Part shown: positions 1-62,600 of the stretch, piece by piece
Layout: every line of letters starts with the position of its first letter
Numbering within the stretch: the first letter of the stretch is position 1
Virus record (IMG/VR): IMGVR_UViG_3300047551_001028
Span: 1-62,600 of that record
From: a virus
Length of the DNA stretch: 62,600 nt
Strand: one strand, 5' to 3'
Position numbers and translations under genes: made by a program
The notes under the pieces: generated by a model
The model's input: the letters and a program-made list of their open reading frames with translations, nothing else
Told to the model about the DNA's origin: nothing
The model's database searches: none

Positions 1-2
1 CA

Positions 3-95
3 AGAGAAGCATATGATAAACTGTATAAAGAAGCAAAAGAGTTTAAAGGAATAGAGATAGAAGAGTATTTTAATAAATATAACTCAATTACTTGA
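3..95 (+). CDS. C-terminal end of a gene cut by the window edge
   Basis: An open frame enters from the left edge and stops with TGA after about 30 codons. The residues are rich in Lys, Glu and Tyr, as expected for the tail of a phage protein, but no function can be assigned. Its stop codon overlaps the -35 box of the promoter for the next gene. Confidence 0.55.
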   Translation, partial: REAYDKLYKEAKEFKGIEIEEYFNKYNSIT

Positions 96-120
96 CAAAC
101 AAAATTTGCTAGTATATAAT
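92..120 (+). promoter_or_regulatory. Consensus sigma-70-type promoter for the replication operon
   Basis: TTGACA (92-97), a 17-bp spacer and TATAAT (115-120) match the vegetative consensus exactly. The predicted start is near 127 and the SD AAGGAG lies at 131-136 before ATG 143. It probably drives the ssDNA-binding protein and the downstream overlapping replication genes. Confidence 0.85.
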
Positions 121-142
121 ATAATAAACAAAGGAGAAAACT

Positions 143-805
143 ATGAGCGTTATTAAGGGACTCAAAAACATTAATGCCCTGCTCGACAAGAAAACAGATG
201 AAAGCGCACCAAAGGTCCGTTGGCTAAAGTTGGCAGATGGACAAGCAGTTAAGATCAGATTCATTGAAGAATTAGATGAAGACTCAGCAAACTATAACGA
301 CAAGCGTGGACTAGCACTTGTTGTTAAAGAACATACAAATCCAAAAGACTATAAGCGTAAGGCTGTAGATACTCTAGATACAGAGGGCCGTGACTGGGCA
401 GAAGAAATGTATCGTAAGGATCCAAAAGGTAACAGTGGGTGGCGTGGCCGTCTACGTTTCTATTGCAATGTGCTTGTAGATGATGGCATTGAAGATAAGC
501 CTTATGTTGCTATCTGGTCTATGGGCGTAAGCAAGCAATCTTCGTTTAATACTATTCGTGAGTATGCACTTGAAACAGGAAGCATCTCAAACCTAACATG
601 GAAGTTAAAGCGTAATGGTCAGGGAACTGAAACATCATATACTTTGATTCCATCGGCCCCAGATAAAGAGCCTTTTAATTGGGAGGGCATCGAGCCATAC
701 CCATTGGAGAAAGCATTGCGTCGTGTTCCATATGCGGAACAAGAGGCATTTTACTTAGGCTTTGATTCTCCATCTTCTACCTCAGCGACAAACATCGACT
801 GGTAG
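143..805 (+). CDS. Probable single-stranded DNA-binding protein
   Basis: This 220-aa protein has a good SD (AAGGAG, 7 nt upstream) and follows a perfect promoter. The N-terminus (SVIKGLKNINALL) precedes a beta-rich core with basic and aromatic residues (KIRFIEELDED, WRGRLRFYCNVLV), then a Ser/Thr-rich tail ending in Trp. Size, core pattern and position directly before the polymerase resemble the gp32-like ssDNA-binding proteins annotated in large actinophages. The role would be to coat ssDNA at the fork and cooperate with the RecA-like and resolvase genes. The assignment rests on context and resemblance, because no diagnostic motif is visible. A strong promoter fits the high dose such a protein needs. 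Confidence 0.55.
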   Translation: MSVIKGLKNINALLDKKTDESAPKVRWLKLADGQAVKIRFIEELDEDSANYNDKRGLALVVKEHTNPKDYKRKAVDTLDTEGRDWAEEMYRKDPKGNSGWRGRLRFYCNVLVDDGIEDKPYVAIWSMGVSKQSSFNTIREYALETGSISNLTWKLKRNGQGTETSYTLIPSAPDKEPFNWEGIEPYPLEKALRRVPYAEQEAFYLGFDSPSSTSATNIDW

Positions 806-808
806 TAG

Positions 809-3800
809 ATGAATTACGTACCACTGCATTTACACACCCACTTTTCATTATTCGATGGCATTGGGTTGCCGTCTGAATATGTAGATCGTGCTACAAAATT
901 GGGTATGCCAGCAATATCGATTACAGACCATGGCTCCCTTTCTGGCCACAGAGAAATGTATCGTGCTGCTAAGTCAAGTGGTATCAAGCCTATTCTTGGC
1001 ATAGAAGGATATATGTGTGAGGATCGATTTGATAGAAGAGACAAAGAAGATCGAACCACCCCATTAGATATGGTTTACAACCACATAATTCTTCTAGCCA
1101 AGAACAAGGTAGGTTTAGAAAATTTAAATAGGTTAAATGAAATTGCTTGGACAGAAGGTTATTATAAAAAGCCAAGAATAGACTTTGAAGTTCTTTCTAA
1201 ATATAAAGAAGGTATTATTGTTTCTTCCGCATGCCCAAGCGGTATTATTGCTAAGTCTATTGAACTTGGAGAACTTGGCATGGCAAAGAAATATATTAAA
1301 TGGTTTAAAGAAGAATTTGGCGATGACTATTATCTTGAAGTAATGCCACATAATGATGAATCAATCAACCAAACAATTTTACAGTTAGCAGATGAGTTTA
1401 AGGTTAAGCCTATTGTAACTCCAGACTGCCATCACGTAGATCCATCACAAAAAGAAATCCAAGAACTAAAACTTATTCTTAATACATATTCAAATAAAAT
1501 TCAAAAAGATGCTACATATGAAAAGTCCAAAAAGCAAGGGGACCTAATGAAGCGTCTTGATTACCTATACGGCGCAGATAGACAAATGTCATTTAATAAG
1601 TTTGATATTCATCTTCTTTCATATGAAGAAATTCAGGCTGCTATGGAAAAGCAGGCAATTTTTAGAACTGATATTTATGAAAATACTATTGAACTTGCTA
1701 ATAAGATTGAAGACTATGATATTAAAGATGGTTTAAATCTTCTTCCAGTACAATACAAAAATCCAGATAAACAATTAAAAGAATTGGCTATGACTGGTTT
1801 GGCAGAAAAAGGCCTTAATAATAATCAGGAATATTTAGACAGACTTGAAGAAGAACTAAAAGTAATTCAAGATAAAAAGTTTGGTCCGTACTTTCTTGTC
1901 GTACAAAGTATGATCTCCTGGGCAAAGAAAGAAGGCATCATGGTTGGGCCAGGCCGTGGATCCTCTGCTGGCTCATTGCTTTGCTATGCACTAGGAATTA
2001 CTGACATTGATCCATTAAAGCATGGACTCTTGTTCTTCCGATTTATTAATCCAGAGCGTAATGACTTTCCAGATATTGATACTGACATTCAAGATTCTCG
2101 TCGTGACGAAGTTAAAGATTATCTTGTTAGACAATACAAGCATGTTGCTTCTATTGCAACATTCCTAGAATTTAAAGATAAAGGTGTAGTACGAGATGTT
2201 GCTCGTGCATTAAATATTCCATTGGCAGATGTAAATAAGGTTTTGAAATTAGTAGATACTTGGGATGAGTATTGCACTTCAAAAACTACTGCATGGTTTA
2301 GAGAGAAATATCCAGAGGTAGAACAATATGGAGAACAACTTCGTGGTCGCATTAGAGGTACTGGCATACATGCTGCTGGTGTTGTCACTAGTAAAAATCC
2401 TATTTTTAGGTACGCACCGATGGAGACACGTAATTCTCCTGGTTCCGATGAGCGTATTCCTGTTGTGGCAGTGGACATGGAAGAGGCTGAAAAAATCGGA
2501 CTCATCAAAATTGACGCACTTGGACTTAAAACATTAAGTGTTATTAATGACACTATTAAAATAATTAAAGAGCGAGAAGGTACTGAGATTGATTTGCTAA
2601 AGATTGATATGGAAGATCAAAAAGTATATCAGATGCTTTCTGAGGGATATACAAAGGGTGTATTTCAATGTGAAGCAACCCCATATACAAACCTTCTTAT
2701 AAAGATGGGTGTAAAAAATCTAGCAGAGTTATCCGCCTCAAATGCTCTTGTGCGTCCAGGCGCTATGAATACCATTGGCAAAGACTATATTGAAAGAAAG
2801 CACGGCAGACAAGCAGTAAATTATCTACATCAAACTATGAAACCATTCACCGAAGAAACATATGGGTGTATCCTATACCAAGAGCAGGTTATGCAGGCCT
2901 GCGTTCAACTAGGAGGAATGTCTTGGTCTGAGGCCGATAAGGTTCGTAAGATCATTGGTAAAAAGAAAGATGCTAGAGAGTTTGATGCGTTTCGTGATCG
3001 TTTCGTTGATGGGGCTTCTAAGTTTATTAGCCCTAATCAGGCTCGTGATTTATGGCATGACTTTGAGGCGCATGCGGGCTATTCGTTCAACAAGTCTCAT
3101 GCGGTTGCTTATTCTACGCTCTCGTATTGGACGGCATGGCTAAAATATTATTATCCAATTGAGTTTATGTACTCATTGCTTAAAAACGAAAGGGACAAAG
3201 ATGCGAGAACTGAATATCTTATTGAAGCGAAAAGAATGGGGATTAGCATTAAACTACCTCACATTAACGATTCGGATATTGATTTTAAAATTGAGGGTAA
3301 GGGTATTCGGTTTGGATTGTCGGGGATCAAGTTTATCTCTGATAAAATTGCAGAACGATATATATCGGCACGACCTTTTAAGTCTTTTCAGGAAGTTAGA
3401 GATTTTACATTTACCAAAGGCAATGGAGTAAATAGTCGAGCACTTGAGGCATTAAGAATTATTGGTGCTGTAACATTTCCAGACAATCCAAGAAACGATA
3501 ACGAACTTCGTGAAAATCTTTATGAGTATTTGGGATTGCCAGAATTTACACAAACTGTTCCATCGCATTATCATGCCTTTATAAATTCTGTAGAAGATTT
3601 TGAAGAAAAGGGATCTTTCATTTTAATGGGAATGGTAAAGGGCATTAAGCGTGGCAAAGGTTGGAGTCGTGTAGAAATTTTAGATAAGACTGGCAGCATA
3701 GGTGTATTTGATGAAGAACAGACTACCATTGAGGCTGGAAGAAGTTATATTGTACTGTGTACTGATAATAGAATTGTTTCTGCTATTCCTGTAGACGAGA

Positions 3801-4087
3801 TAAAGAATTCTGATGCAGCATTAATTAAATTTTTAAATTATAGAATGTTACCATATAAAGATGAAGAGTTATTTGTTGTTTCTTTTAAACCAAGAATAAC
3901 AAAGGCAGGGAAAAAGATGGCATCTTTAACCCTTGCAGATACATCTAGAGAACTACATTCGGTAACAGTATTTCCTACTGCATTCGCAAAGGCATACATG
4001 AAAATTGAAGAAGGCCATGCTTACAAATTTGAATTTGGAAAAACAAAAGACGGAACTGTTATATTGGAGGATATAAATGTCGGTTAG
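809..4087 (+). CDS. dnaE: DNA polymerase III alpha subunit (DnaE family)
   Basis: This 1092-aa replicative C-family polymerase has an N-terminal PHP domain (HLHTHFS near residue 7, TDHGS near 39), the palm motif GPGRGSSAGS near 379 and the catalytic pair D422/D424 (PDIDTD). The third acidic residue is about D569 in the KIDALGLKTL motif. It ends with OB-like modules near 937 and 1030-1065 (ITKAGKKMASLTLAD). The length is close to bacterial DnaE. It starts 3 nt after the ssDNA-binding gene and overlaps the RecA-like gene by 11 bp, so the three are a translationally coupled replication unit. The HxH and DH residues of PHP are kept, so 3'-5' exonuclease proofreading is possible, though inferred. 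An own DnaE would free the phage from the host polymerase. Confidence 0.95.
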   Translation: MNYVPLHLHTHFSLFDGIGLPSEYVDRATKLGMPAISITDHGSLSGHREMYRAAKSSGIKPILGIEGYMCEDRFDRRDKEDRTTPLDMVYNHIILLAKNKVGLENLNRLNEIAWTEGYYKKPRIDFEVLSKYKEGIIVSSACPSGIIAKSIELGELGMAKKYIKWFKEEFGDDYYLEVMPHNDESINQTILQLADEFKVKPIVTPDCHHVDPSQKEIQELKLILNTYSNKIQKDATYEKSKKQGDLMKRLDYLYGADRQMSFNKFDIHLLSYEEIQAAMEKQAIFRTDIYENTIELANKIEDYDIKDGLNLLPVQYKNPDKQLKELAMTGLAEKGLNNNQEYLDRLEEELKVIQDKKFGPYFLVVQSMISWAKKEGIMVGPGRGSSAGSLLCYALGITDIDPLKHGLLFFRFINPERNDFPDIDTDIQDSRRDEVKDYLVRQYKHVASIATFLEFKDKGVVRDVARALNIPLADVNKVLKLVDTWDEYCTSKTTAWFREKYPEVEQYGEQLRGRIRGTGIHAAGVVTSKNPIFRYAPMETRNSPGSDERIPVVAVDMEEAEKIGLIKIDALGLKTLSVINDTIKIIKEREGTEIDLLKIDMEDQKVYQMLSEGYTKGVFQCEATPYTNLLIKMGVKNLAELSASNALVRPGAMNTIGKDYIERKHGRQAVNYLHQTMKPFTEETYGCILYQEQVMQACVQLGGMSWSEADKVRKIIGKKKDAREFDAFRDRFVDGASKFISPNQARDLWHDFEAHAGYSFNKSHAVAYSTLSYWTAWLKYYYPIEFMYSLLKNERDKDARTEYLIEAKRMGISIKLPHINDSDIDFKIEGKGIRFGLSGIKFISDKIAERYISARPFKSFQEVRDFTFTKGNGVNSRALEALRIIGAVTFPDNPRNDNELRENLYEYLGLPEFTQTVPSHYHAFINSVEDFEEKGSFILMGMVKGIKRGKGWSRVEILDKTGSIGVFDEEQTTIEAGRSYIVLCTDNRIVSAIPVDEIKNSDAALIKFLNYRMLPYKDEELFVVSFKPRITKAGKKMASLTLADTSRELHSVTVFPTAFAKAYMKIEEGHAYKFEFGKTKDGTVILEDINVG

Positions 4088-5090
4088 TATTGAAGATGTG
4101 ATAGCACAACTAAACCCTAAATTAAGAAAAAGTATTTTAGTTGGAGACGAAGTACCAAAAACAGAATATGCGGCAACACCAAGTTATGGACTTAATCGTG
4201 CACTTAATGGAGGACTTCCATATGGTAGGCAGGTATTAGTTTGGGGGAGCAAGTCAAGTGCTAAATCATCATTATGCTTACAAACAATTGCCTTGGCACA
4301 GAAAGAAGGAAAGATCTGTGCTTGGATAGATGCAGAAATGTCTTATGATAAAGAATGGGCTGCTAAGTTAGGTGTAGACACATCTAAATTAATAGTGTCT
4401 CAGGCTAGAACAATTAATGAGATGGTAGATGTAGGAGTAAATCTAATAGAGGCTGGTGTTGATATTATTGTGGTTGATTCAATTACTTCTTTGCTTCCTG
4501 CTATTTATTTTGAAAAAGATTCTACTGAGTTAAAACAATTAGAGAATACTAAACAAATTGGAGCAGAGTCTCGTGATTTTAGTAATGCATGGAAAATGCT
4601 TAACTATGCAAATAATAAAGTTAAGCCTACGTTATTACTTTTAATTAGTCAGTCAAGAAATAATATTAATGCAATGTATACAAGTCAACAGCCAACTGGC
4701 GGACAAGCAACAAAGTTTTACTCATCTACTGTAATTAAATTATTTTCTTCTGAATCAGAAAATCAAGCATTGAAAGGAAAAATATATGTTGGTGACAAGG
4801 CTATTGAAGAAAAAGTTGGTAGAAAGATTAGATGGGAGTTACAGTTTTCTAAAACTTCTCCTGCTTTTCAGTCTGGTGAATATGATTTCTATTTTAGAGG
4901 CGATACTTTGGGTATTGATGCTATCGCTGATCTTGTTGACACTGCTGAACTAATGGGAATAGTTGAAAGAACTGGAGCATGGTACTTATTGCCAGACGGC
5001 ACAAAGGTACAAGGCAGAGATGGTTTTGTTAATAGAGTAAGAGAGGACTTAGATCTACAAGAAATGATTAAGGCCAAGATTAGTGGATAA
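4077..5090 (+). CDS. RecA/UvsX-like recombinase
   Basis: This 337-aa P-loop ATPase has a Walker A at about residues 57-65 (GSKSSAKSS), a Walker B (DIIVVDS) near 129 and an L2-like loop with Gly-Gly (QQPTGGQATKF). This is the RecA/UvsX fold: ATP-dependent filament formation on ssDNA and strand exchange for recombination-dependent replication and repair. The Walker A carries Ala where GxxxxGK[ST] normally has Gly before Lys, which is unusual but seen in some divergent phage recombinases. The ATG lies inside the end of dnaE (11-bp overlap). The lack of the long RecA C-terminal domain is consistent with a phage-sized member. Confidence 0.9.
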   Translation: MSVSIEDVIAQLNPKLRKSILVGDEVPKTEYAATPSYGLNRALNGGLPYGRQVLVWGSKSSAKSSLCLQTIALAQKEGKICAWIDAEMSYDKEWAAKLGVDTSKLIVSQARTINEMVDVGVNLIEAGVDIIVVDSITSLLPAIYFEKDSTELKQLENTKQIGAESRDFSNAWKMLNYANNKVKPTLLLLISQSRNNINAMYTSQQPTGGQATKFYSSTVIKLFSSESENQALKGKIYVGDKAIEEKVGRKIRWELQFSKTSPAFQSGEYDFYFRGDTLGIDAIADLVDTAELMGIVERTGAWYLLPDGTKVQGRDGFVNRVREDLDLQEMIKAKISG

Positions 5091-5268
5091 ATATAGTATT
5101 TATGAAGGAAAATTTCCTTGTAAAGTATGCAAAAAAGAAGTAAAGACTATTCGTATATATTTTACAACTGGAATGGCATCTTGGATGTGTTCTGATAAAC
5201 ATTTATCTGAGGTTGAATTATTTAAGGTAGGATATAAAAAAAAGAGGGTCCATGAGCGAAAAGAATGA
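5083..5268 (+). CDS. Small zinc-ribbon-like protein
   Basis: This 61-aa basic protein has CKVC near residue 13 and a further Cys (WMCSDKH) that with His could bind one metal. It overlaps the recombinase stop by 8 bp and the next gene by 17 bp, so it belongs to the same operon. The function is unknown; small Zn-binding accessory proteins are frequent beside phage replication genes. Confidence 0.7.
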   Translation: MDKYSIYEGKFPCKVCKKEVKTIRIYFTTGMASWMCSDKHLSEVELFKVGYKKKRVHERKE

Positions 5269-5536
5269 AAGTAAAAGAATTGGTGCCAAACAACATAAAA
5301 ATTCTGGGCGTGGTATTAAAAAGGGAGACGCTACCTGGAATAACTTTACTATAGATTTTAAAGAAAATAAAAAGTCATTTACATTAAATCAAGATGTGTG
5401 GGCTAAGGCAACTACAGATGCCATTAGGAATAATAATGACCCAGCAATAGTTGTTGTTTTAGGTGAAGGCAATAAAAAGACTAGGTTAGTAATATTAGAG
5501 TTTGACCTATTAGAGTCCTTGGTTGATAGGGTATAA
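5252..5536 (+). CDS. Putative PD-(D/E)XK nuclease (Hjc/RecB-like resolvase fold)
   Basis: This 94-aa protein keeps the layout of short archaeal/phage Hjc-like nucleases: an N-terminal Glu and Arg, the stretch HKNSGRG, KGDA (metal-binding Asp), then a beta strand with DFK (the D/E-x-K element) followed by KSF. Families with this order cut branched DNA or act as endonucleases. Here it would assist recombination beside the RecA-like protein. Identification is from motif order only, and the short length leaves little beyond the catalytic core. Confidence 0.5.
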   Translation: MSEKNESKRIGAKQHKNSGRGIKKGDATWNNFTIDFKENKKSFTLNQDVWAKATTDAIRNNNDPAIVVVLGEGNKKTRLVILEFDLLESLVDRV

Positions 5537-5537
5537 T
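5532..5537 (+). promoter_or_regulatory. -10 box of a leaderless promoter
   Basis: TATAAT ends 6 nt before ATG 5544, so the expected +1 coincides with the A of the start codon. No Shine-Dalgarno precedes the ATG. Confidence 0.6.
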
Positions 5538-5543
5538 ATATAT

Positions 5544-6173
5544 ATGACACTTGTTAAATCTAATATTTTTTCTGATGAGCAAATTTTAAGAATATATAAA
5601 AGTATAAATAAAGAATTTGAAAATCGTGAAATAGTGGAATGGTATGATTCAAAAATGGGCCACCAATATCCAAGTGATAAAAAATTTATTGCAATCAAAA
5701 AAGAACTATTGTCTAGACTAGATATTGATAGATTAGAACTTGATGATGATATTATTTTATCTGCAAAGAAATGTGCAACTGATATTTTATCTAATTTTGG
5801 AATAAACGTTAGATCCGTTGTTGGTGTGACATATGTTGAATATAATAAAAAATACGGTGGTAATCCGTATCTTAATCCACACAAAGATGCTCCAGGTGAA
5901 AGTGATTTTGTCTTAGACTATCAACTAGACGCAAATACATCTTGGGCTATAGGAATTAACAAAGATTTATATGAGTTAAATAATAATGACGCTTTAGGAA
6001 TAATAACAACTAAAAATTATCATTGGAGACAAAAGAAGCAGTGGAACGATGATGAATATGTAAAAATGTTGTTTTTTCATATAGCATTAGAAAATAGAAA
6101 CATAGAGCATACAGCATATTCAGAAAAAGAAATTTATGATTTTATAGAAAACTATAACGGAGGTATAAAATGA
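5544..6173 (+). CDS. 2OG-Fe(II) dioxygenase-like protein, copy 1 of 3
   Basis: This 209-aa protein contains PHKD (HxD metal ligands) in NPYLNPHKDAPG and a distal His in NYHWRQ followed by basic residues. This matches the facial triad of 2-oxoglutarate/Fe(II) dioxygenases, which hydroxylate or demethylate small molecules, proteins or nucleic acids. It is the first of three adjacent divergent paralogues sharing HxD...HWR. The start at 5544 is preferred over an upstream TTG because the -10 box is exactly 6 nt before it. The substrate is unknown. The stop overlaps the next ATG (ATGA). Confidence 0.65.
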   Translation: MTLVKSNIFSDEQILRIYKSINKEFENREIVEWYDSKMGHQYPSDKKFIAIKKELLSRLDIDRLELDDDIILSAKKCATDILSNFGINVRSVVGVTYVEYNKKYGGNPYLNPHKDAPGESDFVLDYQLDANTSWAIGINKDLYELNNNDALGIITTKNYHWRQKKQWNDDEYVKMLFFHIALENRNIEHTAYSEKEIYDFIENYNGGIK

Positions 6174-6787
6174 AATATAATGAAAATAATGTAATAGTAG
6201 ACGATATACTAAATCAGGATGGGATAGATTCTGTAAGGGCCTCTATTTCTAGAAGTACTGGCGGTAACTTTGTTCAGGAACATTGTCAGGCTAACCTATT
6301 TATACAACTTGAAGTAGAGGTTGTAAAAAAGTTTACCAAAGTAGCCCGTCTTGTTAGTGGAAACGATAATTTAGTATTAACAGAACACTGTTTTGCTAGA
6401 TATGAAAATGTAACAAGTAATTGTGGAAAATTTCATTTTAAGCCATCATTATTTCCGCATTATGATGAAACATTTAAGGAACCCAGATTTACATTTGACT
6501 ATCAATTAAGTTCAAACATTAGTTGGCCACTTGTAGTTGAGCCAGATAAGGAGTTTGTTTTAAAAGATAATCAGGCTGTAACCTTTAGTGGAACTCACCA
6601 AGTGCATTGGAGAAAACCAACCCTATTTAAAGATGGTGATTTTGTAGAGATGATTTTTTGCCACTTCTCAGATCCAACTTCTGGGCCAAAAGAAGAAGGC
6701 TTAAATAAGATTATGGATGAAAAGGTTAATGCTTATCGCAAAGCATATTTTGATGCAGGGGGATGGACAAATGGCTCAACTTCATGA
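6170..6787 (+). CDS. 2OG-Fe(II) dioxygenase-like protein, copy 2 of 3
   Basis: This 205-aa paralogue of its neighbours has FPHYDE (HxD), a strand with FDYQLSSNISWPL like DYQLDANTSWAI in copy 1, and the distal His in QVHWRKP followed by FKDGDFVEM. It starts in an ATGA overlap with copy 1, so translation is coupled. The predicted activity is Fe(II)/2-oxoglutarate-dependent oxidation. The exact substrate cannot be inferred. Confidence 0.65.
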   Translation: MKYNENNVIVDDILNQDGIDSVRASISRSTGGNFVQEHCQANLFIQLEVEVVKKFTKVARLVSGNDNLVLTEHCFARYENVTSNCGKFHFKPSLFPHYDETFKEPRFTFDYQLSSNISWPLVVEPDKEFVLKDNQAVTFSGTHQVHWRKPTLFKDGDFVEMIFCHFSDPTSGPKEEGLNKIMDEKVNAYRKAYFDAGGWTNGSTS

Positions 6788-7559
6788 TTATTTAACTGGG
6801 TTTGATAAATATAATAAGCCCTTGCCATTTTATGTAGATAATTTATTTACAGAAGATCAAAAGTCAAGAATAATGAATTTAATTCAAGAAAATCGTAAAC
6901 TTGAACCATTTGTTATAGGAGATAGAATAGAAGATGGATATATTAGAAATTCTCCATTTAAAAGTAGGTTTCAGCCTAAAATAGCAAAAAACATGTCAAG
7001 AGTTTTAATTGAATTTGATATGCCAGAAGATTGTGAGGCAGTGCTAGATAAAATTGCAAAACCATTATACAAAAAAGATATAGCATTATGCCATTGGAAC
7101 TATATAGACTATAACTTAAAATATGGTTATGGGGACAACAGTCCAGCGTTACCACCACATTTAGATGCAGATGAAAACTTGGTAACAATTAATTATTGTC
7201 CAGATACAAACATAGAGTGGGACTTATATGTTGGAAACTGGAATGATACTGGAAACTTTACCAGGTATACCCTTGGCCCAGGACAAACCATAGTATTTAG
7301 TGCAGTAAATCAAATACATTGGAGACCAAAGCGTAAATTTAAAGATGGAGAGTTTTGTGAGATTATTAGTATGGATTATTGCCCTACAAATAGTTACAGA
7401 TTTACTAATGAAGAAAATCCAATAGATCCAGAAAAATATCCAGAGAAAAGAAGAGAGTATTTAGATAAATTACAATCAAGATCAGATATGCAGGCTGCTT
7501 TTAAATTATGGGCGGAAGATGGTTTGCGAGATGGAATACCAACAGAATCGATGGGGTAA
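6771..7559 (+). CDS. 2OG-Fe(II) dioxygenase-like protein, copy 3 of 3
   Basis: This 262-aa paralogue has PPHLDA (HxD), NIEWDLYVG, and distal NQIHWRPKRKFKDGEF, a motif nearly shared with copy 2. The start at 6771 is favoured over an in-frame ATG inside copy 2 because a purine-rich AGGGGGA precedes it. A longer C-terminal extension (about 60 aa, charged) distinguishes it from the other two. Three tandem copies in one operon suggest sequential or combinatorial oxidation, or a heteromer. Confidence 0.65.
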   Translation: MAQLHDYLTGFDKYNKPLPFYVDNLFTEDQKSRIMNLIQENRKLEPFVIGDRIEDGYIRNSPFKSRFQPKIAKNMSRVLIEFDMPEDCEAVLDKIAKPLYKKDIALCHWNYIDYNLKYGYGDNSPALPPHLDADENLVTINYCPDTNIEWDLYVGNWNDTGNFTRYTLGPGQTIVFSAVNQIHWRPKRKFKDGEFCEIISMDYCPTNSYRFTNEENPIDPEKYPEKRREYLDKLQSRSDMQAAFKLWAEDGLRDGIPTESMG

Positions 7560-7864
7560 TGGAACAACAACAAACTACACTAGAAATGATAAATGGACTC
7601 TCAGAAATATCAGAGTACATGAAGGATGAAGAACTTACTACAGCACTTACTGTAATTGCAAAATTAATACTAAAGCCAGACATTCCAATGAATGTTGCTA
7701 CTTTAGAAATTGTTAGACTTCAGGCAATAGCATCTAAAATGGCACTACGTGCAACTTGGATGGCCAACGTGGATAAGTCTAATCGTAGTCAAAAAAATAT
7801 ATACTACACGGCAGCAGAATCAATTAACAATTTAGTGTCAGCATTAAAATATATAACTAGATGA
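7559..7864 (+). CDS. Small helical protein, possible recombination mediator
   Basis: This 101-aa all-helical, mixed-charge protein begins in a TAATG overlap with the preceding gene. The pattern RLQAIASKMALRA...LVSALKYIT and the position between a RecA-like gene and nucleases would fit a UvsY-type mediator, but this is speculative. No catalytic motif is seen. Confidence 0.45.
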   Translation: MEQQQTTLEMINGLSEISEYMKDEELTTALTVIAKLILKPDIPMNVATLEIVRLQAIASKMALRATWMANVDKSNRSQKNIYYTAAESINNLVSALKYITR

Positions 7865-7868
7865 GATC

Positions 7869-7877
7869 TGATATAAT
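7869..7877 (+). promoter_or_regulatory. Extended -10 promoter
   Basis: TGaTATAAT precedes an AAAGGAAA Shine-Dalgarno and ATG 7898. Confidence 0.65.
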
Positions 7878-7897
7878 TAGTTTAAACAAAGGAAAAC

Positions 7898-8755
7898 ATG
7901 GCTAAAAATTTATTACAACAGGTAATGCTAAAAGGAAATAGTAAAAATAAAGTATCTACAGAAGATACAAGTTTTATAGATGGCTTAGTAGAAAAAATTG
8001 AGTCTGGATATTTAACTAAAACTAAACCAAAGTTTAGTAAAAAGAGTAATTTTTCTGCATCCACATTAACGTATGGTGCTGGAGAATGTCCAAGATTTTG
8101 GCACCTTGCTTTTGATGGCGCTGTATTTCATGACAATTCTGACGCACACGGTGTAGCAAATAGAACTAATGGAACATTAGGTCACGGAAGAATTCAAGAA
8201 GCAATAGAGGCTTCTGGTCTTTTGGATGAGACAATGGAGATGGATCCACTACCAAGAAAATATAATAAGCAAACACATCCAGCAATGGAGTTTAGAGTAA
8301 AGACAGAAGATCCTCCATTTGATGGCTATGGAGATGTTATGCTTAATATAAATAACGAAAGAGTAATTGGTGAAATTAAAACAATCTCAAATGAAGGATT
8401 TGAGTATAAAAAGAATAGCAGAAAGCCAAAGATGGGACATCTTATGCAATTGCTTATCTATATGAAAGTTTGGAAAGTCGGCAAGGGTGTAATGATTTAT
8501 GAAAATAAAAATAATCATGAGTTGTTGACTTTACCAATAGTAGTAAACGATCATTACCGTCGGTGGGTAGACCAGGCATTTGATTGGATGAAAGATGTAT
8601 ATAAAAATTGGAAAGATAATCAACTTCCTCAGAAGCCTTATCGATCTAATTCTAAGATATGTAAAGTTTGTCCAATTCAAAAAGCATGTGCCGAAGCAGG
8701 GACAGGGGTAATTAAAATTAAACCTCTGGAGTTATTAGAAAATGAAGAACTGTAA
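7898..8755 (+). CDS. Cas4/RecB-like exonuclease with 4Fe-4S cluster
   Basis: This 285-aa PD-(D/E)XK nuclease has C64 in GECPRFW, D146 in GYGD, E159-x-K161 in GEIK, and a C-terminal triad C255/C258/C264 (CKVCPIQKAC). One early plus three late cysteines around the nuclease core is the hallmark of Cas4/AddB-type iron-sulfur nucleases, which resect DNA ends to give ssDNA for recombination. There are no CRISPR genes nearby, so a recombination/replication role with the RecA-like and ssDNA-binding proteins is most likely. It overlaps the next gene by 14 bp. Confidence 0.85.
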   Translation: MAKNLLQQVMLKGNSKNKVSTEDTSFIDGLVEKIESGYLTKTKPKFSKKSNFSASTLTYGAGECPRFWHLAFDGAVFHDNSDAHGVANRTNGTLGHGRIQEAIEASGLLDETMEMDPLPRKYNKQTHPAMEFRVKTEDPPFDGYGDVMLNINNERVIGEIKTISNEGFEYKKNSRKPKMGHLMQLLIYMKVWKVGKGVMIYENKNNHELLTLPIVVNDHYRRWVDQAFDWMKDVYKNWKDNQLPQKPYRSNSKICKVCPIQKACAEAGTGVIKIKPLELLENEEL

Positions 8756-9038
8756 ATGGTGTGATCATAACTTTGAATCAGTAGTTTCATATCAAATATA
8801 TTGTTCAGAACAATGTAGAGAGTATGCTACTAAAGAAAAAATTGCACAAAGATATATACAAACGAGAAGACAAAAAAGAAAAGGAAAAAATAGAGCATGT
8901 AAGGACTGTGGATCTAAGTTATCAATATATAATGATGATCCATTATGTACAAAATGCTCTATAAATCCTGGAGATGTAAAAAAAGCAATTAAAGAGATTA
9001 AAGGTTTATCAAATGACAAAAGCAAAAGAAACAGATAG
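8742..9038 (+). CDS. Double zinc-ribbon protein
   Basis: This 98-aa very basic protein carries CKWC...YCSEQC and CKDC...CTKC, two potential tetracysteine zinc knuckles joined by a Lys/Arg-rich helix. It is likely to bind nucleic acid. It overlaps both the Cas4-like nuclease and the RuvC-like resolvase genes, which suggests an accessory role in DNA processing. No named family was recognised. Confidence 0.65.
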   Translation: MKNCKWCDHNFESVVSYQIYCSEQCREYATKEKIAQRYIQTRRQKRKGKNRACKDCGSKLSIYNDDPLCTKCSINPGDVKKAIKEIKGLSNDKSKRNR

Positions 9039-9627
9039 ATACGCAAACAGCGTTTTACCAAAAATCCCTGGAGTGATTTGTTCTATTGATGCCAGTACCA
9101 ATAATCTTGCTTTTGCAATTTACTCATATAAAAAGTTAGACTGCTATGGGAAAATAACATTTAGCGGTAAAGATATATATGAAAAAATAACAGATGCTTG
9201 TAAGAAATCTAAAGCATTGTTTGATCATTATAACCTAGTTGAAGCAATAGTTATTGAGCATACAGTTTTTATGAATTCTCCAAAAACTGCAGCAGATCTT
9301 GCCCTAATCCAAGGTGGAATACTTGGAGGAGCAGGATTATCTGGTATAAAAATAATAGGAAAGGTTTCTCCAATAACGTGGCAAAACTATATTGGAAATA
9401 AAAGATTAACAAAAGAAGAACAAATAAAAATAAGATTATCAAATCCAGGCAAATCAGATTCATGGTATAAATCATATGAAAGAGATTTTAGAAAGCAAAG
9501 AACAATAAAATTATTAGATGTTATTTATGACAAAAAAATAACAGATAATGATGTTGCAGACGCATGCGGAATCGGACATTGGTCTATAAATAATTGGGAA
9601 AAGGCTATTGGAGTTGACAAGGAATAA
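9013..9627 (+). CDS. RuvC-like Holliday junction resolvase
   Basis: This 204-aa RNase H-fold nuclease has catalytic acidic residues D26 (SIDAST), E82 (VIEHT) and D180/D183 (NDVADACG), spaced as in RuvC/crossover-junction resolvases. It would cut four-way junctions made during recombination-dependent replication and clear branches before packaging by the terminase encoded just downstream. It overlaps the preceding zinc-ribbon gene by 26 bp. Confidence 0.85.
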   Translation: MTKAKETDRYANSVLPKIPGVICSIDASTNNLAFAIYSYKKLDCYGKITFSGKDIYEKITDACKKSKALFDHYNLVEAIVIEHTVFMNSPKTAADLALIQGGILGGAGLSGIKIIGKVSPITWQNYIGNKRLTKEEQIKIRLSNPGKSDSWYKSYERDFRKQRTIKLLDVIYDKKITDNDVADACGIGHWSINNWEKAIGVDKE

Positions 9628-9629
9628 CT

Positions 9630-9785
9630 ATGAGTGCTAAACTATATTCAAATGAATTATGGCTTAAAAAGAGATATCATTTTGACAAGAAATCTCCAGA
9701 AGATATTGCAAAGGAGTGCGGTGTAACTGTGGAAACAATATACGTATATCTTGCAAAATTTGGATTAAGGAAGTCAAAAAGATGA
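9630..9785 (+). CDS. Tiny helix-turn-helix protein
   Basis: This 51-aa basic protein starts 2 nt after the resolvase stop. The segment KSPEDIAKECGVTVETIYVYLAK is a recognisable helix-turn-helix (broken here only for description: helix about 22-30, turn, helix 34-43). It may be a DNA-binding regulator or a terminase-associated protein. The stop overlaps the next ATG (ATGA). Confidence 0.7.
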   Translation: MSAKLYSNELWLKKRYHFDKKSPEDIAKECGVTVETIYVYLAKFGLRKSKR

Positions 9786-10111
9786 ACCCAGTATTTCCCG
9801 ATTCTAAAAGATTTAATTGTGAGGATTTATATTTATTAACTGTGGGAACATCTGCAGGTCATAAAATATGGGAAACAACACATGAGATTGCTCATATGCT
9901 TATTAGAAAAAATATAGCATATGGAAATTCTGCTCTTGATCCAATTCGTATTTTTAGCAAGGCTGATGCCAGAGAACAACTGCATGTCCGTATTGATGAT
10001 AAGTTAAGTAGAATTATGCGTGGCACAGAATATATAGGCGACAACGACATTGATGATCTAATTGGATATTTGGTATTATTAAAGATAGCAAAGGATAAAG
10101 ATGTCAACTGA
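9782..10111 (+). CDS. Nmad1 (DUF1599)-like protein
   Basis: This 109-aa protein keeps the DUF1599/Nmad1 pattern: NIAYGNSALDP, IRIFSKA, then RIDDKLSRIMRG and a C-terminal DDLIGYLVLL. The family is named for its association with nucleotide- or DNA-base-modification systems and resembles all-alpha NTP pyrophosphatases. It could process a modified or host nucleotide pool, but catalysis is inferred only. The start at 9782 gives the ATGA overlap with the HTH gene. The next gene overlaps its end by 11 bp. Confidence 0.7.
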   Translation: MNPVFPDSKRFNCEDLYLLTVGTSAGHKIWETTHEIAHMLIRKNIAYGNSALDPIRIFSKADAREQLHVRIDDKLSRIMRGTEYIGDNDIDDLIGYLVLLKIAKDKDVN

Positions 10112-10634
10112 AGAAGATTTAGTAAAACACTTAGATGAAATAAATAATGTTGTTGCAGAATATTTAAAGGGAAATGATCCTACAAAAATTTCTAAAGATC
10201 TTTCTATTCCAAGAAATAAGGTTGTACAGCATATAAATGAGTGGAAGGTAATGGCATCTGCTAATGATGCTATTCGTGGCAGAGCAAAAGAAGCACTTGC
10301 GATTGCAGATACACATTATGATAATTTAAAATTATTAGCACATGAAGTTATATCTGAAGCAACCCTAACAAATAATTTAGGTGCAAAAACACAGGCAATT
10401 AAACTAGTAATGGATATTGAAGCAAAAAGAATTGATATGCTACAAAAAGCAGGTCTTCTTGAAAACAAAGAATTAGCAGAAGAAATGATACAGATAGAAA
10501 GAAGACAAGACGTTTTGATGTCAATTCTTCGTGATATTGCTGCTGAGTATCCAGAAGTTCGTGATGAAATTATGCGTAGGCTTTCTGATATTGCTAAAAG
10601 AGATGAAGTGATTACAATTGTCCACGATGTTTGA
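10101..10634 (+). CDS. Probable small terminase subunit
   Basis: This 177-aa helical protein has an N-terminal helix-turn-helix (TKISKDLSIPRNKVVQHINEW) and a long coiled C-terminal part. It lies directly upstream of, and overlaps, the large terminase gene, which is the usual place of TerS. TerS recognises phage DNA for packaging and regulates the motor. The assignment relies on HTH plus position. Confidence 0.65.
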   Translation: MSTEEDLVKHLDEINNVVAEYLKGNDPTKISKDLSIPRNKVVQHINEWKVMASANDAIRGRAKEALAIADTHYDNLKLLAHEVISEATLTNNLGAKTQAIKLVMDIEAKRIDMLQKAGLLENKELAEEMIQIERRQDVLMSILRDIAAEYPEVRDEIMRRLSDIAKRDEVITIVHDV

Positions 10635-12405
10635 TGATTTTATTGAAGCACTTAAGGATAATTATTTTGAAGAAAATCCAGTAGATGCAAAAACATTTGT
10701 AGAGTCTCCAGAATATTTAGGGCAACCACCTTTGTCTGATATTCAGTATGATATTGTTCAAGCAATGAGTCAGATATATCGCAAAGAAGATTTGCAAGAA
10801 CTGATGGGAGAAAAAGAAGGAGAAGAATATTATGAAAAATATACTAAGAATGAAATTATCCTCCAACTTGGCAAGGGTAGTGGAAAAGATTTTACTTCTA
10901 CAGTTGCTTGTGCTTACATTGTGTATAAGTTACTATGCCTTAAGGATCCAGCCAGATATTTCGGCAAACCCTCTGGAGATGCCATAGACCTTATCAATGT
11001 TGCTATTAACGCACAACAGGCTAAGAATGTTTTCTTCAAAGGATTTAAAACTAAGATTGAAAGATCACCATGGTTTGCTGGTAAGTATGAGGCCAAGGTG
11101 GATTCCATTGGATTTAATAAATCAATTACAGTGTATTCTGGGCACTCAGAAAGAGAATCTCATGAAGGTTTAAACCTTTTGCTTGCTGTTCTTGATGAGA
11201 TTTCTGGATTTGCTTCTGAAGTAATGACAGGAAATGAACAAGGTAAGACTGCTGATAATATCTATAAGGCCTTCCGTGGCTCTGTTGATTCTCGTTTTCC
11301 AGATCTTGGAAAGGTAGTTCTTCTTTCATTCCCCCGCTATAATGGGGATTTTATTTCAGAAAGATATGATTCTGTAATTGCAGAAAAAGAAACTATAACT
11401 AAAACACATAGATATATAATTAATCCTTTGCTTCCAGAAGATGATGCAGATAATTGGTTTGAGATATCTTGGGATTATGATGAGATAAGTTCTTATAAAT
11501 ATCCTGGAGTTTTTGCGTTAAAAAGAGCAACTTGGGAAGTTAATCCAACTAGAAAAATTGATGATTTTAAAATTGCTTTTATGACAGACCTAGGTGATGC
11601 AATGATGCGTTTTGCTTGCGTACCAACTTATGCATCTGATGCTTTTTTTAAACAAGCAGATAAGGTTCGTGCTTGTATGACAATAAGAAATCCACTTGAT
11701 CAATTTAGAAGATTTGAAACAAGTTTTAAGCCTGATCCAGATAAAGTTTATTATGTTCATGCTGACCTTGCACAAAGACATGACAAATGTGCTGTTGCTA
11801 TTGCACACGTAGATAAATGGGTAAGCGTTCAAGTTATTAAAAATTATGAAGAAATATCACCAATTGTAGTTGTTGATGCCGTTGCTTGGTGGGAACCAAA
11901 AGTAGAAGGTCCAGTTAATTTATCTGAAGTTAAACAATGGATTCAAAATTTAAGAAGATTAGGCTTTAATATAGGAATGGTTACTTTTGATAGATGGCAA
12001 TCATTTGATATTCAAAATGAACTTAAGTCCGTAGGAATGAAAACCGATACAGTGTCTGTGTCTAAAAAACAATACGAAGATATGGCAATGTTGGTATATG
12101 AAGAACGTCTTGTCATGCCGTCTATAGAACTTTTGTTTGAAGAACTTACAGAATTAAAAATAACAAAAAATGGTAAAAATGTTGATCACCCAAGAAAATT
12201 ATCTAAAGACTTAGCAGATGCAGTTTGCGGGTCTATTTTTGGGGCGATATCATATACCCCAAAAGATCAAAACCTTGAAGTTGAAGTTCATACATTTAGA
12301 GACAAACCACGTAGAGTTGACACGCTCCCTGAGAACGTGATACAATATAAACCTAGTCAAATAGAAGAAATAAATGACTATTTGGATAGACTAAAAACAA
12401 TATAA
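10627..12405 (+). CDS. terL: Large terminase subunit (packaging ATPase/nuclease)
   Basis: This 592-aa protein has a Walker A at about residues 81-88 (LGKGSGKD) and a Walker B with catalytic Glu (LLLAVLDEIS) near 184-193. The C-terminal RNase H-like nuclease has Asp residues near 377 (YYVHADLAQRHDKCA), MVTFDRW near 455 and DLADAV. It translocates DNA into the prohead and cuts concatemers. ATG 10627 is chosen over an upstream non-ATG codon. No portal or capsid gene follows; a surface-protein gene does. Its 3' end contains a strong promoter. Confidence 0.93.
   Translation: MFDDFIEALKDNYFEENPVDAKTFVESPEYLGQPPLSDIQYDIVQAMSQIYRKEDLQELMGEKEGEEYYEKYTKNEIILQLGKGSGKDFTSTVACAYIVYKLLCLKDPARYFGKPSGDAIDLINVAINAQQAKNVFFKGFKTKIERSPWFAGKYEAKVDSIGFNKSITVYSGHSERESHEGLNLLLAVLDEISGFASEVMTGNEQGKTADNIYKAFRGSVDSRFPDLGKVVLLSFPRYNGDFISERYDSVIAEKETITKTHRYIINPLLPEDDADNWFEISWDYDEISSYKYPGVFALKRATWEVNPTRKIDDFKIAFMTDLGDAMMRFACVPTYASDAFFKQADKVRACMTIRNPLDQFRRFETSFKPDPDKVYYVHADLAQRHDKCAVAIAHVDKWVSVQVIKNYEEISPIVVVDAVAWWEPKVEGPVNLSEVKQWIQNLRRLGFNIGMVTFDRWQSFDIQNELKSVGMKTDTVSVSKKQYEDMAMLVYEERLVMPSIELLFEELTELKITKNGKNVDHPRKLSKDLADAVCGSIFGAISYTPKDQNLEVEVHTFRDKPRRVDTLPENVIQYKPSQIEEINDYLDRLKTI
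12317..12346 (+). promoter_or_regulatory. Strong extended -10 promoter inside terL
   Basis: TTGACA (12317-12322), an 18-bp spacer and TGaTACAAT (12338-12346) sit in the last coding bases of the terminase. It gives an mRNA with an 80-nt leader for the secreted protein at 12432. Confidence 0.75.
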
Positions 12406-12431
12406 ATAAAATGAATAATAAAAGGAGAAAA

Positions 12432-13559
12432 ATGAATTCATTTAAGAAGATCGCCCTTGTCATGGTTGCAGCCTTGGCATCGAGCACACTCGTAGTGACA
12501 CCTGCAAGTGCCAATACCGTTTCAGTAGACGTAACCACTGAAGTTTCTGGCGCAGGTACTGCAGCCTCACCATTTACAGTTAAGGTTCCATCTGACAACG
12601 TAGTAAGCGTTGCAGATACCACAACTGCTACAAATAACGAAGCACTTCTTATCACCGCTACAGTTGTTGCTGGAACACCAGTAACATTTACTGCAGTTGG
12701 TGCTAACACACGCCTCGTCTCTGCAATTGGTTCAACAGTTAATGCATCTGCTGGATCCTCATCAATCACAGTCACACCTGCTTCAACAACAGCGACTGTA
12801 TATGCATATACAACAAGTACTGCTGCATCTGCTGTTACAGTTTCTGTAACTGGTGCAAGCACAACAATTTATCTTAAGGGTGTTGCAGGTCCTGCATATG
12901 AACTTAAGATGTCAATCCCTGCTTCAGGAAATATTTCTGGCAAGGTAACTGCAACTCTTGATGTAGCAGATATTTTCGGCAACGCTGTTGCTGATACAGT
13001 AACTGTTACTACTCTTGGTGGCGCAACTGCTGGAACAGTAACTGCTGATGCTCTTGTAACAGGTCGTTACACATCAGAGATCTCACTTCCTGCTGCTGCT
13101 GGAACCGTTGCTGTCGGTGCATCTATTGCTGCTCCAACATCTGTTCCAACAATTAAGTTGGCAACAACTTCACAGACTGCAATCGTAACAGTGTCTGATC
13201 TTGCTACTGCTCTTGCTGCTGCTAACGCTGCACTTGCTGCAGAAAAGGCTGGTCGTGCTGCTGATGCAACTGCTGCTGCTACTGCTCTTGCTGCTGCTGT
13301 AAAAGCAGAACAAGACAAGGCTGCTGCTGCTGCAATTACTGCTGCTGCAGAATTGGCTAAGGCTAAGGCTGATGCTGTAACCGCTAAGGTTGCTGCAGAC
13401 AAGGCTCTTGCTGATGCACAGGCTGCTGCAAAGGCAGAACTAGATAAGGTCAAGGCAGATAATGCTAAGGCTCTTGCTGACTTGAAGAAGGCTTTCAATG
13501 CACTCGCTAAGAAGTGGAATGCAAAGAATCCAACTGCAAAGGTTACACTTGTTAAGTAA
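12432..13559 (+). CDS. Secreted alanine-rich surface-like protein
   Basis: This 375-aa protein has a classical Sec signal peptide (MNSFKKIALVMVAAL..., cleavage after PASA near residue 27). A Thr/Val/Ala-rich beta region (about 28-255) is followed by a long Ala-rich coiled coil (about 255-350) and a basic end (AKKWNAKNPTAKVTLVK). SD AAAGGAG supports ATG 12432 over an ATG seven codons earlier. Codon use (GCT, AAC, AAG, ACA) is much richer in C than neighbouring genes. It resembles low-GC actinobacterial surface proteins, so host origin or a virion/host-surface coat role is possible. It is flanked by a strong promoter and a strong terminator and so is its own transcription unit. Confidence 0.8.
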   Translation: MNSFKKIALVMVAALASSTLVVTPASANTVSVDVTTEVSGAGTAASPFTVKVPSDNVVSVADTTTATNNEALLITATVVAGTPVTFTAVGANTRLVSAIGSTVNASAGSSSITVTPASTTATVYAYTTSTAASAVTVSVTGASTTIYLKGVAGPAYELKMSIPASGNISGKVTATLDVADIFGNAVADTVTVTTLGGATAGTVTADALVTGRYTSEISLPAAAGTVAVGASIAAPTSVPTIKLATTSQTAIVTVSDLATALAAANAALAAEKAGRAADATAAATALAAAVKAEQDKAAAAAITAAAELAKAKADAVTAKVAADKALADAQAAAKAELDKVKADNAKALADLKKAFNALAKKWNAKNPTAKVTLVK

Positions 13560-13578
13560 TTAACAAATTAAAAGATTT

Positions 13579-13610
13579 GGGAGTCAGAAGACTGGCTCCC
13601 TTTTCTTTTT
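13579..13610 (+). terminator. Rho-independent terminator
   Basis: A stem GGGAGTCAG/CTGGCTCCC (one G-U) with loop AAGA is followed by TTTTCTTTTT. It closes the secreted-protein transcription unit. Confidence 0.9.
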
Positions 13611-13618
13611 AAATAAAA

Positions 13619-13627
13619 TGTTATAAT
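13619..13627 (+). promoter_or_regulatory. Extended -10 promoter
   Basis: TGtTATAAT lies right after the terminator; the predicted +1 is near 13634. GGAGG at 13643-13647 is the SD for the next gene. Confidence 0.75.
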
Positions 13628-13658
13628 AGTCTTATTAAATCTGGAGGCAGAAAGGACT

Positions 13659-15302
13659 ATTAAGAAATTAACCAGAATATTAACAGCAACTTTATTAGCA
13701 TTTGGTTTTAACCTATGGCTTCCAGAAAACGCTAACGCAACCTGTGTAAACTTTATACAATCACAAACCATAGCAGCAGCATATAATGGTGATGCCGAAC
13801 CTACAGTGCATCATATGGATACTTGCTCAGGTGACGACATATCTTATCAAATACCAATTGCAACTACCGTAACTTTTGACGGGGTACAGTATGAAAACAT
13901 TTATGCTACAACTAACTCAGTAATTACATTTGGACAACCTGACGGTACATTTCATACCTATCCATCTACACCATCTATCTCCTTATATTCAATGGACTGG
14001 TATCCAGGAGTAAGCAATACATCTGGTTTGGATATATATTATTCAGAGGGCGGATTTCAATTAAATCTAAATATGGTCCCATTTGGTAACTATGGGGCAC
14101 AACCAAGTACAGTAAATATATTAGTGGCTATTACTAATACTGGCGGTTTAGCGGTGTCCTATAGTTATCAAGGTCCTGAATATCAAAATCTTAGAACAGG
14201 TGTAAGGCTTCATGATGGATCCATAGTATCACTTGAGGCTTGGGGTGCTACACAGGTTTCTCCTAATGCACCTGCCCCTACACTGCAGGCAGAGCCTATT
14301 TCAGAGCCTTCCCCTACACCTACCCAGCAACCATCCCCAGAACCCTCTCCAACACCCACAGAAGCCCCTATAACGCCCGAAGAGCAGCAAGAGCAGGTAG
14401 CAGAGGCAGCGCAATTGGCTTCAGAAATATCAGACCTTAATAATCTTATTGCTTCTATTAATGGGGACACATTAAGTGAGCCAGACCCAGAACTACCAGA
14501 ACCTATTGATCCAAGTCCAGAGCCAAGTCCTGAGTCTACAAATGAAACAGATTTGCCTGACCCTGATGTTGAGGTTGATCCAGAAATTATTACGCCAGAG
14601 GATCCAAGATTCCCTGATGATGAAGAGCAAACTGAACCAGAAGATCCCACTCCTTCTCCAAGTCCTGATACAACAGGTGGGGTAGATGAAGAGACTGATC
14701 CAACTCCAGAACCTTCAGAAGAGCCTTCATCTCAGCCAGAGGAAACAGATCCAGTTCAAGAGACTGAACCTGAGCAACCTGTTGACGAAGATTCTGTAAT
14801 AGCACCAGATAATGATAACACGGATAGCAGTCCTATTTCTGACGAGGAACTTAAAAAATTAAATAAATTAATTGCTGTTAATGATTCTAAATTAATGTCA
14901 GCAGTATCTAACTTTTTAACTGAATTAAATCCAGAGGCTAAAAAAGAATTAGCAAAAGATCTTGGCATTAAGGCAGAAGAAGTTGCCCTTATTGCAGAAG
15001 TAGCAAAAGAAAATCCTGCAGTAGCAGCAGCCGTAGTTCAATTTGCCGACAAGGTAGCACAAAATGAAGATGCTCCCATGCCATATACATTAGCGGATGC
15101 TGTTACTGAGGTACAGGCAGAAGCATTTTTGGCAGACCCACTTGGAGTATTAACTGATATAGATTTAGATAAGTTGTTAAGCCCAACAGAATGGGGTAAA
15201 GATATGACAGACGATCAAAGAGAAAAAGTTCAAGAGGTAGTTATTCCTGTTATTTTGGTAGGAAATATTGTTAGTTCAGTTATGTCACTAAGGAGGTTAT
15301 AA
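13659..15302 (+). CDS. Large secreted, membrane-anchored surface protein with ATT start
   Basis: This 547-aa protein is predicted to start at ATT 13659: the codons ATT-AAG-AAA give M-K-K and a perfect Sec signal (KKLTRILTATLLAF..., cleavage after ANA near residue 27). From the first ATG (13806) the signal would be lost. The frame upstream to 13614 has no ATG, GTG or TTG; only a CTG at 13641 competes. GGAGG lies 11 nt upstream. Domains: signal, beta-rich domain (about 45-175), Pro/Thr/Ser/Glu linker (about 180-390), helical segment, and a C-terminal hydrophobic stretch with SLRRL that looks like a membrane anchor. Function unknown; it looks like a host cell-surface protein. Confidence 0.75.
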   Translation: MKKLTRILTATLLAFGFNLWLPENANATCVNFIQSQTIAAAYNGDAEPTVHHMDTCSGDDISYQIPIATTVTFDGVQYENIYATTNSVITFGQPDGTFHTYPSTPSISLYSMDWYPGVSNTSGLDIYYSEGGFQLNLNMVPFGNYGAQPSTVNILVAITNTGGLAVSYSYQGPEYQNLRTGVRLHDGSIVSLEAWGATQVSPNAPAPTLQAEPISEPSPTPTQQPSPEPSPTPTEAPITPEEQQEQVAEAAQLASEISDLNNLIASINGDTLSEPDPELPEPIDPSPEPSPESTNETDLPDPDVEVDPEIITPEDPRFPDDEEQTEPEDPTPSPSPDTTGGVDEETDPTPEPSEEPSSQPEETDPVQETEPEQPVDEDSVIAPDNDNTDSSPISDEELKKLNKLIAVNDSKLMSAVSNFLTELNPEAKKELAKDLGIKAEEVALIAEVAKENPAVAAAVVQFADKVAQNEDAPMPYTLADAVTEVQAEAFLADPLGVLTDIDLDKLLSPTEWGKDMTDDQREKVQEVVIPVILVGNIVSSVMSLRRL

Positions 15303-15303
15303 T

Positions 15304-15513
15304 ATGAACATGATTAAGAAGGTAGTTAAAGGACTCTTTAAATGGTTTAAGGCTGCTATTATTGAGAGTATAGCCCAAGTATTTACCATCCTTGGCTTCT
15401 TTATTGCTTGGCTTACCCTTACAGGTACCGCCCAGCAGGTGGTGGGAGTAGCAACATTAATATCAATAGCCCTATGGCTTATCACCATCCCGCTTCGTGA
15501 AGAGAAAGAATAA
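15304..15513 (+). CDS. Small two-helix membrane protein, holin-like
   Basis: This 69-aa protein has a basic amphipathic start (MIKKVVKGLFKWFK), two hydrophobic segments (about 22-42 and 46-63) and a charged tail. The SD AAGGAGG is 8 nt upstream. Size, topology and position upstream of lipoprotein and endolysin genes fit a holin, but any small membrane protein would look similar. Confidence 0.6.
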   Translation: MNMIKKVVKGLFKWFKAAIIESIAQVFTILGFFIAWLTLTGTAQQVVGVATLISIALWLITIPLREEKE

Positions 15514-15515
15514 CT

Positions 15516-15524
15516 TGGTATAAT
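15516..15524 (+). promoter_or_regulatory. Leaderless extended -10 promoter
   Basis: TGgTATAAT ends 6 nt before ATG 15531; the predicted +1 is the A of the start codon. Confidence 0.65.
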
Positions 15525-15530
15525 ATAGAT

Positions 15531-15716
15531 ATGAAAATTCCTCATATTTTATTATCGTGTATACTTGTATTAGGCCTTGGTGGTTGCGGGTATGACGGTC
15601 ACTATCGCTATCCTTGCCAGGATCCAGCAAACTGGGAAAAGGCAGAGTGTAACCCACCTATATGTGAGGCTACAGGAACTTGTACAAAAGACTTGATAGG
15701 AAAACAGGATGAGTAA
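15531..15716 (+). CDS. Small lipoprotein
   Basis: This 61-aa protein has a signal peptide with lipobox LGGC (Cys at about residue 19) for diacylglycerol attachment. The short mature part has Cys pairs and Trp. Comparable small lipoproteins sit in lysis modules of phages. It overlaps the next gene by 8 bp, so it is cotranscribed with the membrane protein and endolysin. Confidence 0.7.
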   Translation: MKIPHILLSCILVLGLGGCGYDGHYRYPCQDPANWEKAECNPPICEATGTCTKDLIGKQDE

Positions 15717-16122
15717 AAGAGAAAGATTAACACCGCAGGATCTTGACGCACGACTTAAGTTTATTCTTGGTATAACGCTTGGAACAATTTTATTAGCGAC
15801 ATCATTAGGAATTTTGTACGCTCTTATATTTGTAACCCAACCAATTGGAGCACAGTCAGAAAATGACAAGATGTTCTTCAATGTGTTGGGATCAGTAGCG
15901 ACATTTATCACAGGAACACTTGCTGGTTTGTTGATTGGGCAAAGTGGAGCAAAAGATATTATGCAAGCACAAGTAGATAATAAAAAAGTAGATTCAGAAA
16001 TTAGAATGGCTGAAGATAAACTTGATGCAGAACTTGATGAAGTTAGAGCAAGACTTGCTAAAAAACCAGATGGCGCTATGCCAGAAGAGCAGCCAGTAGA
16101 TACTGATTGGGATAAGGATTAA
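15709..16122 (+). CDS. Membrane protein with two TM segments and coiled coil
   Basis: This 137-aa protein has hydrophobic segments at about 19-43 (FILGITLGTILLATSLG) and 57-76, then a charged coiled-coil tail. It lies directly before the endolysin gene with a 2-nt gap. A holin or holin-associated role is plausible; topology alone cannot prove it. Confidence 0.6.
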   Translation: MSKRERLTPQDLDARLKFILGITLGTILLATSLGILYALIFVTQPIGAQSENDKMFFNVLGSVATFITGTLAGLLIGQSGAKDIMQAQVDNKKVDSEIRMAEDKLDAELDEVRARLAKKPDGAMPEEQPVDTDWDKD

Positions 16123-16124
16123 TC

Positions 16125-16718
16125 ATGGCAGAAATGGGAACAGCAGAAAAATTAATTGAAGTAGCCAAGGGTGAAGTTGGAACTATTGAAGGTCCGAAAG
16201 ATAATGAAACTAAATATGGTAAATTTGCTAAGGCCAATTTTCAACCATGGTGTGGTTCATTTGTTATGTGGTGTGCAAATGAGGCAGGCGTAAAGGTTCC
16301 CAATACTGTTTATACTCCAAGTGGTGCTGCTGCATTTAAGAAAGCAGGCTCATGGATTGATGGAGACTTAGCAGATCCAGAACCAGGAGATATCGCCTAT
16401 TTTGATTTCCCATCAGACGGTGTCGATAGAATTTCTCACGTAGGTATTGTTATTGAAGATAATGGCGATGGTACTGTTTGGTGCATTGAGGGTAATACTT
16501 CAAGCAATAAAAAGGGCAGTCAGAGAAATGGTGGAGAGGTTTGTAAGCAACTCCGTGCCTATAAAAAAAATAAAAAGAATGTAATGATTTCTATCGTAGG
16601 TTTTGGTCGCCCAAAATTTGGTGGGGCAGCATTAAAGAAATCTGATGAATCTACAAAGCCTAATAAGACTGTTAAGAAACCTAAGACATGTCCAGAATGT
16701 GGACAAGATATTAAATAA
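16125..16718 (+). CDS. CHAP-domain endolysin
   Basis: This 197-aa protein has a CHAP (NlpC/P60-type) amidase/endopeptidase domain with C43 (WCGSFVMWC), H105 (RISHVGIV) and downstream EGNTSS. It cleaves peptidoglycan for lysis. There is no signal peptide, so export needs a holin. The C-terminus has a basic linker and a half zinc ribbon (CPECG), possibly a wall-binding or metal-binding tail. It follows two membrane proteins and a lipoprotein, making a compact lysis cassette. Confidence 0.88.
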   Translation: MAEMGTAEKLIEVAKGEVGTIEGPKDNETKYGKFAKANFQPWCGSFVMWCANEAGVKVPNTVYTPSGAAAFKKAGSWIDGDLADPEPGDIAYFDFPSDGVDRISHVGIVIEDNGDGTVWCIEGNTSSNKKGSQRNGGEVCKQLRAYKKNKKNVMISIVGFGRPKFGGAALKKSDESTKPNKTVKKPKTCPECGQDIK

Positions 16719-16747
16719 TTGACATATTTTTAATCAAGTGATATACT
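16719..16747 (+). promoter_or_regulatory. Consensus promoter for the Ntn hydrolase gene
   Basis: TTGACA (16719-16724), a 17-bp spacer and TGaTATACT (-10 at 16742-16747). It begins right after the endolysin stop; GGGGAGGGG at about 16760-16767 is the SD. Confidence 0.85.
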
Positions 16748-16773
16748 AAATACTAACTTGGGGAGGGGCTCTT

Positions 16774-17307
16774 TTGACCTGCATAGTTGCTGTAAGAGAT
16801 GCACTAGATAACAAAATCTGGATGGCTGGAGATCGTGGTATATCAGATGATAATTCTATTGCTGTTGGATCTAGTCCAAAGATTTGGAAAAAAGAAGGAT
16901 ATCTATTTGGATATGCTGGATCTATGGATGGAGATAGAATAAGGCATTTATTTGTACCGCCAGAATTTGAAGGTCGTGGAAGTGTTGATAAATTTATGTA
17001 TAGTAGATTCCTTAAATCTCTAAGAAAATTTTATGAGGAGTGGTGGGTAGATACAACATCAACTGCTGACTTTGGTATGATAATTTGTGTTCGTGGAAAA
17101 ATATATGAGCACAGTTCTGGCGATATGTCTTTAACGCAATACGAACAAGACTATGTAACTATGGGTTCTGGCGGAGATATTGCGCTAGGTTCTCTTTATG
17201 CGACACAAAAAACCAAAGATACACGAAAAAGAGCAGCAGCAGCAGTACAGGCTGCAATTAATCACTCCCCATCTTGCAAAGGTCCGATTGACATACTAAG
17301 CATTTAG
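16774..17307 (+). CDS. Proteasome/HslV-like Ntn hydrolase
   Basis: This 177-aa protein starts at TTG. Removal of Met leaves an N-terminal Thr (TCIVAV), the nucleophile of proteasome beta-type peptidases. Asp19 (AGDRGIS) and Lys35 (SSPKIWK), counted from that Thr, match proteasomal D17/K33, and LFGYAGS matches the following Gly-rich strand. The family hydrolyses peptide bonds from the N-terminal Thr inside ring assemblies. There is no ATPase partner gene here, so it may act alone or with a host unfoldase. It has a strong own promoter. The next promoter overlaps its stop. Confidence 0.75.
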   Translation: MTCIVAVRDALDNKIWMAGDRGISDDNSIAVGSSPKIWKKEGYLFGYAGSMDGDRIRHLFVPPEFEGRGSVDKFMYSRFLKSLRKFYEEWWVDTTSTADFGMIICVRGKIYEHSSGDMSLTQYEQDYVTMGSGGDIALGSLYATQKTKDTRKRAAAAVQAAINHSPSCKGPIDILSI

Positions 17308-17316
17308 GTATATACT
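17288..17316 (+). promoter_or_regulatory. Leaderless consensus promoter
   Basis: TTGACA (17288-17293), a 17-bp spacer and TATACT (17311-17316); the -10 ends 6 nt before ATG 17323. Confidence 0.8.
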
Positions 17317-17322
17317 AAATAT

Positions 17323-17526
17323 ATGAATCATACTTATGAAGAAGATCTAACTCCAGAAGATCAGGAGTTTCGCATCTGGCTACAAAATGGTATTGAAAGA
17401 GGTTGGGTAACAGAACCTTTTTGTAATACTCATGATGGTGGCTATCAGTATATGAGTGAAGAAGAGTTAGAAGAATGGGAAGCAGGGGGCGACCCATGTC
17501 AGCACGTCATTAGAATAATGATATAA
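17323..17526 (+). CDS. Conserved acidic small protein
   Basis: This 67-aa protein has the pattern GWVTEPFCNTHDGG...SEEELEEWEAGGDPCQHVIR. Proteins with this layout are remembered as frequent in actinophages, and the two Cys and His could bind metal. The function is unknown. It starts from a leaderless promoter and is 8 nt upstream of the protease gene. Confidence 0.7.
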   Translation: MNHTYEEDLTPEDQEFRIWLQNGIERGWVTEPFCNTHDGGYQYMSEEELEEWEAGGDPCQHVIRIMI

Positions 17527-17534
17527 GGAGAGCA

Positions 17535-18395
17535 ATGAAAAAAATAGTGGGGTTATTAACAATGCTGTTTATTGCTGCATTTTTGCCAGCGGTATCAGCA
17601 AATGAAAAACCAGCAATTGCAATTATTGATACAGCAATTGATACATCAAGGATAAATGTAATTCACGAAGTATGCATTCTTTACGAAATGCGTTGTCCAA
17701 ACAGAAAGGCATTTATGGAGGGTTCAGGAGCAGCAAGTCTTCCTGCATCACAACTATACAGGAATGGTTTTCAGCATGGAACTATTATGTCAACAATTGC
17801 ATCTGCTGTTAATAAAGACATGAATATTGTTTTTATTCGTGTGGTTTCAATGACAAACACAGGTCGTCAAGGATATTATGACGATAATCTTGTTAACGAG
17901 GCTTTAAAGTGGGTTTCTGCAAATAAAACTAAGTTTAACATTGTTGCAGTTTCTGCATCTGTAGGAAATCACACACGTTTAAGAACTGGTGCAAACTATT
18001 GTCCAATTAATCAAGCACTTAGAGAAAGTATTATTTCTCTTCAAGGACTTGGTGTAGCCACAGTATTTGCTGCAGGAAATAATTATGATACTGCTCGTGT
18101 TGACACACCAGCATGTACTCCTGAAGCAGTTGCTGTCGGATCAGTAGGAGAGCGTGGTAATGTAGAAAATTATAGTAATGGTGGTCCAGACTTAGACTTC
18201 TATGCTCTGGGTACATACAATACAAGTATTGGTAGGGCGATGGGAACTTCTGCTGCTACCGCTGCATTTTCTGCATACTGGGCAAAAAATTACAAGGGTA
18301 GTTATCAAACAACATATGACTATCTAAAATCTATTGGAAAGTATGCTGAGGGTAACGGGGTAAAGACAAGTCTATTTGTCAATGTTTTAGGGTAG
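17535..18395 (+). CDS. Secreted subtilisin-like serine protease (S8)
   Basis: This 286-aa protein has a Sec signal peptide (MKKIVGLLTMLFIAAFLP, cleavage after VSA near 22). The catalytic triad is D32 (IIDTAID), H81 (FQHGT) and S239 (MGTSAAT), with oxyanion Asn182 (AAGNN). There is no long propeptide between signal and D32, which is unusual for subtilases. SD AAGGAG precedes ATG. An exported phage protease may process surface proteins such as those encoded at 12.4-15.3 kb, help virion maturation outside, or degrade host surface layers. Triad completeness suggests activity. Confidence 0.85.
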   Translation: MKKIVGLLTMLFIAAFLPAVSANEKPAIAIIDTAIDTSRINVIHEVCILYEMRCPNRKAFMEGSGAASLPASQLYRNGFQHGTIMSTIASAVNKDMNIVFIRVVSMTNTGRQGYYDDNLVNEALKWVSANKTKFNIVAVSASVGNHTRLRTGANYCPINQALRESIISLQGLGVATVFAAGNNYDTARVDTPACTPEAVAVGSVGERGNVENYSNGGPDLDFYALGTYNTSIGRAMGTSAATAAFSAYWAKNYKGSYQTTYDYLKSIGKYAEGNGVKTSLFVNVLG

Positions 18396-18404
18396 TGGTA
18401 TAAT
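18396..18404 (+). promoter_or_regulatory. Extended -10 promoter for hsp20
   Basis: TGgTATAAT starts at the stop region of the protease gene; the predicted +1 is 18411, at the base of a hairpin. Confidence 0.7.
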
Positions 18405-18407
18405 AGT

Positions 18408-18436
18408 TAGTGCACCTGCCAAAAGGGGGTGCACTA
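18408..18436 (+). promoter_or_regulatory. 5'-leader hairpin of the hsp20 mRNA
   Basis: TAGTGCACC pairs with GGTGCACTA around an 11-nt loop at the extreme 5' end of the predicted mRNA, 13 nt before the SD AAAGGAG. It may stabilise the mRNA or act as a temperature- or protein-responsive element. The SD itself is outside the stem. Confidence 0.6.
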
Positions 18437-18462
18437 CTTACTCGCTGAAAAGGAGAAAAAAT

Positions 18463-18894
18463 ATGGTAAGTTCGTATACACTGGATCTTTTCAAAGATCC
18501 ATTTTTTATTGGTTTCAACCGTGAGTTGAACCGTTTTAATCACGTACATAATGCTGCAACACGTCAATCTTATCCACCTTATGACTTAATTAAGGTAGAT
18601 GAAGATACCTATAAGTTATCTGTAGCAGTTGCTGGCTTCACAAAAGATGAAGTAAAAGTAACTGTTGAGGATGGAACTCTTGTAGTTAAAGGAGAAATCA
18701 CTACAGAAACTGCAGGTGAGGCAATTCATAAGGGTATTGCAACACGCAAGTTTACCCGAACATTTGCTCTAGGTGAATATATGGAAGTAACTGGAGCAGA
18801 GATGAAAGACGGAATGCTTCATATTGACATTGATCGCATTGTTCCAGAGGAAAAGAAGCCAAAGGAAATTGCTATCAAAGTTGCAAAGAAGTAA
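18463..18894 (+). CDS. Small heat-shock protein (Hsp20/IbpA family)
   Basis: This 143-aa protein has an N-terminal FF-rich arm (DPFFIGFNREL), an alpha-crystallin domain (about 38-125: YKLSVAVAGF, VTVEDGTLVVKG, ATRKFTRTFALG) and a C-terminal IxI-like anchor (IAIKV). It is an ATP-independent holdase preventing aggregation. Hsp20 genes recur in aquatic myoviruses and may assist virion protein folding. SD AAAGGAG and a structured leader precede it. Confidence 0.92.
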   Translation: MVSSYTLDLFKDPFFIGFNRELNRFNHVHNAATRQSYPPYDLIKVDEDTYKLSVAVAGFTKDEVKVTVEDGTLVVKGEITTETAGEAIHKGIATRKFTRTFALGEYMEVTGAEMKDGMLHIDIDRIVPEEKKPKEIAIKVAKK

Positions 18895-18899
18895 TAAAG

Positions 18900-18905
18900 T
18901 ATAAT
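18900..18905 (+). promoter_or_regulatory. -10 box of a small-RNA candidate
   Basis: TATAAT lies 5 nt after the hsp20 stop; the predicted +1 is 18912, the first base of a perfect 11-bp helix. Confidence 0.55.
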
Positions 18906-18911
18906 AGAAGT

Positions 18912-18987
18912 CCCCGCATAGGCCTTGGGATGGATTAGTTACCTTTTCCTTAAATTCGGCCTTCGTGCTTGAATTCCTATGCGGGGC
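18912..18987 (+). ncRNA. Candidate structured small RNA with 11-bp end helix
   Basis: CCCCGCATAGG (18912-18922) is the exact reverse complement of CCTATGCGGGG (18976-18986), closing a 53-nt interior that contains AATTC/GAATT. The -10 box places +1 at the first base of the helix. No coding frame covers it. It has tRNA-like length and a 7-bp-plus acceptor-like end but no T-arm, so it is not a normal tRNA. No U-tract follows. It could also be a hairpin ending the hsp20 transcript. Confidence 0.5.
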
Positions 18988-18999
18988 TTAAACAATCTT

Positions 19000-19008
19000 T
19001 GCTATAAT
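19000..19008 (+). promoter_or_regulatory. Extended -10 promoter, near-leaderless
   Basis: TGcTATAAT is 9 nt before ATG 19018. Confidence 0.65.
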
Positions 19009-19017
19009 GTAATTGCT

Positions 19018-19293
19018 ATGACTGAAAAAGAATTAGCAACAAAAACGAAGCAGCAGTATAAAAAAAGGCTGGCAGAGATTAAACAGACCAGCGGATGCGC
19101 CGACTGTGGAGAAAAAAATCATATAGTATTAGATTTTGATCATTTAAGAGATAAAAAATATAATGTCTCTAGAATGATTCATGATGGTTTTTCATGGAAA
19201 GCAATTCTTAAAGAAATTAAAAAATGCGAAGTGGTTTGTGCCAATTGTCACAGAATTAGAACTCATAATAGATTGACAAAGCAAACTGCATAA
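19018..19293 (+). CDS. HNH-type nuclease-like protein
   Basis: This 91-aa protein has CADCG, then DFDHLRDKKYNVS and CANCHRIRTHNR. Two Cys pairs around a D-H element and a final His-Arg-x-x-His-Asn are the treble-clef HNH fold. It is short, as in free-standing phage HNH proteins. ATG 19018 is chosen over an upstream frame start because the -10 box lies in between. It may be a homing-type or packaging-associated endonuclease. Confidence 0.75.
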   Translation: MTEKELATKTKQQYKKRLAEIKQTSGCADCGEKNHIVLDFDHLRDKKYNVSRMIHDGFSWKAILKEIKKCEVVCANCHRIRTHNRLTKQTA

Positions 19294-19302
19294 TGCTATA
19301 AT
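19273..19302 (+). promoter_or_regulatory. Promoter
   Basis: TTGACA (19273-19278), an 18-bp spacer and TGcTATAAT (-10 at 19297-19302), overlapping the end of the HNH gene. Confidence 0.8.
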
Positions 19303-19325
19303 TGTTAGGTACAAAAGGAGAAATG

Positions 19326-19502
19326 ATGCCCAAGTATGACTATAAGTGTAATACTTGCTACTCTGTAATTGAATTTGAGCGAGGTTTTGGCGAAGATAGA
19401 GAGCCAGTCTGTTGCTCAAAAAGCATGACGAGAGTGTGGAATTCTGCTCCTAGTGTAATGTTTAATGGTTCTGGATTTTATTCAACTGACAATAGAAAGT
19501 AG
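19326..19502 (+). CDS. FmdB-like zinc-ribbon protein
   Basis: This 58-aa protein begins MPKYDYKCNTC, the typical FmdB/CxxC regulatory-protein start, followed by FERGFGEDREPVCCSKSMTRVW and NGSGFYSTD. It binds one zinc. SD GGAG is 5 nt before ATG 19326; an ATG 3 nt earlier is possible. The role is unknown, perhaps transcriptional. Confidence 0.8.
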   Translation: MPKYDYKCNTCYSVIEFERGFGEDREPVCCSKSMTRVWNSAPSVMFNGSGFYSTDNRK

Positions 19503-19505
19503 AGA

Positions 19506-19511
19506 TATACT
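19506..19511 (+). promoter_or_regulatory. -10 box of a leaderless promoter
   Basis: TATACT ends 6 nt before ATG 19518; no SD is seen. Confidence 0.6.
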
Positions 19512-19517
19512 TAGATC

Positions 19518-19778
19518 ATGAGTCTAATAGTAAAAGATCATCCCAGCGTAAAGCAAAAAGAATGGAGCCTTAAGGCTACCGATAGATGCGATAGTTGTGG
19601 GGCACAGGCTTATGTTTCTGTTAAAGGTTCTACTGGAGACCTAATGTTTTGTGGACACCATTATGAAAAAATTATGAATAACCCAGATGCATATACAAAG
19701 ATGATGTCTTTTATGCTTGAGGTTACAGATGAACGTGAAAGACTAATTGAAAATAAAGCCATAGGAAGTGCAAACTAA
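19518..19778 (+). CDS. Zinc-binding protein of an actinobacterial small-protein type
   Basis: This 86-aa protein has KATDRCDSCGAQAYV and FCGHHYEK. This layout (ATDRC-x-x-CG-A-QA, CGHH) is common in a small protein family of Actinobacteria and their phages. It supports an actinobacterial host. The function is unknown. The stop overlaps the next ATG (TAATG). Confidence 0.75.
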   Translation: MSLIVKDHPSVKQKEWSLKATDRCDSCGAQAYVSVKGSTGDLMFCGHHYEKIMNNPDAYTKMMSFMLEVTDERERLIENKAIGSAN

Positions 19779-20185
19779 TGTATGAATATTATGTAAAAAA
19801 GGTAGAGAACGTAGTAGATGGAGACACTATTGACGTCATTATTGATTTAGGGTTTGATATTTTGTTTGCGTCTCGTGTTAGGCTGGCTGGTATTGATACT
19901 CCAGAGTCACGCACCAAAGATCTTAAGGAAAAGACTCTTGGGCTTGAGTCTAAAGAATATTTAAAGAAACACTTAAAAGATGCAAAGTCTGTTGTTATCA
20001 AAACTGAAAAGATGGACTCATCTGAGAAGTATGGTCGCATTTTAGGCTGGGTATATATCAATGGGGATACAGAATCTTTAAATGATAAGATGATCAATGA
20101 TGGCTATGCTTGGGGATATATGGGAGATACCAAAGTAAAAGATTTTGAATTACTAAAAGCAGCCAGAGCAAAGTCTGGAAAATGA
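19778..20185 (+). CDS. Staphylococcal-nuclease-like (thermonuclease) protein
   Basis: This 135-aa protein has the SNase core: VVDGDTIDVIIDLG, RVRLAGIDTPE, SKEYLKKHL, EKYGRILGWVYI and NDKMINDGYAW. The catalytic Arg/Glu residues of the family are present. It is a calcium-dependent nuclease that could degrade host DNA or RNA. There is no signal peptide. It is coupled to both neighbours by overlaps. Confidence 0.88.
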   Translation: MYEYYVKKVENVVDGDTIDVIIDLGFDILFASRVRLAGIDTPESRTKDLKEKTLGLESKEYLKKHLKDAKSVVIKTEKMDSSEKYGRILGWVYINGDTESLNDKMINDGYAWGYMGDTKVKDFELLKAARAKSGK

Positions 20186-20433
20186 AAACTGTATACTACT
20201 TTACTGCAGAGTGGTGTCAGCCTTGTAAAAAAACAAGACCGATAGTTGAAAAATTAAATCATGATCAACAAAATGCTCTTTTTCAAATAATTGATGTAGA
20301 TGATTCTGGAGATCTTGTTAAGCATTTTGAAATAAAATCTGTCCCTACTTTTATTTTATTTGAAGACGGTATAGAAAAAGATAGAATCATTGGTGCTCAA
20401 ACACAAGATCAATTGGAGAATTTTATAAAATGA
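20182..20433 (+). CDS. Thioredoxin-like protein
   Basis: This 83-aa thioredoxin fold has the active site WCQPC (C12/C15), cis-Pro in SVPTFILF and the final Gly region. It is shorter than usual (about 105 aa). It would reduce disulfides or support ribonucleotide reduction. It overlaps the nuclease gene by 4 bp and the next gene by 4 bp (ATGA). Confidence 0.88.
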   Translation: MKTVYYFTAEWCQPCKKTRPIVEKLNHDQQNALFQIIDVDDSGDLVKHFEIKSVPTFILFEDGIEKDRIIGAQTQDQLENFIK

Positions 20434-20765
20434 ATGACGAAACTAACGATATAGAAAAATTAGTTCTTTCGGGAGGTCTTGAGGTCGCTGGTGTGGATTC
20501 AGATACTGGGGAACTTCTGTATACCTTCACGCCTAAAATGAAAAAAATAAATGTTCAGTTGTATAACGATCATTTAAACTTTGTTAACTCTGAAATTATG
20601 GGGCTGTGGGAAAAAGGTTTTGTAAATGTAGACCTTCTGCTTGAGGAGCCCATAGTCAGGTTAACAGATAAGGCTTTTATAGATGAAGAACTAAACAAAC
20701 TAACAAAGCAGCAGAGATGGTCTTTGGAGGAAATTAAACGACTTCTTAAGAAGCGAGAAGTCTGA
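20430..20765 (+). CDS. Hypothetical protein in a nuclease/thioredoxin operon
   Basis: This 111-aa protein has an acidic N-terminus and a basic helical C-terminus (NKLTKQQRWSLEEIKRLLKKREV). The pattern GGLEVAGVDSDTGELLYTFTPK suggests a small beta hairpin. No family was recognised. Translation is coupled to thioredoxin by ATGA. Confidence 0.65.
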   Translation: MNDETNDIEKLVLSGGLEVAGVDSDTGELLYTFTPKMKKINVQLYNDHLNFVNSEIMGLWEKGFVNVDLLLEEPIVRLTDKAFIDEELNKLTKQQRWSLEEIKRLLKKREV

Positions 20766-20771
20766 TATAAT
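20763..20771 (+). promoter_or_regulatory. Leaderless extended -10 promoter
   Basis: TGaTATAAT ends 6 nt before ATG 20778. Confidence 0.65.
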
Positions 20772-20777
20772 CTTACT

Positions 20778-22025
20778 ATGCCATATCGTGTAGGTGCTAA
20801 AGGGTCTTACGGTTGTTCTGGCTACCCTGCCCTCAAAGTGGGTACTAATGAGGTAATGGGGTGCCATGATACACGAGCACAGGCTGCTGCACAGATCTAT
20901 GCAATAAATCGTTCTGAAGGTAATATTGGAAAAAATATGCATCAGATCAAAGAAGGCGATTTTGTTATGGGTGCAACCACAGAAGGTTTAGTTCATGGTA
21001 TGGTTGAACATATTATGACTGAGGGTGGAACTCTTGGAACACCTGGAACTAGATATGCTCTTGAATCAATGCCACCAGAAAATCCTGCAATGTCTGTTAG
21101 GATTTATAAAGAAGAAGATGGTGAATGGGAACCAACTGCATATAGTATTGGCATGATGTATGCAGATGCACAAAAAATAGATATTGAAACTCATGAAATG
21201 GATGCTGAAGAAACAATGAAGTCCTATCATTCTGATAATGAAGAGGAAGACAAATGGGACAATATTACTAAGGCATGTTGGGTTGGATATGAACAACAGG
21301 GCATGAAAGAAAAAGATGGAAGAATGGTTCCAAATTGTGTACCAGTTGGAAAATCAAATAGTATAGATAAAGCAAAGGGCGTATCTGTTGGAGATCATGT
21401 CCTATTTGCTGTTCCAAAACCACCAGACAAAACTGAATCTGCCCATGGAATTGTAGAAAGAGTTGAGAGAACTGGTACTGTAAAACTACCTGGAACAAAT
21501 GAAAGTGTTGAAGCATCTGCAGATAATCCTGTTGCTGTCGTAAGAGTTTATGCAATGGATGAAAATGGTAAGATGACTAGAACAGATAGACGTGTTGTAA
21601 AACCCTTTAGTTCTTTAAGAATTTCTTCTAAGCCTATTGATAAAGCAATGCATGATGAAGATGATGATGAAGATAACGATGATGTAAAAAAAGCATCTGC
21701 AAAAGTAGAATCAAGACTAAGAGAATTAGTTCAAGATTATAATAAAGGCAAAGAAGGCAATAAAAAAATAACTGTTGGTACTTTAAGACAAGTATATAAT
21801 CGTGGTATAGGCGCATACAGAACTAATCCATCTTCTGTTCGTGGTAGCGTAGCAAGTGCAGAACAGTGGGCAATGGGTAGAGTAAATGCATTTATGGCTG
21901 GTCTTCGTGGCAGATTTCCAAGAAAACCATTTGATTTAGACCTATTCCCAAGCGGACATCCAAGATCCACAAAGAAATTTGATTGGTCTGGATCAGTCTT
22001 TGATTTAAAAACTTTTAGGAAATAA
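20778..22025 (+). CDS. Multidomain virion- or DNA-associated protein
   Basis: This 415-aa protein has three parts. The N-terminus has GAKGSYGCSGYPALK...CHDTRAQAAAQIYAIN. Two similar beta modules (KEGDFVMGATTEGLVHGMVEHI and SVGDHVLFAVPKP, each followed by VRVY) form small SH3-like domains. The C-terminal helical/basic part carries SAEQWAMGRVNAFMAGLRG. Such modules recur in putative head-assembly or protease-scaffold polyproteins of environmental phages. The function is not certain. It has its own leaderless promoter. Confidence 0.65.
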   Translation: MPYRVGAKGSYGCSGYPALKVGTNEVMGCHDTRAQAAAQIYAINRSEGNIGKNMHQIKEGDFVMGATTEGLVHGMVEHIMTEGGTLGTPGTRYALESMPPENPAMSVRIYKEEDGEWEPTAYSIGMMYADAQKIDIETHEMDAEETMKSYHSDNEEEDKWDNITKACWVGYEQQGMKEKDGRMVPNCVPVGKSNSIDKAKGVSVGDHVLFAVPKPPDKTESAHGIVERVERTGTVKLPGTNESVEASADNPVAVVRVYAMDENGKMTRTDRRVVKPFSSLRISSKPIDKAMHDEDDDEDNDDVKKASAKVESRLRELVQDYNKGKEGNKKITVGTLRQVYNRGIGAYRTNPSSVRGSVASAEQWAMGRVNAFMAGLRGRFPRKPFDLDLFPSGHPRSTKKFDWSGSVFDLKTFRK

Positions 22026-22026
22026 T

Positions 22027-22164
22027 ATGTCTTCTGGAAAATATAAAAGACACGATTCTTTTAATGCAGTTCAAATTAAAGACGGAATGATTGTTCGTCT
22101 TCGTAAAGATGGAACTTTAAAAGCAGTTCTTGGAAAATATGGAGAAAAGAAAAATGGAAAGTAG
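22027..22164 (+). CDS. Small basic protein
   Basis: This 45-aa protein starts 1 nt after the preceding stop and overlaps the next gene. The fragment MIVRLRKDGTLKAVLGKYG suggests a small beta hairpin. No function is known. Confidence 0.55.
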   Translation: MSSGKYKRHDSFNAVQIKDGMIVRLRKDGTLKAVLGKYGEKKNGK

Positions 22165-22561
22165 AACAAAGGTAGTGCAGCCAGCAGATCTGCACAAAGA
22201 AGAAACATACACACCAACCTCTGGAATGAAGGCAGCAGCACGTCGTGCATTGCGCTGGAAAGCCGAGGGTAAAGCCAAAGGAGCAGGAACTCCAGTAGGA
22301 TGGGGACGTGCAACAGACATTGTTGCTGGTAGAGCAATGTCTCTTTCTACTGTGAAAAGAATGTATTCTTTCTTTTCCCGTCACGAAGTTGACAAAAAGG
22401 GAAAAGACTTCTATAATAGTAGCAATCCTTCAAATGGTCGCATAATGTGGGATGCATGGGGGGGAGACGCTGGATTTTCTTGGTCACGTAAAATTGCAGA
22501 GCGTGAAAAAAATAAAGCAGAAAAGGCTTGGGAAGGTAGCGCATTTAGTACTAGGGGGTAG
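22154..22561 (+). CDS. Conserved phage protein with GGDAG-W motif
   Basis: This 135-aa basic protein has the pattern GMKAAARRALRWKAEGKA, TDIVAGRAMSLSTVKRMYSFFSRHEVDKKGKDF and RIMWDAWGGDAGFSWS. It is a family recognised from many phages and prophages next to head-protease-like genes, with no established activity. Helix-turn-helix-like spacing (SLSTVKRMYSFF) suggests DNA or protein binding. Confidence 0.75.
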   Translation: MESRTKVVQPADLHKEETYTPTSGMKAAARRALRWKAEGKAKGAGTPVGWGRATDIVAGRAMSLSTVKRMYSFFSRHEVDKKGKDFYNSSNPSNGRIMWDAWGGDAGFSWSRKIAEREKNKAEKAWEGSAFSTRG

Positions 22562-22564
22562 TAC

Positions 22565-22741
22565 ATGGAAGACTTGAGTATTGAAGAAATTAAACAAATT
22601 CTTACTTTCTACAAACAAAGAGCATCAGATTTAGAGTTATCCAATTTGCAGTGGCAGTTAAAGTATAACAAACTACTTTTAAATACTTCTCAGCCAGTTA
22701 CAGCAACAAAGGTAGTTGCTGAAAGAAAAACTAAATCTTAA
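22565..22741 (+). CDS. Short coiled-coil protein
   Basis: This 58-aa protein has a helical, heptad-like N-terminus (IEEIKQILTFYKQRASDLELS) and starts 3 nt after the previous stop. Function unknown. Confidence 0.6.
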   Translation: MEDLSIEEIKQILTFYKQRASDLELSNLQWQLKYNKLLLNTSQPVTATKVVAERKTKS

Positions 22742-22749
22742 TAATAAAA

Positions 22750-23166
22750 ATGGAATATGCAATTATTGGTGCATCGGCACTAGCGTTTTCTTTTTTAATT
22801 ATATATTGGATTGGTTTAAAAAGAAAAATATCTAATAAAAGAGTGATTTATCGTCAAAGCGATACCCATGCATTTTTAAAAGAATTTTTTTCAAGACAAA
22901 TATCTCAAACAAAAAAGAAATCTCAACTTGAGCAAAGAAAAGAGTCCCAAAGCACAAAAATAATTATTACAGAAGACGATATAGCATATTGGGTATCCGA
23001 TAATATTTTTTTTAGTACCGATGTAATTGACGGCAGACCAGATTTTGAAAACGCAAGACCAGTAGATACTTCAAGCATGTCCAAGAAAGAACTTGACAAA
23101 ATGCTTTTTATACTGGATAATTTAGGTAGGGGTGATAAGAATGAACGTGGTAGTTCAGGGAACTAG
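22750..23166 (+). CDS. Membrane-anchored hypothetical protein
   Basis: This 138-aa protein has one N-terminal TM helix (about 4-23), a basic cytoplasmic stretch, and a C-terminal DDIAYWVSDNIFFSTD motif. There is no recognised family. It overlaps the next gene by 26 bp. Confidence 0.65.
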   Translation: MEYAIIGASALAFSFLIIYWIGLKRKISNKRVIYRQSDTHAFLKEFFSRQISQTKKKSQLEQRKESQSTKIIITEDDIAYWVSDNIFFSTDVIDGRPDFENARPVDTSSMSKKELDKMLFILDNLGRGDKNERGSSGN

Positions 23167-23491
23167 CGATTTTGATGAATACAATGTATTCCTTCGTGCT
23201 ATGGGTGTAGCAATGTCCAGCATGAAAGAAGCAGATGAGTATTTCTATGTTTATTCTGTAGGACCTGCCAGAATTAACTCAATGGTTTCTGAGTTCTGTA
23301 ATCTGTCAGAAAGAGGAATGAAGGCTAGAGGCAAAAAGATAAAATATTACAAGGTGCCATTTTCTTGGGTTGAAGAAAATATGGATAATATGGATTACTT
23401 TGCCTTTTTAAGTAAACCAAAACAAGCCGTGTCAAAGTTAATTGCAAATGCAGAATTAAAAGGTAAAGAAGTGGGGATATTTAGATACTAA
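23141..23491 (+). CDS. Rossmann-like (possible SLOG-type) protein
   Basis: This 116-aa protein starts MNVVVQGTSDFDEYNVFLRAM, typical of SLOG/YspA-like nucleotide-binding folds (G-S-x-D-F), and ends in a strand GKEVGIFRY. ATG 23141 is preferred over GTG 23132 because of the purine-rich GGTAGGGG upstream. SLOG proteins bind nucleotides or DNA; the role here is unknown. The stop overlaps the next ATG. Confidence 0.55.
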   Translation: MNVVVQGTSDFDEYNVFLRAMGVAMSSMKEADEYFYVYSVGPARINSMVSEFCNLSERGMKARGKKIKYYKVPFSWVEENMDNMDYFAFLSKPKQAVSKLIANAELKGKEVGIFRY

Positions 23492-24444
23492 TGACAACTC
23501 AAGATCCAAGATTTTTTTGTTATAAAGAAGAGTATTTTGGCGGTACTGAATATATGGCTAGGCATTTTCATAAAAATGTGGCTCCGTATGTTCAACAACT
23601 AAAAGAATATAACTGCTTAATTCTTCCAGGTCAAACAGATAGGTCCTACTTTGAACTTGTTTATGAACCTAAAGAGATAATCATATGGCTTCATAATCTT
23701 GTTGATCAATTTGGTTATCAACTCTATTATATATTTACAGATAAAAGGTTTCTTGCTAAAATAAAATACATTATAACTGTTTCTGAATATCACAGGCAGG
23801 ATGTAATAAAGAAAACTGGTATAGATCCAGACAAGGTTCTTGTTATATATAATGCTATAGATCCAGTAGTAAATGATTTGTCAAGGTTTGAAAATGTAAA
23901 AGTTCCAGAACTAATATACACTTCTTCTCCAGGAAGAGGCTTGGAGATAGGTCTTACTGCTCTTTCAGAACTAGATGTTGATTTTAGATTGAGCATATTT
24001 AATGAGATTGTTCCAGATTTAATTAAACCAGATAGTGCTAATAAGAAAATCTTACAAGATCAAAGATTTTATTTTTATGGAAAGACTCCACACAAAACAG
24101 TTCTAGATCATATGTCTCGTTCTCATATATTTATGCATACGAGTAATTGGCATGAAACATTCTGTCTATCTCTTGTTGAAGGGCTTAGTGCAAACTGTTT
24201 ATCGGTTTACAGCACATTTGGCTCTCTTAAAGAAGTTGGTAATGGATTAGGAATATCATATGATATAGATGGTAAAACAGAAAAACAACACGTAGAAATC
24301 TTTAAAGAAAAGATAACTACAGCAATTGACATGATCAAAAAGGGAGAATTTGATCCAGGCAGTCAAGCAGAAACAATAAACAATAAATTTTCCTGGGATG
24401 TTTTTAGAAACTCTTGGTTAGATTTTTATGAAAAGAGAATATAA
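23491..24444 (+). CDS. Glycosyltransferase, GT4-like
   Basis: This 317-aa GT-B fold has FGGTEYMARHF near the N-terminus, an acceptor-side domain ending at YIITVSEYHRQDVI, then VLVIYNAID, YTSSPGRGLEIGL and the donor-site HETFCLSLVEGLSAN with the family E-x7-E. It would transfer an activated sugar. It lies apart from the main glycan cassette (26.9-33.9 kb) and on the opposite strand. The target could be virion proteins, DNA or host glycans. Confidence 0.85.
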   Translation: MTTQDPRFFCYKEEYFGGTEYMARHFHKNVAPYVQQLKEYNCLILPGQTDRSYFELVYEPKEIIIWLHNLVDQFGYQLYYIFTDKRFLAKIKYIITVSEYHRQDVIKKTGIDPDKVLVIYNAIDPVVNDLSRFENVKVPELIYTSSPGRGLEIGLTALSELDVDFRLSIFNEIVPDLIKPDSANKKILQDQRFYFYGKTPHKTVLDHMSRSHIFMHTSNWHETFCLSLVEGLSANCLSVYSTFGSLKEVGNGLGISYDIDGKTEKQHVEIFKEKITTAIDMIKKGEFDPGSQAETINNKFSWDVFRNSWLDFYEKRI

Positions 24445-24654
24445 ATGGAAATAAAAGATTTAGACTTAATGGAAAAAATAGTTAAAAAGTATAAAAACTT
24501 GAGTTGGATTGGCTGGGATGTGGTTGATCGTCGGCCCACTCAGGCTGGTAGAACTGCTATTAATGGTGTTAGGGTTGGTAGTCAATGGTACGTCCAGACA
24601 ACTTATCCAGTAACAACCAAAGGATGGGATATACCGAATAAGTATAGGATGTAA
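24445..24654 (+). CDS. Conserved small phage protein
   Basis: This 69-aa protein has the pattern SWIGWDVVDRRP...GSQWYVQTTYPVTTKGWDIP. The layout is remembered from actinophages. Function unknown. It directly follows the glycosyltransferase. Confidence 0.65.
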   Translation: MEIKDLDLMEKIVKKYKNLSWIGWDVVDRRPTQAGRTAINGVRVGSQWYVQTTYPVTTKGWDIPNKYRM

Positions 24655-24656
24655 AC

Positions 24657-24938
24657 GTGAAGCAACATTTATGGAAAGATGATGCTTTGTGTTTGGGATC
24701 TGAAACAAACCTTTTCTTTGATACATATGAAGAAAATCCAGAGACTAGAGAATTCGTAGATTCTTTGTGTCGTACATGCCCTATGGCAAGAAAGTGTTTT
24801 GCAGTGGGGGTATCTGGTAAAGAATGGGGAGTATGGGGCGGAGTATACCTAGAAGATGGAGAGATATCAAAAGAATTTAATAATCATAAGACTAAAAAAG
24901 ATTGGTCTTACACTTGGCAAGCATTAACAATGGAGTAA
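24657..24938 (+). CDS. WhiB-family iron-sulfur transcription regulator
   Basis: This 93-aa protein starts at GTG. Cysteines C12, C38, C41 and C47 (CRTCPMARKC) bind a 4Fe-4S cluster, and GVWGG is the WhiB signature that contacts the principal sigma factor. WhiB proteins are restricted to Actinobacteria and their phages. Phage WhiB proteins can repress host whiB genes and superinfection. The C-terminus is charged, with no AT-hook. It is the best host indicator in the window. Confidence 0.95.
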   Translation: MKQHLWKDDALCLGSETNLFFDTYEENPETREFVDSLCRTCPMARKCFAVGVSGKEWGVWGGVYLEDGEISKEFNNHKTKKDWSYTWQALTME

Positions 24939-24940
24939 AT

Positions 24941-25171
24941 ATGTATACAGATAATATGCGTAGGGCTTTTCATTCTATACCAGCGCCAAAAAACTTTGCT
25001 ATTTCTATTATTGACAATGAGCACTTTATTACGATAAAATTAGATGAACGATCTTTTCTTCCTTTAAGTCATGATGAAAAGATAGATGCAGTAAAATATG
25101 TAACATTAGTTAAAAAGGCTTTGGAAATGGAGGGGGCTATCGTAATGGTAACAAGAGAGCCTTTAAAATAA
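24941..25171 (+). CDS. Hypothetical small protein
   Basis: This 76-aa protein starts 2 nt after the whiB stop. It is a beta-alpha-beta pattern (FAISIIDNEHFITIKLDE, then KIDAVKYVTLVKKALEMEGAIVMVTR). No family was recognised. The stop overlaps the following ATG (TAATG), so it is coupled. Confidence 0.65.
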   Translation: MYTDNMRRAFHSIPAPKNFAISIIDNEHFITIKLDERSFLPLSHDEKIDAVKYVTLVKKALEMEGAIVMVTREPLK

Positions 25172-25668
25172 TGCAAACATTTTTACCATCATCAAACTTT
25201 GCAAGGTGTGCAGAACTGCTTGATAATAAAAGACTAAACAAACAAATTTTAGAAGGCTATCAGATTCTTAATGTAAATTCTGGCATGTCAAAAACTGGTG
25301 GTTGGCGAAATCATCCAGCAGTTTTAATGTGGAAAAATCATGAGGGGCACTTATTTTATTACATTTCTGAGATGGTTAAAGAGGCGAAACTTCGGGGAAT
25401 AAATACAGCAGGTAATGAATCAAATATAAATGTCCTAATGGGCAAGGTTGGAGATAGTTGGAACTACGATCCACCTTCCTGGATGTTTGATAATAACAAA
25501 CTTATGCGTGTAATTACAACACATAGGGCAAATTTATTTAAAAAAGATCCTTTGTATTATGCTCGGTTTCAAAGTTCTATGAATAGTCCTTGGAACAACC
25601 CCTGTTGTCCAGATCGTAAAACACCATGTCAATACTACTGGGTAACTCATGAAAGTAGAGTACAATAG
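25171..25668 (+). CDS. Pyrimidine-dimer DNA glycosylase-like protein
   Basis: This 165-aa protein has the family layout MQTFLPSSNFARCAELLD, RLNKQILEGYQIL, GGWRNHPAVLMWKNH and LFYYISEMVKEAKLRG. It matches the MSMEG_6728/Pyr_excise (T4 DenV-related) family that excises UV pyrimidine dimers. UV repair suits a phage of sunlit water. The catalytic assignment is by family. Confidence 0.8.
   Translation: MQTFLPSSNFARCAELLDNKRLNKQILEGYQILNVNSGMSKTGGWRNHPAVLMWKNHEGHLFYYISEMVKEAKLRGINTAGNESNINVLMGKVGDSWNYDPPSWMFDNNKLMRVITTHRANLFKKDPLYYARFQSSMNSPWNNPCCPDRKTPCQYYWVTHESRVQ
25661..25666 (+). promoter_or_regulatory. -10 box of a leaderless promoter
   Basis: TACAAT ends 6 nt before ATG 25673, inside the 3' end of the glycosylase gene. 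Confidence 0.55.
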
Positions 25669-25672
25669 GTAT

Positions 25673-26104
25673 ATGGACATTCTAACATTAATTCTTGGAA
25701 TTTTTTCTGTATCTTTTGCTGTTGCGTATACACTTTCAGTTTATAGATCAAAAAAAATAGCAGAGGCGTTTGCAAAACTTTTAATTTCTCAGGCTCAACT
25801 AGAGCAAGCACAAGAAAACTTTTTTAAAACAACGGCAGCAATAAATGATTCCGATGTTCACACTCAAAATTTTATAAAATTTTTATCTGATTCTCGTGAC
25901 TGGGCATTTCAGTATATAGAGGAAGTGCAAAATGGTCTACAAAAATTTGTTCAAGAGGTAGAGCCACAGATTAACCATTACAATAAATATGGGGCTGCGA
26001 TAGAAGGCACTATGCCACCATATGATATTGCTTTGAAAAAGATTTCAAAGGAGATGGAAGATCTTAAAAAGTTTCTTCCAGAAGAAACAATTGATAGACG
26101 CTAG
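25673..26104 (+). CDS. Membrane-anchored coiled-coil protein
   Basis: This 143-aa protein has an N-terminal TM (ILTLILGIFSVSFAVAYTL) and long helices. ATG 25673 is preferred over 25649 because of the 6-nt -10 spacing. It could be a spanin-like or host-membrane protein, but no family was recognised. Confidence 0.6.
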   Translation: MDILTLILGIFSVSFAVAYTLSVYRSKKIAEAFAKLLISQAQLEQAQENFFKTTAAINDSDVHTQNFIKFLSDSRDWAFQYIEEVQNGLQKFVQEVEPQINHYNKYGAAIEGTMPPYDIALKKISKEMEDLKKFLPEETIDRR

Positions 26105-26288
26105 AGGAATTCCAACTTGTACGTGCCCTAATTGTGGAGGGGTATTATTTAGAGCCTTAGTATCTTTTGATCCAGAAACTTACACAATAGGAATGTATCA
26201 TTTAGATATTCAGTGTAATGATTGTGGTGCTTTTGCTACTGCTCCAACTCCGCTAGATAACCCAACACAAAGCAATGATTCAATTTAA
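26091..26288 (+). CDS. Zinc-ribbon protein with TTG start
   Basis: This 65-aa protein carries TCPNCGG and CNDCG, a full tetracysteine zinc ribbon. TTG 26091 overlaps the previous gene by 14 bp. Function unknown. Confidence 0.65.
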   Translation: MIDARGIPTCTCPNCGGVLFRALVSFDPETYTIGMYHLDIQCNDCGAFATAPTPLDNPTQSNDSI

Positions 26289-26442
26289 ATTAAAAAGTGC
26301 AGAAGAAGTTTGTCAATATATCTATCCTGTGTGCGAGGTAAAAGATTGTACAACGGAAAGTGAAAAACTGACTTCAACAGAAACAAGGTTCGTAGACTTT
26401 TGTAAAAAACACTACGAAGATTATATTATGGGGGAGATATGA
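26275..26442 (+). CDS. Small Cys/His protein
   Basis: This 55-aa protein has Cys residues at CQYIYPVC, DC and DFCKKHYED, which may make a zinc site. It overlaps both neighbours (14 bp, then ATGA). Function unknown. Confidence 0.6.
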   Translation: MIQFKLKSAEEVCQYIYPVCEVKDCTTESEKLTSTETRFVDFCKKHYEDYIMGEI

Positions 26443-26597
26443 AAGAAATCGTAATGTCCGTTTTAACAGGTTTTGGATGTGGCTTAATATTTGCTGCATT
26501 CAAATTGCCAGTTCCAGCACCACCAGTTTTTGCGGGAGTCGCAGGAATTATTGGTCTTTGGGCTGGTTATGCTATACTAATAAAGGTTCTATCCTAG
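26439..26597 (+). CDS. XapX (DUF1427)-like small membrane protein
   Basis: This 52-aa protein has two hydrophobic helices around PVPAPPVFAGVAGIIGLWAGY, which matches the XapX/DUF1427 signature. Its role is unknown, possibly a membrane transporter accessory. It starts in an ATGA overlap. Confidence 0.75.
   Translation: MKEIVMSVLTGFGCGLIFAAFKLPVPAPPVFAGVAGIIGLWAGYAILIKVLS
26570..26578 (+). promoter_or_regulatory. Extended -10 promoter
   Basis: TGcTATACT lies inside the XapX gene. It is followed by the strong SD AGGAGG before ATG 26607. Confidence 0.65.
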
Positions 26598-26606
26598 GAG
26601 GAAAAA

Positions 26607-26861
26607 ATGGAACTTAAAAAAGAACACAAAGCAATGCTTGCATCCTATGGTCGTTCAGTAGTCGGTGCAGCATCAGCACTTTACGTTGCAGGAGTAACAG
26701 ATCCAAAGGATCTATGGGCAGCACTCGTAGGAGCGCTTATCCCAGTACTAGCACGTGCAGTTAATCCAAACGATCCAGCATTTGGTCGTATGCCAGCAGC
26801 AAAGGCTGTTGAGGAAGCACTTAGCAAGGCTAAGGCTAAAAAGAAGAAGGCTGCAGAGTAA
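26607..26861 (+). CDS. Small Ala/Lys-rich protein, probably highly expressed
   Basis: This 84-aa protein has a hydrophobic centre (ASALYVAGVTDPKDLWAALVGALIPVLARAVNPNDPAFGR) and a Lys/Ala tail. A strong SD, its own promoter and terminator, and C-rich codon use like the gene at 12432 suggest abundance. It could be a structural or membrane-active protein. Confidence 0.7.
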   Translation: MELKKEHKAMLASYGRSVVGAASALYVAGVTDPKDLWAALVGALIPVLARAVNPNDPAFGRMPAAKAVEEALSKAKAKKKKAAE

Positions 26862-26879
26862 TTATTTATTCTGTAAAAG

Positions 26880-26909
26880 AAAGCGGGCTTAGAAATAGGC
26901 CCGCTTTTT
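26880..26909. terminator. Bidirectional terminator between converging units
   Basis: AAGCGGGC/GCCCGCTT with a 10-nt loop is flanked by T-tracts in both directions, so it ends the + unit and the - glycan cassette. Confidence 0.9.
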
Positions 26910-27957
26910 ATTTTAAAGAATTAAAAAGTTCTAGATACTTATCTTTAAGAACTTCTACGGAAAAAGATTCAATGCCAATCTGAAGAGCATTACGCTTAAT
27001 TTGTTGTTTTAGTTTTTTATTCATGCCAACATAATTATCAATTAGTTTTGCTAACTCTACAGGATCCGCACCATAAACATCTATGGTAGACTTTGCTCTA
27101 AATTCTGTAACTTTTGTTGCACTAACAAGCCATTCTTTTGGCAAAACTTGATTATTTGGAGATAAGTCTGTCATAAATACAGGCAGTCCACTTATCAATG
27201 CCTCATTCATTGGAAGGCATAGCCCAGCATATCTTCTTGGTAGAACCATACCGTCAAAACCATAATACAAATCTTGTCTATTTTTAATATTCTGATGCAG
27301 CAAAGACACTCTAGAATCTTTTGGTTTTCCATCAAATTCAGTTTGAGAAGTTATAACTAAGTTGTAATCTTCTTTAGAATATTTTAGCATTTCTAATACA
27401 GTGTCTGTTCCATTTCTATCCCGTGCTGCTTTTTTACCACCTACATGAAGTATTCTGTTATGTACTCTTGACATGTTGTGAGTTCTAGATTTATCAAATA
27501 ATGTTATTTCAGTTGGTGGTGGTAAGTGAGTAAGAATAGTTTTATCACCAAAAAGTTTCTGCATTTTTTCAAAGTTCCATAGGCTTGGAGCAAGCAAAAC
27601 ATCTGGAAGCGGGGCATCTTTTTGTTCTAGATTTAATAAAAATTCATAGTTGTATTGAAGAACAGTTTTAACTCCCATATCCCTTGCTACATCTACAAAT
27701 AAAGAACTATAAAATGTTTCACAAGACAATACAACATCCAAGTCTCTGAGAAAAGAAATAACCTCTCCACGCTTGGGAAATCCTGCACGTGTTACCGTAT
27801 AATCATAATCTTGATACCAATCAAAATTTTGTTTATTTTTATTAAAGAAGGTAGAATCAATAACCAAAACTTTTTTAGGATTTAACATCTTAACAAGTTC
27901 TCTAGTCTGAGTACCAAGGCCTGTATTGTCAGATCTTGCTATTATTCCTAGTCTCAT
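26908..27957 (-). CDS. Glycosyltransferase, GT4-like
   Basis: This 349-aa GT-B protein begins MRLGIIARSDNTGLGTQTRELV and has ILHVGGKKAARDRNGTD and a donor-site GLCLPMNEALISGLPVFMTD with conserved Glu. It would transfer an activated sugar in a glycan or glycoprotein pathway. It is the last gene of the minus-strand cassette, coupled to its neighbour by an overlap. Confidence 0.85.
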   Translation of the reverse strand: MRLGIIARSDNTGLGTQTRELVKMLNPKKVLVIDSTFFNKNKQNFDWYQDYDYTVTRAGFPKRGEVISFLRDLDVVLSCETFYSSLFVDVARDMGVKTVLQYNYEFLLNLEQKDAPLPDVLLAPSLWNFEKMQKLFGDKTILTHLPPPTEITLFDKSRTHNMSRVHNRILHVGGKKAARDRNGTDTVLEMLKYSKEDYNLVITSQTEFDGKPKDSRVSLLHQNIKNRQDLYYGFDGMVLPRRYAGLCLPMNEALISGLPVFMTDLSPNNQVLPKEWLVSATKVTEFRAKSTIDVYGADPVELAKLIDNYVGMNKKLKQQIKRNALQIGIESFSVEVLKDKYLELFNSLK

Positions 27958-28715
27958 TCTTTATATCCCCAAACATTATCATCTGTTGTAAATTTACGTG
28001 TACCTTTGCGTCCATCAAGATGATAAGATCTTTTAATGTTACCTTCTGGATGATATATCCAAAGTTTATGTTTATTCCAGCCCTCTTGACTAAATCTGTT
28101 GTAAGGGAACATGTCATCTTGAACTACACCATGAAAAGTATCTTCTATAAAAAATTTATCCAGACATTGTGGCAGTACAACATCTTTGTAATACTCTTTT
28201 CTAGAAAGGTGAGGTCTTTGACTCCACTGTGCAGTTTTCATAAAATCATCTTCTAACTCAATCATCAAATGTTTATGAGGATTTGGAATTGTGGCTTCAA
28301 AGTGAAAACGAATAGTATTTGCTTTACCAGATTCAAACATATCTAAACATTTTTGCCAGTCTATATTTTTATCTGGTGTCAAAGGAGCATCCCCCTCTAC
28401 GTATAATAATAAAGGTGTTTTAATTTCGTTTATTGTTTGTCTCATCATATTTGTTTGATGACTATGATCTTTAAAAACAAAAGGAAGTATATTTTTATAT
28501 TCATGCAAACACTTCCAAAGTATACGATTTTTGTATTCGTCATAGTCCTGTTTGCGATCTTGCTGCTCTTCTCTTAATCCATCTATTTGCATAATGATTT
28601 CGTTTTGTGGAAAATGAACACGAATATCACTAATTGTTTGCTCTATCATTTCTGTGCTTGGATGATCTGGAATAACAGAAGTAGCCATAATAATAGTTAC
28701 ATCATTAATGTTCAT
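27954..28715 (-). CDS. GT-A glycosyltransferase-like protein
   Basis: This 253-aa GT-A fold begins DVTIIMATSVIPDHPSTEMI and has the acidic motif YVEGDAPL (DXD-like metal site) and QDDMFPYN. It is predicted to use a nucleotide sugar, and it may modify polysaccharide or protein. Overlaps on both sides show cotranscription. Confidence 0.7.
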   Translation of the reverse strand: MNINDVTIIMATSVIPDHPSTEMIEQTISDIRVHFPQNEIIMQIDGLREEQQDRKQDYDEYKNRILWKCLHEYKNILPFVFKDHSHQTNMMRQTINEIKTPLLLYVEGDAPLTPDKNIDWQKCLDMFESGKANTIRFHFEATIPNPHKHLMIELEDDFMKTAQWSQRPHLSRKEYYKDVVLPQCLDKFFIEDTFHGVVQDDMFPYNRFSQEGWNKHKLWIYHPEGNIKRSYHLDGRKGTRKFTTDDNVWGYKE

Positions 28716-29562
28716 TTAAATGTCTCATTATCTTAAAAGAAAAATCTCTTTTATATTTTAGCCACCAACATACGGCTTTATGAAGATTTGCTGGATAGTC
28801 ATTCATTAATTCTGCAAAAATGTTAGGCAACTCATTCCAGTCATGAGTTAATTCTATTGGAATATTTTTTCCATAAACATAGTCATAAAAATTTATTTCT
28901 CTGCCCTGCGAATCTTTACGGTCTCCTATTGGTAGGGTCAACATTTCTATTGCTTCAAAAAACCTAAATGAATCTATTACTTGTGCGCCAGATGGGGCTG
29001 GAGCAACTTTTGCGCTTGCTAGTTTGCGGTAGTACTCTTGTGGTGCATCTCCCTGTGCAAAACCCTCCGTAGGGCAATACAGGGCGTTTTTGACTGCAGA
29101 CATGGCATTGGCTAACTCCTGTCTGCGTTGATGAGTTATCTGACCACCAAAATAAATGTCATAATCTTTAATAGGATAATCAGGCAGGTTATTTTTTAAA
29201 TGCTGGGGAACTCCAATAAAAAACCTATTATATTTTTCATGTTTTTGGTGCGGGTATTGAATCCAAATACTTATACTTGGATGCTTAATTGCATCAACAT
29301 TAAACAAACCCTGCTCATCTCCAGTTATAAACAATACAACACGATTAAGATTTGATAGTTCTTTATTTATTTGTTCTTCATTACCTGCATTTCCCTGGCC
29401 AGGTATTACAACAAAAGCCCTTTCATCTTTAGGAATGCTAGTAACCACAACTTGTTCTATATTATTACGCTCAAAAGATGATCTAAGCAATTCATAATCC
29501 CATTTGCCGTCAGCAGAATCGAGTGGGTTTGTAGAAAAAATATAGGCTTTATACTGATTCAT
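28705..29562 (-). CDS. Exostosin-like glycosyltransferase
   Basis: This 285-aa protein contains YFGGQITHQRRQELANAM and YYRKLASAKVAPAPSG...DSFRFFEAIEM, a pattern of GT-B/exostosin C-termini. Starting at 29562 gives an ATG overlapping the preceding stop; a 6-codon-longer start is possible. The sugar substrate is unknown. Confidence 0.65.
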   Translation of the reverse strand: MNQYKAYIFSTNPLDSADGKWDYELLRSSFERNNIEQVVVTSIPKDERAFVVIPGQGNAGNEEQINKELSNLNRVVLFITGDEQGLFNVDAIKHPSISIWIQYPHQKHEKYNRFFIGVPQHLKNNLPDYPIKDYDIYFGGQITHQRRQELANAMSAVKNALYCPTEGFAQGDAPQEYYRKLASAKVAPAPSGAQVIDSFRFFEAIEMLTLPIGDRKDSQGREINFYDYVYGKNIPIELTHDWNELPNIFAELMNDYPANLHKAVCWWLKYKRDFSFKIMRHLNEH

Positions 29563-30262
29563 AATACAAATGAACCTCATGTTGATAGTCTAAAATAGTT
29601 TCTTTATATCCAATTTCCATTAGCCAATATCTAAGATCCCAAAGATATTTATTCCAATACATAATCATAAATTCTGGATGACCAGAAAGCCAAATTTTAG
29701 GTTTATATTCTTTTAATACTTTTTCTGCACCCATTAATACGGCCCATTCACTTCCTTCAACATCTAAAGATATTGCAGTCGGTGGTTTAATATTATGATC
29801 ATAAACACAAGAGTCAATAGTTATTTGTCCGTAGTCATTTCCTTCTGTGTGTAATTCTTTAAATCCATGTGCTGATTCAATTTCAGAGTTTGCTTCTGGT
29901 GGCCATTCATTTTTATATATTCTTGTTAAATTATTATTTTGATTTGATGCAAAACCAGGAATGCAAACAGTTGGCATTGTAAGATTATTTGCTTCCCAAA
30001 GGGCTGGATAGTGTGACCAAACTTTAGGATTTGGTTCAAAGATAATTACTTCTGCCCCCCACATTTGACATAGGGCAACCATCTCTCCTTCTTCTCCACC
30101 TACATAATACATAACATCATTGTCTAAAATATTATTAAACATAGACAACAGTCTTTTCTTTTCCCATCCATTTTCTGTGTACCATTCAGGACGGTCTGCA
30201 CGATGTTTTGGCAAAGTAATTTCAAATAGGCCATTAAGTATAGTTTTAACCATTTCTGTCAT
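29549..30262 (-). CDS. FkbM-family methyltransferase
   Basis: This 237-aa protein has VMYYVGGEEGEMVALC (SAM-binding glycine loop) and AISLDVEGSEWAVLMGAEKVL, the FkbM signature. It would O-methylate a sugar. The start is at ATG 30262 (ATGA overlap with the gene upstream). A second FkbM protein lies at 31.96 kb, so two methylations are likely in this glycan pathway. Confidence 0.85.
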   Translation of the reverse strand: MTEMVKTILNGLFEITLPKHRADRPEWYTENGWEKKRLLSMFNNILDNDVMYYVGGEEGEMVALCQMWGAEVIIFEPNPKVWSHYPALWEANNLTMPTVCIPGFASNQNNNLTRIYKNEWPPEANSEIESAHGFKELHTEGNDYGQITIDSCVYDHNIKPPTAISLDVEGSEWAVLMGAEKVLKEYKPKIWLSGHPEFMIMYWNKYLWDLRYWLMEIGYKETILDYQHEVHLYYESV

Positions 30263-31212
30263 ATGCCTAACTCCTTTAATATCATTTCCCACCTATGTAC
30301 ATAAGTATGCTCACGCTTTGTTCTTTCGTGACCACGCTTTCTTATTGCTTCCCGCTCATCCCCATGTTCAAGATAATAATCTATTTTTTGTTTTAAATCT
30401 TCAAGATTTCCATGCTCATACCAAACCATTTCCCCTTCATCAAAATATTTTTCAAGTCCTTTTATTGCAGGGTATATAGTAAAACCACCACGTCCAGTAC
30501 TTTCAAATAATCTATCACTAGTATAGTAAGGATAATTAAAGTTAAGATTTAAGGTATCTCCGATGGCTATCTTGCTACGAGCATATATGCGATTTAATTT
30601 ATCCCCTCGCACAGTTCCTGTATCACCATCTCCGCCTACATGTAAAAATCTTTCTTTGTAAGTTTCACGAAGAAAATCTATTAGTTGTGGTCTAAATGTA
30701 TATTCTTCATGATATCTTCTACTTCCCACGAAAATTACATCGTGATCGTAATATTTTTTATTATAGTCAAAGTGTATGTAACACTCCTTATCGTAAACTC
30801 CAGGAGGCATAAAGTGACCTTTTACATCTGTGTTTTCATTAAACCAGTCTGCCATCATCTTGTCTACTGTAAAGAAGTGTCCAATATTTTTGTAAAATCC
30901 ATCATTCTCAAGATCTTTTTGTCTATTAATGCCAAACCAAAGATCTAAATGATATGTAATTGTGGGTATGTTATTTCTTTTTAATTCTTTTAAAACATCA
31001 ACCATGTCCATAGTACCAGGAGTATTCCAGCCGTGTGTGTGGACCCAAACAAACAAATCTGACTCTACTGCTTCATAAAATATTTCTTTACTCTTTGCCC
31101 TGCGCTCTTGCAGTTTTATAACTGTGTGACCCAAAGACTCTAGAGACGATGCATGGTGATTTTCACTTGAATAGGGAACTTCAAAGTTACCAAGAAAAAC
31201 AATTTTTGCCAA
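30259..31212 (-). CDS. CgeB-like glycosyltransferase
   Basis: This 317-aa protein begins AKIVFLGNFEVPYSSENHHASSLE and contains VIFVGSRRY, RIYARSKIAIGDTLN and DRLFESTGRGGFTIY, the CgeB/GT-B type. TTG 31212 is chosen: SD GGAGG lies 6 nt upstream and a frame start further out would cross the divergent promoter. It is the first gene of the cassette. Confidence 0.75.
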   Translation of the reverse strand: MAKIVFLGNFEVPYSSENHHASSLESLGHTVIKLQERRAKSKEIFYEAVESDLFVWVHTHGWNTPGTMDMVDVLKELKRNNIPTITYHLDLWFGINRQKDLENDGFYKNIGHFFTVDKMMADWFNENTDVKGHFMPPGVYDKECYIHFDYNKKYYDHDVIFVGSRRYHEEYTFRPQLIDFLRETYKERFLHVGGDGDTGTVRGDKLNRIYARSKIAIGDTLNLNFNYPYYTSDRLFESTGRGGFTIYPAIKGLEKYFDEGEMVWYEHGNLEDLKQKIDYYLEHGDEREAIRKRGHERTKREHTYVHRWEMILKELGI

Positions 31213-31233
31213 TTTTATCCTCCACTGTAAATA

Positions 31234-31251
31234 ATTATAGCATGATATACT
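31234..31251. promoter_or_regulatory. Back-to-back divergent promoters
   Basis: Minus strand: TGcTATAAT (-10 at 31234-31239) for the glycan cassette. Plus strand: TGaTATACT (-10 at 31246-31251) for the gene at 31267. The two -10 boxes are 6 bp apart, so the promoters must compete. Confidence 0.7.
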
Positions 31252-31266
31252 TGTCATAGGGTTAAA

Positions 31267-31959
31267 ATGAATTTTATATATATATGCCGTGGCGGGGAAA
31301 ACCAAGAACTCAGGTATTCTCTTAGGACAGTTGTTAATAGTTTTCCAGACTCTGAGATCTGGGTAGTCGGCGGTATACCAAATTGGTACAAGGGCAAAAA
31401 TATAAGCATAGAACAAAATGCTAGTAAGTACAATAACGCCATAGAAAACCTCAAAGCCATTGTAAAGTCTGCAGAAACTCCAGAAGAGTTTGTTTTGATG
31501 AATGATGATTTTTTTATTATAAACAAGATAGATTCAATAAAACATTATCATGAGGGACCCCTCCTTGATAAAATTGAAAAATACAGGGATCTAAAAATGG
31601 ATCCTAGTTATGTTCAAAAACTTGGACAGACCTATGCCAGATTACAAAGAATGGGGGTAGAAGAACCAGTAAGTTATGAAACTCATACCCCTATGACTAT
31701 GCTTAAAGATAGGCTCTCGGAAGTATTACAATACTGCCCTACAAGTCTTTGGAGATCTTTGTATGGCAACATACATCATGTTGGTGGAGAACAAATAAAA
31801 GATGTAAAGGTTTATTATAGAGATAGGTTTGCAAAAATATCTAATGACTATACCAATTCTAATTTTCCTTTGATATCTACAGACGATGAATCATTCTTAA
31901 TAATAAGAGATAGTTTACTAAAAAATAAATTTAACAAGAAAAGTAAATACGAGAAATAA
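31267..31959 (+). CDS. Stealth-like sugar-phosphate transferase
   Basis: This 230-aa protein begins NFIYICRGGENQELRYSLRTV and contains EEFVLMNDDFFIINK, the Stealth CR2-like signature, then WRSLYGNIHH. Stealth proteins transfer hexose-1-phosphate into capsular or lipooligosaccharides and can hide cells from recognition. The only + gene of the cassette, it is driven by the divergent promoter. The protein is shorter than bacterial members. Confidence 0.65.
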   Translation: MNFIYICRGGENQELRYSLRTVVNSFPDSEIWVVGGIPNWYKGKNISIEQNASKYNNAIENLKAIVKSAETPEEFVLMNDDFFIINKIDSIKHYHEGPLLDKIEKYRDLKMDPSYVQKLGQTYARLQRMGVEEPVSYETHTPMTMLKDRLSEVLQYCPTSLWRSLYGNIHHVGGEQIKDVKVYYRDRFAKISNDYTNSNFPLISTDDESFLIIRDSLLKNKFNKKSKYEK

Positions 31960-31961
31960 AA

Positions 31962-32651
31962 CTATCTCATAAAATGATAGTCGCCATCAGGACCATTGTC
32001 AGAAAACATTCCCATATTTTTAAATCCCTGTGATGAAAGATAATCAATAATAACTTCTTTCTCAGGAGATCCAATATTGTATTCTACATCTCTTAGTTCT
32101 ACTATAAGGTGTTCACAGGTTTTTAATGATTCAGTTGCACCCATAAGAACGTCTAGTTCAGCACCTTGAACATCAATCTTTATTAACTCTGGAGTACTTA
32201 GTTTGTTTTCTTTTACAATATCATCAAGAGTTATTGTATTCATTTCAACAATACTTTCTTCATTAAACAATTGATTTGCTGCTGGGCTATACTTTGGATT
32301 TTCTCTATAGTATGAATTGCCAGCAAAGTTATCATTGTTTTGATAAAACTTGATTTGTTTATTAGATTCATTGCTAAGAGCACCTATAAAATATTGTAAT
32401 TTACTTTCTATATACAAATTTTCAAATGCATCTGTTGCATCAAATAAAACTATTTTACTGTCTGGCCATAACATTTGAGCCCGTTGTGTCCAGTGTAAAA
32501 CACATGCACCTATATCATAAATTGTTTTAGGAGAAAATTTATATTCGTTTTGTAGTTTTACTAAATATGCATGATGATTTGCTGGCAGGTTCCAAAACCC
32601 ACTCACTCTTTTTATGTTATCAAGTATCTGATCAGAGTATAATTTTGCCAT
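31962..32651 (-). CDS. FkbM-family methyltransferase, second copy
   Basis: This 229-aa protein has IYDIGACVLHWT (SAM loop) and LIKIDVQGAELDVLMGATESL, the FkbM signature, and ends in DGDYHFMR. It is an O-methyltransferase for sugars or lipids. It is coupled to the endonuclease VII gene by a 20-bp overlap. Confidence 0.85.
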   Translation of the reverse strand: MAKLYSDQILDNIKRVSGFWNLPANHHAYLVKLQNEYKFSPKTIYDIGACVLHWTQRAQMLWPDSKIVLFDATDAFENLYIESKLQYFIGALSNESNKQIKFYQNNDNFAGNSYYRENPKYSPAANQLFNEESIVEMNTITLDDIVKENKLSTPELIKIDVQGAELDVLMGATESLKTCEHLIVELRDVEYNIGSPEKEVIIDYLSSQGFKNMGMFSDNGPDGDYHFMR

Positions 32652-33000
32652 TAAGATATCCTATCGCTCTTTCTAATCTTAGCACATCATCTTGAAATAC
32701 TCCAAGACCACGATTACAGTTGTGACATAAAAACCCTCTAAAGGAGTCTGTTTCATGGTTATGATCTACAACCCAGACACTTGCATTGCCACCAGAACCC
32801 TTTAATTGTTCTTGATTCTTTAGACATATTGGACAGGTGTATCCTGAATCTGGATAGCCGTGTTGCTCTTTTAACTCTTCCCTGCGTTTTGCTAATTTTT
32901 TTGCACAAGATTTACACTCGGGCCTTAAATAAGTTCCTCCACTTGATGGAGAAAAGGCTGAATCATCTAACTCAAGTTTGCACTTGCTACATGTTTTCAT
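32632..33000 (-). CDS. Recombination endonuclease VII-like protein
   Basis: This 122-aa protein has CSKCKLEL, CKSCAKKLAKRREEL, YTCPICLKNQ, then VDHNHETDSFRGFLCHNCNRGLG, the endonuclease VII fold with zinc knuckle and His-Asn catalytic core. It resolves branched DNA before packaging. ATG 33000 is adjacent to the tRNA gene (33003-33073). It overlaps the FkbM gene by 20 bp. Confidence 0.88.
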   Translation of the reverse strand: MKTCSKCKLELDDSAFSPSSGGTYLRPECKSCAKKLAKRREELKEQHGYPDSGYTCPICLKNQEQLKGSGGNASVWVVDHNHETDSFRGFLCHNCNRGLGVFQDDVLRLERAIGYLNGKIIL

Positions 33001-33002
33001 AG

Positions 33003-33073
33003 AGCGGATAGCGGGAATCGAACCCACACATTAATCTTGGCAAGATTACGCACTACCACTATGCAATATCCGC
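33003..33073 (-). tRNA. tRNA-Gly (anticodon GCC)
   Basis: Acceptor GCGGATA/TATCCGC, D arm with GTGGTAGT, anticodon stem TAATC/GATTA with loop TTGCCAA (anticodon GCC, + strand 33039-33041), T arm GTGGG-TTCGATT-CCCGC. No encoded CCA. It reads GGC and GGU. The phage's poly-Gly tail proteins at 56.7-62.6 kb would benefit. Confidence 0.95.
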
Positions 33074-33079
33074 TAGTAT

Positions 33080-33883
33080 TTATACAGATGGTTTCGTAAG
33101 GTCTTGTTTTCTTTTAACTTTGCCTTCTGCTACGCCAGTCCAATACATATTATAATAGTTTACATCAAACGAAAATGTTTTGAGATGCTGAACATGTGCA
33201 CCAGTATGGGCATATAATTGAATACCAGCCTCTTTTAGTTTTCTAAAGAAAGAGACATCTTCACTAATAAATTTATTTGCTGCTTGTTGATTTTCTCCAA
33301 ATACAGAAAATTCACCAGCAACCTCACGAACTTTAGGAACAACCGATCTGTGCATTAAAACAAAACCAAAACCAGCAACATCAACTGGTATTAACTGGTT
33401 GGTTGGCATAGGATGAATCGTTCTTGTTACATATTTACTATCTGTATTCATATAAATAGCAGGAGTTGGCTCCATCAAACTCTGTTCATTTTCTTGGCTA
33501 ACAAAATAAACTCCAGTAACAACTGGCTTAGAAATCTTATCTGAAGAATCCCACAACAACTTAAACGCACCCATAGTCATAACTATGTCTGAGTCAATCC
33601 ACATCAACCAATCTGTGTTCATGTTGTCATACCAATAATCAATTAAAGATTGACGCTGTCTTGCTATTTGATTACCCTGCACACGAATAGTGCTTGCTAC
33701 TTTAATTCCACTTCTTTGTGCTTCAAGCAAGGTATTTAAAATGCCACTTGCAAACCTACCCTCTACAGTGCCACCGTCACACCAAGCAAAGGTAACTGTT
33801 TCCTTATCGCTGTGTCCTGATACTGGTTTATCTACAACCTTTTTTGGTTGTGCCTTATTAGGCTGCTTTTTTGCCATTGCCAT
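33080..33883 (-). CDS. GT-A glycosyltransferase-like protein
   Basis: This 267-aa protein has a basic N-terminus, VTFAWCDGGTVEGRFASGIL, IARQRQSLIDYW, WLMWIDSDIVMTMG (DXD motif) and EDVSFFRKLKEAG. It is a GT2-type transferase. The first ATG starts inside the end of the small zinc-finger gene (overlap), so the two are coupled. Confidence 0.8.
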   Translation of the reverse strand: MAMAKKQPNKAQPKKVVDKPVSGHSDKETVTFAWCDGGTVEGRFASGILNTLLEAQRSGIKVASTIRVQGNQIARQRQSLIDYWYDNMNTDWLMWIDSDIVMTMGAFKLLWDSSDKISKPVVTGVYFVSQENEQSLMEPTPAIYMNTDSKYVTRTIHPMPTNQLIPVDVAGFGFVLMHRSVVPKVREVAGEFSVFGENQQAANKFISEDVSFFRKLKEAGIQLYAHTGAHVQHLKTFSFDVNYYNMYWTGVAEGKVKRKQDLTKPSV

Positions 33884-33986
33884 GCTCCCTTAGATGTCTT
33901 GCAAGAGTACTGTGAGCAAAGATGCCCCAACGAACTTCAAGTTCTTTGCCACACTTGTCGCAAATTGCTACTCTACCCTTTTCCAT
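33858..33986 (-). CDS. Tiny C2H2-type zinc-finger protein
   Basis: This 42-aa protein has CDKCG...LARHLREH, a CxxC-x-H-x-H finger. It starts at the predicted +1 of a consensus leaderless promoter. It may be a DNA-binding regulator of the cassette. Confidence 0.65.
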   Translation of the reverse strand: MEKGRVAICDKCGKELEVRWGIFAHSTLARHLREHGNGKKAA

Positions 33987-33992
33987 AGATCT

Positions 33993-34021
33993 ATTGTACA
34001 CCCACTGCTTTTATTTGTCAA
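33993..34021 (-). promoter_or_regulatory. Leaderless consensus promoter (minus)
   Basis: On the minus strand TTGACA (34016-34021), a 17-bp spacer and TACAAT (33993-33998) end 6 nt before ATG 33986. Confidence 0.8.
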
Positions 34022-34468
34022 TTATTCACAAATATATGAAAATGACATGTGAAATAAATCTGCAGTTGTCAAAACAAATGGTGAGTTATGATCCATAGGC
34101 TCATCTGCTGCAGAACTTTTAATGTTCCAAATTGTTAATGTTGAACTATTAGCAACAAGATGCCCTTTTAAACTATAGTGATCTGTACCTGAAGGTCCAA
34201 CATCATGAACAGACCCACCATAAACGTCAGTATGATATTTTGATGCAAATGGAATAGTTAGTGAATATTGTCCAGTTCCAAAGTTTGTAACATTATCAAA
34301 ATCAACCATTATTTGAACAATTACAAGATTACCAATCTTAATATATTCTCCAGTTGCTGGAGTTCCAGTAAATGTCAAACCTGTTCCAGCCCAAGTCGGG
34401 GAATATGAATGAATGGTAGTTGTTAATCCTCCGACATCTCCGAATGCTGGATGAGTAAACCGTGCCAT
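34022..34468 (-). CDS. Beta-rich virion or receptor-binding-like protein
   Basis: This 148-aa protein has patterns YSPTWAGTGLTFTGTPATGEYIKIGNLVIVQ and VYGGSVHDVG, typical of trimeric tail-fibre head domains. It has no signal or TM. It overlaps the next gene by 1 bp. Possibly an adhesin or decoration protein. Confidence 0.65.
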   Translation of the reverse strand: MARFTHPAFGDVGGLTTTIHSYSPTWAGTGLTFTGTPATGEYIKIGNLVIVQIMVDFDNVTNFGTGQYSLTIPFASKYHTDVYGGSVHDVGPSGTDHYSLKGHLVANSSTLTIWNIKSSAADEPMDHNSPFVLTTADLFHMSFSYICE

Positions 34469-34749
34469 TAGTGTTGAGACTCCAGGCCGATTGTGATAAC
34501 TGCTGCAGTAATTCCACTAGTTGATGCAACTAAATATAAATGATCTTCTGATGGTAACTCAAAAGATATTGAGTGATTTGGAAGAATCCTAAAACCATAA
34601 CTAGATGTAGTAACATTTGCTCCGCCAACATAAACGTAACCAGCAGCATTATTGTTTTGAATGGTGATGTCAAATCCAGAATGTATTGATCCTGGAGTTA
34701 ATTTTGTGGAAGAGGTATTGCTTAATGTGTAAATATTATGTTCTGTCAT
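34468..34749 (-). CDS. Small beta protein, virion-like
   Basis: This 93-aa all-beta protein has TIQNNNAAGYVYVGGANVTTSSYG and ILPNHSISFELP. Such sequences occur as tail or head decoration domains. Function inferred only. Confidence 0.6.
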   Translation of the reverse strand: MTEHNIYTLSNTSSTKLTPGSIHSGFDITIQNNNAAGYVYVGGANVTTSSYGFRILPNHSISFELPSEDHLYLVASTSGITAAVITIGLESQH

Positions 34750-34922
34750 TGCTCTAGTTTATCATAATTTTTTATTTCTAGTTTGTCCCATTTACCTGCT
34801 GCATTACCTTGATAAGTTTGACCAGTTTCTCTATCTATAAGCAACCATTTTGTTGGAGACAATGTTTGTATAACCAAAATTACCTCGCTCAAAGTTTCGG
34901 GGAACTTAAAGGACTCTCTCAT
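34746..34922 (-). CDS. Small hypothetical protein
   Basis: This 58-aa protein contains TKWLLIDRETGQTYQGNAAGKWDKL. It starts by ATGA overlap with the gene upstream and ends by ATGA with the one downstream, so it is certainly translated with them. It resembles small tail-associated proteins. Confidence 0.65.
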   Translation of the reverse strand: MRESFKFPETLSEVILVIQTLSPTKWLLIDRETGQTYQGNAAGKWDKLEIKNYDKLEQ

Positions 34923-35659
34923 ATACCATTATCTTCCATATACTTTAATCTTTCCATAATAGCATCAGTATTTGGATCAGCCAAGAACTTGTCAAGAGCC
35001 TCTTTAACTACTGGGCGCATTCCATCTGTGTTCGTAATGTCGTAATGATAAGCATCTGAATCTTCTGTTATCCACTTAGCAGCATCTTCTACATCCCATT
35101 TGCGGGTATTGATGAGGCGATGTATAACAGGCTTACCAGGCTTAGTGGTAAATGAAGGTTCTAAAGCAAAGATACGGTTGTTAGGTTGGATAGCAAAGTT
35201 ACCATCATCACGTTCAATAACATGACCACACTTATGCTGACCAGGATTTTCTGAATAGCCATCATCAAGGCTGTTAGCATCTCCGCTATACCAGTCCAAA
35301 GTAAATAGATACTTACCAGATATCTTAGTCTTAGTTCTGTCCATATAAAACATGCGAAGGTTTGCAAGGTTTGAGAATTTTGTCACGGTAACGAAAGGAC
35401 TAAATGAATTCCACAACACTAAATTATGTATATCTTCTTCCTTAACATCAGGCTTAGTACAGAAGGCATTGATAGGCATTCTCCACCAGATACCTCCATC
35501 TTCCATCATAAAATGAAATAGTGGACTTCGGTTTGGTACGCTTGATACGCCAAAAATTACACATGGGAAATATTGATCGTGACTATCTTTTTGATCCCGC
35601 AAAAAATTACCACGCACATAGCATTCAATCGGCGGTATGTTTGCATTTAATTCAGGCAT
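34919..35659 (-). CDS. Conserved hypothetical protein
   Basis: This 246-aa protein contains the stretches YFPCVIFGVSSVPNRSPLFHFMMEDGG and LRMFYMDRTK, and a helical C-terminus. It resembles a conserved hypothetical of environmental myoviruses; the function is not known. It is transcribed from a leaderless promoter. Confidence 0.75.
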   Translation of the reverse strand: MPELNANIPPIECYVRGNFLRDQKDSHDQYFPCVIFGVSSVPNRSPLFHFMMEDGGIWWRMPINAFCTKPDVKEEDIHNLVLWNSFSPFVTVTKFSNLANLRMFYMDRTKTKISGKYLFTLDWYSGDANSLDDGYSENPGQHKCGHVIERDDGNFAIQPNNRIFALEPSFTTKPGKPVIHRLINTRKWDVEDAAKWITEDSDAYHYDITNTDGMRPVVKEALDKFLADPNTDAIMERLKYMEDNGI

Positions 35660-35665
35660 AAGTTA

Positions 35666-35674
35666 ATTCTATCA
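35666..35674 (-). promoter_or_regulatory. Leaderless extended -10 promoter (minus)
   Basis: TGaTAGAAT (-10 at 35666-35671) ends 6 nt before ATG 35659. Confidence 0.65.
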
Positions 35675-35700
35675 TCTCGGCGCAATAGATGTATCAAACC

Positions 35701-35730
35701 ACCATGCGCCCCTTTGCAGGGCGCTATGGT
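35701..35730 (-). terminator. Stem-loop at the end of the small zinc-protein gene
   Basis: ACCAT-GCGCCC pairs with GGGCGC-ATGGT around a 7-nt loop. It contains the stop codon of the gene at 35724-35876. No long T-tract follows, so it may be a weak terminator. Confidence 0.55.
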
Positions 35731-35876
35731 TTAATCTTACTATCTGCGTATTCTTTACTAGCCATATTTACCATTCTGGTTTTTCCGCAGGGACAAGGAG
35801 GAACCTTATGTATCTTATCCTCATCTAGCGTAGTAATAATAGCCATGATGGTTTGACATTCAAGGCACTTGAACAT
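35724..35876 (-). CDS. Small Cys-pair protein
   Basis: This 50-aa protein has CLEC and CPCGK pairs, a probable zinc ribbon. It starts 4 nt after the stop of the gene upstream. Function unknown. Confidence 0.6.
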   Translation of the reverse strand: MFKCLECQTIMAIITTLDEDKIHKVPPCPCGKTRMVNMASKEYADSKIKP

Positions 35877-35880
35877 CCAT

Positions 35881-36111
35881 CTACTTTCTACCACGAGCAA
35901 CCTCCGCTGCTAACATTCTCATTCCCAAACCATTTATCTGAGACGATGTGCCAAGGTCAATCTGTTCGATTTGCCTGGCAATACGCTCACGCAATTCAGA
36001 CTCTACGGCCACAATGCTATTCCCGATAAGGCTCTGTGTTTGTAGTCCAAAATTTTTACATACCTCGTTGTAAAAATGTTTGCCAATATCTGTAGTAATA
36101 TCAAAGTTCAT
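35881..36111 (-). CDS. Small helical protein
   Basis: This 76-aa protein has Glu/Arg-rich amphipathic helices (VESELRERIARQIEQ). A longer open frame exists, but its extra part overlaps the frame of the 84-aa gene; the 11-bp overlap start at 36111 fits the other overlaps here. Confidence 0.65.
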   Translation of the reverse strand: MNFDITTDIGKHFYNEVCKNFGLQTQSLIGNSIVAVESELRERIARQIEQIDLGTSSQINGLGMRMLAAEVARGRK

Positions 36112-36355
36112 TGTCTTCAAAGTCCATTCTGTATACCGTGCCCCATCTGTCATAGATAGGCCAAAGATTGTCCCAAATCCAACAATCTCTTTTAAATCTA
36201 AATCCACTTGTTGTATCATTTTCTTCATAAAAGGAAAGGCGAAGAACAGCCTTTGATGCAAATGATCCTGCTATGTTTGCTATCCACCTTAAAGGAGGGC
36301 GGGAGTTATCAATTCTAGTAGTCTTCCACTCTGTAATATCATCATCATAGCGCAT
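36101..36355 (-). CDS. Hypothetical Trp-rich protein
   Basis: This 84-aa protein has RPPLRWIANIAGSFASKAVLRLSFYEEND and WDNLWPIYDRWGTVYRMDFED. The pattern looks like a small tail or chaperone-associated protein. It overlaps the gene upstream by 11 bp. Confidence 0.65.
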   Translation of the reverse strand: MRYDDDITEWKTTRIDNSRPPLRWIANIAGSFASKAVLRLSFYEENDTTSGFRFKRDCWIWDNLWPIYDRWGTVYRMDFEDNEL

Positions 36356-36503
36356 ATGCCAGTACCCCCAATAGAAATCCTATAATGAATGCAGAACATA
36401 CAAGAGTTGAGAGAAAGCGCTTTTCAAGCCATCGTTTGATTACGGCTCGTTCTATCTCACGATCTACTTCATAAACCACATCATCAACTTTGTATTCTGT
36501 CAT
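36345..36503 (-). CDS. Small membrane-anchored protein
   Basis: This 52-aa protein has a charged N-terminus and a C-terminal TM (LSTLVCSAFIIGFLLGVLAY). It overlaps its downstream neighbour by 11 bp. Confidence 0.6.
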   Translation of the reverse strand: MTEYKVDDVVYEVDREIERAVIKRWLEKRFLSTLVCSAFIIGFLLGVLAYAL

Positions 36504-36505
36504 AG

Positions 36506-36634
36506 TTAGTCTATCTCTTTAATGAGCCTTGCTAGAATATGAGTAGCCTCGTCAATTTCATGAAGAGAGCCTGAAAAGATCAGTTCGTGTGCCTTTGTGA
36601 TTTCTGTTTTTATATATTCATTAGTAAGTTCCAT
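36506..36634 (-). CDS. Small helical protein
   Basis: This 42-aa all-helical protein, MELTNEYIKTEITKAHELI..., is expressed from a consensus leaderless promoter. Function unknown. Confidence 0.65.
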   Translation of the reverse strand: MELTNEYIKTEITKAHELIFSGSLHEIDEATHILARLIKEID

Positions 36635-36640
36635 CAAACC

Positions 36641-36669
36641 AGTATACCCTAAAAAAGCGGGGGAGTCAA
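36641..36669 (-). promoter_or_regulatory. Leaderless promoter (minus)
   Basis: TTGACT (36664-36669), a 17-bp spacer and TATACT (36641-36646) end 6 nt before ATG 36634. Confidence 0.8.
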
Positions 36670-36725
36670 ATAAAAACCACTATTAAAGTAAGTAAAGGAA
36701 TAAACCACCATATATGCTTAATCAT
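36666..36725 (-). CDS. Tiny hydrophobic peptide, 19 aa
   Basis: The ATG overlaps the stop of the gene upstream. The peptide MIKHIWWFIPLLTLIVVFI is a single possible TM helix. Its stop lies in the -35 box of the next promoter. Weak evidence, but the coupling is suggestive. Confidence 0.35.
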   Translation of the reverse strand: MIKHIWWFIPLLTLIVVFI

Positions 36726-36945
36726 GTATCTGCCCATATAAGGTATCTGGTTTGTCAGAAATTGTGTTAAGAGTCTCATGGTCTGAGCATACGGGATATA
36801 GTCTATGGCCGATTGATTTGATACCCTCGGATTTTTTAGAACAGAAATAGCATACGGCCATAAAGGCTTGACCGTTTTTACGTATCTTGTCTAAGGCTTC
36901 TACAAGCCTCTTATCTTTATACCATTGAGTATGTTGGCTAGGCAT
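36718..36945 (-). CDS. Zinc-binding protein
   Basis: This 75-aa protein has CYFCSKKSEG and PVCSDHE, a zinc site. SD AGGAGG is well placed. Function unknown. Confidence 0.65.
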   Translation of the reverse strand: MPSQHTQWYKDKRLVEALDKIRKNGQAFMAVCYFCSKKSEGIKSIGHRLYPVCSDHETLNTISDKPDTLYGQIHD

Positions 36946-36954
36946 ATATTCCTC

Positions 36955-37101
36955 CTATCCATGAGTATACCAGGTTGGAGGGTTTTTGTCTATTTCTTCT
37001 AATATCTTTTTAGCAAGTTCTTGGGCTTGAATATCTTTGTGTTTGGTTTTAAGATATGGGGATAGAAGGTTTGCTATTAGGTCTATCATTTCTTTATTCA
37101 T
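36955..37101 (-). CDS. Small helical protein
   Basis: This 48-aa protein, MNKEMIDLIANLLSPYLKTK..., is preceded by TGTATAAT 12 nt upstream on the minus strand. A longer start would cross the -10 box, so ATG 37101 is preferred. Confidence 0.6.
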   Translation of the reverse strand: MNKEMIDLIANLLSPYLKTKHKDIQAQELAKKILEEIDKNPPTWYTHG

Positions 37102-37113
37102 ATCTAAATTTTT

Positions 37114-37119
37114 ATTATA
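37114..37119 (-). promoter_or_regulatory. -10 box (minus)
   Basis: TATAAT on the minus strand, 12 nt before ATG 37101; no convincing -35. Confidence 0.5.
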
Positions 37120-37128
37120 CATTGTTAA

Positions 37129-37155
37129 TGAGCAGTTTTTCTCATACTCAGGAGA
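37129..37155 (-). ncRNA. H-type pseudoknot, copy A
   Basis: Minus strand: P1 UCUC/GAGA encloses the loop CUGAGUAU; the linker AAAAC is followed by UGCUCA, which pairs with the loop (GAGUA, one G-U). It lies just upstream of the gene at 36955-37101. Confidence 0.65.
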
Positions 37156-37587
37156 CTGCACTCATTTTTGTGTGGATAGGGTAGAGGCAAATGTATCAGA
37201 TCCCTACTTTGTGGTTGTGGTAGATGATGGTTTAACCCATCACCTATGTAATAGTATATCATAAAAAATGTTACTGATAAAAAAATGTTATACCAATGGT
37301 GGAGGAAAGTGGAGGAAAGTGGGGAATGGAGCGCTTTTTTTGAGGGGATCGTAATACCAAACCAAATATCCCAAACCCTGATATCCACGATATGGGGGCA
37401 TATGATACACCAGATATAATGGTTTGTCAAGTCCTAAATACCGCCCCAAAAATGTGTAAAAATGTAACAAAACTATAACAAAAAGTTATAAAACATTTAA
37501 ATAACAAACCAAAATATCTAGAAAAGTTAGAAAATGTTTTGTTTCTATATATGGGGGAATTAAGGATAGAGATCGTAATCTTTTTTA

Positions 37588-37624
37588 TACCCGCCCCTGC
37601 GGGGCCGCCGCCTGCGGCGGGGTA
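37588..37624. repeat. GC-rich three-way cruciform
   Basis: Outer TACCC/GGGTA encloses two hairpins, GCCCC-TGC-GGGGC and CGCCGC-CT-GCGGCG. It directly precedes the -35 box at 37626. It is strikingly GC-rich in an AT-rich genome. Confidence 0.7.
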
Positions 37625-37625
37625 T

Positions 37626-37654
37626 TTGACAAGGATCGTAATGTCTAGTATACT
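37626..37654 (+). promoter_or_regulatory. Consensus promoter with no gene
   Basis: TTGACA (37626-37631), a 17-bp spacer and TATACT (37649-37654); the predicted +1 is 37661. No open frame follows; a structured RNA does. Confidence 0.8.
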
Positions 37655-37660
37655 TATAGT

Positions 37661-37734
37661 ATTGAATCTGGCCTTGCAGTCATTGATTCAATATTTGGGA
37701 TCTGGTTACCTTTCTGGCCAGGTCCCAATTTTTA
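37661..37734 (+). ncRNA. Small RNA candidate with terminator
   Basis: From +1, ATTGAATC pairs with GATTCAAT (37685-37692). A second hairpin TTGGGATCTGG/CCAGGTCCCAA (37695-37705/37718-37728, one G-U) is followed by T5, an intrinsic terminator. The RNA would be about 74 nt. No coding frame spans it. Confidence 0.7.
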
Positions 37735-37749
37735 TGGTTTGATATGGCC

Positions 37750-37866
37750 TAAACTTTCAGCGGGGGCTACGGTTTGATCGTTCGTAATGTCTTTTTCAAA
37801 AAAGGCGCCAAACATTCAGCGGGGGGGACTTTGCGAGGGATCGTAATGTCTTTTTCAAAAATGGGC
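37750..37866. repeat. Imperfect direct repeats with GATCGTAAT
   Basis: Two units of about 55 bp share TTCAGCGGGGG, GATCG..CGTAATG and CTTTTTCAAAAA. GATCGTAAT or close variants also occur at 37347, 37571, 37634, 37882 and 37948. Confidence 0.7.
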
Positions 37867-38016
37867 GGGGATTTAAAGAGAGATCATAATACCTATAACC
37901 CTAGTATAAGAGATACAAGGTTTGAGGTTTGGGGATATAAGGTTTGGGATCGTAATGGTTTTTTAAGGTTTGGGATGTCCATATTGTCTGGTTTGATATG
38001 ATATTACCCGGGGGGC

Positions 38017-38280
38017 CTACTTGCCAGATTTTAAGAAAATTTCTCCTAGGTTTTCAAACCCTTCATCTGTGATACCCATAGCAAGCAAGAACATTTCCCA
38101 AGATTCTGCTACATATTTTTTACCATCTTCAGAAATATCACACAAGCCTTCACTTGCTAAATAAGACAATGGCAAACCAATATCATTGAACTCTAGAAAA
38201 TCTTTTAAATCACTATCCTCACGATAGTTAATATAGAACTCACCTAAGATATTTACTTGATTAGAAAAGTCTGTCGTCAT
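38017..38280 (-). CDS. Hypothetical acidic protein
   Basis: This 87-aa acidic helical protein ends 1 nt from a CCCGGGGGGCC palindrome and overlaps the next gene by 20 bp. No family was recognised. Confidence 0.65.
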   Translation of the reverse strand: MTTDFSNQVNILGEFYINYREDSDLKDFLEFNDIGLPLSYLASEGLCDISEDGKKYVAESWEMFLLAMGITDEGFENLGEIFLKSGK

Positions 38281-38497
38281 AGTGTCCTCCCTGTTGGTAG
38301 TATTCTCTTACTTCTTTATTATACCTTGCCGATTCTAAAATCTCAAGTGCTCTTGAATAAGGCACATAGGGAATAGCGGTTGCCAAGTAATAGCCAACTG
38401 CCTCTAAATCTAAAGAAAAATCAGACACGAGTGTAGAAATCTTTTGAGCAACCTTCTCCTCTTTGGTAGGGGTATCATTGCGCTTGATTCTATACAT
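38261..38497 (-). CDS. Hypothetical protein
   Basis: This 78-aa protein starts at ATG 38497 with SD GGGAGG. Its mostly helical sequence includes AVGYYLATAIPYVPYSRALEILE. It is coupled to the next gene. Confidence 0.65.
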   Translation of the reverse strand: MYRIKRNDTPTKEEKVAQKISTLVSDFSLDLEAVGYYLATAIPYVPYSRALEILESARYNKEVREYYQQGGHYDDRLF

Positions 38498-38507
38498 AGT
38501 TCCTCCC

Positions 38508-38516
38508 ATTGTATCA
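38508..38516 (-). promoter_or_regulatory. Extended -10 promoter (minus)
   Basis: TGaTACAAT (-10 at 38508-38513) lies just before SD GGGAGG and ATG 38497. Confidence 0.6.
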
Positions 38517-38527
38517 AATAAGTAGGG

Positions 38528-38554
38528 AGAGCGCAAGCCCCACACCTGCGCTCT
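38528..38554 (-). terminator. Stem-loop
   Basis: AGAGCGCA pairs with TGCGCTCT around an 11-nt loop upstream of the promoter at 38508-38516. It probably ends the transcript from 38974. Confidence 0.5.
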
Positions 38555-38620
38555 ACCCTTATATCACGTGAGGGACCCCACCCCACGCATTCAGCCTAGG
38601 TCACCACTCCAGGCTCTCAG

Positions 38621-38974
38621 TTAAACCTTTAAACTTAAATGATAATTAATAAAACTATCAAACTCATGAATGCCCGTTTCATCTTCTACAGTCTTATTAA
38701 TTAAATCAATAGTGATATCTGGATGGTCTCCACCATAGTCCATACCGTCGCCATTACTGGCCCATAGACCAAAGCCTGTCTCCTCTGTCCAGTCGGTACC
38801 AATCAACTGAGAGACAATGATACGGGTTGCATAGGATGTGTCATTCCACCTTGGCATTGCAGCATGTAGTGCATTTGCAAGGTTAACAAATCTATCATAA
38901 CCACCCCAATGACTGTATAAATTTACAGACAAGTCTTTATCTTGTTTGATTGTGTAGACGATTCTATCTCCCAC
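38621..38974 (-). CDS. Hypothetical protein with GTG start
   Basis: This 117-aa protein starts at GTG 38974, overlapping the stop of the DUF4241-like gene. Trp/Asp-rich patterns (GTDWTEETGFGLWASNGDG) suggest a beta-rich domain. Function unknown. Confidence 0.7.
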   Translation of the reverse strand: MGDRIVYTIKQDKDLSVNLYSHWGGYDRFVNLANALHAAMPRWNDTSYATRIIVSQLIGTDWTEETGFGLWASNGDGMDYGGDHPDITIDLINKTVEDETGIHEFDSFINYHLSLKV

Positions 38975-39291
38975 TATTCATCATCTCCTACAAATTCGAT
39001 AACAACTCTAGCAACTCGTCCGTCCTCATTCATTTCAGCATAAACTGGATAGAGTCCGTCTCCATAGCCAGTAGAAAATACTACAGCGGTAGATATTCCT
39101 AACTCACCATAGTTATTTGATAGTGTAGTAGCGCAGGCACCATGATAAGAATATTGGCCTTCCTTACCGTCAATATTAAACTCGTCATTTTTGTTGGTAT
39201 CCCATTCATCAAGATAGCAAGGGTCGCCTACCATGGCTTGCCCACTATCTACAGAGAAGTGCCCTATTAGGGTTAAGTCTTTAGTTTTCAT
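38974..39291 (-). CDS. DUF4241-like protein
   Basis: This 105-aa protein has FSVDSGQAMVGDPCYLDEW and VVFSTGYGDGLYPVYAEMNEDGRV, which match DUF4241 (pattern VDAG-x-DPCYL, then TGxGDGxY). The molecular role is unknown. Confidence 0.7.
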   Translation of the reverse strand: MKTKDLTLIGHFSVDSGQAMVGDPCYLDEWDTNKNDEFNIDGKEGQYSYHGACATTLSNNYGELGISTAVVFSTGYGDGLYPVYAEMNEDGRVARVVIEFVGDDE

Positions 39292-39421
39292 TTCTTTCCT
39301 TTCTGTTGGTGTTTATGTCAATTCTATCAAAATCCAACGGTAATGTCAATTGCTCGTAGATCATTGATAAACCTAGCTGTTCTTTTGCCTTTAATACATC
39401 TAATGATTCTATTATTATCAT
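39281..39421 (-). CDS. Small protein overlapping a promoter
   Basis: This 46-aa protein, MIIIESLDVLKAKEQL..., starts in an ATGA overlap with the 89-aa gene. Its 3' half encodes the -35/-10 and SD of the next gene. Coding is supported by coupling only. Confidence 0.45.
   Translation of the reverse strand: MIIIESLDVLKAKEQLGLSMIYEQLTLPLDFDRIDINTNRKERNEN
39321..39349 (-). promoter_or_regulatory. Promoter (minus)
   Basis: TTGACA (39344-39349), a 17-bp spacer and TGaTAGAAT (-10 at 39321-39326); SD AGAAAGGA precedes ATG 39291. Confidence 0.8.
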
Positions 39422-39687
39422 GTACCGTCCCTTTCTGCGATAGCAAATGATAGTGCATATGTTAATGCATATAGGTTCCCCAAGGCGTCACACTGACCCT
39501 CCCAGTACTTACGCTCCATGCTGTCCATGGCTTCTTCTGATTCATCCTCAGCCTCTTGTGCCTGAAGCAGCTCATTCTCTGCCTCCAGCATTAGAACTTT
39601 GAGGTACCCATGAATAATATCTAAACCATTACTACCAGCTTCTACCTGTTTCTGCAGGCGAGGTTCTAGTTCCATTGTGTACATCAT
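39418..39687 (-). CDS. Coiled-coil hypothetical protein
   Basis: This 89-aa protein starts at 39687 (ATGA overlap, SD GGAGG). A highly acidic heptad region (LEAENELLQAQEAEDESEEAM) implies a coiled coil. Function unknown. Confidence 0.65.
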   Translation of the reverse strand: MMYTMELEPRLQKQVEAGSNGLDIIHGYLKVLMLEAENELLQAQEAEDESEEAMDSMERKYWEGQCDALGNLYALTYALSFAIAERDGT

Positions 39688-39905
39688 CCCAGTATATCCT
39701 CCACCACTGACAAAATGTGGCGGGCAGAAAGTAATTGCCCGCTCCAATGATTATATTCAAAATCTAATTCATTATAAGCCTTAGAAGCAGGGTCAAGTTC
39801 TTCCATTTGAGAAGCAATTCCCTCCAAGTCCTGTTCTAAACTAATTACATGAAGCTTTATATATTCCTTCAGTTGACCAGTTCTACGAATGTATTCTGAT
39901 TCCAT
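39684..39905 (-). CDS. Coiled-coil hypothetical protein
   Basis: This 73-aa helical protein (LEQDLEGIASQMEELDPASKAYNEL) is coupled to its neighbour. Function unknown. Confidence 0.65.
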   Translation of the reverse strand: MESEYIRRTGQLKEYIKLHVISLEQDLEGIASQMEELDPASKAYNELDFEYNHWSGQLLSARHILSVVEDILG

Positions 39906-39924
39906 TAGATTCTACCCTCTTCCA

Positions 39925-40152
39925 TTATTCCACCTCAATATAGTATTGTTCATCAGGATTCATATTGTAGAATTTATTAAATGCCTGTTTAATTTCTTTA
40001 GAATCAGACATAGAAGCAAACTGATAATCCGCATACAATATACCCTCATCTAAATTAGAATTCATCCATTCAGTAAATAGATGTTCTGATATTGCTTGTA
40101 TCTCATAGTCAATAACCATTTGGTTAATGTTGGCTTCCTCTAGGAAACTCAT
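39925..40152 (-). CDS. Small acidic protein
   Basis: This 75-aa acidic helical protein (MSFLEEANINQMVIDYEIQAI) overlaps the gene upstream by 4 bp. Function unknown. Confidence 0.65.
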   Translation of the reverse strand: MSFLEEANINQMVIDYEIQAISEHLFTEWMNSNLDEGILYADYQFASMSDSKEIKQAFNKFYNMNPDEQYYIEVE

Positions 40153-40898
40153 TTGATTTGGTCCCTTCTGTATTCTGGTAGATATTCCTCAGTTAAGTAT
40201 ACTTTATGAGTATCACATTCTGCAACTGCCTCTAGGTCTGCCTCGCCTAGCCAGTGACACGATTCACATATCTGACCACATTCACTCTCACAATAATCTA
40301 ATGTGTTGGTTGATTCACAATCTCTGCACATATTTTCATATCCAGAATCAGAAATCATTTCACCACGCAAGAACTCACACTCACCACCCCAACCTGTCTC
40401 TTCCTCATAAGATAAGGTAAATAATAATGTTGGATACTGACTAGATAGTTTAGCAATGGCAGGATGTGGCGGAGACCAAGCGGTATTGAAATTATAATGA
40501 ACCACTAGATTATCTCCATTAGGAACAGGTCCCTCTGTATTTGTTTCAGGATACTCATCATCAGATGATACTGCTACATCCCATTTAGTTCCCCAATTAC
40601 GGACATTCCATGAATACCAATCATTTGTTTTAAATTGCATTGCTTCCGCTATTGGTAATTTATGGTCGGGTTGTGCAAGATATTCATAATCACTAACACC
40701 ATCCTCAATATAGTTATAGATATTATAGAATGCAAATACAGGGTTTGGATAAGTAGTTAATTTCTTTTCCATTTGTCCTGATTCTATATTCCATGAATCA
40801 TTAACTTGTTTGAATGGCTTATTAAGTTGTGCTACAAGGTCATTAACCTCTGACGGATTACCTTCTATTGTTAGTCCGTTAAATACCCAATTAGGCAT
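40149..40898 (-). CDS. Api92/DUF1281-like protein
   Basis: This 249-aa protein begins MPNWVFNGLTIEGNP and contains WNVRNWGTKWDVAV and FNTAWSPPHPAI. This is the pattern of the Api92/DUF1281 family (ferredoxin-like fold) seen in phages and plasmids. A Cys-rich C-terminal part (CRDCEST, CESECGQICESC) may bind zinc. Start at 40898 after AGAAAGGA. Confidence 0.75.
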   Translation of the reverse strand: MPNWVFNGLTIEGNPSEVNDLVAQLNKPFKQVNDSWNIESGQMEKKLTTYPNPVFAFYNIYNYIEDGVSDYEYLAQPDHKLPIAEAMQFKTNDWYSWNVRNWGTKWDVAVSSDDEYPETNTEGPVPNGDNLVVHYNFNTAWSPPHPAIAKLSSQYPTLLFTLSYEEETGWGGECEFLRGEMISDSGYENMCRDCESTNTLDYCESECGQICESCHWLGEADLEAVAECDTHKVYLTEEYLPEYRRDQIK

Positions 40899-40926
40899 GG
40901 GGGTCCTTTCTGTTTGTCGTAATACA

Positions 40927-40955
40927 ATTATCCCAAAATCAGGGAATTCTGTCAA
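40927..40955 (-). promoter_or_regulatory. Promoter (minus)
   Basis: TTGACA (40950-40955), a 17-bp spacer and GATAAT (40927-40932), then SD AGAAAGGA before ATG 40898. Confidence 0.75.
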
Positions 40956-40965
40956 TCTGTCGTAA

Positions 40966-40981
40966 AGTGATTTTGGTCACA
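40966..40981. promoter_or_regulatory. Near-consensus TGTGA-N6-TCACA palindrome (aGTGA)
   Basis: AGTGATTTTGGTCACA, one mismatch from the palindrome, spans the stop codon of the gene at 40977. Confidence 0.45.
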
Positions 40982-41156
40982 CCTTTCCCTCTACCCTCGT
41001 GGATTGGCATTCCATGCACTTAGGATCTATAGGATCATAGTACTCTTTATAGCCAACATCCTCCAACTCACCTGCGGCAGTATATGTGGCCTCGTTATAG
41101 GAATTCTCCATGAATGAGAACTTAGTTACATTATTACAATCTAAACACTTAGGCAT
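40977..41156 (-). CDS. Zinc-ribbon protein
   Basis: This 59-aa protein has CLDC and CMEC, a tetracysteine zinc ribbon, and an acidic middle. Function unknown. Confidence 0.65.
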   Translation of the reverse strand: MPKCLDCNNVTKFSFMENSYNEATYTAAGELEDVGYKEYYDPIDPKCMECQSTRVEGKV

Positions 41157-41304
41157 CTGCACCCATCTCCCATGGCTCTACTTTATAGTTTGCACATATT
41201 TGCTCAATGCAATCTTCAAGTTCGGTAAAGAATAGGCCACCTTCATTGTCGTCAAAATGACTAATCATGTTGTCAGTTATCTTGAATTCCCATACTATTT
41301 TCAT
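41149..41304 (-). CDS. Small protein
   Basis: This 51-aa protein begins MKIVWEFKITDNMISHF; it is coupled to the gene upstream (ATGA) and downstream. Function unknown. Confidence 0.6.
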   Translation of the reverse strand: MKIVWEFKITDNMISHFDDNEGGLFFTELEDCIEQICANYKVEPWEMGADA

Positions 41305-41459
41305 TGGACATGTCCTTCCGCTAATATACCGTCCAAAAAATCCCAAGTCTTCTGTAGATTTATTCTAGTATCATCGTGATTTGAAGGCGGTAGATAAAAC
41401 ACTGCCTCTTCAATAGCATATTGCATATCTAATACATCAGTCTCTTTATAACCTAACAT
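41301..41459 (-). CDS. Small acidic protein
   Basis: This 52-aa protein, MLGYKETDVLDMQYAIEEAV..., has SD AGAAAGGG and a promoter. Function unknown. Confidence 0.6.
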   Translation of the reverse strand: MLGYKETDVLDMQYAIEEAVFYLPPSNHDDTRINLQKTWDFLDGILAEGHVQ

Positions 41460-41483
41460 AATTACCCTTTCTGTGGTAATCCA

Positions 41484-41512
41484 ATAATAGCAAGAAACTG
41501 GGAAAAAATCAA
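41484..41512 (-). promoter_or_regulatory. Promoter (minus)
   Basis: TTGATT (41507-41512), a 17-bp spacer and TGcTATTAT (-10 at 41484-41489). Confidence 0.7.
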
Positions 41513-41593
41513 GTCTTACGTAATAAAGTTTTGTAAAAATAAAGGGACAAAACGGACACCCCGGGGCATTTTTAAGATCAATGCAAAAAAAAT

Positions 41594-41621
41594 TGAGCAG
41601 TTTATACTCTTACTCAGGAGT
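41594..41621 (-). ncRNA. H-type pseudoknot, copy B, with U8
   Basis: Minus strand: P1 ACUC/GAGU; loop CUGAGUAA; linker AUAAAC; UGCUCA pairs with the loop; AAUUUUUUUU follows. Lies 9 nt after the stop of the DUF932-like gene, so it probably ends that transcript. Confidence 0.75.
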
Positions 41622-41630
41622 TGCAATTAC

Positions 41631-42641
41631 TTACGCAATTGCTAAAGTATTTTTTACAATACTTAGCAGACGATTTTTTTCTGCTGTAATTGTAGCGTCA
41701 AAACCAGAAGCAGCAGCAAGTAGTGATTCGTTAGAATTACCACGAGCAGACCTGTGCCAATCTAATCTTTCAGTGAGAGCGTTAAGCGCACCCCAAGCAG
41801 TATTGGCTATCGTGCCATTAAACTCGCCTGTGTAAATATCATTGATTAAATCAATTTTATTTTCCCACTTTTTTGATGAGCCTTTAGAATCTTTCTCAGG
41901 CTTAGGATAAGCAGCAAGGACAATATCATTGAACTGTTGCGCTGTTATTTCTTTTTCAATCATAGCCTTAGCCATAACATCAAAAGAATCCATATAAGCA
42001 TTAGCAAGACCAAGAGCCTCACGAGCAATTTGGACTTTGCCATTAGCTGTCTGTGTATGGCGAATCTTGAAAGATTGCTTGATTTTGTTTTTCTTAGAAC
42101 CAAGCGCAAGATTAAGAGTGTTAGCGCATACAACACGAACGGGTGTTATTGACGCTTGAATAGCAATAGAGCCATCGTGGCTTGTGTTGATAAGTAAATA
42201 GGTTTTTACTTTATCCGCAACACCATTAGGGTCTAATACTGTTTCACGCTCAAGAGCAAGAGAGCCAAATACTACACGCCCTCCACGAATAGAGCCAGCG
42301 GTTTCCCATCTGCCTCCACCATCTAGGATATTATCACCAAATGAAAATAAATCTTCATTCTGTAAAACGTGATAACGCTCACCTACAACACCAAGAATAT
42401 CTGTCTGAGTGTTATCAGTAGGGTTAGTTCTTACAACATAAGAATAACTCTTGTCTGAGGTAAGAGTATTTGGAATCTCAACATCAACTAATCTAACATT
42501 CCAATTATTTAGATTAGCAGCAGCAAGCATTTCGCTTGTTGTTTTTTCATCTGTGAAAACTGTGCCTAAGCCGTGCCAAGCAGGTTCTCTAAATGAGGCA
42601 AAAGAAGCAACGCCATTTTGCGTTTCTAATTCGTGAGCCAT
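41631..42641 (-). CDS. DUF932 / phage-plasmid-like protein (TIGR03299 type)
   Basis: This 336-aa protein has PAWHGLGTVF at the N-terminus, ILGVVGERYHVLQNEDLFSFGD, VKTYLLINTSHDGSIAIQASITPVRVVCANTLNLA and the helical C-terminus of this family. The family is common in actinophages and plasmids and its role is unknown. It is transcribed from a consensus promoter and followed by pseudoknot copy B. Confidence 0.9.
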   Translation of the reverse strand: MAHELETQNGVASFASFREPAWHGLGTVFTDEKTTSEMLAAANLNNWNVRLVDVEIPNTLTSDKSYSYVVRTNPTDNTQTDILGVVGERYHVLQNEDLFSFGDNILDGGGRWETAGSIRGGRVVFGSLALERETVLDPNGVADKVKTYLLINTSHDGSIAIQASITPVRVVCANTLNLALGSKKNKIKQSFKIRHTQTANGKVQIAREALGLANAYMDSFDVMAKAMIEKEITAQQFNDIVLAAYPKPEKDSKGSSKKWENKIDLINDIYTGEFNGTIANTAWGALNALTERLDWHRSARGNSNESLLAAASGFDATITAEKNRLLSIVKNTLAIA

Positions 42642-42669
42642 TTTTATTTCCTTTCTATTTGTTTAGACA

Positions 42670-42698
42670 ATCATATCAGGAAGGTCTGACAATGTCAA
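42670..42698 (-). promoter_or_regulatory. Promoter (minus)
   Basis: TTGACA (42693-42698), a 17-bp spacer containing TGTCAG and TGaTATGAT (-10 at 42670-42675). Confidence 0.8.
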
Positions 42699-42779
42699 TT
42701 TATACTGTTAAGAATCGGGGCAAAACGGACATCGCTCTTAAACTTGACAAAAAATCTTTTTGCCCCCCGGGATTTTGAA

Positions 42780-42807
42780 GAGCAGTTTAAAGACATGCTC
42801 AGGTCTT
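42780..42807 (-). ncRNA. H-type pseudoknot, copy C
   Basis: Minus strand: P1 AAGAC/GUCUU; loop CUGAGCAU; linker UAAAC; UGCUC pairs with GAGCA. It starts 14 nt after the stop of the gene at 42822 and is followed by CCCGGGGGGC. Confidence 0.7.
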
Positions 42808-42821
42808 GGATAGCCCCACTA

Positions 42822-43280
42822 TCACACTTTATAGATATTATCTATCTCAACATCTGCTTCTCCGTCATATGAATTTAGTTCAGCATAAACATTGATATCA
42901 ATATCACTAACATCAAAATTAGCAACTTCATCTAACGGAACTAATATTGTTCCTGTAATTGTGGCGGTAGCCTCAAACTGAATTTCCTTAGTAGGGTTAA
43001 ATCCAAATATACTACAAATATCAGCAACGATTTCCTCTGAACCCATATCAAGGTAATCAGGTAAACGACTCTCTAACATATTTACATGCTGAGTATATCT
43101 ATTAAGTTCTCGTCTTTCTCTGCGGTGTTGATGTAATTCCCATTCAAGGTCGCTAACCTTTACTGTGGGATACCAGTTTGCAATATCTGATTCGTGCGCT
43201 TCAGAATCAATAACCTTATAGGTCACGATTTGATTTGGGTTGTAGTGATTTGGCACTACTGTTTCATTAGTTGTTTCCAT
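42822..43280 (-). CDS. Hypothetical protein
   Basis: This 152-aa protein has a helical middle (SDLEWELHQHRRERRELNRY) and a beta C-terminus rich in Asp/Glu. No family was recognised. It is coupled to the gene upstream and followed by pseudoknot C. Confidence 0.7.
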   Translation of the reverse strand: METTNETVVPNHYNPNQIVTYKVIDSEAHESDIANWYPTVKVSDLEWELHQHRRERRELNRYTQHVNMLESRLPDYLDMGSEEIVADICSIFGFNPTKEIQFEATATITGTILVPLDEVANFDVSDIDINVYAELNSYDGEADVEIDNIYKV

Positions 43281-43543
43281 TAGTTTAATTCCTCTCCTAG
43301 TTTATCAAACTCTTTAATTGCTTCCAGCATATCGTTTAATTCATTTTCTGTCAATATAGCGTGTGTAACTAAAGTAGTTGTCATAGCAGATAAACAGGCT
43401 GAGTATTTATAGATTTCAAGAGCAAACTCGTTGTCGCTTAGGTCATTTCTCATATGGCAAAGTTGTCCTGCCAAGTTCATTATTTGTTCATCATAAATTG
43501 CGTCTTTTGACGCTTCCTGTATTTTAAGCATTGTGCTTATCAT
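43280..43543 (-). CDS. Hypothetical helical protein
   Basis: This 87-aa helical protein with SD GGAAAG begins MISTMLKIQEASKDAI. It overlaps the next gene by 1 bp. Function unknown. Confidence 0.65.
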   Translation of the reverse strand: MISTMLKIQEASKDAIYDEQIMNLAGQLCHMRNDLSDNEFALEIYKYSACLSAMTTTLVTHAILTENELNDMLEAIKEFDKLGEELN

Positions 43544-43575
43544 TAGGGGCTTTCCTTTCGTTTGGTTATTCTATA

Positions 43576-43604
43576 AGTTTATCAAAAATATGGGAAAAAT
43601 ACAA
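43576..43604 (-). promoter_or_regulatory. Promoter (minus)
   Basis: TTGTAT (43599-43604), a 17-bp spacer and TGaTAAACT (-10 at 43576-43581). Confidence 0.65.
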
Positions 43605-43624
43605 ATCGTGTCTTAAATCAGCTA

Positions 43625-43640
43625 TGTGATCATTATCACA
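43625..43640. promoter_or_regulatory. TGTGA-N6-TCACA palindrome
   Basis: TGTGATCATTATCACA lies between pseudoknot D and the promoter at 43576-43604, as an upstream CRP/GlxR-type operator would. Confidence 0.6.
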
Positions 43641-43662
43641 TTTCCCGGGGGCGCAAAAAAAA

Positions 43663-43691
43663 TGAGCAGTTTTAGTTCATACTCAGGAACT
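43663..43691 (-). ncRNA. H-type pseudoknot, copy D, with U8
   Basis: Minus strand: P1 AGUUC/GAACU; loop CUGAGUAU; linker AAAAC; UGCUCA pairs with the loop; UUUUUUUU follows. It lies 34 nt after the stop of the 55-aa gene. Confidence 0.75.
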
Positions 43692-43725
43692 GTATGCCTC
43701 GCTATAGCACTGGCAGGGACATCTA

Positions 43726-43893
43726 TTAGTGTGTTTTTACCATAGCAAATCTTGTTTGATTATTTGCTAAGCGCAACATTACTTTAGTAACATTATGAGT
43801 TTGTGGGACAAACTTTTCAATGCGACCTGTAATACCTGTTTTGCTTGTTGTAAATAAATCACCAAGTTGGTAAGTGTATCCTCCAAGTGTCAT
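43726..43893 (-). CDS. SH3-like small protein, paralogue 2
   Basis: This 55-aa beta protein, YQLGDLFTTSKTGITGRIEKFVPQT, has the same pattern as the 54-aa gene at 44494, so the two are paralogues. A KOW/SH3-like fold is inferred; RNA or protein binding is possible. SD AGAAAGGA. Confidence 0.65.
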   Translation of the reverse strand: MTLGGYTYQLGDLFTTSKTGITGRIEKFVPQTHNVTKVMLRLANNQTRFAMVKTH

Positions 43894-43923
43894 TTACTTT
43901 TCCTTTCTGTTAGGGTTTTTTGT

Positions 43924-43953
43924 TGAGCAGTTTTAGTTGTCATACTCAGGACA
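43924..43953 (-). ncRNA. H-type pseudoknot, copy E
   Basis: Minus strand: P1 UGUC/GACA; loop CUGAGUAU; linker ACUAAAAC; UGCUCA pairs with the loop. It starts 15 nt after the stop of the 139-aa gene and 30 nt before the next ATG, with no promoter between. Confidence 0.7.
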
Positions 43954-43968
43954 TTTAGCGTATGCTAA

Positions 43969-44388
43969 TTATAGATAACGAGCGATAGCATTATAGGTGC
44001 TAGTGCTAACTACTTCCTCATCTGTCATTTTGAGAATACGAATTGCGTTCTCAATTTCATCTACCATTTCCTTGTATTGCCACTCATTGTAAGTGTCAAA
44101 ATCTTTCTTAGGTTCATCAGGTAGCGTGATACTTCCAGCAGGTAAGTTGAAATCAACATTTATCTGTCCATTGTAGCGAACATTGGCATTTAAGTCTGTC
44201 GCCTTACTTATTTGAGAAAGTGCTAATTTTCCAACTTCCTTATTGTATTTCTCTAAAGCCTTTTGGAACTTTTCCTCATTGACTTTTTGATTAGCCTTAT
44301 CCTTTTGGATTTGGGCTAGTTTTGCTTCTAGTGCCTTGATAACTTTGGTTGTTGCTATCTTGACACTAATTGATTTTCCTCTTGACAT
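43969..44388 (-). CDS. Coiled-coil hypothetical protein
   Basis: This 139-aa protein has a basic N-terminus (MSRGKSISVKIATTKVIKALE), a Lys/Glu coiled coil (AKLAQIQKDKANQKVNEEKFQ) and a C-terminal helical segment. It lies between pseudoknots F and E, each in the same orientation. Confidence 0.7.
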   Translation of the reverse strand: MSRGKSISVKIATTKVIKALEAKLAQIQKDKANQKVNEEKFQKALEKYNKEVGKLALSQISKATDLNANVRYNGQINVDFNLPAGSITLPDEPKKDFDTYNEWQYKEMVDEIENAIRILKMTDEEVVSTSTYNAIARYL

Positions 44389-44414
44389 TATTTTCCTTTC
44401 TGTTTGGGGTATCT

Positions 44415-44443
44415 ATCCTAGCATTTTCTAGGTAAGAAATCAA
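44415..44443 (-). promoter_or_regulatory. Promoter (minus)
   Basis: TTGATT (44438-44443) begins 2 nt after pseudoknot F; 17-bp spacer; TGcTAGGAT (-10 at 44415-44420). Confidence 0.7.
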
Positions 44444-44445
44444 GT

Positions 44446-44475
44446 TGAGCAGTTTTAATAGACTTGCTCAGGTCT
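44446..44475 (-). ncRNA. H-type pseudoknot, copy F
   Basis: Minus strand: P1 AGAC/GUCU; loop CUGAGCAA; linker AUUAAAAC; UGCUCA pairs with the loop (all Watson-Crick). It starts 18 nt after the stop of the 54-aa gene and directly precedes the next promoter. Confidence 0.75.
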
Positions 44476-44493
44476 TTAGCCATTAGGCTAAGA

Positions 44494-44658
44494 TTACTTG
44501 TTTGTCCAAGTAGTCCAGCGAGTTGCGCCATTTACATCTAACTTAACTCTTACTGTGTTTTTTGTAGTTGGCACGATTTCCTTGATAATACCTGACACTT
44601 TTGATTTCTGTGTGGTATAGGTATCGCCTACTTTGTATAGTGCGTTTGCTACTGACAT
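44494..44658 (-). CDS. SH3-like small protein, paralogue 1
   Basis: This 54-aa beta protein, YKVGDTYTTQKSKVSGIIKEIVPTT, is a paralogue of the gene at 43726. It is translated after a consensus promoter with SD AAAGGAG. Confidence 0.65.
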   Translation of the reverse strand: MSVANALYKVGDTYTTQKSKVSGIIKEIVPTTKNTVRVKLDVNGATRWTTWTNK

Positions 44659-44696
44659 TTTTTCTCCTTTCGTGTTGGTTTTTTCATTACTGTATT

Positions 44697-44725
44697 ATTA
44701 TGACATTTATTTGGAAAAATGTCAA
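44697..44725 (-). promoter_or_regulatory. Promoter (minus)
   Basis: TTGACA (44720-44725), a 17-bp spacer and CATAAT (44697-44702). Confidence 0.75.
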
Positions 44726-44759
44726 TTCCTATCTCCTAATAATCTCACTATTTGAGATT

Positions 44760-44775
44760 TGTGAGATAAATCACT
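44760..44775. promoter_or_regulatory. Near-consensus TGTGA-N6-TCACt palindrome
   Basis: TGTGAGATAAATCACT, one mismatch, just after the stop of the 21-aa gene. Confidence 0.45.
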
Positions 44776-44839
44776 AATTGCCCATTCCCGAAAAAACTAG
44801 CAATAGGCATATGACTCCTAAGATTATTAGTAATTCCAC
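44774..44839 (-). CDS. Tiny membrane peptide, 21 aa, GTG start
   Basis: MELLIILGVICLLLVFSGMG is a single TM helix. SD GAAAGGGG and a TTGACC-18-TAAAAT promoter precede it, supporting expression. Confidence 0.5.
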   Translation of the reverse strand: MELLIILGVICLLLVFSGMGN

Positions 44840-44859
44840 GACTCCCCTTTCTGCCCTTG

Positions 44860-44889
44860 ATTTTATCATTTTGTGGGGGTATTGGTCAA
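44860..44889 (-). promoter_or_regulatory. Promoter (minus)
   Basis: TTGACC (44884-44889), an 18-bp spacer and TGaTAAAAT (-10 at 44860-44865). Confidence 0.7.
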
Positions 44890-44902
44890 GTCCCCCTAGA
44901 TC

Positions 44903-45622
44903 CTACTTCTTCTTAGCAGAGAAAACTATATTAGCCTTGTTATCAATACATAGAGAGCAGACTACGCAAGCAGAGCCCTCTTTAGATATTAGTGGAATAG
45001 CCTTTTTATTTTCAGGACATTTAGCTCCTACCTTACCAATCATCTCTTTCATATCTGCCTGCCCAATTGCGAAGGTATCAGCAAGGTATGCTAATTTAAT
45101 TCCAGTATCTTTATTTAATTTAATAGCAATATCTTTATTCTCGCTATCTGTCGAATAGTATAAAGATAGATTATCTATATCTTTAAGTATATTAGCGGCA
45201 GAGGCTACTCTTGTATAAACCCAGAATTTTACATCAGGATTATTTAACACAATATGCTTCCATACGAATGCATACTCATCTGAGAAGAAATCACCATCCC
45301 AATGAATTCTAAATAACTTAGGGGCATTTCGTTTATCACAATCAGCCTTAAAATCATTTATCATATCTTGAATGAGACTTTCCATAGTGTTATGGTCAGC
45401 GTCTTTTAGTAAATTCCAGTTATGAATTAGGTTTTCTCTTACGCCCTTATATACTCTTTCAAGTTTTCCTGCGTAGCAAACACTTTCACAAACACTAGTG
45501 GCACCAGGACACGAGAAATTTTTTCCAGCAGGGAGGCCGAAGGTATTGGCAATTGTTGCGGTTTTTCCATTTGGTGATACGGCATTAGCAACCTTTCTAT
45601 CGTTAGAGCGTTTTAGTTTCAT
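44903..45622 (-). CDS. GP88-like, Cys-rich conserved phage protein
   Basis: This 239-aa protein contains NAVSPNGKTATIANTFGLPAGKNF, CPGATSVCESVCYAGKLE, RIHWDGDFFSDEY, WVYTR and C-terminal CVVCSLC. The pattern is the GP88/DUF7227-type family of actinophages, possibly metal- or Fe-S-binding; no activity is proven. Confidence 0.75.
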   Translation of the reverse strand: MKLKRSNDRKVANAVSPNGKTATIANTFGLPAGKNFSCPGATSVCESVCYAGKLERVYKGVRENLIHNWNLLKDADHNTMESLIQDMINDFKADCDKRNAPKLFRIHWDGDFFSDEYAFVWKHIVLNNPDVKFWVYTRVASAANILKDIDNLSLYYSTDSENKDIAIKLNKDTGIKLAYLADTFAIGQADMKEMIGKVGAKCPENKKAIPLISKEGSACVVCSLCIDNKANIVFSAKKK

Positions 45623-45642
45623 ATGGGGTCCTTTCTTACTTT

Positions 45643-45671
45643 ATAATAACATTTTTATTTGTATTTGTCAA
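45643..45671 (-). promoter_or_regulatory. Promoter (minus)
   Basis: TTGACA (45666-45671), a 17-bp spacer and TGtTATTAT (-10 at 45643-45648), then SD AGAAAGGA before ATG 45622. It overlaps the 3' end of the basic-protein gene. Confidence 0.8.
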
Positions 45672-45786
45672 TTTTAGGGTGCTTAACTTTTCGGGAATAA
45701 ATTTTCTTGTTCCTTAATGGGGTGGCAGCAGAAGACCTACGTAATTCCATTAATCTACGTAATTCTTCTCTAGGTTTTTTCCACAT
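45655..45786 (-). CDS. Small very basic protein
   Basis: This 43-aa protein, MWKKPREELRRLMELRRSS..., ends KKIYSRKVKHPK. Similar tiny basic proteins with SSAATP are remembered from aquatic phages. It starts at the predicted +1 of a leaderless promoter; nucleic-acid binding is likely. Confidence 0.65.
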   Translation of the reverse strand: MWKKPREELRRLMELRRSSAATPLRNKKIYSRKVKHPKIDKYK

Positions 45787-45792
45787 AAAATA

Positions 45793-45801
45793 ATCTTATC
45801 A
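45793..45801 (-). promoter_or_regulatory. Leaderless extended -10 promoter (minus)
   Basis: TGaTAAGAT (-10 at 45793-45798) ends 6 nt before ATG 45786. Confidence 0.6.
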
Positions 45802-45850
45802 TAAAAATATCATAAAAGCAAATCGGACAAATCGGGCGCCCCGGGGGCTT

Positions 45851-46078
45851 TTAGTTTAGCAAATACAATTCAAATTTTTCATCATCAAAAATTTCAACAT
45901 CTTCTTTTTCATCAAACTCATTATCAATGACAAGAGCGAATCCATCTTTAGTTGGAGTAATTGAAACAATTTTTACAATACCAATAATGCCTAAACCAAT
46001 TAGATCTCCTACTTCTAATTGGTCAGCATTAAGAATATCTACAAATCTGTAATCCATAGAAATTAGTGTATCAGACAT
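45851..46078 (-). CDS. Acidic beta protein
   Basis: This 75-aa acidic protein has ADQLEVGDLIGLGIIGIVKIVSITPTKDG, a small SH3-like barrel. Function unknown. Confidence 0.65.
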   Translation of the reverse strand: MSDTLISMDYRFVDILNADQLEVGDLIGLGIIGIVKIVSITPTKDGFALVIDNEFDEKEDVEIFDDEKFELYLLN

Positions 46079-46080
46079 TT

Positions 46081-46290
46081 TTACTTTATTGATACTCTGC
46101 CATCAGAATAAAAGTTTTTAGTGAACATTTTACCTGTTGGGTCTGTAAGATTATAGGTTGCGTATTCTTTAGCATTTCCGTGGTCTGAGCATTTAGCCCA
46201 AGCCTCGTGTGCTTCTAAGAAATCGCTAAGGCGCAGGGTAGAGAATAACTCTCCATCATACGCAGTAGTCAATACATAGTTATATTCCAT
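46081..46290 (-). CDS. Small hypothetical protein
   Basis: This 69-aa protein has SDFLEAHEAWAKCSDHGNAKEYATYNL. It starts immediately after the gene upstream, so it is coupled. Function unknown. Confidence 0.65.
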   Translation of the reverse strand: MEYNYVLTTAYDGELFSTLRLSDFLEAHEAWAKCSDHGNAKEYATYNLTDPTGKMFTKNFYSDGRVSIK

Positions 46291-46572
46291 TTACATTTCC
46301 TCTCTTTCAATAAGCCACGCATTTAAGTGGTGTTGCTCAATTATTGCATAAGCAGGGGCAGTAGTCAAACCCTTATAGGTTATTCCTTCAGGCATAGGTA
46401 TTTCCAAGTCCCAAAGTCCAGCGTCATTAACTGCGTCTATGGCTTCAACGCAAGGAGCAACCATAGAGCGGGGAACGGGCGGGTAATGATTAGCAGATAG
46501 GTGTATTGCTATCTGACTTTCAATTTCAAGATTATCAGCAAGGGCTAAATCACTAGCAAAATTACTTCCCAT
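46291..46572 (-). CDS. Small conserved hypothetical
   Basis: This 93-aa protein has HYPPVPRSMVAPCVEAIDAVNDAG, a pattern recalled from actinophage small proteins. It starts at 46572, 1 nt after the gene upstream. Function unknown. Confidence 0.65.
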   Translation of the reverse strand: MGSNFASDLALADNLEIESQIAIHLSANHYPPVPRSMVAPCVEAIDAVNDAGLWDLEIPMPEGITYKGLTTAPAYAIIEQHHLNAWLIEREEM

Positions 46573-46573
46573 T

Positions 46574-46792
46574 TTAATTAGCCTCGCTTCCAGCAAAGAT
46601 AGCAAGGTCAGGCTCACTTAGTAAGCCATTATCCCAAATAACATCTCCATCATCATCTAAAATTAATTCATAGGGATTACACTCGCAAGTTTCAAAATCA
46701 AAGTCCTCGCCAATTCCCCAATACAAATTACCTTTACCTTCGCAAGCATTACAATTGCGAATTGCGTTTAATGCGTAGTCTATTTTATCCAT
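46574..46792 (-). CDS. DnaJ-type Cys motif small protein
   Basis: This 72-aa protein has CNACEGKGN, a CxxCxGxG half-site, and CEC. It is acidic elsewhere. It resembles the 35-aa protein at 49529, which has the same motif. SD GAAAGAA. Confidence 0.65.
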   Translation of the reverse strand: MDKIDYALNAIRNCNACEGKGNLYWGIGEDFDFETCECNPYELILDDDGDVIWDNGLLSEPDLAIFAGSEAN

Positions 46793-46823
46793 TTTTCTTT
46801 CCTTCTTTCTGTTTAATACTGTA

Positions 46824-46852
46824 AGCCTATCAGAACGGGCTGACATTTTCAA
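46824..46852 (-). promoter_or_regulatory. Promoter (minus) with TGTCAG spacer
   Basis: TTGAAA (46847-46852), a 17-bp spacer beginning ATGTCAG, and TGaTAGGCT (-10 at 46824-46829). Confidence 0.7.
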
Positions 46853-46887
46853 ATCTGCCACGCCCTGTCCAATATGTCCGTTTTGTC

Positions 46888-47385
46888 CTACCAAGAACTC
46901 TGATAGTAGAAAGACAATTCCTCAAAGTCAGGCAGATTAATTAGCCTTCTCAATTGCTCTCTAGTATCCTCAATATCTCGCCAATACCACTCATCAATAT
47001 CTGTTCCACCAAAGAAAAATCCTTCTCTTGGCGGTAGCAAATTAGGGTCTTTATTAGTGATAGCCAAAGTGCAAAGTGTTTCTAATTCTCTTATCTTAGT
47101 ATTGGATACATAGTATTCTTGACAATTATCCTCTCCACCTTGAATATTATTTACAAACCAATTGTGTATCTGATTAGACTTTCTCCAATAGCAGACATTT
47201 ACTGAAACATCTACGCCATAGATACTTTCTTTATCTACAAGCGTGGCAACGCCAGCAGCATTTACTACATCAAACCATTGTGGAGCGGTAGCCTGAGAAT
47301 ATTTTATATCGCTATCGTGATCAAGTTTATCCCACTCAATTTTTTTAATGTGCTTTCTTGCACTCATATACATATCTAATCCCAT
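46888..47385 (-). CDS. Conserved actinophage protein
   Basis: This 165-aa protein begins MGLDMYMSARKHIKKIEW and contains VCYWRKSNQIHNWFVNN and REGFFFGGTDIDEWYW, a widely distributed phage family without known activity. ATG 47385 is preferred over an upstream start. Confidence 0.8.
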   Translation of the reverse strand: MGLDMYMSARKHIKKIEWDKLDHDSDIKYSQATAPQWFDVVNAAGVATLVDKESIYGVDVSVNVCYWRKSNQIHNWFVNNIQGGEDNCQEYYVSNTKIRELETLCTLAITNKDPNLLPPREGFFFGGTDIDEWYWRDIEDTREQLRRLINLPDFEELSFYYQSSW

Positions 47386-47386
47386 T

Positions 47387-47551
47387 TTAGTTTTTTTCCT
47401 TTCCAAAAACTTTTTCCATTATATTTAAGTTTTCCTCTGTTAGAAAACTCTGGGCGCTTCCCCATAAGCCATAAATATAGTTATCACCATATTTTTCTTT
47501 CGCTAATTTTTCAATATTAGCAACTCTTTCCATTTTTTCAATAACTGTCAT
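47387..47551 (-). CDS. Small basic helical protein
   Basis: This 54-aa protein, MTVIEKMERVANIEKLAKEKY..., is preceded by SD AAAGGA and a promoter; the next gene starts 1 nt after its stop. Function unknown. Confidence 0.65.
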   Translation of the reverse strand: MTVIEKMERVANIEKLAKEKYGDNYIYGLWGSAQSFLTEENLNIMEKVFGKEKN

Positions 47552-47584
47552 TTTAAGTTATCCTTTCTTTATTTTCAGGCTTCC

Positions 47585-47613
47585 AGCCTATCATTTTCTA
47601 CTGACATTTTCAA
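47585..47613 (-). promoter_or_regulatory. Promoter (minus) with TGTCAG spacer
   Basis: TTGAAA (47608-47613), a 17-bp spacer beginning ATGTCAG, and TGaTAGGCT (-10 at 47585-47590). Confidence 0.7.
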
Positions 47614-47632
47614 ATTAGACACGCTGCAAATC

Positions 47633-47648
47633 TGTGAGAAAACTCACA
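47633..47648. promoter_or_regulatory. TGTGA-N6-TCACA palindrome
   Basis: TGTGAGAAAACTCACA sits 20 bp upstream of the -35 box of the promoter at 47585-47613, the usual place of an activator site. Confidence 0.6.
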
Positions 47649-47677
47649 AGCCCCGTAAAGTGCTACGTAATTCACAT

Positions 47678-47698
47678 TGTGGATAAACCTGTGGATAA
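47678..47698. promoter_or_regulatory. Two tandem DnaA-box-like sites
   Basis: TGTGGATAA (complement of TTATCCACA) occurs at 47678-47686 and 47690-47698, 12 bp apart, immediately before CCCCCCGGGGGCC. They may mark an origin or be operators. Confidence 0.6.
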
Positions 47699-47752
47699 CC
47701 CCCCGGGGGCCTTGCAACTCTAACTATTTAAATTAAAGTTGCAATTTTGAAA

Positions 47753-47914
47753 TCAAACTTTTATTTGATTCCATTTCATTTCAGCATTTTCTTTTCGCAA
47801 TTTTCTGTTTTCATTTTCTAATTTTCTAAGTGTAATTAGTCCGTGAAATGTTACTCCAATTAAGCCAACGAGAGCAATTATTATTGCGATTACATCAGTT
47901 GTTAAAAGTGTCAT
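47753..47914 (-). CDS. Small membrane protein with coiled coil
   Basis: This 53-aa protein has an N-terminal TM (VIAIIIALVGLIGVTFHGLI) and a C-terminal coiled coil (LRKLENENRKLRKEN). Starts by ATGA overlap with the gene upstream. Confidence 0.65.
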   Translation of the reverse strand: MTLLTTDVIAIIIALVGLIGVTFHGLITLRKLENENRKLRKENAEMKWNQIKV

Positions 47915-48102
47915 ACGGGAATTAGTCCTAACTCATCAATACCGCAAGCCTTCTCAAATCTTGCGAAGTCAAATCTATCATTGTCAGACTTGAAAAATTG
48001 TGAAAACTCCTCTACCAAATCCTCAAAAACTTGCGGGTGGATTTCCTCGCTGAAACCTTTTAGAATTTCAGCGGTTTTGACATAGTCTTTTCGTGTCATC
48101 AT
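47911..48102 (-). CDS. Small hypothetical protein
   Basis: This 63-aa protein, MMTRKDYVKTAEILKGF..., has the FDFARFEKACGID pattern frequent in small phage proteins. Coupled on both sides. Function unknown. Confidence 0.65.
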   Translation of the reverse strand: MMTRKDYVKTAEILKGFSEEIHPQVFEDLVEEFSQFFKSDNDRFDFARFEKACGIDELGLIPV

Positions 48103-48362
48103 TAGTTAGACCCCTCATCTAATAGAATAAATGCGTGAGTTCCACCATCATTTATTTTAGTTAATGCTATTAGCAATTCATCTTTAGTTAGAAATGAAGC
48201 GTCACCTACCAATTCGGTTAGTGCTTGAATATTTAATTCAGCAAATGCGCCAGCAGGCAGGCTCTCAATACTAGATAGAAATGGAGAGTCAGAATAAACT
48301 CTTGAAACGAATTTTACTCCGTTAGTTATAAACGGGAAGTCTTTATAGGTTGTGTTAGTCAT
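48102..48362 (-). CDS. Small hypothetical protein
   Basis: This 86-aa protein starts at 48362 after SD AGAAAGG. It is a mixed alpha-beta sequence with no recognised motif. Confidence 0.65.
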   Translation of the reverse strand: MTNTTYKDFPFITNGVKFVSRVYSDSPFLSSIESLPAGAFAELNIQALTELVGDASFLTKDELLIALTKINDGGTHAFILLDEGSN

Positions 48363-48364
48363 AG

Positions 48365-48484
48365 TTAGTTTTTACCTTTCTTGGTGTTTGTGTTATTTAC
48401 TATTTTAGCGATTTTCTCTAAGTTAGTCAAGCGAGTGTTTTCTCGCTGACTTTCAATAAGTTTTTTGAATTCGTCTAATTTCAT
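48365..48484 (-). CDS. Small Lys-rich protein
   Basis: This 39-aa protein, MKLDEFKKLIESQRENTRL..., starts in a TAATG overlap with the gene upstream. Its C-terminal codons contain the promoter of the next gene. Confidence 0.5.
   Translation of the reverse strand: MKLDEFKKLIESQRENTRLTNLEKIAKIVNNTNTKKGKN
48402..48430 (-). promoter_or_regulatory. Promoter (minus)
   Basis: TTGACT (48425-48430), a 17-bp spacer and TAAAAT (48402-48407), then SD AGAAAGG. Confidence 0.7.
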
Positions 48485-48681
48485 TAGTCTGCCACCTTTA
48501 CTGCGACAGTTGCCCAACGGCTACCATTGAAACGAATTGCGTAGGCTTCATAGCCTTCAGATAGATAAATGTCCTCACGCTTTTCAGCGAAAGTAATTTC
48601 TCCGTATTGGTATTTTCTCGCAAGAGAGCGAGGGTAATAAGTCTGACCCACTAACAGGTCTGGAATTGAATAAGTTTTCAT
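48484..48681 (-). CDS. Small hypothetical protein
   Basis: This 65-aa protein begins MKTYSIPDLLVGQTYYPRSL; a beta-rich start is followed by YEAYAIRFNGSRWATVAVK. SD AGAAAGGA. Function unknown. Confidence 0.65.
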   Translation of the reverse strand: MKTYSIPDLLVGQTYYPRSLARKYQYGEITFAEKREDIYLSEGYEAYAIRFNGSRWATVAVKVAD

Positions 48682-48718
48682 TTAAGTTATCCTTTCTAAG
48701 ATACTTTCTAATAGTGCT

Positions 48719-48747
48719 ATTATTTCATTTTTTTGGCTAAAAGTCAA
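48719..48747 (-). promoter_or_regulatory. Promoter (minus)
   Basis: TTGACT (48742-48747), a 17-bp spacer and TGaAATAAT (-10 at 48719-48724). Confidence 0.7.
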
Positions 48748-48768
48748 ATCTTAGCCCAGCGTGGCTGG

Positions 48769-48784
48769 TGTGAGGTTAATCACA
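48769..48784. promoter_or_regulatory. TGTGA-N6-TCACA palindrome
   Basis: TGTGAGGTTAATCACA sits between the stop of the gene at 48794 and the promoter at 48719-48747, about 22 bp upstream of its -35 box. Confidence 0.6.
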
Positions 48785-48793
48785 CCCTTTCCC

Positions 48794-48988
48794 CTAGTTA
48801 GGGAGAATATCTATTCCGTAGTATTCTACTGCGTCAATGATATTCATTACGCCCTTGTATTCTCTACAAGATACGCAAATGCTATCCCAACGATCAAAAG
48901 TGTTGGAGCAAAATACGCAAATATTATCTTGAATATTAAAGCCATTTTCAATAAGAAAATCAGCTGTTTCAATTATTTTGTTAGTCAT
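48794..48988 (-). CDS. Zinc-ribbon protein
   Basis: This 64-aa protein has CVFC and CVSC, a tetracysteine zinc site, and a helical C-terminus (MNIIDAVEYYGIDI). It is downstream of paired operator-like repeats. Confidence 0.65.
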   Translation of the reverse strand: MTNKIIETADFLIENGFNIQDNICVFCSNTFDRWDSICVSCREYKGVMNIIDAVEYYGIDILPN

Positions 48989-49017
48989 TTAGTTTTCCTT
49001 TCTTTTAGTGTGGTTAT

Positions 49018-49063
49018 TTATTTGCTAGGCTCATTCTATTTTTAGACTTATTTGCTAGGCTCA
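49018..49063. repeat. Operator-like 16-bp direct repeats flanking a minus promoter
   Basis: TTATTTGCTAGGCTCA occurs at 49018-49033 and 49048-49063, exactly 30 bp apart. Between them is a minus-strand TAGAAT -10 box (49033-49038), so one copy covers +1 and the other the -35. Confidence 0.65.
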
Positions 49064-49162
49064 CTAACCACTATTTAATTTTGATACTGTAAGTCTAACA
49101 GGGGGGTCTGACATTTTGCGGGAACAAATCAGGATAAATCGGACATTCTGAAAAACTATTTT

Positions 49163-49178
49163 TGTGATACTAATCACA
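49163..49178. promoter_or_regulatory. TGTGA-N6-TCACA palindrome
   Basis: TGTGATACTAATCACA lies in the divergent control region. Confidence 0.6.
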
Positions 49179-49346
49179 CGAACAAATGTTCGAGGCCCCG
49201 GGACCGACACGCCCGAACGCGGGGGTGGGAAAAAATGTGAGCAACACAACAAAAATAACTATACGACACGCCGAATACGGACTTGAAATGTCAGTGCTAA
49301 AGTGTATTATTACAGGTATAACAAAAAGAAAGGTTAGGTAGCAAAA

Positions 49347-49505
49347 ATGCTAACACTAAATTACACAGTATCAAAAGAGGATAACCTCATTACAATTACA
49401 GATAGACTTATGCTAAATGAAAGTCAAATAAATAACCTTATGGATAGCCTAGTGGCTAGTGGTTTTACAGTAGAGGCTATGTCAGTAGCCCCTGCTATAC
49501 TTTAA
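49347..49505 (+). CDS. Small protein
   Basis: This 52-aa protein, MLTLNYTVSKEDNLITITDR..., is preceded by AGAAAGG. It is the first gene of the plus block. Function unknown. Confidence 0.65.
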   Translation: MLTLNYTVSKEDNLITITDRLMLNESQINNLMDSLVASGFTVEAMSVAPAIL

Positions 49506-49528
49506 GAATTAAGAAAGGATAACTAAAA

Positions 49529-49636
49529 ATGATAAACGCAATAGAAAGAATAAATTGTGATGAGTGTTATGGACACGGACTTATTTTCTACGGAGATGAG
49601 GACAACTACGACACAGAACCTTGCGAGTGTGTATGA
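49529..49636 (+). CDS. Tiny DnaJ-type Cys-motif protein
   Basis: This 35-aa protein has CDECYGHG and CEC, a CxxCxGxG-type zinc half-site, similar to the protein at 46574. SD GAAAGGA. The stop overlaps the next ATG. Confidence 0.6.
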   Translation: MINAIERINCDECYGHGLIFYGDEDNYDTEPCECV

Positions 49637-49758
49637 CCTACACACTAGAGCAACAACTACGCCTAGCGTGGATAAATAAACACGGAAGCCCAGCAGGGTA
49701 TCAAGAAGCAACACAACAACAGAAAGAACAGGTGTTAAATGAAACTAACGATAACTAG
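49633..49758 (+). CDS. Small Gln-rich protein
   Basis: This 41-aa protein, MTYTLEQQLRLAWINKHGS..., starts by ATGA overlap and itself overlaps the next gene by 20 bp. Function unknown. Confidence 0.6.
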   Translation: MTYTLEQQLRLAWINKHGSPAGYQEATQQQKEQVLNETNDN

Positions 49759-49921
49759 TATGAGTGGCAACACTTCCTCAATGGAATTGCCTACTAAAGA
49801 AGATGTTTATTATTTTATTGACTTGTATAAATCATCACTGAAAAAAAATCAGCGAGTAAAAATTACTTGCGACATTTTAGGAATTGACGGATATTTACAA
49901 GGCACAAAATCAATTAGATAA
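49739..49921 (+). CDS. Small hypothetical protein
   Basis: This 60-aa protein has a short beta start and KKNQRVKITCDILGIDGY. It is followed by an intrinsic terminator. Function unknown. Confidence 0.65.
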   Translation: MKLTITSMSGNTSSMELPTKEDVYYFIDLYKSSLKKNQRVKITCDILGIDGYLQGTKSIR

Positions 49922-49928
49922 AATGCTC

Positions 49929-49967
49929 TAGTGCGATCTCTCCAATAGTGGTCGCACTATTTTTTTT
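49929..49967 (+). terminator. Rho-independent terminator
   Basis: TAGTGCGA pairs with TCGCACTA around a 15-nt loop and is followed by T8. Confidence 0.9.
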
Positions 49968-50050
49968 ATTTTATTTTTTCAAATCATGCATCGTACACTT
50001 TAGCAAAATATTCAGATTTTCCCAAAATGAAAAATTTTTCAGATTTCGGG

Positions 50051-50056
50051 TATAAT
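50051..50056 (+). promoter_or_regulatory. -10 box of a leaderless promoter
   Basis: TATAAT ends 6 nt before ATG 50063. Confidence 0.6.
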
Positions 50057-50062
50057 AAATAC

Positions 50063-50260
50063 ATGCCAAACCCCACCCCCTGTATCCACGTATTTGAATA
50101 TGTTCATCGTGAAACATGCCCCCATTGTGGGCGGTATACCCATGAACCCGATCATAACCTTAACTCTAAACTCTTTAAAGAATTCTATGAATCAGACGAA
50201 CCTAAAAAATACATATGCCCAGTAGATGGGGGAACCATTAGAGGCTGGTGGTCTATATAG
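50063..50260 (+). CDS. Zinc-finger-like small protein
   Basis: This 65-aa protein has CIHVFEYVHRETCPHCGRYTHEPDH and CPVDGG, a Cys/His zinc site; similar sequences are recalled from actinophages. ATG 50063 is preferred by -10 spacing. Function unknown. Confidence 0.7.
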   Translation: MPNPTPCIHVFEYVHRETCPHCGRYTHEPDHNLNSKLFKEFYESDEPKKYICPVDGGTIRGWWSI

Positions 50261-50277
50261 ATCTATTTGCCAAAATA

Positions 50278-50373
50278 ATGTATTTCTGGTTTTATGGTTT
50301 GGGAGCAACTCTTGGTTTTATAACATTAATTATTATCTGGCATTGGATAAAATCTATAATCTACAAAGAATAA
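50278..50373 (+). CDS. Tiny membrane protein
   Basis: This 31-aa peptide has one hydrophobic stretch (GLGATLGFITLIIIWHWI). No clear SD is seen. Confidence 0.45.
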   Translation: MYFWFYGLGATLGFITLIIIWHWIKSIIYKE

Positions 50374-50415
50374 TTTTTCGGGGTACATTAAAAAACCACG
50401 GTATACAAAAAACCC

Positions 50416-50622
50416 CTACCACTTCCCAATCGGACATTTAGCATATTCCAAACTCGTCTTTAACTTCATAAAACAACCACACTTCCTACATTGTTCCGTA
50501 CGAGGTTTAAAATACTCACATGTTCTACATATGGCTAATCTGGATTCTTTTAATTCATCCCCCGACCTTGGCATATTTGGATTTAATAGATCCCAGGGTT
50601 TGACTTCTCGTTCTTTATCCAT
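50416..50622 (-). CDS. DUF6171-like Cys-rich small protein
   Basis: This 68-aa protein has CRTCEYFKPRTEQCRKCGCFMKLKTSL and ends CPIGKW, the DUF6171-type layout with zinc cysteines. The start at 50622 is 7 nt after a TATAAT, so leaderless. Function unknown. Confidence 0.75.
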   Translation of the reverse strand: MDKEREVKPWDLLNPNMPRSGDELKESRLAICRTCEYFKPRTEQCRKCGCFMKLKTSLEYAKCPIGKW

Positions 50623-50629
50623 ACTTGCC

Positions 50630-50635
50630 ATTATA
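50630..50635 (-). promoter_or_regulatory. -10 box, leaderless (minus)
   Basis: TATAAT on the minus strand, 7 nt before ATG 50622. Confidence 0.6.
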
Positions 50636-50732
50636 CATTACAAACCAGGATATTGACAATACTTTGAATATTTTATTCATATCTTTGTCAGGAATGGTTT
50701 GTTGTTCTTTTTGCGCTTCCCGCCGAAAAATA

Positions 50733-50741
50733 TGTTATAAT
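50733..50741 (+). promoter_or_regulatory. Extended -10 promoter
   Basis: TGtTATAAT, 9 nt before ATG 50751; near-leaderless. Confidence 0.6.
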
Positions 50742-50750
50742 TTTATCACT

Positions 50751-50978
50751 ATGACGCCAACAGACTGGGCAGGATTAACACTTACAATTCTAGGAATCCT
50801 AGGAGCAGTCGGCGTAGTTGTGAGGTGGATCTTGAAAAAATATGTAGAAGAGATAATGAGCGAACTAAGGCCAAATAGTGGATCTAGTATGAAAGATCAA
50901 GTAACTCGGCTTGAGGATAAAGTTGATAAACTCTATGATGCTATCTTGATTCACCTTGAAGATCACGCTAATAAGTAA
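50751..50978 (+). CDS. Holin-like / membrane coiled-coil protein
   Basis: This 75-aa protein has one TM (LTLTILGILGAVGVVVRWIL) and a C-terminal coiled coil (KDQVTRLEDKVDKLYDAI). The type is common as a phage holin or DUF2746-like protein. The start at 50751 is supported by the -10 spacing. Confidence 0.6.
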   Translation: MTPTDWAGLTLTILGILGAVGVVVRWILKKYVEEIMSELRPNSGSSMKDQVTRLEDKVDKLYDAILIHLEDHANK

Positions 50979-51117
50979 TCTATATATATTATATCTTTTT
51001 TCTTTTAACTATTTACCCTCTTAATATTTAAGTATACACTATAAAATTTTCTTGTCAAGAGCAAAACCAAACTTTTTTAAAAAATTTACCAAATTGTTAC
51101 AAAAGTAAATAAAATAA

Positions 51118-51126
51118 TGTTAGAAT
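51118..51126 (+). promoter_or_regulatory. Extended -10 promoter of a small-RNA candidate
   Basis: TGtTAGAAT; predicted +1 is 51133, the first base of the helix GCTG/CAGC. Confidence 0.55.
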
Positions 51127-51132
51127 GAACGT

Positions 51133-51193
51133 GCTGGCGCTCTAGGTTGCTCTCTACCCACCCCCCACTGCCCCTAGAGCGTTCAGCCTTTTT
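51133..51193 (+). ncRNA. Candidate hairpin RNA / terminator
   Basis: GCTG/CAGC encloses CGCTCTAGG/CCTAGAGCG (51138-51146/51173-51181) with a 26-nt C-rich loop, followed by T5. It resembles a 55-60-nt RNA with a built-in terminator. Confidence 0.55.
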
Positions 51194-51194
51194 A

Positions 51195-51203
51195 TGGTAT
51201 AAT
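51195..51203 (+). promoter_or_regulatory. Extended -10 promoter, near-leaderless
   Basis: TGgTATAAT, 8 nt before ATG 51212. Confidence 0.6.
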
Positions 51204-51211
51204 CAAACATT

Positions 51212-51622
51212 ATGGCTGAAAAATCCTTTACCGTTGCAGATACTTCTAAATTTGGAGCAAATCCAGCCAACATTCAATGGAATATTGTTCGTGGCGACAC
51301 GGCGACTCTAAATGTAGACTTTTTGTATGATAATGAAATAACAAAATGGCCTACTACTACCTGGTCTTATAAGGCTACAGCCTATGATCCAAGCGGAGAT
51401 GTTTTGGATGAATTGTTAACTACCGCCTCTACTGGTAGCGTTTCTATTACTGCCCCCGCCTCCATGACCTTGTCCTGGGGAACTGCCTATCAGTCGGTGG
51501 TAGCAGAACTACCATTTGACCTACAGGTACAGATATCAGATGCCGACGAAGATACAGTATGGACTCCAATTGTTGGTACAATTAGAGTATTGGGTGACAT
51601 TACTCCAGGAGGATCGCTATGA
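51212..51622 (+). CDS. Baseplate/tail-associated beta protein (BppU-like)
   Basis: This 136-aa protein has NIQWNIVRGDTATLNVDFLYDNE and VQISDADEDTVWTPIVGTIRVLGD, a beta-sandwich like the N-terminal domain of phage baseplate upper proteins. It opens the tail block and pairs with the paralogue at 51714. Confidence 0.65.
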   Translation: MAEKSFTVADTSKFGANPANIQWNIVRGDTATLNVDFLYDNEITKWPTTTWSYKATAYDPSGDVLDELLTTASTGSVSITAPASMTLSWGTAYQSVVAELPFDLQVQISDADEDTVWTPIVGTIRVLGDITPGGSL

Positions 51623-51714
51623 GTTTACCTGCCGTTGTTAAAATTAAAGATACACGCACCGATGTTCCGTCTGTCATTAAGGTAAACGGAAAGATCTATA
51701 AGGTGTCACGCTAA
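51619..51714 (+). CDS. Tiny tail-associated protein
   Basis: This 31-aa protein, MSLPAVVKIKDTRTDVPSV..., is coupled to both neighbours by ATGA and TAATG overlaps. Function unknown. Confidence 0.6.
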   Translation: MSLPAVVKIKDTRTDVPSVIKVNGKIYKVSR

Positions 51715-52064
51715 TGGCATTTCCAGCAACATATAATTTTAGTTACTACCGTGGCGATACAAACGAATTTGTAATTCGTCCAAAGAACTCTGATGGTTCT
51801 GCATTTGATCTTGATACTTATGATGCTGAGTTTACTATTGCTACCGCCCGAGGAGCAGCGACAAGCGTTGTTCAATATGAAGCACAGGCCGTAGTTGATG
51901 ATGTTAATAATTTAGTTACTTGCACAATCTTGCCATCACTTGGTGCACAACTTGCTCCAGGAACTTATGTTTATGACGTTCAAATTGATGCCAGTGCATC
52001 TGAAGTATTTACTCTTTTGACTGGAACTATCAGCGTAACGGAGCAGATCACGGGTGCTGTCTAA
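51714..52064 (+). CDS. Baseplate/tail-associated beta protein (BppU-like)
   Basis: This 116-aa protein has NFSYYRGDTNEFVIRPKNSDGS and a beta C-terminus YDVQIDASASEVFTLLTGTISV, a paralogue of the gene at 51212. Starts by TAATG overlap. Confidence 0.65.
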   Translation: MAFPATYNFSYYRGDTNEFVIRPKNSDGSAFDLDTYDAEFTIATARGAATSVVQYEAQAVVDDVNNLVTCTILPSLGAQLAPGTYVYDVQIDASASEVFTLLTGTISVTEQITGAV

Positions 52065-52639
52065 TGCCAGAGGTATTGCTTAGTAATGATGACGTTACTG
52101 TATTAGGACCACCAACAGAAATAGAATTACTTGTTGATATTGGTCCCGCTGGAATTCGTGGTAGTCAAGTATTTGTCGGAACTGGTAATCCAAACAGCAT
52201 TGGAATTGGTCAAACTCCTGAGTTAAATGATTTATTTATAAATACATCTCCTGGTGTTGACTATGGATATCTATATCAATACGTCGCAGAGCCAGGTGGA
52301 GACACTTGGATTGAAGTATTAAAAATGAATCCAACTATTTATTCTAAAAATTATTCTGCTACATTTTCAAGTGGAGTAGCCTCTGTAGTTATTCCTATTG
52401 CTGACATTACAGCCGCTGAAACTGCATTCGTGGCAGACAACTTTAGCGTTCAGTACAGCATCGCTCATGACAGCCCTGTAGCCTCAGCAATGGCTATTCC
52501 AGCGTTAACTGGTGCCAACACAAGCAACCTAATAATTAATTTAGAGGCTATGGAATATGCATCTGGTGCTTGGACCTCGCTATCAGAAGAAGTGGTTGTT
52601 CATCTTTTTATCACAATTGTTGAGGCTGGAGAGTCATAA
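52064..52639 (+). CDS. Tail protein
   Basis: This 191-aa protein has ELLVDIGPAGIRGSQVFVGTGNPNSIGIGQTPELNDLFINT, a collagen-like-to-beta fibre start, and an all-beta end. Probably a tail-fibre or baseplate component. Confidence 0.65.
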   Translation: MPEVLLSNDDVTVLGPPTEIELLVDIGPAGIRGSQVFVGTGNPNSIGIGQTPELNDLFINTSPGVDYGYLYQYVAEPGGDTWIEVLKMNPTIYSKNYSATFSSGVASVVIPIADITAAETAFVADNFSVQYSIAHDSPVASAMAIPALTGANTSNLIINLEAMEYASGAWTSLSEEVVVHLFITIVEAGES

Positions 52640-52644
52640 GAATG

Positions 52645-52653
52645 TGCTATAAT
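52645..52653 (+). promoter_or_regulatory. Extended -10 promoter
   Basis: TGcTATAAT before SD AAGGAG and ATG 52674. Confidence 0.75.
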
Positions 52654-52673
52654 AATTTGCATAAGGAGATCCT

Positions 52674-53825
52674 ATGGCTGTAGAATCAATTGGTAGTATA
52701 TACTCTGTAAATATCCCAGGTTTAACTGATGCTGCTGACATTCAAGCAGCGTTTCAAGCATATCATTATGGTTCTTATACTTCTGTTGCAACTACCGCTG
52801 GAATTGCTTCTGGTGGTATTACTTATTGGTTAAAAGAAATTGAAACTGATATTGTTGCTCTTGAAAATAGGCCTTCTTCTGGTGGAGAAGTAAATACAAC
52901 ACAGCCTGCTGCTTCTAGTTTTACTCCCGCTGAAATTCCAGATGGATTTATTTGGGTTGATCAAGACGGAGCAGTAACAAGTCTTCCACTTTCTGCCACT
53001 GCAGTATTTACAAATTCGGCCCCATCAACTTCTCTTACAACAGGAACAATTTGGGTAGACAAAGATGCAACTAGCGTAATAGATAATCCTTTTATCCCGC
53101 AAGCAATCATTGCAGCAAAAGGTGATTTATTGGCGGGTAGCACAAGCGATACCGTAGTAGTTTTAACAGTAGGATCAAATGGACAGTATCTAAAAGCAGA
53201 CTCAAGCACAACAAGCGGACTTGCTTGGTCAGATGCTGGAGATCTAACTGCAGTTTCTGCTGGCACTGGTATTACAGTTACAAATGGAACTGGTCCAATA
53301 CCGTCGGTTGCTGTAGATGACACACTTGTTGCTACAACCAGCAACACAATGACTCTTTCTAACAAGACACTAACATCGCCATTAATTTCTGGCGGTACAT
53401 CAACAACGACAACAGTTGCTTATCCAATTCTAATCTCTCCAGAAGAGCGTCTAAATGTATCTGCTACTACTTCTACAGGTACTATTAATTTTGATCTTGC
53501 TACCGCTGGAACTTTGTATCACACAAATAACGCAGCAGCAAACCATACTTTAAATTTCCGTTTTAGTTCTAATACATCATTAACAAATGTTTTAACAACT
53601 AATGATTCAATTACTGCCGTCTTTATGAATACCAATGGAGCAACTGCATATTATCCAAACGTAATTACAGTTGATGGCGCTACAAGCGGAGTGAGTGTAA
53701 AGTATCAGGGTGGAACTGCATTTTCGGCAGGGAATGCATCAAGCATTGACGCATATGTATTTAACATCATCAAAACAGCAGCCACATCCTACACAGTTCT
53801 AGCATCCCAAACTAAGTTTGCGTAG
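52674..53825 (+). CDS. Tail-fibre-like protein
   Basis: This 383-aa protein has repeated fibre motifs AGTGITVTNGTGPIPSVAVDDTLVATTSNTMTLSNKTLTSP and a C-terminal beta domain (LNFRFSSNTSLTNVL, TAVFMNTNGATAYYPN). The same motif order is in the gene at 55735, so the two are paralogues. Likely a side-fibre subunit. Confidence 0.75.
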   Translation: MAVESIGSIYSVNIPGLTDAADIQAAFQAYHYGSYTSVATTAGIASGGITYWLKEIETDIVALENRPSSGGEVNTTQPAASSFTPAEIPDGFIWVDQDGAVTSLPLSATAVFTNSAPSTSLTTGTIWVDKDATSVIDNPFIPQAIIAAKGDLLAGSTSDTVVVLTVGSNGQYLKADSSTTSGLAWSDAGDLTAVSAGTGITVTNGTGPIPSVAVDDTLVATTSNTMTLSNKTLTSPLISGGTSTTTTVAYPILISPEERLNVSATTSTGTINFDLATAGTLYHTNNAAANHTLNFRFSSNTSLTNVLTTNDSITAVFMNTNGATAYYPNVITVDGATSGVSVKYQGGTAFSAGNASSIDAYVFNIIKTAATSYTVLASQTKFA

Positions 53826-53833
53826 GTAAATCC

Positions 53834-54415
53834 ATGAGTCCAATAACAGAACTCATAGGTGGTGCCAAGGCTTATGGATGGGGATCTTTGGTCGCCGCAG
53901 TAGGTGATTTTGAATCCATCGCTACTGTGAGTTTATCCTCTACTTCTGGAACTGTTTCTTTTACTTCAATACCTAATACATATGAACATTTACAATTGCG
54001 TATGTTAACAAGAGAAACTTCAAGTCTTTATACAAATACCGCCAGTCTTATATTTAGTTTTAATAGCGACACTGCTGGCAACTATGCAAGACATCAATTA
54101 AGAGGAGATGGTGCTACTGTAAGCGCTGCTGCATTAACAAGCACAACAAATCCTGCTTTTGGGTATCATCCTGGAGGGGGAGTATCAGCAAGCATTTTTG
54201 GTGCAACAGTAGTTGATATTCTAGACTACAAAAATACTAACAAGTACAAGACAGTTCGTTCCTTAAGTGGTAATGATTCAAATGGAGCAGGCACAGTTGG
54301 AATATTTTCTGATGTTTGGATGAACACTGCTGCGATTACTTCAATACAGGTAATTGCTGATTTTAGTTTTACTGCCAACTCATCATTCGCCCTATACGGC
54401 ATAAAGGGGGCATAG
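53834..54415 (+). CDS. Small tail beta protein, paralogue 1 of 3
   Basis: This 193-aa protein has SIATVSLSSTSGTVSFTSIPNTYEHLQLRML and ends LYGIKGA. Two neighbours share this motif order and the LYGIK end. Probably receptor-binding or decoration. Confidence 0.7.
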   Translation: MSPITELIGGAKAYGWGSLVAAVGDFESIATVSLSSTSGTVSFTSIPNTYEHLQLRMLTRETSSLYTNTASLIFSFNSDTAGNYARHQLRGDGATVSAAALTSTTNPAFGYHPGGGVSASIFGATVVDILDYKNTNKYKTVRSLSGNDSNGAGTVGIFSDVWMNTAAITSIQVIADFSFTANSSFALYGIKGA

Positions 54416-54418
54416 CCG

Positions 54419-54898
54419 ATGGCAATTACTTATGAGCCACTCGCAACGACAACGCTAAGCACGGCTACCGCATCTGTAACCTTTTCTAGTATTAGTGGTA
54501 GTTATACCGACCTCATAATAGCGGCTGCAATTATATCTGATTCAACAAGTGGTGATACAAAAATTCAATTTAACAGCGACACAGGTAGCAATTATTCTAT
54601 GACTCGTATGTATGCCGAAGCAAGCGTTGCAAGCGACAGAGCATCAAATGCAACTTCAATGACTATTGGTCGTCATTCAACAACAGTCACTACTAACTTG
54701 ATTCATATTATGAATTATGCTAATACTACAACTTATAAAACTTCACTAGGTAGAAGTGGTTTTCCTAGTATTGTTTTAGCAAATGTTGGTTTATGGCGTT
54801 CTACTTCTGCAATTACTTCAATTACATTATTGCTTGGAGGCAGTGACAACTTTTCTTCAGGCTCAACCTTCACCCTCTACGGCATAAAGGCTGCGTGA
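54419..54898 (+). CDS. Small tail beta protein, paralogue 2 of 3
   Basis: This 159-aa protein has TATASVTFSSISGSYTDLIIAA and the C-terminal STFTLYGIKAA. Paralogue of its neighbours. Confidence 0.7.
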   Translation: MAITYEPLATTTLSTATASVTFSSISGSYTDLIIAAAIISDSTSGDTKIQFNSDTGSNYSMTRMYAEASVASDRASNATSMTIGRHSTTVTTNLIHIMNYANTTTYKTSLGRSGFPSIVLANVGLWRSTSAITSITLLLGGSDNFSSGSTFTLYGIKAA

Positions 54899-54901
54899 CC
54901 T

Positions 54902-55411
54902 ATGCCTACTACATATAAAGCAATAGCAACTGTGACTGTTGGTAGCGGTGGGGCGGCAACTATAGCATTTAGTTCTATACCTGGAACTTATACTGACTTA
55001 AAAGTTGTTACATCTACTAGAAATACTGGAAATGGTTCTGGTCAATTTCTAACATTTAATGGTAATAGCACATCTTATTCTGCTAAAAGACTTATTGCAA
55101 ATAATGGCTCAACTGTTACTGGCCATAATGGTGGAACAACTAATATATTTTTACTATCAGTAGATACCAGAGCAACAGCAAACAGTTTTGGAAGTGCAGA
55201 ATTTTACATTCCAAATTATACATCAAGCAATAATAAGTCAGTATCACTTGATTCAGTAAATGAAGAAAATGGAAACACTTACGCTTATGATGAAATTAGC
55301 GCAGGCTTATGGTCTAACTCAGCAGCAATTACAAGTATTACACTTACCCCTGAATTAGGCAACTTTGCCCAATACTCAACCGCCACCTTATACGGCATTA
55401 AAAATTCATAG
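54902..55411 (+). CDS. Small tail beta protein, paralogue 3 of 3
   Basis: This 169-aa protein has AATIAFSSIPGTYTDLKVVTSTRN and ends ATLYGIKNS. Paralogue of its neighbours. Confidence 0.7.
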   Translation: MPTTYKAIATVTVGSGGAATIAFSSIPGTYTDLKVVTSTRNTGNGSGQFLTFNGNSTSYSAKRLIANNGSTVTGHNGGTTNIFLLSVDTRATANSFGSAEFYIPNYTSSNNKSVSLDSVNEENGNTYAYDEISAGLWSNSAAITSITLTPELGNFAQYSTATLYGIKNS

Positions 55412-55450
55412 GACAAACCATGAAATTAAACAATAACAAAGGAGGAAATA

Positions 55451-55684
55451 ATGTCAGAACCATTAACTAAGATAGTGATCAATTGTGAAACTAAAGAAGA
55501 AACAATTGTTCCGCTTACCGCCGAAGAAATCGCACAGCGTGAGGCAGACGCAGCAGCATTTGCTGTAGCAGAAGCAGAGCGTATTGCAGCAGCAGAGGCA
55601 GCAGCCGAAGCAAAAGCCAGCGGTATTGCAAAACTACTAGCCCTTGGCCTAACTGAAGACGAAGCCAACGCACTAGTAAAATAA
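55451..55684 (+). CDS. Ala/Glu-rich coiled-coil protein, possible tail chaperone
   Basis: This 77-aa protein has VINCETKEETIVPLTAEEIAQREADA, an Ala/Glu coiled coil and LALGLTEDEANAL. Similar proteins sit beside tail-fibre genes in environmental phages. SD AAGGAGG. Confidence 0.65.
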   Translation: MSEPLTKIVINCETKEETIVPLTAEEIAQREADAAAFAVAEAERIAAAEAAAEAKASGIAKLLALGLTEDEANALVK

Positions 55685-55707
55685 GCGGGTATTGGTAAAA
55701 CAACATC

Positions 55708-55716
55708 TGCTATAAT
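55708..55716 (+). promoter_or_regulatory. Extended -10 promoter
   Basis: TGcTATAAT before SD AAGGAG and ATG 55735; layout and leader resemble the promoter at 52645. Confidence 0.75.
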
Positions 55717-55734
55717 AAACCATAAGGAGATCAC

Positions 55735-56721
55735 ATGGCAATTACATTTGAAAGTAACGGTAGACCTGCTTACATGTTTCAACAGGGTGCTACCTCAACA
55801 GATGGGGTTTGGTATCCAATTGCTGCTGCTATAGATACTTCGGCTTCCTATGAGTTTACAGGCGTTCAAACATTTCTTAATGATGTTACTTTTGATGATG
55901 CTGTATTTTTAAGAGATGGTTTTAATAACTTTTTAAATCCCGCTGCTAGAGATGCTGCTATTACATCTGCAGTTCGTGGAACTATTTGTTTTGTAAGACA
56001 AGATGCTGGTGGTGCTGATCTAAACCAGATTCAATATTATGATGGATCAACCTGGCAGGCAGGCGGAGATATCACTGCAGTTACCTCTGGTTCGGGTATT
56101 TCAATAACCAACAGCACTGGACCAATTCCATCAGTTGCAGTAGATACAGCATTTGTTGCTACCACAAGCAATACAATGACAATGAGTAATAAGACTCTTA
56201 CTGCCCCTACACTACAAAATCCTTCTGTTACAAGCGGTACATTTATTGCAGGTACTTTTACATCTGCCCCCGCAATTAACAGACCAACAATTACTGGAAC
56301 AACACAAATTGCACAAATTCTTGAATCTGCTGCAGTAACTTCTTACTCTGCAACAGGAACTGTAACATATGATGTTCTTGATATCGGTGCAGTTGCTTAT
56401 TATACTTCCAGCGCAAGTTCTAACTGGACTTTAAATTTGCGAGGCAGTTCAACAACATCTCTTGTTAACTTAATGTCAACAGGACAATCACTTACTATTG
56501 CAATGCTCGTAACAAATGGAGCAACAGCATTTTATCAAACCGCTATGCAAATCGACGGTACTGCAGTAACATCTGTAACAAAATGGCAAGGCGGTACTGC
56601 ACCAAGTTCTGGTAATGCATCAAGCGTAGATATTTATTCAATCACAGCAGTTAAGGTCGCAAATACTTCGACGGTAGCATCAGCATTCACAGTATTCGCA
56701 GCACAAACTAAATTCGCATAA
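55735..56721 (+). CDS. Tail-fibre-like protein, paralogue of 52674
   Basis: This 328-aa protein has TAVTSGSGISITNSTGPIPSVAVDTAFVATTSNTMTMSNKTLTAP, close to the 52674 gene, and a similar C-terminal beta domain (NLMSTGQSLTIAMLVTNGATAFY). N-terminal domains differ. Likely a fibre subunit with an exchanged tip. Confidence 0.75.
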   Translation: MAITFESNGRPAYMFQQGATSTDGVWYPIAAAIDTSASYEFTGVQTFLNDVTFDDAVFLRDGFNNFLNPAARDAAITSAVRGTICFVRQDAGGADLNQIQYYDGSTWQAGGDITAVTSGSGISITNSTGPIPSVAVDTAFVATTSNTMTMSNKTLTAPTLQNPSVTSGTFIAGTFTSAPAINRPTITGTTQIAQILESAAVTSYSATGTVTYDVLDIGAVAYYTSSASSNWTLNLRGSSTTSLVNLMSTGQSLTIAMLVTNGATAFYQTAMQIDGTAVTSVTKWQGGTAPSSGNASSVDIYSITAVKVANTSTVASAFTVFAAQTKFA

Positions 56722-56733
56722 GGGGTAGGTTAA

Positions 56734-58482
56734 ATGCCAATACTTGGATCTCGTGGTGGCGGATCGGCTAGAGGGTTTGGTAGGTTTGGTGGTCCAGGTG
56801 CAATCCTTGTTGATTATCTTGTAGTCGCTGGTGGTGGCGGAGGTGGAAGTAGTTATCAAGCAGGCGGTGGTGGTGCTGGAGGTTTGCGCTCCACAGTAAC
56901 TGCAACAGGTGGTGGGGGAAGCATTGAATCTGCTTTATCACTTTCATTAAGTACTTCTTACACAGTAACAGTTGGTGCTGGTGGCACCAGTAATGGTGGT
57001 AATGGTAATAACTCTGTATTTTCTACAATTACCGCAACTGGCGGCGGCGGCGGTGGTGGTAATGGTGTTGATGCGGGGAAAACAGGCGGTTCAGGCGGCG
57101 GCGCTGCTGGCGCTAATAATCCACCTATGACGGGCGGTGCTGGAACTGCTAATCAAGGTTTTGCTGGTGGTTCAGGACAATTCAATGGTGCTGGTAGCCA
57201 AGCCTACGGAGGCGGTGGAGGTGGCGCTGGAGCCGTAGGAACAAATGGTTCAACTGGAGACGGCGTTGGTGGAAATGGTGTTGCCGTATCCATAACTGGC
57301 TCATCTGTAACTTACGCAGGTGGTGGTGGTGGTGGTAAGTTTTGGGCAAGTGGTTCACCAGGAAGTCCTGCTTCAGGCGGTTCAGGCGGCGGTGGAGCGG
57401 GTGCTAAAGAACGTGGTGGGAATATCGCTTCAGTTGCAGGAACCGCTAATACTGGAGGTGGCGGCGGTGGTGGTAGTGAAACCGACTCAGGTTCAGCAGG
57501 AGGTTCAGGCATAGTCATTGCCCGAGTTTTAACTTCCGAAATCCCATCTGGTTACTACTCAAGTGGCGGAACAAAAACTACTTCAGGTTCTTATACGATC
57601 CACACATTTAATTCTTCAGGAACATTTGCTGTTCGCAATGATCCCAAAGCAACTGGCGGAACTATTAATTACGATGGCACCTATTGGTACCACACATTTA
57701 CTTCATCAGGAACATTTACCCCAACTCAATCTATTACTGCAAACGTTGTTGTAGTCGCTGGCGGTGGCGGTGGAGGAGGAGCAGGTGCAGGCGGAAGTGC
57801 TGGTGGCGGTGGCGGTGCAGGTGGGCATATACTTCACTCTTCTCAATCTCTTACTGCACAAAACTATAGCATTACTGTAGGTGCTGGCGGTGCTGGTGGA
57901 GATTATGTAACTGCATCTGTAAATGGAGTAAATTCTACATTTGGTGCACTTACCTCTGCAGTTGGTGGAGGTAGAGGTGGAAGCAATAATGGTGGATACT
58001 ATTCAAATAATGGTAACTCTGGCGGCTCTGGTGGCGGTGGCGGTGGAGACGGTCCTGGAAGTGGTGGGGCTGGAACTAGTGGGCAAGGCAACTCAGGTGG
58101 AAATGGTTTTTCTGGAAGAGGTTCAGGTGGCGGTGGTGGCGCAGGCGCTGCTGGAAGTACTCCGTCAAGCACTAATACTGGTGGTAATGGAGGAGTTGGA
58201 ACAGCAACATATAGTTCTTATTTAGCGCAATCAGGAGTAGGACAACTTTCTTCAGGAAGTTATTATGTTTGCGGCGGTGGTGGTGGAGCAGCAGGTCAAG
58301 GACATAATAATGGTACTGGGGGTCTTGGCGGTGGTGCTATTGGCGGTGGCGCTAATGCTGCCAATGGAACTGCTAATACTGGTGGTGGAGGTGGAGCAGG
58401 AGGATCCTCATATCAATATTCAAATAATGCAGTTGGTGGAAACGGTGGCTCAGGCGTTGTAATTATTAGATATGCAGCATAA
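56734..58482 (+). CDS. Glycine-rich tail adhesin, two repeats
   Basis: This 582-aa protein is built of two homologous units, each starting VVVAGGGGGG-like, with Gly-rich runs, YTVTVGAGG and YSSY/GSGVVIIRYAA or IVIARVLTSE. This is the pattern of glycine-rich phage adhesins thought to form polyglycine-II structures; receptor binding is likely. No signal peptide. Codon choice is mostly GGT/GGC/GGA. Confidence 0.8.
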   Translation: MPILGSRGGGSARGFGRFGGPGAILVDYLVVAGGGGGGSSYQAGGGGAGGLRSTVTATGGGGSIESALSLSLSTSYTVTVGAGGTSNGGNGNNSVFSTITATGGGGGGGNGVDAGKTGGSGGGAAGANNPPMTGGAGTANQGFAGGSGQFNGAGSQAYGGGGGGAGAVGTNGSTGDGVGGNGVAVSITGSSVTYAGGGGGGKFWASGSPGSPASGGSGGGGAGAKERGGNIASVAGTANTGGGGGGGSETDSGSAGGSGIVIARVLTSEIPSGYYSSGGTKTTSGSYTIHTFNSSGTFAVRNDPKATGGTINYDGTYWYHTFTSSGTFTPTQSITANVVVVAGGGGGGGAGAGGSAGGGGGAGGHILHSSQSLTAQNYSITVGAGGAGGDYVTASVNGVNSTFGALTSAVGGGRGGSNNGGYYSNNGNSGGSGGGGGGDGPGSGGAGTSGQGNSGGNGFSGRGSGGGGGAGAAGSTPSSTNTGGNGGVGTATYSSYLAQSGVGQLSSGSYYVCGGGGGAAGQGHNNGTGGLGGGAIGGGANAANGTANTGGGGGAGGSSYQYSNNAVGGNGGSGVVIIRYAA

Positions 58483-58508
58483 TATAACTACAAATAAAAC
58501 CTTAAACC

Positions 58509-58517
58509 TGCTATAAT
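58509..58517 (+). promoter_or_regulatory. Extended -10 promoter
   Basis: TGcTATAAT before AAAGGAAA and ATG 58544. Confidence 0.65.
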
Positions 58518-58543
58518 AAGTACACAACTAACAAAGGAAAATA

Positions 58544-58738
58544 ATGTCAGATAAAGATAAAAAGAAAGATACACTCGAAACACATGCGTATACTTATGAG
58601 GTTAAGATGATTGTTCAAATACTCGCCGAAGATGAGAAAAAAGCAAAAGAACAACTTGATGCAAATGGCGGGTATGTAACATCAAGAATAGTAACATTAA
58701 AAGATTCGGTAAAATTGTTTAACGGAAAAGGAGAATAA
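58544..58738 (+). CDS. Small protein
   Basis: This 64-aa protein has a basic start and YTYEVKMIVQILAEDEKKAKEQL. Ends 3 nt before the next ATG. Function unknown. Confidence 0.65.
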   Translation: MSDKDKKKDTLETHAYTYEVKMIVQILAEDEKKAKEQLDANGGYVTSRIVTLKDSVKLFNGKGE

Positions 58739-58741
58739 CCA

Positions 58742-59101
58742 ATGGCACACTATGCTAAGGTAGTAGACGGCATCGTTGATCAAGTTATTGTTGCAGACTC
58801 AAAAGAGTGGTGCGAGAATAATTTGGGCGGTACATGGATTCAAACTTCTTACAATACCCGTGGAAACGTACACTATGGTCAAGACGGAAATCCAGATGGC
58901 GGTGTAGCACTTCATAAGAACTACGCTGGTATTGGATATTCTTGGGATGGCACGGGCTTTTATGCTCCACAGCCATTTGCATCTTGGACAAAGAACGCTG
59001 ACACATATTTGTGGGAATCACCAGTACCATATCCAACAGATGGACAAATGTATACTTGGAACGAAGCAGATTTGGCCTGGGATTTAGTAGAACTCCCATA
59101 A
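58742..59101 (+). CDS. Conserved virion-associated protein
   Basis: This 119-aa protein has MAHYAKVVDGIVDQVIVADSKEW and NYAGIGYSWDGTGFYAPQPFASW, a pattern shared with many aquatic phages (conserved hypothetical). Probably structural. Confidence 0.75.
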   Translation: MAHYAKVVDGIVDQVIVADSKEWCENNLGGTWIQTSYNTRGNVHYGQDGNPDGGVALHKNYAGIGYSWDGTGFYAPQPFASWTKNADTYLWESPVPYPTDGQMYTWNEADLAWDLVELP

Positions 59102-59107
59102 CAAATC

Positions 59108-59116
59108 TGATATAAT
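59108..59116 (+). promoter_or_regulatory. Extended -10 promoter
   Basis: TGaTATAAT before SD AGAGGAG and ATG 59134. Confidence 0.65.
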
Positions 59117-59133
59117 AAACCAGAGGAGCGATA

Positions 59134-59502
59134 ATGCCAACATTTAATACAGACACTCCAAAACCAGGATATGTCTATGACTCAACAGATGATACTTGGT
59201 ATCCTCTAGCAGGTATAGCGATCCAATCTTTGGATGGTTTAACAGATGTTGTTATTTCTACCGCTTCCTCTGGTCAAACTCTTGTTTATAATGGAACGAA
59301 TTGGGTAAATACCGCCGAGACTGGCGATATTTCTGCTCTTACTTCTGGAACAGGAATTACTTTAACAAATGCTACTGGACCAGTTCCAACAGTTGCTCTT
59401 ACAACATCTAGCATCACTATTAATGGTTCTTCTGTTTCCCTCGGCGGTAGCGTAACAATTACTGGAGAATCCTTCCATCCATTTTTAACAATGGGTGCAT
59501 AG
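59134..59502 (+). CDS. Tail-associated protein
   Basis: This 122-aa protein has ALTSGTGITLTNATGPVPTVALT, the same fibre motif as the 52674 and 55735 genes. Possibly a shortened fibre piece. Confidence 0.65.
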   Translation: MPTFNTDTPKPGYVYDSTDDTWYPLAGIAIQSLDGLTDVVISTASSGQTLVYNGTNWVNTAETGDISALTSGTGITLTNATGPVPTVALTTSSITINGSSVSLGGSVTITGESFHPFLTMGA

Positions 59503-59505
59503 GTG

Positions 59506-59514
59506 TGGTAGAAT
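59506..59514 (+). promoter_or_regulatory. Extended -10 promoter
   Basis: TGgTAGAAT before AAGGAG and ATG 59535. Confidence 0.6.
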
Positions 59515-59534
59515 AGGAAAACAAGGAGAAATAA

Positions 59535-59864
59535 ATGGCAACAGCATATAAAGTACTAGGACAGTTAAATCCTTCTGCTACAACATCAACAACTCTTTAT
59601 ACAGTACCGTCCGCAACAGAGGCTGTAGTCTCTACAATTGCAGTTGCTAATCTAGCAGCAACTTCTGCAACATATAGAATTGCTATTCGTCCAGATGCTG
59701 AATCACTTGCAAACAAACACTATTTTGCATATGACATTACACTTGGTGCATCTGATACAACTGTAATCACAGCGGGTATTACAATAAACGCATCTGATGT
59801 TATAACAGTTTATGCATCTAACGCTAATTTAACATTCCAGGCTTTCGGCACTGAAATTTCGTAA
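59535..59864 (+). CDS. Small all-beta virion protein
   Basis: This 109-aa protein begins MATAYKVLGQLNPSATTSTTLY and has VSTIAVANLAATSATYRIAI, a beta-sandwich pattern known from aquatic phages. Likely a tail or head decoration protein. Confidence 0.7.
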   Translation: MATAYKVLGQLNPSATTSTTLYTVPSATEAVVSTIAVANLAATSATYRIAIRPDAESLANKHYFAYDITLGASDTTVITAGITINASDVITVYASNANLTFQAFGTEIS

Positions 59865-59882
59865 TTTAGGGGGCTGCACTAA

Positions 59883-61676
59883 ATGACACTAAGCAGCATT
59901 AAGACTGGCATAGTCGGCAATAGTTTACTTGTAGGTAATTTAGGTTATAATACTTATTTAAATGTAGAATATTTAATTATCGCTGGTGGTGCTGGTGGCG
60001 GTGGTGGTTCTGGTGCATATGGTCCTGGTGGTGGAGGCGGTGCTGGAGGATATCGCAATTCTGTTTCAGGAGAAACTACTGGTGGTGGAGGCTCTGCTGA
60101 AGCAGCATTACAGATGCCATATAATTCTTCTTATACAATTTCAGTTGGTGCTGGTGGTGCAGGTGGATCTGCTGGAACAAATGCTACTGCTGGCACTAAT
60201 GGATCTAATTCATATATTTCTGGTAATAATGTAAACATTGCTTCTACTGGCGGTGGAGGCGGAGGTGGAGCAAGTGGTGTACTTACTGATGTAGCAAAAT
60301 CAGGTGGTTCAGGCGGTGGTGGTGCAGCACAAGGTAATGGTGGTGTAGGAAAATCTGGTGCTTCTGCTTCCTCTACAACACAAGGTTATGCTGGAGGAAA
60401 TGCTGGAACCTACGCAAGTTCTGGCGGTGGTGGAGGTGCTGGCGCAGTTGGTGGAAATGCTGGCGGAGGTTCTTATGGAGCAAGAACAAGTGGAGTTGGC
60501 GGAAATGGACTTTCATCTTCTATAACTGGTTCTGCTGTAACACGTGGTGGAGGTGGTGCTGGAGAAATAAACGAACAATCTGGAAGTGCAACTTCTGGTG
60601 GAACTGGTGGTGGTGGATCTGGTGGTTCATCTTCAACAAGTTATGCTGGTGGAAGTGGAACAGCAAATACTGGTGGTGGCGGAGGTGCTGGTGGTAATGC
60701 TGGTTCTGGTGGTGCAGGCGGTGCAGGCGGCTCAGGCGTAGTTATTGCTAGATATTTAACTTCATCTGAACCTGCTACTGGTTGTTTTGGTGGAACAAAA
60801 ACAACATCAGGCTCTTATACAATTCATACATTCAACTCATCTGGCAAATTTGTGACTGGTGCTTATGCAACTGGTGGAACTATAACGTTTGATGGAACAT
60901 ATTTTGTTCATACATTTAATTCATCTGGAACTTTTACTCCAAATAAAAATATTACTGCTGACTATCTAGTAGTCGCAGGTGGTGGTGGCGGTGGTGACCA
61001 AGGCGGTGGTGGAGGTGGTGGAGGTTTTAGAGTTTCAGGAAATTCACCTTTATCTTTAACTGCTCAAGCCTATACGGTAACAGTAGGTGGAGGTGGAGCC
61101 GCAGGTGGCGCTTCCGCCACAGGGACAAATGGTTCTAACTCTGTTTTTAGTTCTATTACTTCTGATGGTGGTGGAGGTGGTGGAACTTCAAGTAACAGTT
61201 CATCTGACTACAATGGAAAAAATGGTGGGTCAGGTGGTGGAGGTGGTTACACTTCTAATGGAGATGGAACAACAACATCGGGTGGAACTGCAACTGCTGG
61301 ACAAGGTTCTAATGGAGGAACTGGTCGTCACGTTACAGGTTCTTGGCTTGCTGGCGGCGGCGGTGGTGGTGCTTCTGCTGTTGGTGGCAACGCAGCAAAT
61401 GTTGGTGGCACTGGTATTGGTGGCGCAGGCGGTAACGGAACTGCAAATTCTATTTCTGGTTCATCAGTAACTTATGCTGGCGGCGGTGGGGGAAGATGTC
61501 AACAAAGTCCAAATACCGCAGCAGGCGGAACTGGTGGTGGTGGAGCAGGAGGTAATGACACAACTGCTGGTGTTGCTGGAACTGCAAACACAGGTGGTGG
61601 CGGTGGGGCTGCTTCAGTAACAAATGGAACAAAAGCAGGCGGCTCAGGAATTGTTATTATTAGGTATGCGGCATAG
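59883..61676 (+). CDS. Glycine-rich tail adhesin
   Basis: This 597-aa protein has two Gly-rich units like the 56734 gene, with YTISVGAGGAGG, GSGVVIARYLTSSEP and a second ending GSGIVIIRYAA. The N-terminus (MTLSSIKTGIVGNSLLVGN) resembles that of the next gene. The units vary mainly in length of Gly runs. Confidence 0.8.
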   Translation: MTLSSIKTGIVGNSLLVGNLGYNTYLNVEYLIIAGGAGGGGGSGAYGPGGGGGAGGYRNSVSGETTGGGGSAEAALQMPYNSSYTISVGAGGAGGSAGTNATAGTNGSNSYISGNNVNIASTGGGGGGGASGVLTDVAKSGGSGGGGAAQGNGGVGKSGASASSTTQGYAGGNAGTYASSGGGGGAGAVGGNAGGGSYGARTSGVGGNGLSSSITGSAVTRGGGGAGEINEQSGSATSGGTGGGGSGGSSSTSYAGGSGTANTGGGGGAGGNAGSGGAGGAGGSGVVIARYLTSSEPATGCFGGTKTTSGSYTIHTFNSSGKFVTGAYATGGTITFDGTYFVHTFNSSGTFTPNKNITADYLVVAGGGGGGDQGGGGGGGGFRVSGNSPLSLTAQAYTVTVGGGGAAGGASATGTNGSNSVFSSITSDGGGGGGTSSNSSSDYNGKNGGSGGGGGYTSNGDGTTTSGGTATAGQGSNGGTGRHVTGSWLAGGGGGGASAVGGNAANVGGTGIGGAGGNGTANSISGSSVTYAGGGGGRCQQSPNTAAGGTGGGGAGGNDTTAGVAGTANTGGGGGAASVTNGTKAGGSGIVIIRYAA

Positions 61677-61684
61677 GAAAAAAC

Positions 61685-62587
61685 ATGGCACTTAAAAGTT
61701 TAAAATCAGGTACCAAGACAAGAAGTTTATTAGTAGGTAATAGACCTGCTAAAGTTGCAAGGGCAACTGGCGGAACAATTACTTTTGATGGTGATTTTAT
61801 TGCTGTACATACTTTTACTTCGTCAGGTACTTTTACACCTACCGCCGATTTAAATGTTAATTATCTTGTTGTAGCAGGTGGTGCAAGTGGTGGAGCAAAC
61901 AATGGTGGTGGTGGAGGAGCAGGTGGTCTACGTTCTACCGTAACTGCAACTGGTGGTGGTGGTTCTTTAGAATCAGCATTATCACTTACAGGGGGAACTG
62001 GATACACAGTAACAATAGGCGCTGGTGGAGCAGGTATTAGTGGTGATCAAAAAGGTAACAATGGAAGTGATTCTGCATTTTCTACAATAACATGTACGGG
62101 TGGTGGTGCTGGTGGTGGAGCAAATCGTCAACAAGCACCTAATACTGGTGGTTCTGGTGGTGGTGGTTCTTCAGATGGTAATTTACAAAATGGTGCCGCT
62201 GGAACTGCAAATCAAGGATATGCAGGTTCAAATGTAACTGCTGGCGGCGGAGCAGGTGGTGGTGGTGCTGGTGGAACAACCGCTGGAACAACCGCTGGTT
62301 CCGCTGGTGGTGTGGGTGTTCAAACTTCTATATCTGGAACAGCAACTTATTATGCTGGCGGTGGAGGTGGTGCTGGACACTCAAGCGGAAACACAGGTGG
62401 CGGTGCAGGTGGTAATGGCGGTGGAGGTGCAGGTGGAACTTCTACCAATGGCACTAACGGAACTGCGGGAACTGCAAACACAGGTGGCGGTGGCGGAGCC
62501 GCAGGTGGTGGACAGGGCGGAGGAGTTTCAGGAACTTCAGGCAATGGCGGTTCTGGTATCGTAATCGTTAGATATTCAATATTATAA
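61685..62587 (+). CDS. Glycine-rich tail adhesin, one repeat
   Basis: This 300-aa protein begins MALKSLKSGTKTRSLLVGN and has a single Gly-rich unit ending GSGIVIVRYSIL. Paralogue of the two preceding large Gly-rich genes. It is complete and ends 13 nt before the window edge. Confidence 0.8.
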   Translation: MALKSLKSGTKTRSLLVGNRPAKVARATGGTITFDGDFIAVHTFTSSGTFTPTADLNVNYLVVAGGASGGANNGGGGGAGGLRSTVTATGGGGSLESALSLTGGTGYTVTIGAGGAGISGDQKGNNGSDSAFSTITCTGGGAGGGANRQQAPNTGGSGGGGSSDGNLQNGAAGTANQGYAGSNVTAGGGAGGGGAGGTTAGTTAGSAGGVGVQTSISGTATYYAGGGGGAGHSSGNTGGGAGGNGGGGAGGTSTNGTNGTAGTANTGGGGGAAGGGQGGGVSGTSGNGGSGIVIVRYSIL

Positions 62588-62600
62588 ATAGGAGTAGGAT

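Follow-up and report, generated by a model that had tools for sequence, protein, structure and literature searches.

A small pseudoknot behind stop codons in phages and other mobile elements, possibly an RNA boundary that closes messages

Six related elements in the window (the whole 62,600-nt stretch analysed here, positions 1 to 62,600 of IMG/VR record IMGVR_UViG_3300047551_001028) belong to what is apparently a very common small phage RNA, with very strong covariation and no Rfam family that covers it. On sequence comparison, it is nearly certain that the element, about 28 nt in size, has an H-type pseudoknot structure with two crossing helices. The consensus consists of the first P1 strand ending in C, then CU, nnnYA, W, the second P1 strand beginning with G, ..AAAC and UGn'n'n'. 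P1 has 3-6 bp with a fixed closing C-G pair. P2 has five pairs, GAGYA with UGCUC, and possibly a sixth via the A that usually follows; its outer three pairs covary and the inner Y-G and A-U are fixed. One nucleotide, A or U, lies between P2 and the 3' strand of P1 (L2). Of the single strands, CU and AAAC are fixed and the junction is mostly A/U, but the loci were retrieved by sequence pattern and the constancy of letters imposed by the pattern is no evidence. Judged from its position, the element may serve as a self-folding boundary and cap that shields the upstream message from 3' exonucleases, a function to which we give about even chances. More tentatively, it could be an unnamed, self-acting and host-independent RNA boundary element with which the phages and other mobile elements of a great many bacterial phyla close messages behind stop codons.

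Scanning the window with CTGAGYA-N(4-14)-AACTGCTC gave exactly six matches, all on the minus strand, where shuffled sequences gave an expectation of 0.00. A covariance model trained on 83 sequences, all from outside the window, recovered the same six sites with E values of 2.6e-8 to 6.4e-5, and the seventh-ranked site had an E value of 1.3. These are the six minus-strand copies that an earlier note had proposed, and neither search added another. The model ends the copy at 43663 at 43690, and it shifts the copy that the note had placed at 42780-42807 to 42779-42806, the best-scoring site (E = 2.6e-8); the weakest of the six is 43924-43953 (E = 6.4e-5).

All on the minus strand, the elements are copy 1 at 44446..44475 (P1 AGAC/GUCU, P2 GAGCA/UGCUC; 27.3 bits), copy 2 at 43924..43953 (UGUC/GACA, GAGUA/UGCUC; 25.9 bits), copy 3 at 43663..43691 (AGUUC/GAACU, GAGUA/UGCUC, then AT8; 36.5 bits), copy 4 at 42779..42807 (AAGAC/GUCUU, GAGCA/UGCUC; 39.3 bits), copy 5 at 41594..41621 (ACUC/GAGU, GAGUA/UGCUC, then AAT8; 37 bits) and copy 6 at 37129..37155 (UCUC/GAGA, GAGUA/UGCUC; 26.4 bits). 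As the earlier note had described, P1 differs from copy to copy yet pairs in all six, and the variable loop letter is U or C, either of which stands opposite G. The copies are spaced 0.3-4.5 kb apart.

The stops upstream of copies 1 to 5 belong to minus-strand ORFs of 54 aa (44494..44658), 139 aa (43969..44388), 55 aa (43726..43893), 152 aa (42822..43280) and 336 aa (41631..42641), respectively, the last of which we take to be DUF932-like. No clear gene end lies just upstream of copy 6. The distance from stop to P1 is 9-34 nt for the window copies. A small extra hairpin (e.g. TAGCC-TAAT-GGCTA) stands between stop and P1 at 42808-42821, 43954-43967 and 44476-44493, and its stem differs from site to site. 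A promoter-like TTGACA-17-TATGAT at 42670..42698 (minus strand), located between copy 4 and the ORF of 336 aa, is a consensus match only. None of the six copies is directly followed by a tRNA; the tRNA-Gly (GCC) of the window (33002-33073, minus strand) begins 6 nt past an ORF end with no intervening pseudoknot.

Covariation in P1 was evaluated in viral contigs with the pattern CTGAGYA..AAACTGCTC, which fixes the loop and the 3' strand and leaves P1 free. At least 120 stretches were found, and P1 was paired in about nine tenths of the matches listed. Across 92 distinct ungapped viral sequences, 97.7% of P1 and P2 pair cells are paired (94.8% for P1 alone), compared with a mean of 80.5% in shuffled controls, none of which reached 97.7% in 500 trials. 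The third P1 pair occurs as all four Watson-Crick types (GC 31, AU 23, CG 21 and UA 17). The covariation score is 0.438 in the P1 register and at most about 0.10 when the register is slid. The closing C-G of P1 is nearly invariant although the pattern left it free.

Within the window, P2 varies only by U or C opposite G. The pairing of loop and 3' strand that the earlier note had proposed is supported by mutant scans of the whole collection and not by the six copies themselves. The double mutant GGGYA/UGCCC was found at a minimum of 120 viral loci, where P1 had 3 bp or more in 112 of the 114 matches listed, and the single mutant with an A.C mismatch was found at 11 viral loci. A second double mutant, AGGYA/UGCCU, also occurs at no fewer than 120 loci. 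Further P2 variants were met incidentally (GGACA/UGUCC, AAGCA/UGCUU, GGCCA/UGGCC and AAACA/UGUUU), with the CU and AAAC strands unchanged, and the reversed-sequence control gave 3 versus 400. Covariation at the innermost P2 pair was considered and rejected: its double mutant is present in only 7 viral loci, and from this rarity we infer that the inner P2 pairs are fixed by sequence. Alignment A6 had been filtered for paired sequences and lends neither helix independent support. The G-U pairs in P2, together with strict co-orientation, favour action as RNA over action as DNA.

Relatives of three window genes carry the element at the equivalent place, with helices altered yet still paired. Behind a 92% identical relative of the 152-aa gene (L262) the helices are GAUC/GAUU and GGGCA/UGCCC, compared with AGAC/GUCU and GAGCA/UGCUC in the window. 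Behind an 86% identical relative of the 336-aa gene (L467), P2 is AGGCA/UGCCU, compared with GAGUA/UGCUC. Both helices thus change together at orthologous sites while pairing is kept, which is the covariance support in homologues that the earlier note had named as a check. With the viral-contig matches, these sites strongly support its claim of a selected H-type pseudoknot family with covarying P1. The element is present in 50 of 63 members of the 336-aa gene cluster and, among fetched loci, in 18 of 27 members of the 139-aa ORF family. Streptomyces phages that have a relative of the 336-aa gene show a hairpin resembling a terminator, plus a T-run, where this phage has the pseudoknot, which suggests that both are alternatives for the end of a message.

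Across the collection, P1 mostly begins 5-7 nt past the stop of the co-oriented gene just upstream, whereas ordinary hairpins behind control genes show a broad spread of distances. The upstream genes fall into 154 unrelated protein families, which argues for a generic action. TGA stops are depleted about threefold (31/272 vs 1939/6374 controls, odds ratio 0.29, p = 4e-13), and the depletion persists after protein-family weighting. Gene calls for this and the other gene statistics were made by a simple longest-ORF procedure, which overlooks short genes and leaves some false ORFs among the controls. The next start codon is often 20-40 nt further downstream, and TTTT occurs within 12 nt after the element in 22% of cases versus 6% of controls. 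Reading on beyond the stop gives open frames no longer than those of control genes. Two other candidate signals were rejected. A raw enrichment of Ala and hydrophobic residues in the C-terminal peptide was largely lost after protein-family weighting, and 'convergent' contexts were mostly missed short genes and tRNAs.

The element is about tenfold enriched ahead of tRNA genes. A tRNA lies within 130 nt downstream of 35/327 element genes compared with 75/7430 others (odds ratio 11.8, p = 4e-22). Much of this signal comes from one protein family, but it is still significant after family weighting (odds ratio 5.1 at the protein-family level, p = 2e-4). About ten tRNA types are involved, and most gaps between P2 and the tRNA measure 3-5 nt. 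Element and tRNA are always on the same strand, with 34 elements before a tRNA and 6 after one. In L156 and L178 a DUF2800 RNA (RF02960) begins 1-2 nt past the element, and in L204 a GP20-b RNA (RF03003) begins 18 nt past it. The Rfam matches of these adjoining RNAs begin after the pseudoknot and exclude it.

There is no place for a terminator between a gene and a tRNA transcribed along with it, but there is for a structure that would cap the message once RNase P has cut. Each copy would be a self-contained H-type pseudoknot marking the end of a phage message. It would fold upon transcription and remain folded just outside the reach of the terminating ribosome. A downstream 3' end would be made by RNase P at a tRNA, by termination, or by an endonuclease between genes, leaving an overhang too short for 3'-to-5' exonucleases. 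The upstream message would then be capped and insulated from downstream RNA, and a cistron could end even where a tRNA, a structured RNA or a further gene immediately follows within one transcript. The 3-5 nt that would remain before a tRNA is less than the overhang of about 7 nt that RNase R requires (PMC12320835), which supports a cap. So do the covariation of both helices, the placement before tRNAs and DUF2800 RNA, the 154 upstream families, the hairpin and T-run at the equivalent place in Streptomyces phages, the T-runs after the element and the sharp spacing from the stop. The case is weakened on other grounds: this spacing is sharper than a cap requires, the threefold depletion of TGA is not predicted by a pure cap, RNase R unwinds structured RNA when given an overhang, and no window copy has a tRNA after it. 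If a cap is the true function, it would help to explain how single messages in dense phage operons are ended and protected across unrelated hosts, and would answer how message ends are set where a terminator cannot stand, e.g. before tRNA genes. At 28 nt, the element would in addition offer a compact means of making bacterial messages more stable.

Because of the sharp spacing and the depletion of TGA, a role directed at the ribosome has to be weighed as the main alternative, although we consider it unlikely. While the stop codon occupies the A site, the pseudoknot would abut the mRNA entry channel of the terminating ribosome and would hold or block it. Termination would then be clean, sliding and re-initiation would be prevented, and the following gene would be uncoupled in its translation. 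A distance of 5-7 nt is typical of pseudoknots that stimulate frameshifting or readthrough and is far more sharply set than that of ordinary hairpins, and the frequent start codon 20-40 nt on points the same way. However, placement 3-5 nt before tRNAs or abutting DUF2800 RNA is left unexplained, the window copies have the longer spacing given above, and no frame continues past the stop. The geometry offers a parallel, since luteovirus-type frameshift and retroviral readthrough pseudoknots have short helices, a 2-nt L1, a 1-nt junction and an A-rich L3 a few nucleotides behind the decoded codon. The element resembles them in geometry and spacing but has no extended frame. A stimulator of recoding by frameshift or readthrough was rejected, as stop-spanning frames are not longer than in controls.

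Two further explanations are each improbable in our assessment. Were the element a transcription terminator or attenuator with P2 as the terminator hairpin, the excess of T-runs, the T8 after two window copies and the terminator-like hairpins of the Streptomyces phage relatives would be accounted for, but a T-run is missing from most copies, and in many cases the gap to the next gene or tRNA is too small for a promoter. It was rejected as a general explanation on the mostly absent U-run and the co-directional genes or tRNAs that come next. Intrinsic terminators and REP-type 3' stabilisers share with the element a place at message ends and a proposed protection against exonucleases, but the element is a pseudoknot, usually has no U-run and tolerates a tRNA or gene after it on the same strand. 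A site at which a protein of phage or host, or a small RNA, binds to regulate the flanking genes would fit the fixed single-stranded CU, YA and AAAC letters and the several copies per phage. Against this, identical letters over many phyla would require a universal partner, and they are equally explicable as base triples of the pseudoknot. A type III toxin-antitoxin RNA was rejected, the copies being single and scattered and their downstream genes unrelated.

The earlier note had been reminded of the preQ1-I riboswitch, a small pseudoknot of the H type whose third loop is rich in A and runs along P1. The likeness holds for this general shape, which the element shares with preQ1-I (RF00522), but not further: the sequence differs, P2 has five pairs, the one-nucleotide L2 provides no loop for a ligand pocket, no Rfam riboswitch matches, and the copies stand after the stops of unrelated genes rather than in the 5' leaders of one pathway such as queuosine. 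A ligand-sensing riboswitch of this type is very improbable, and the earlier statement that the sequence matches no known riboswitch was right, as it does not look like any riboswitch. The Rfam search that the earlier note had listed returned no family for the six copies over the whole window at gathering level. At E values up to 10, in a stretch holding three copies, there was no match to them and one chance match elsewhere. STAXI (RF01728), from Enterobacteriales, has two or usually three successive copies of a pseudoknot in which UUCG loops are common (Weinberg 2010, PMC2864571). STAXI and the element are both simple pseudoknots of mobile elements near DNA-handling or antirestriction genes, but our element is mostly single, lacks a tetraloop and occurs in many phyla. 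The search with RF01728 gave no match to the element, and no STAXI example was found as a positive control. Tandem pairs within 110 nt number only 8 across all loci in a strict scan. No description of the element was found in the open-licence literature.

Among the matches listed, the element is widespread in viral contigs and in genome contigs from many bacterial phyla. Viral records hold 2-8 copies each, often clustered; Lactobacillus phage phiAQ113 has one copy, and the stretches examined of cyanophages S-BM1 and Syn9 have none. Most genomes tested have one to three copies and one has 15, mostly on a single contig. Genes downstream of the element in genome contigs (n = 67) include those for phage scaffold proteins (Phage_scaffold 7, DUF4355 5) and for ArdC, and from such neighbours we infer that most genomic copies sit in prophages or other mobile elements.

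Several local arrangements were also observed. A contig binned with a Bacteroidetes genome (L508) has 12 copies in about 6 kb, including three pairs 46 nt apart. A larger relative (L010:2713-2771; also in L008, L057, L072, L082, L105 and L115) has a conserved hairpin with a covarying stem abutting P1, and three nucleotides, not one, precede the 3' strand of P1. In L127, L129, L137, L143, L155, L172, L188 and L203, which come from Aminicenantes and a number of other phyla, an ORF terminating in ..HC.EGC.. runs into the pseudoknot, and its TGA stop usually falls within the CTGAG loop. In prophages of Lactobacillus and other Firmicutes (L502:1685-1712, L157, L165, L204 and L217) the element, with a T-run and TATGCC conserved behind it, lies upstream of the gene for the phage scaffold.
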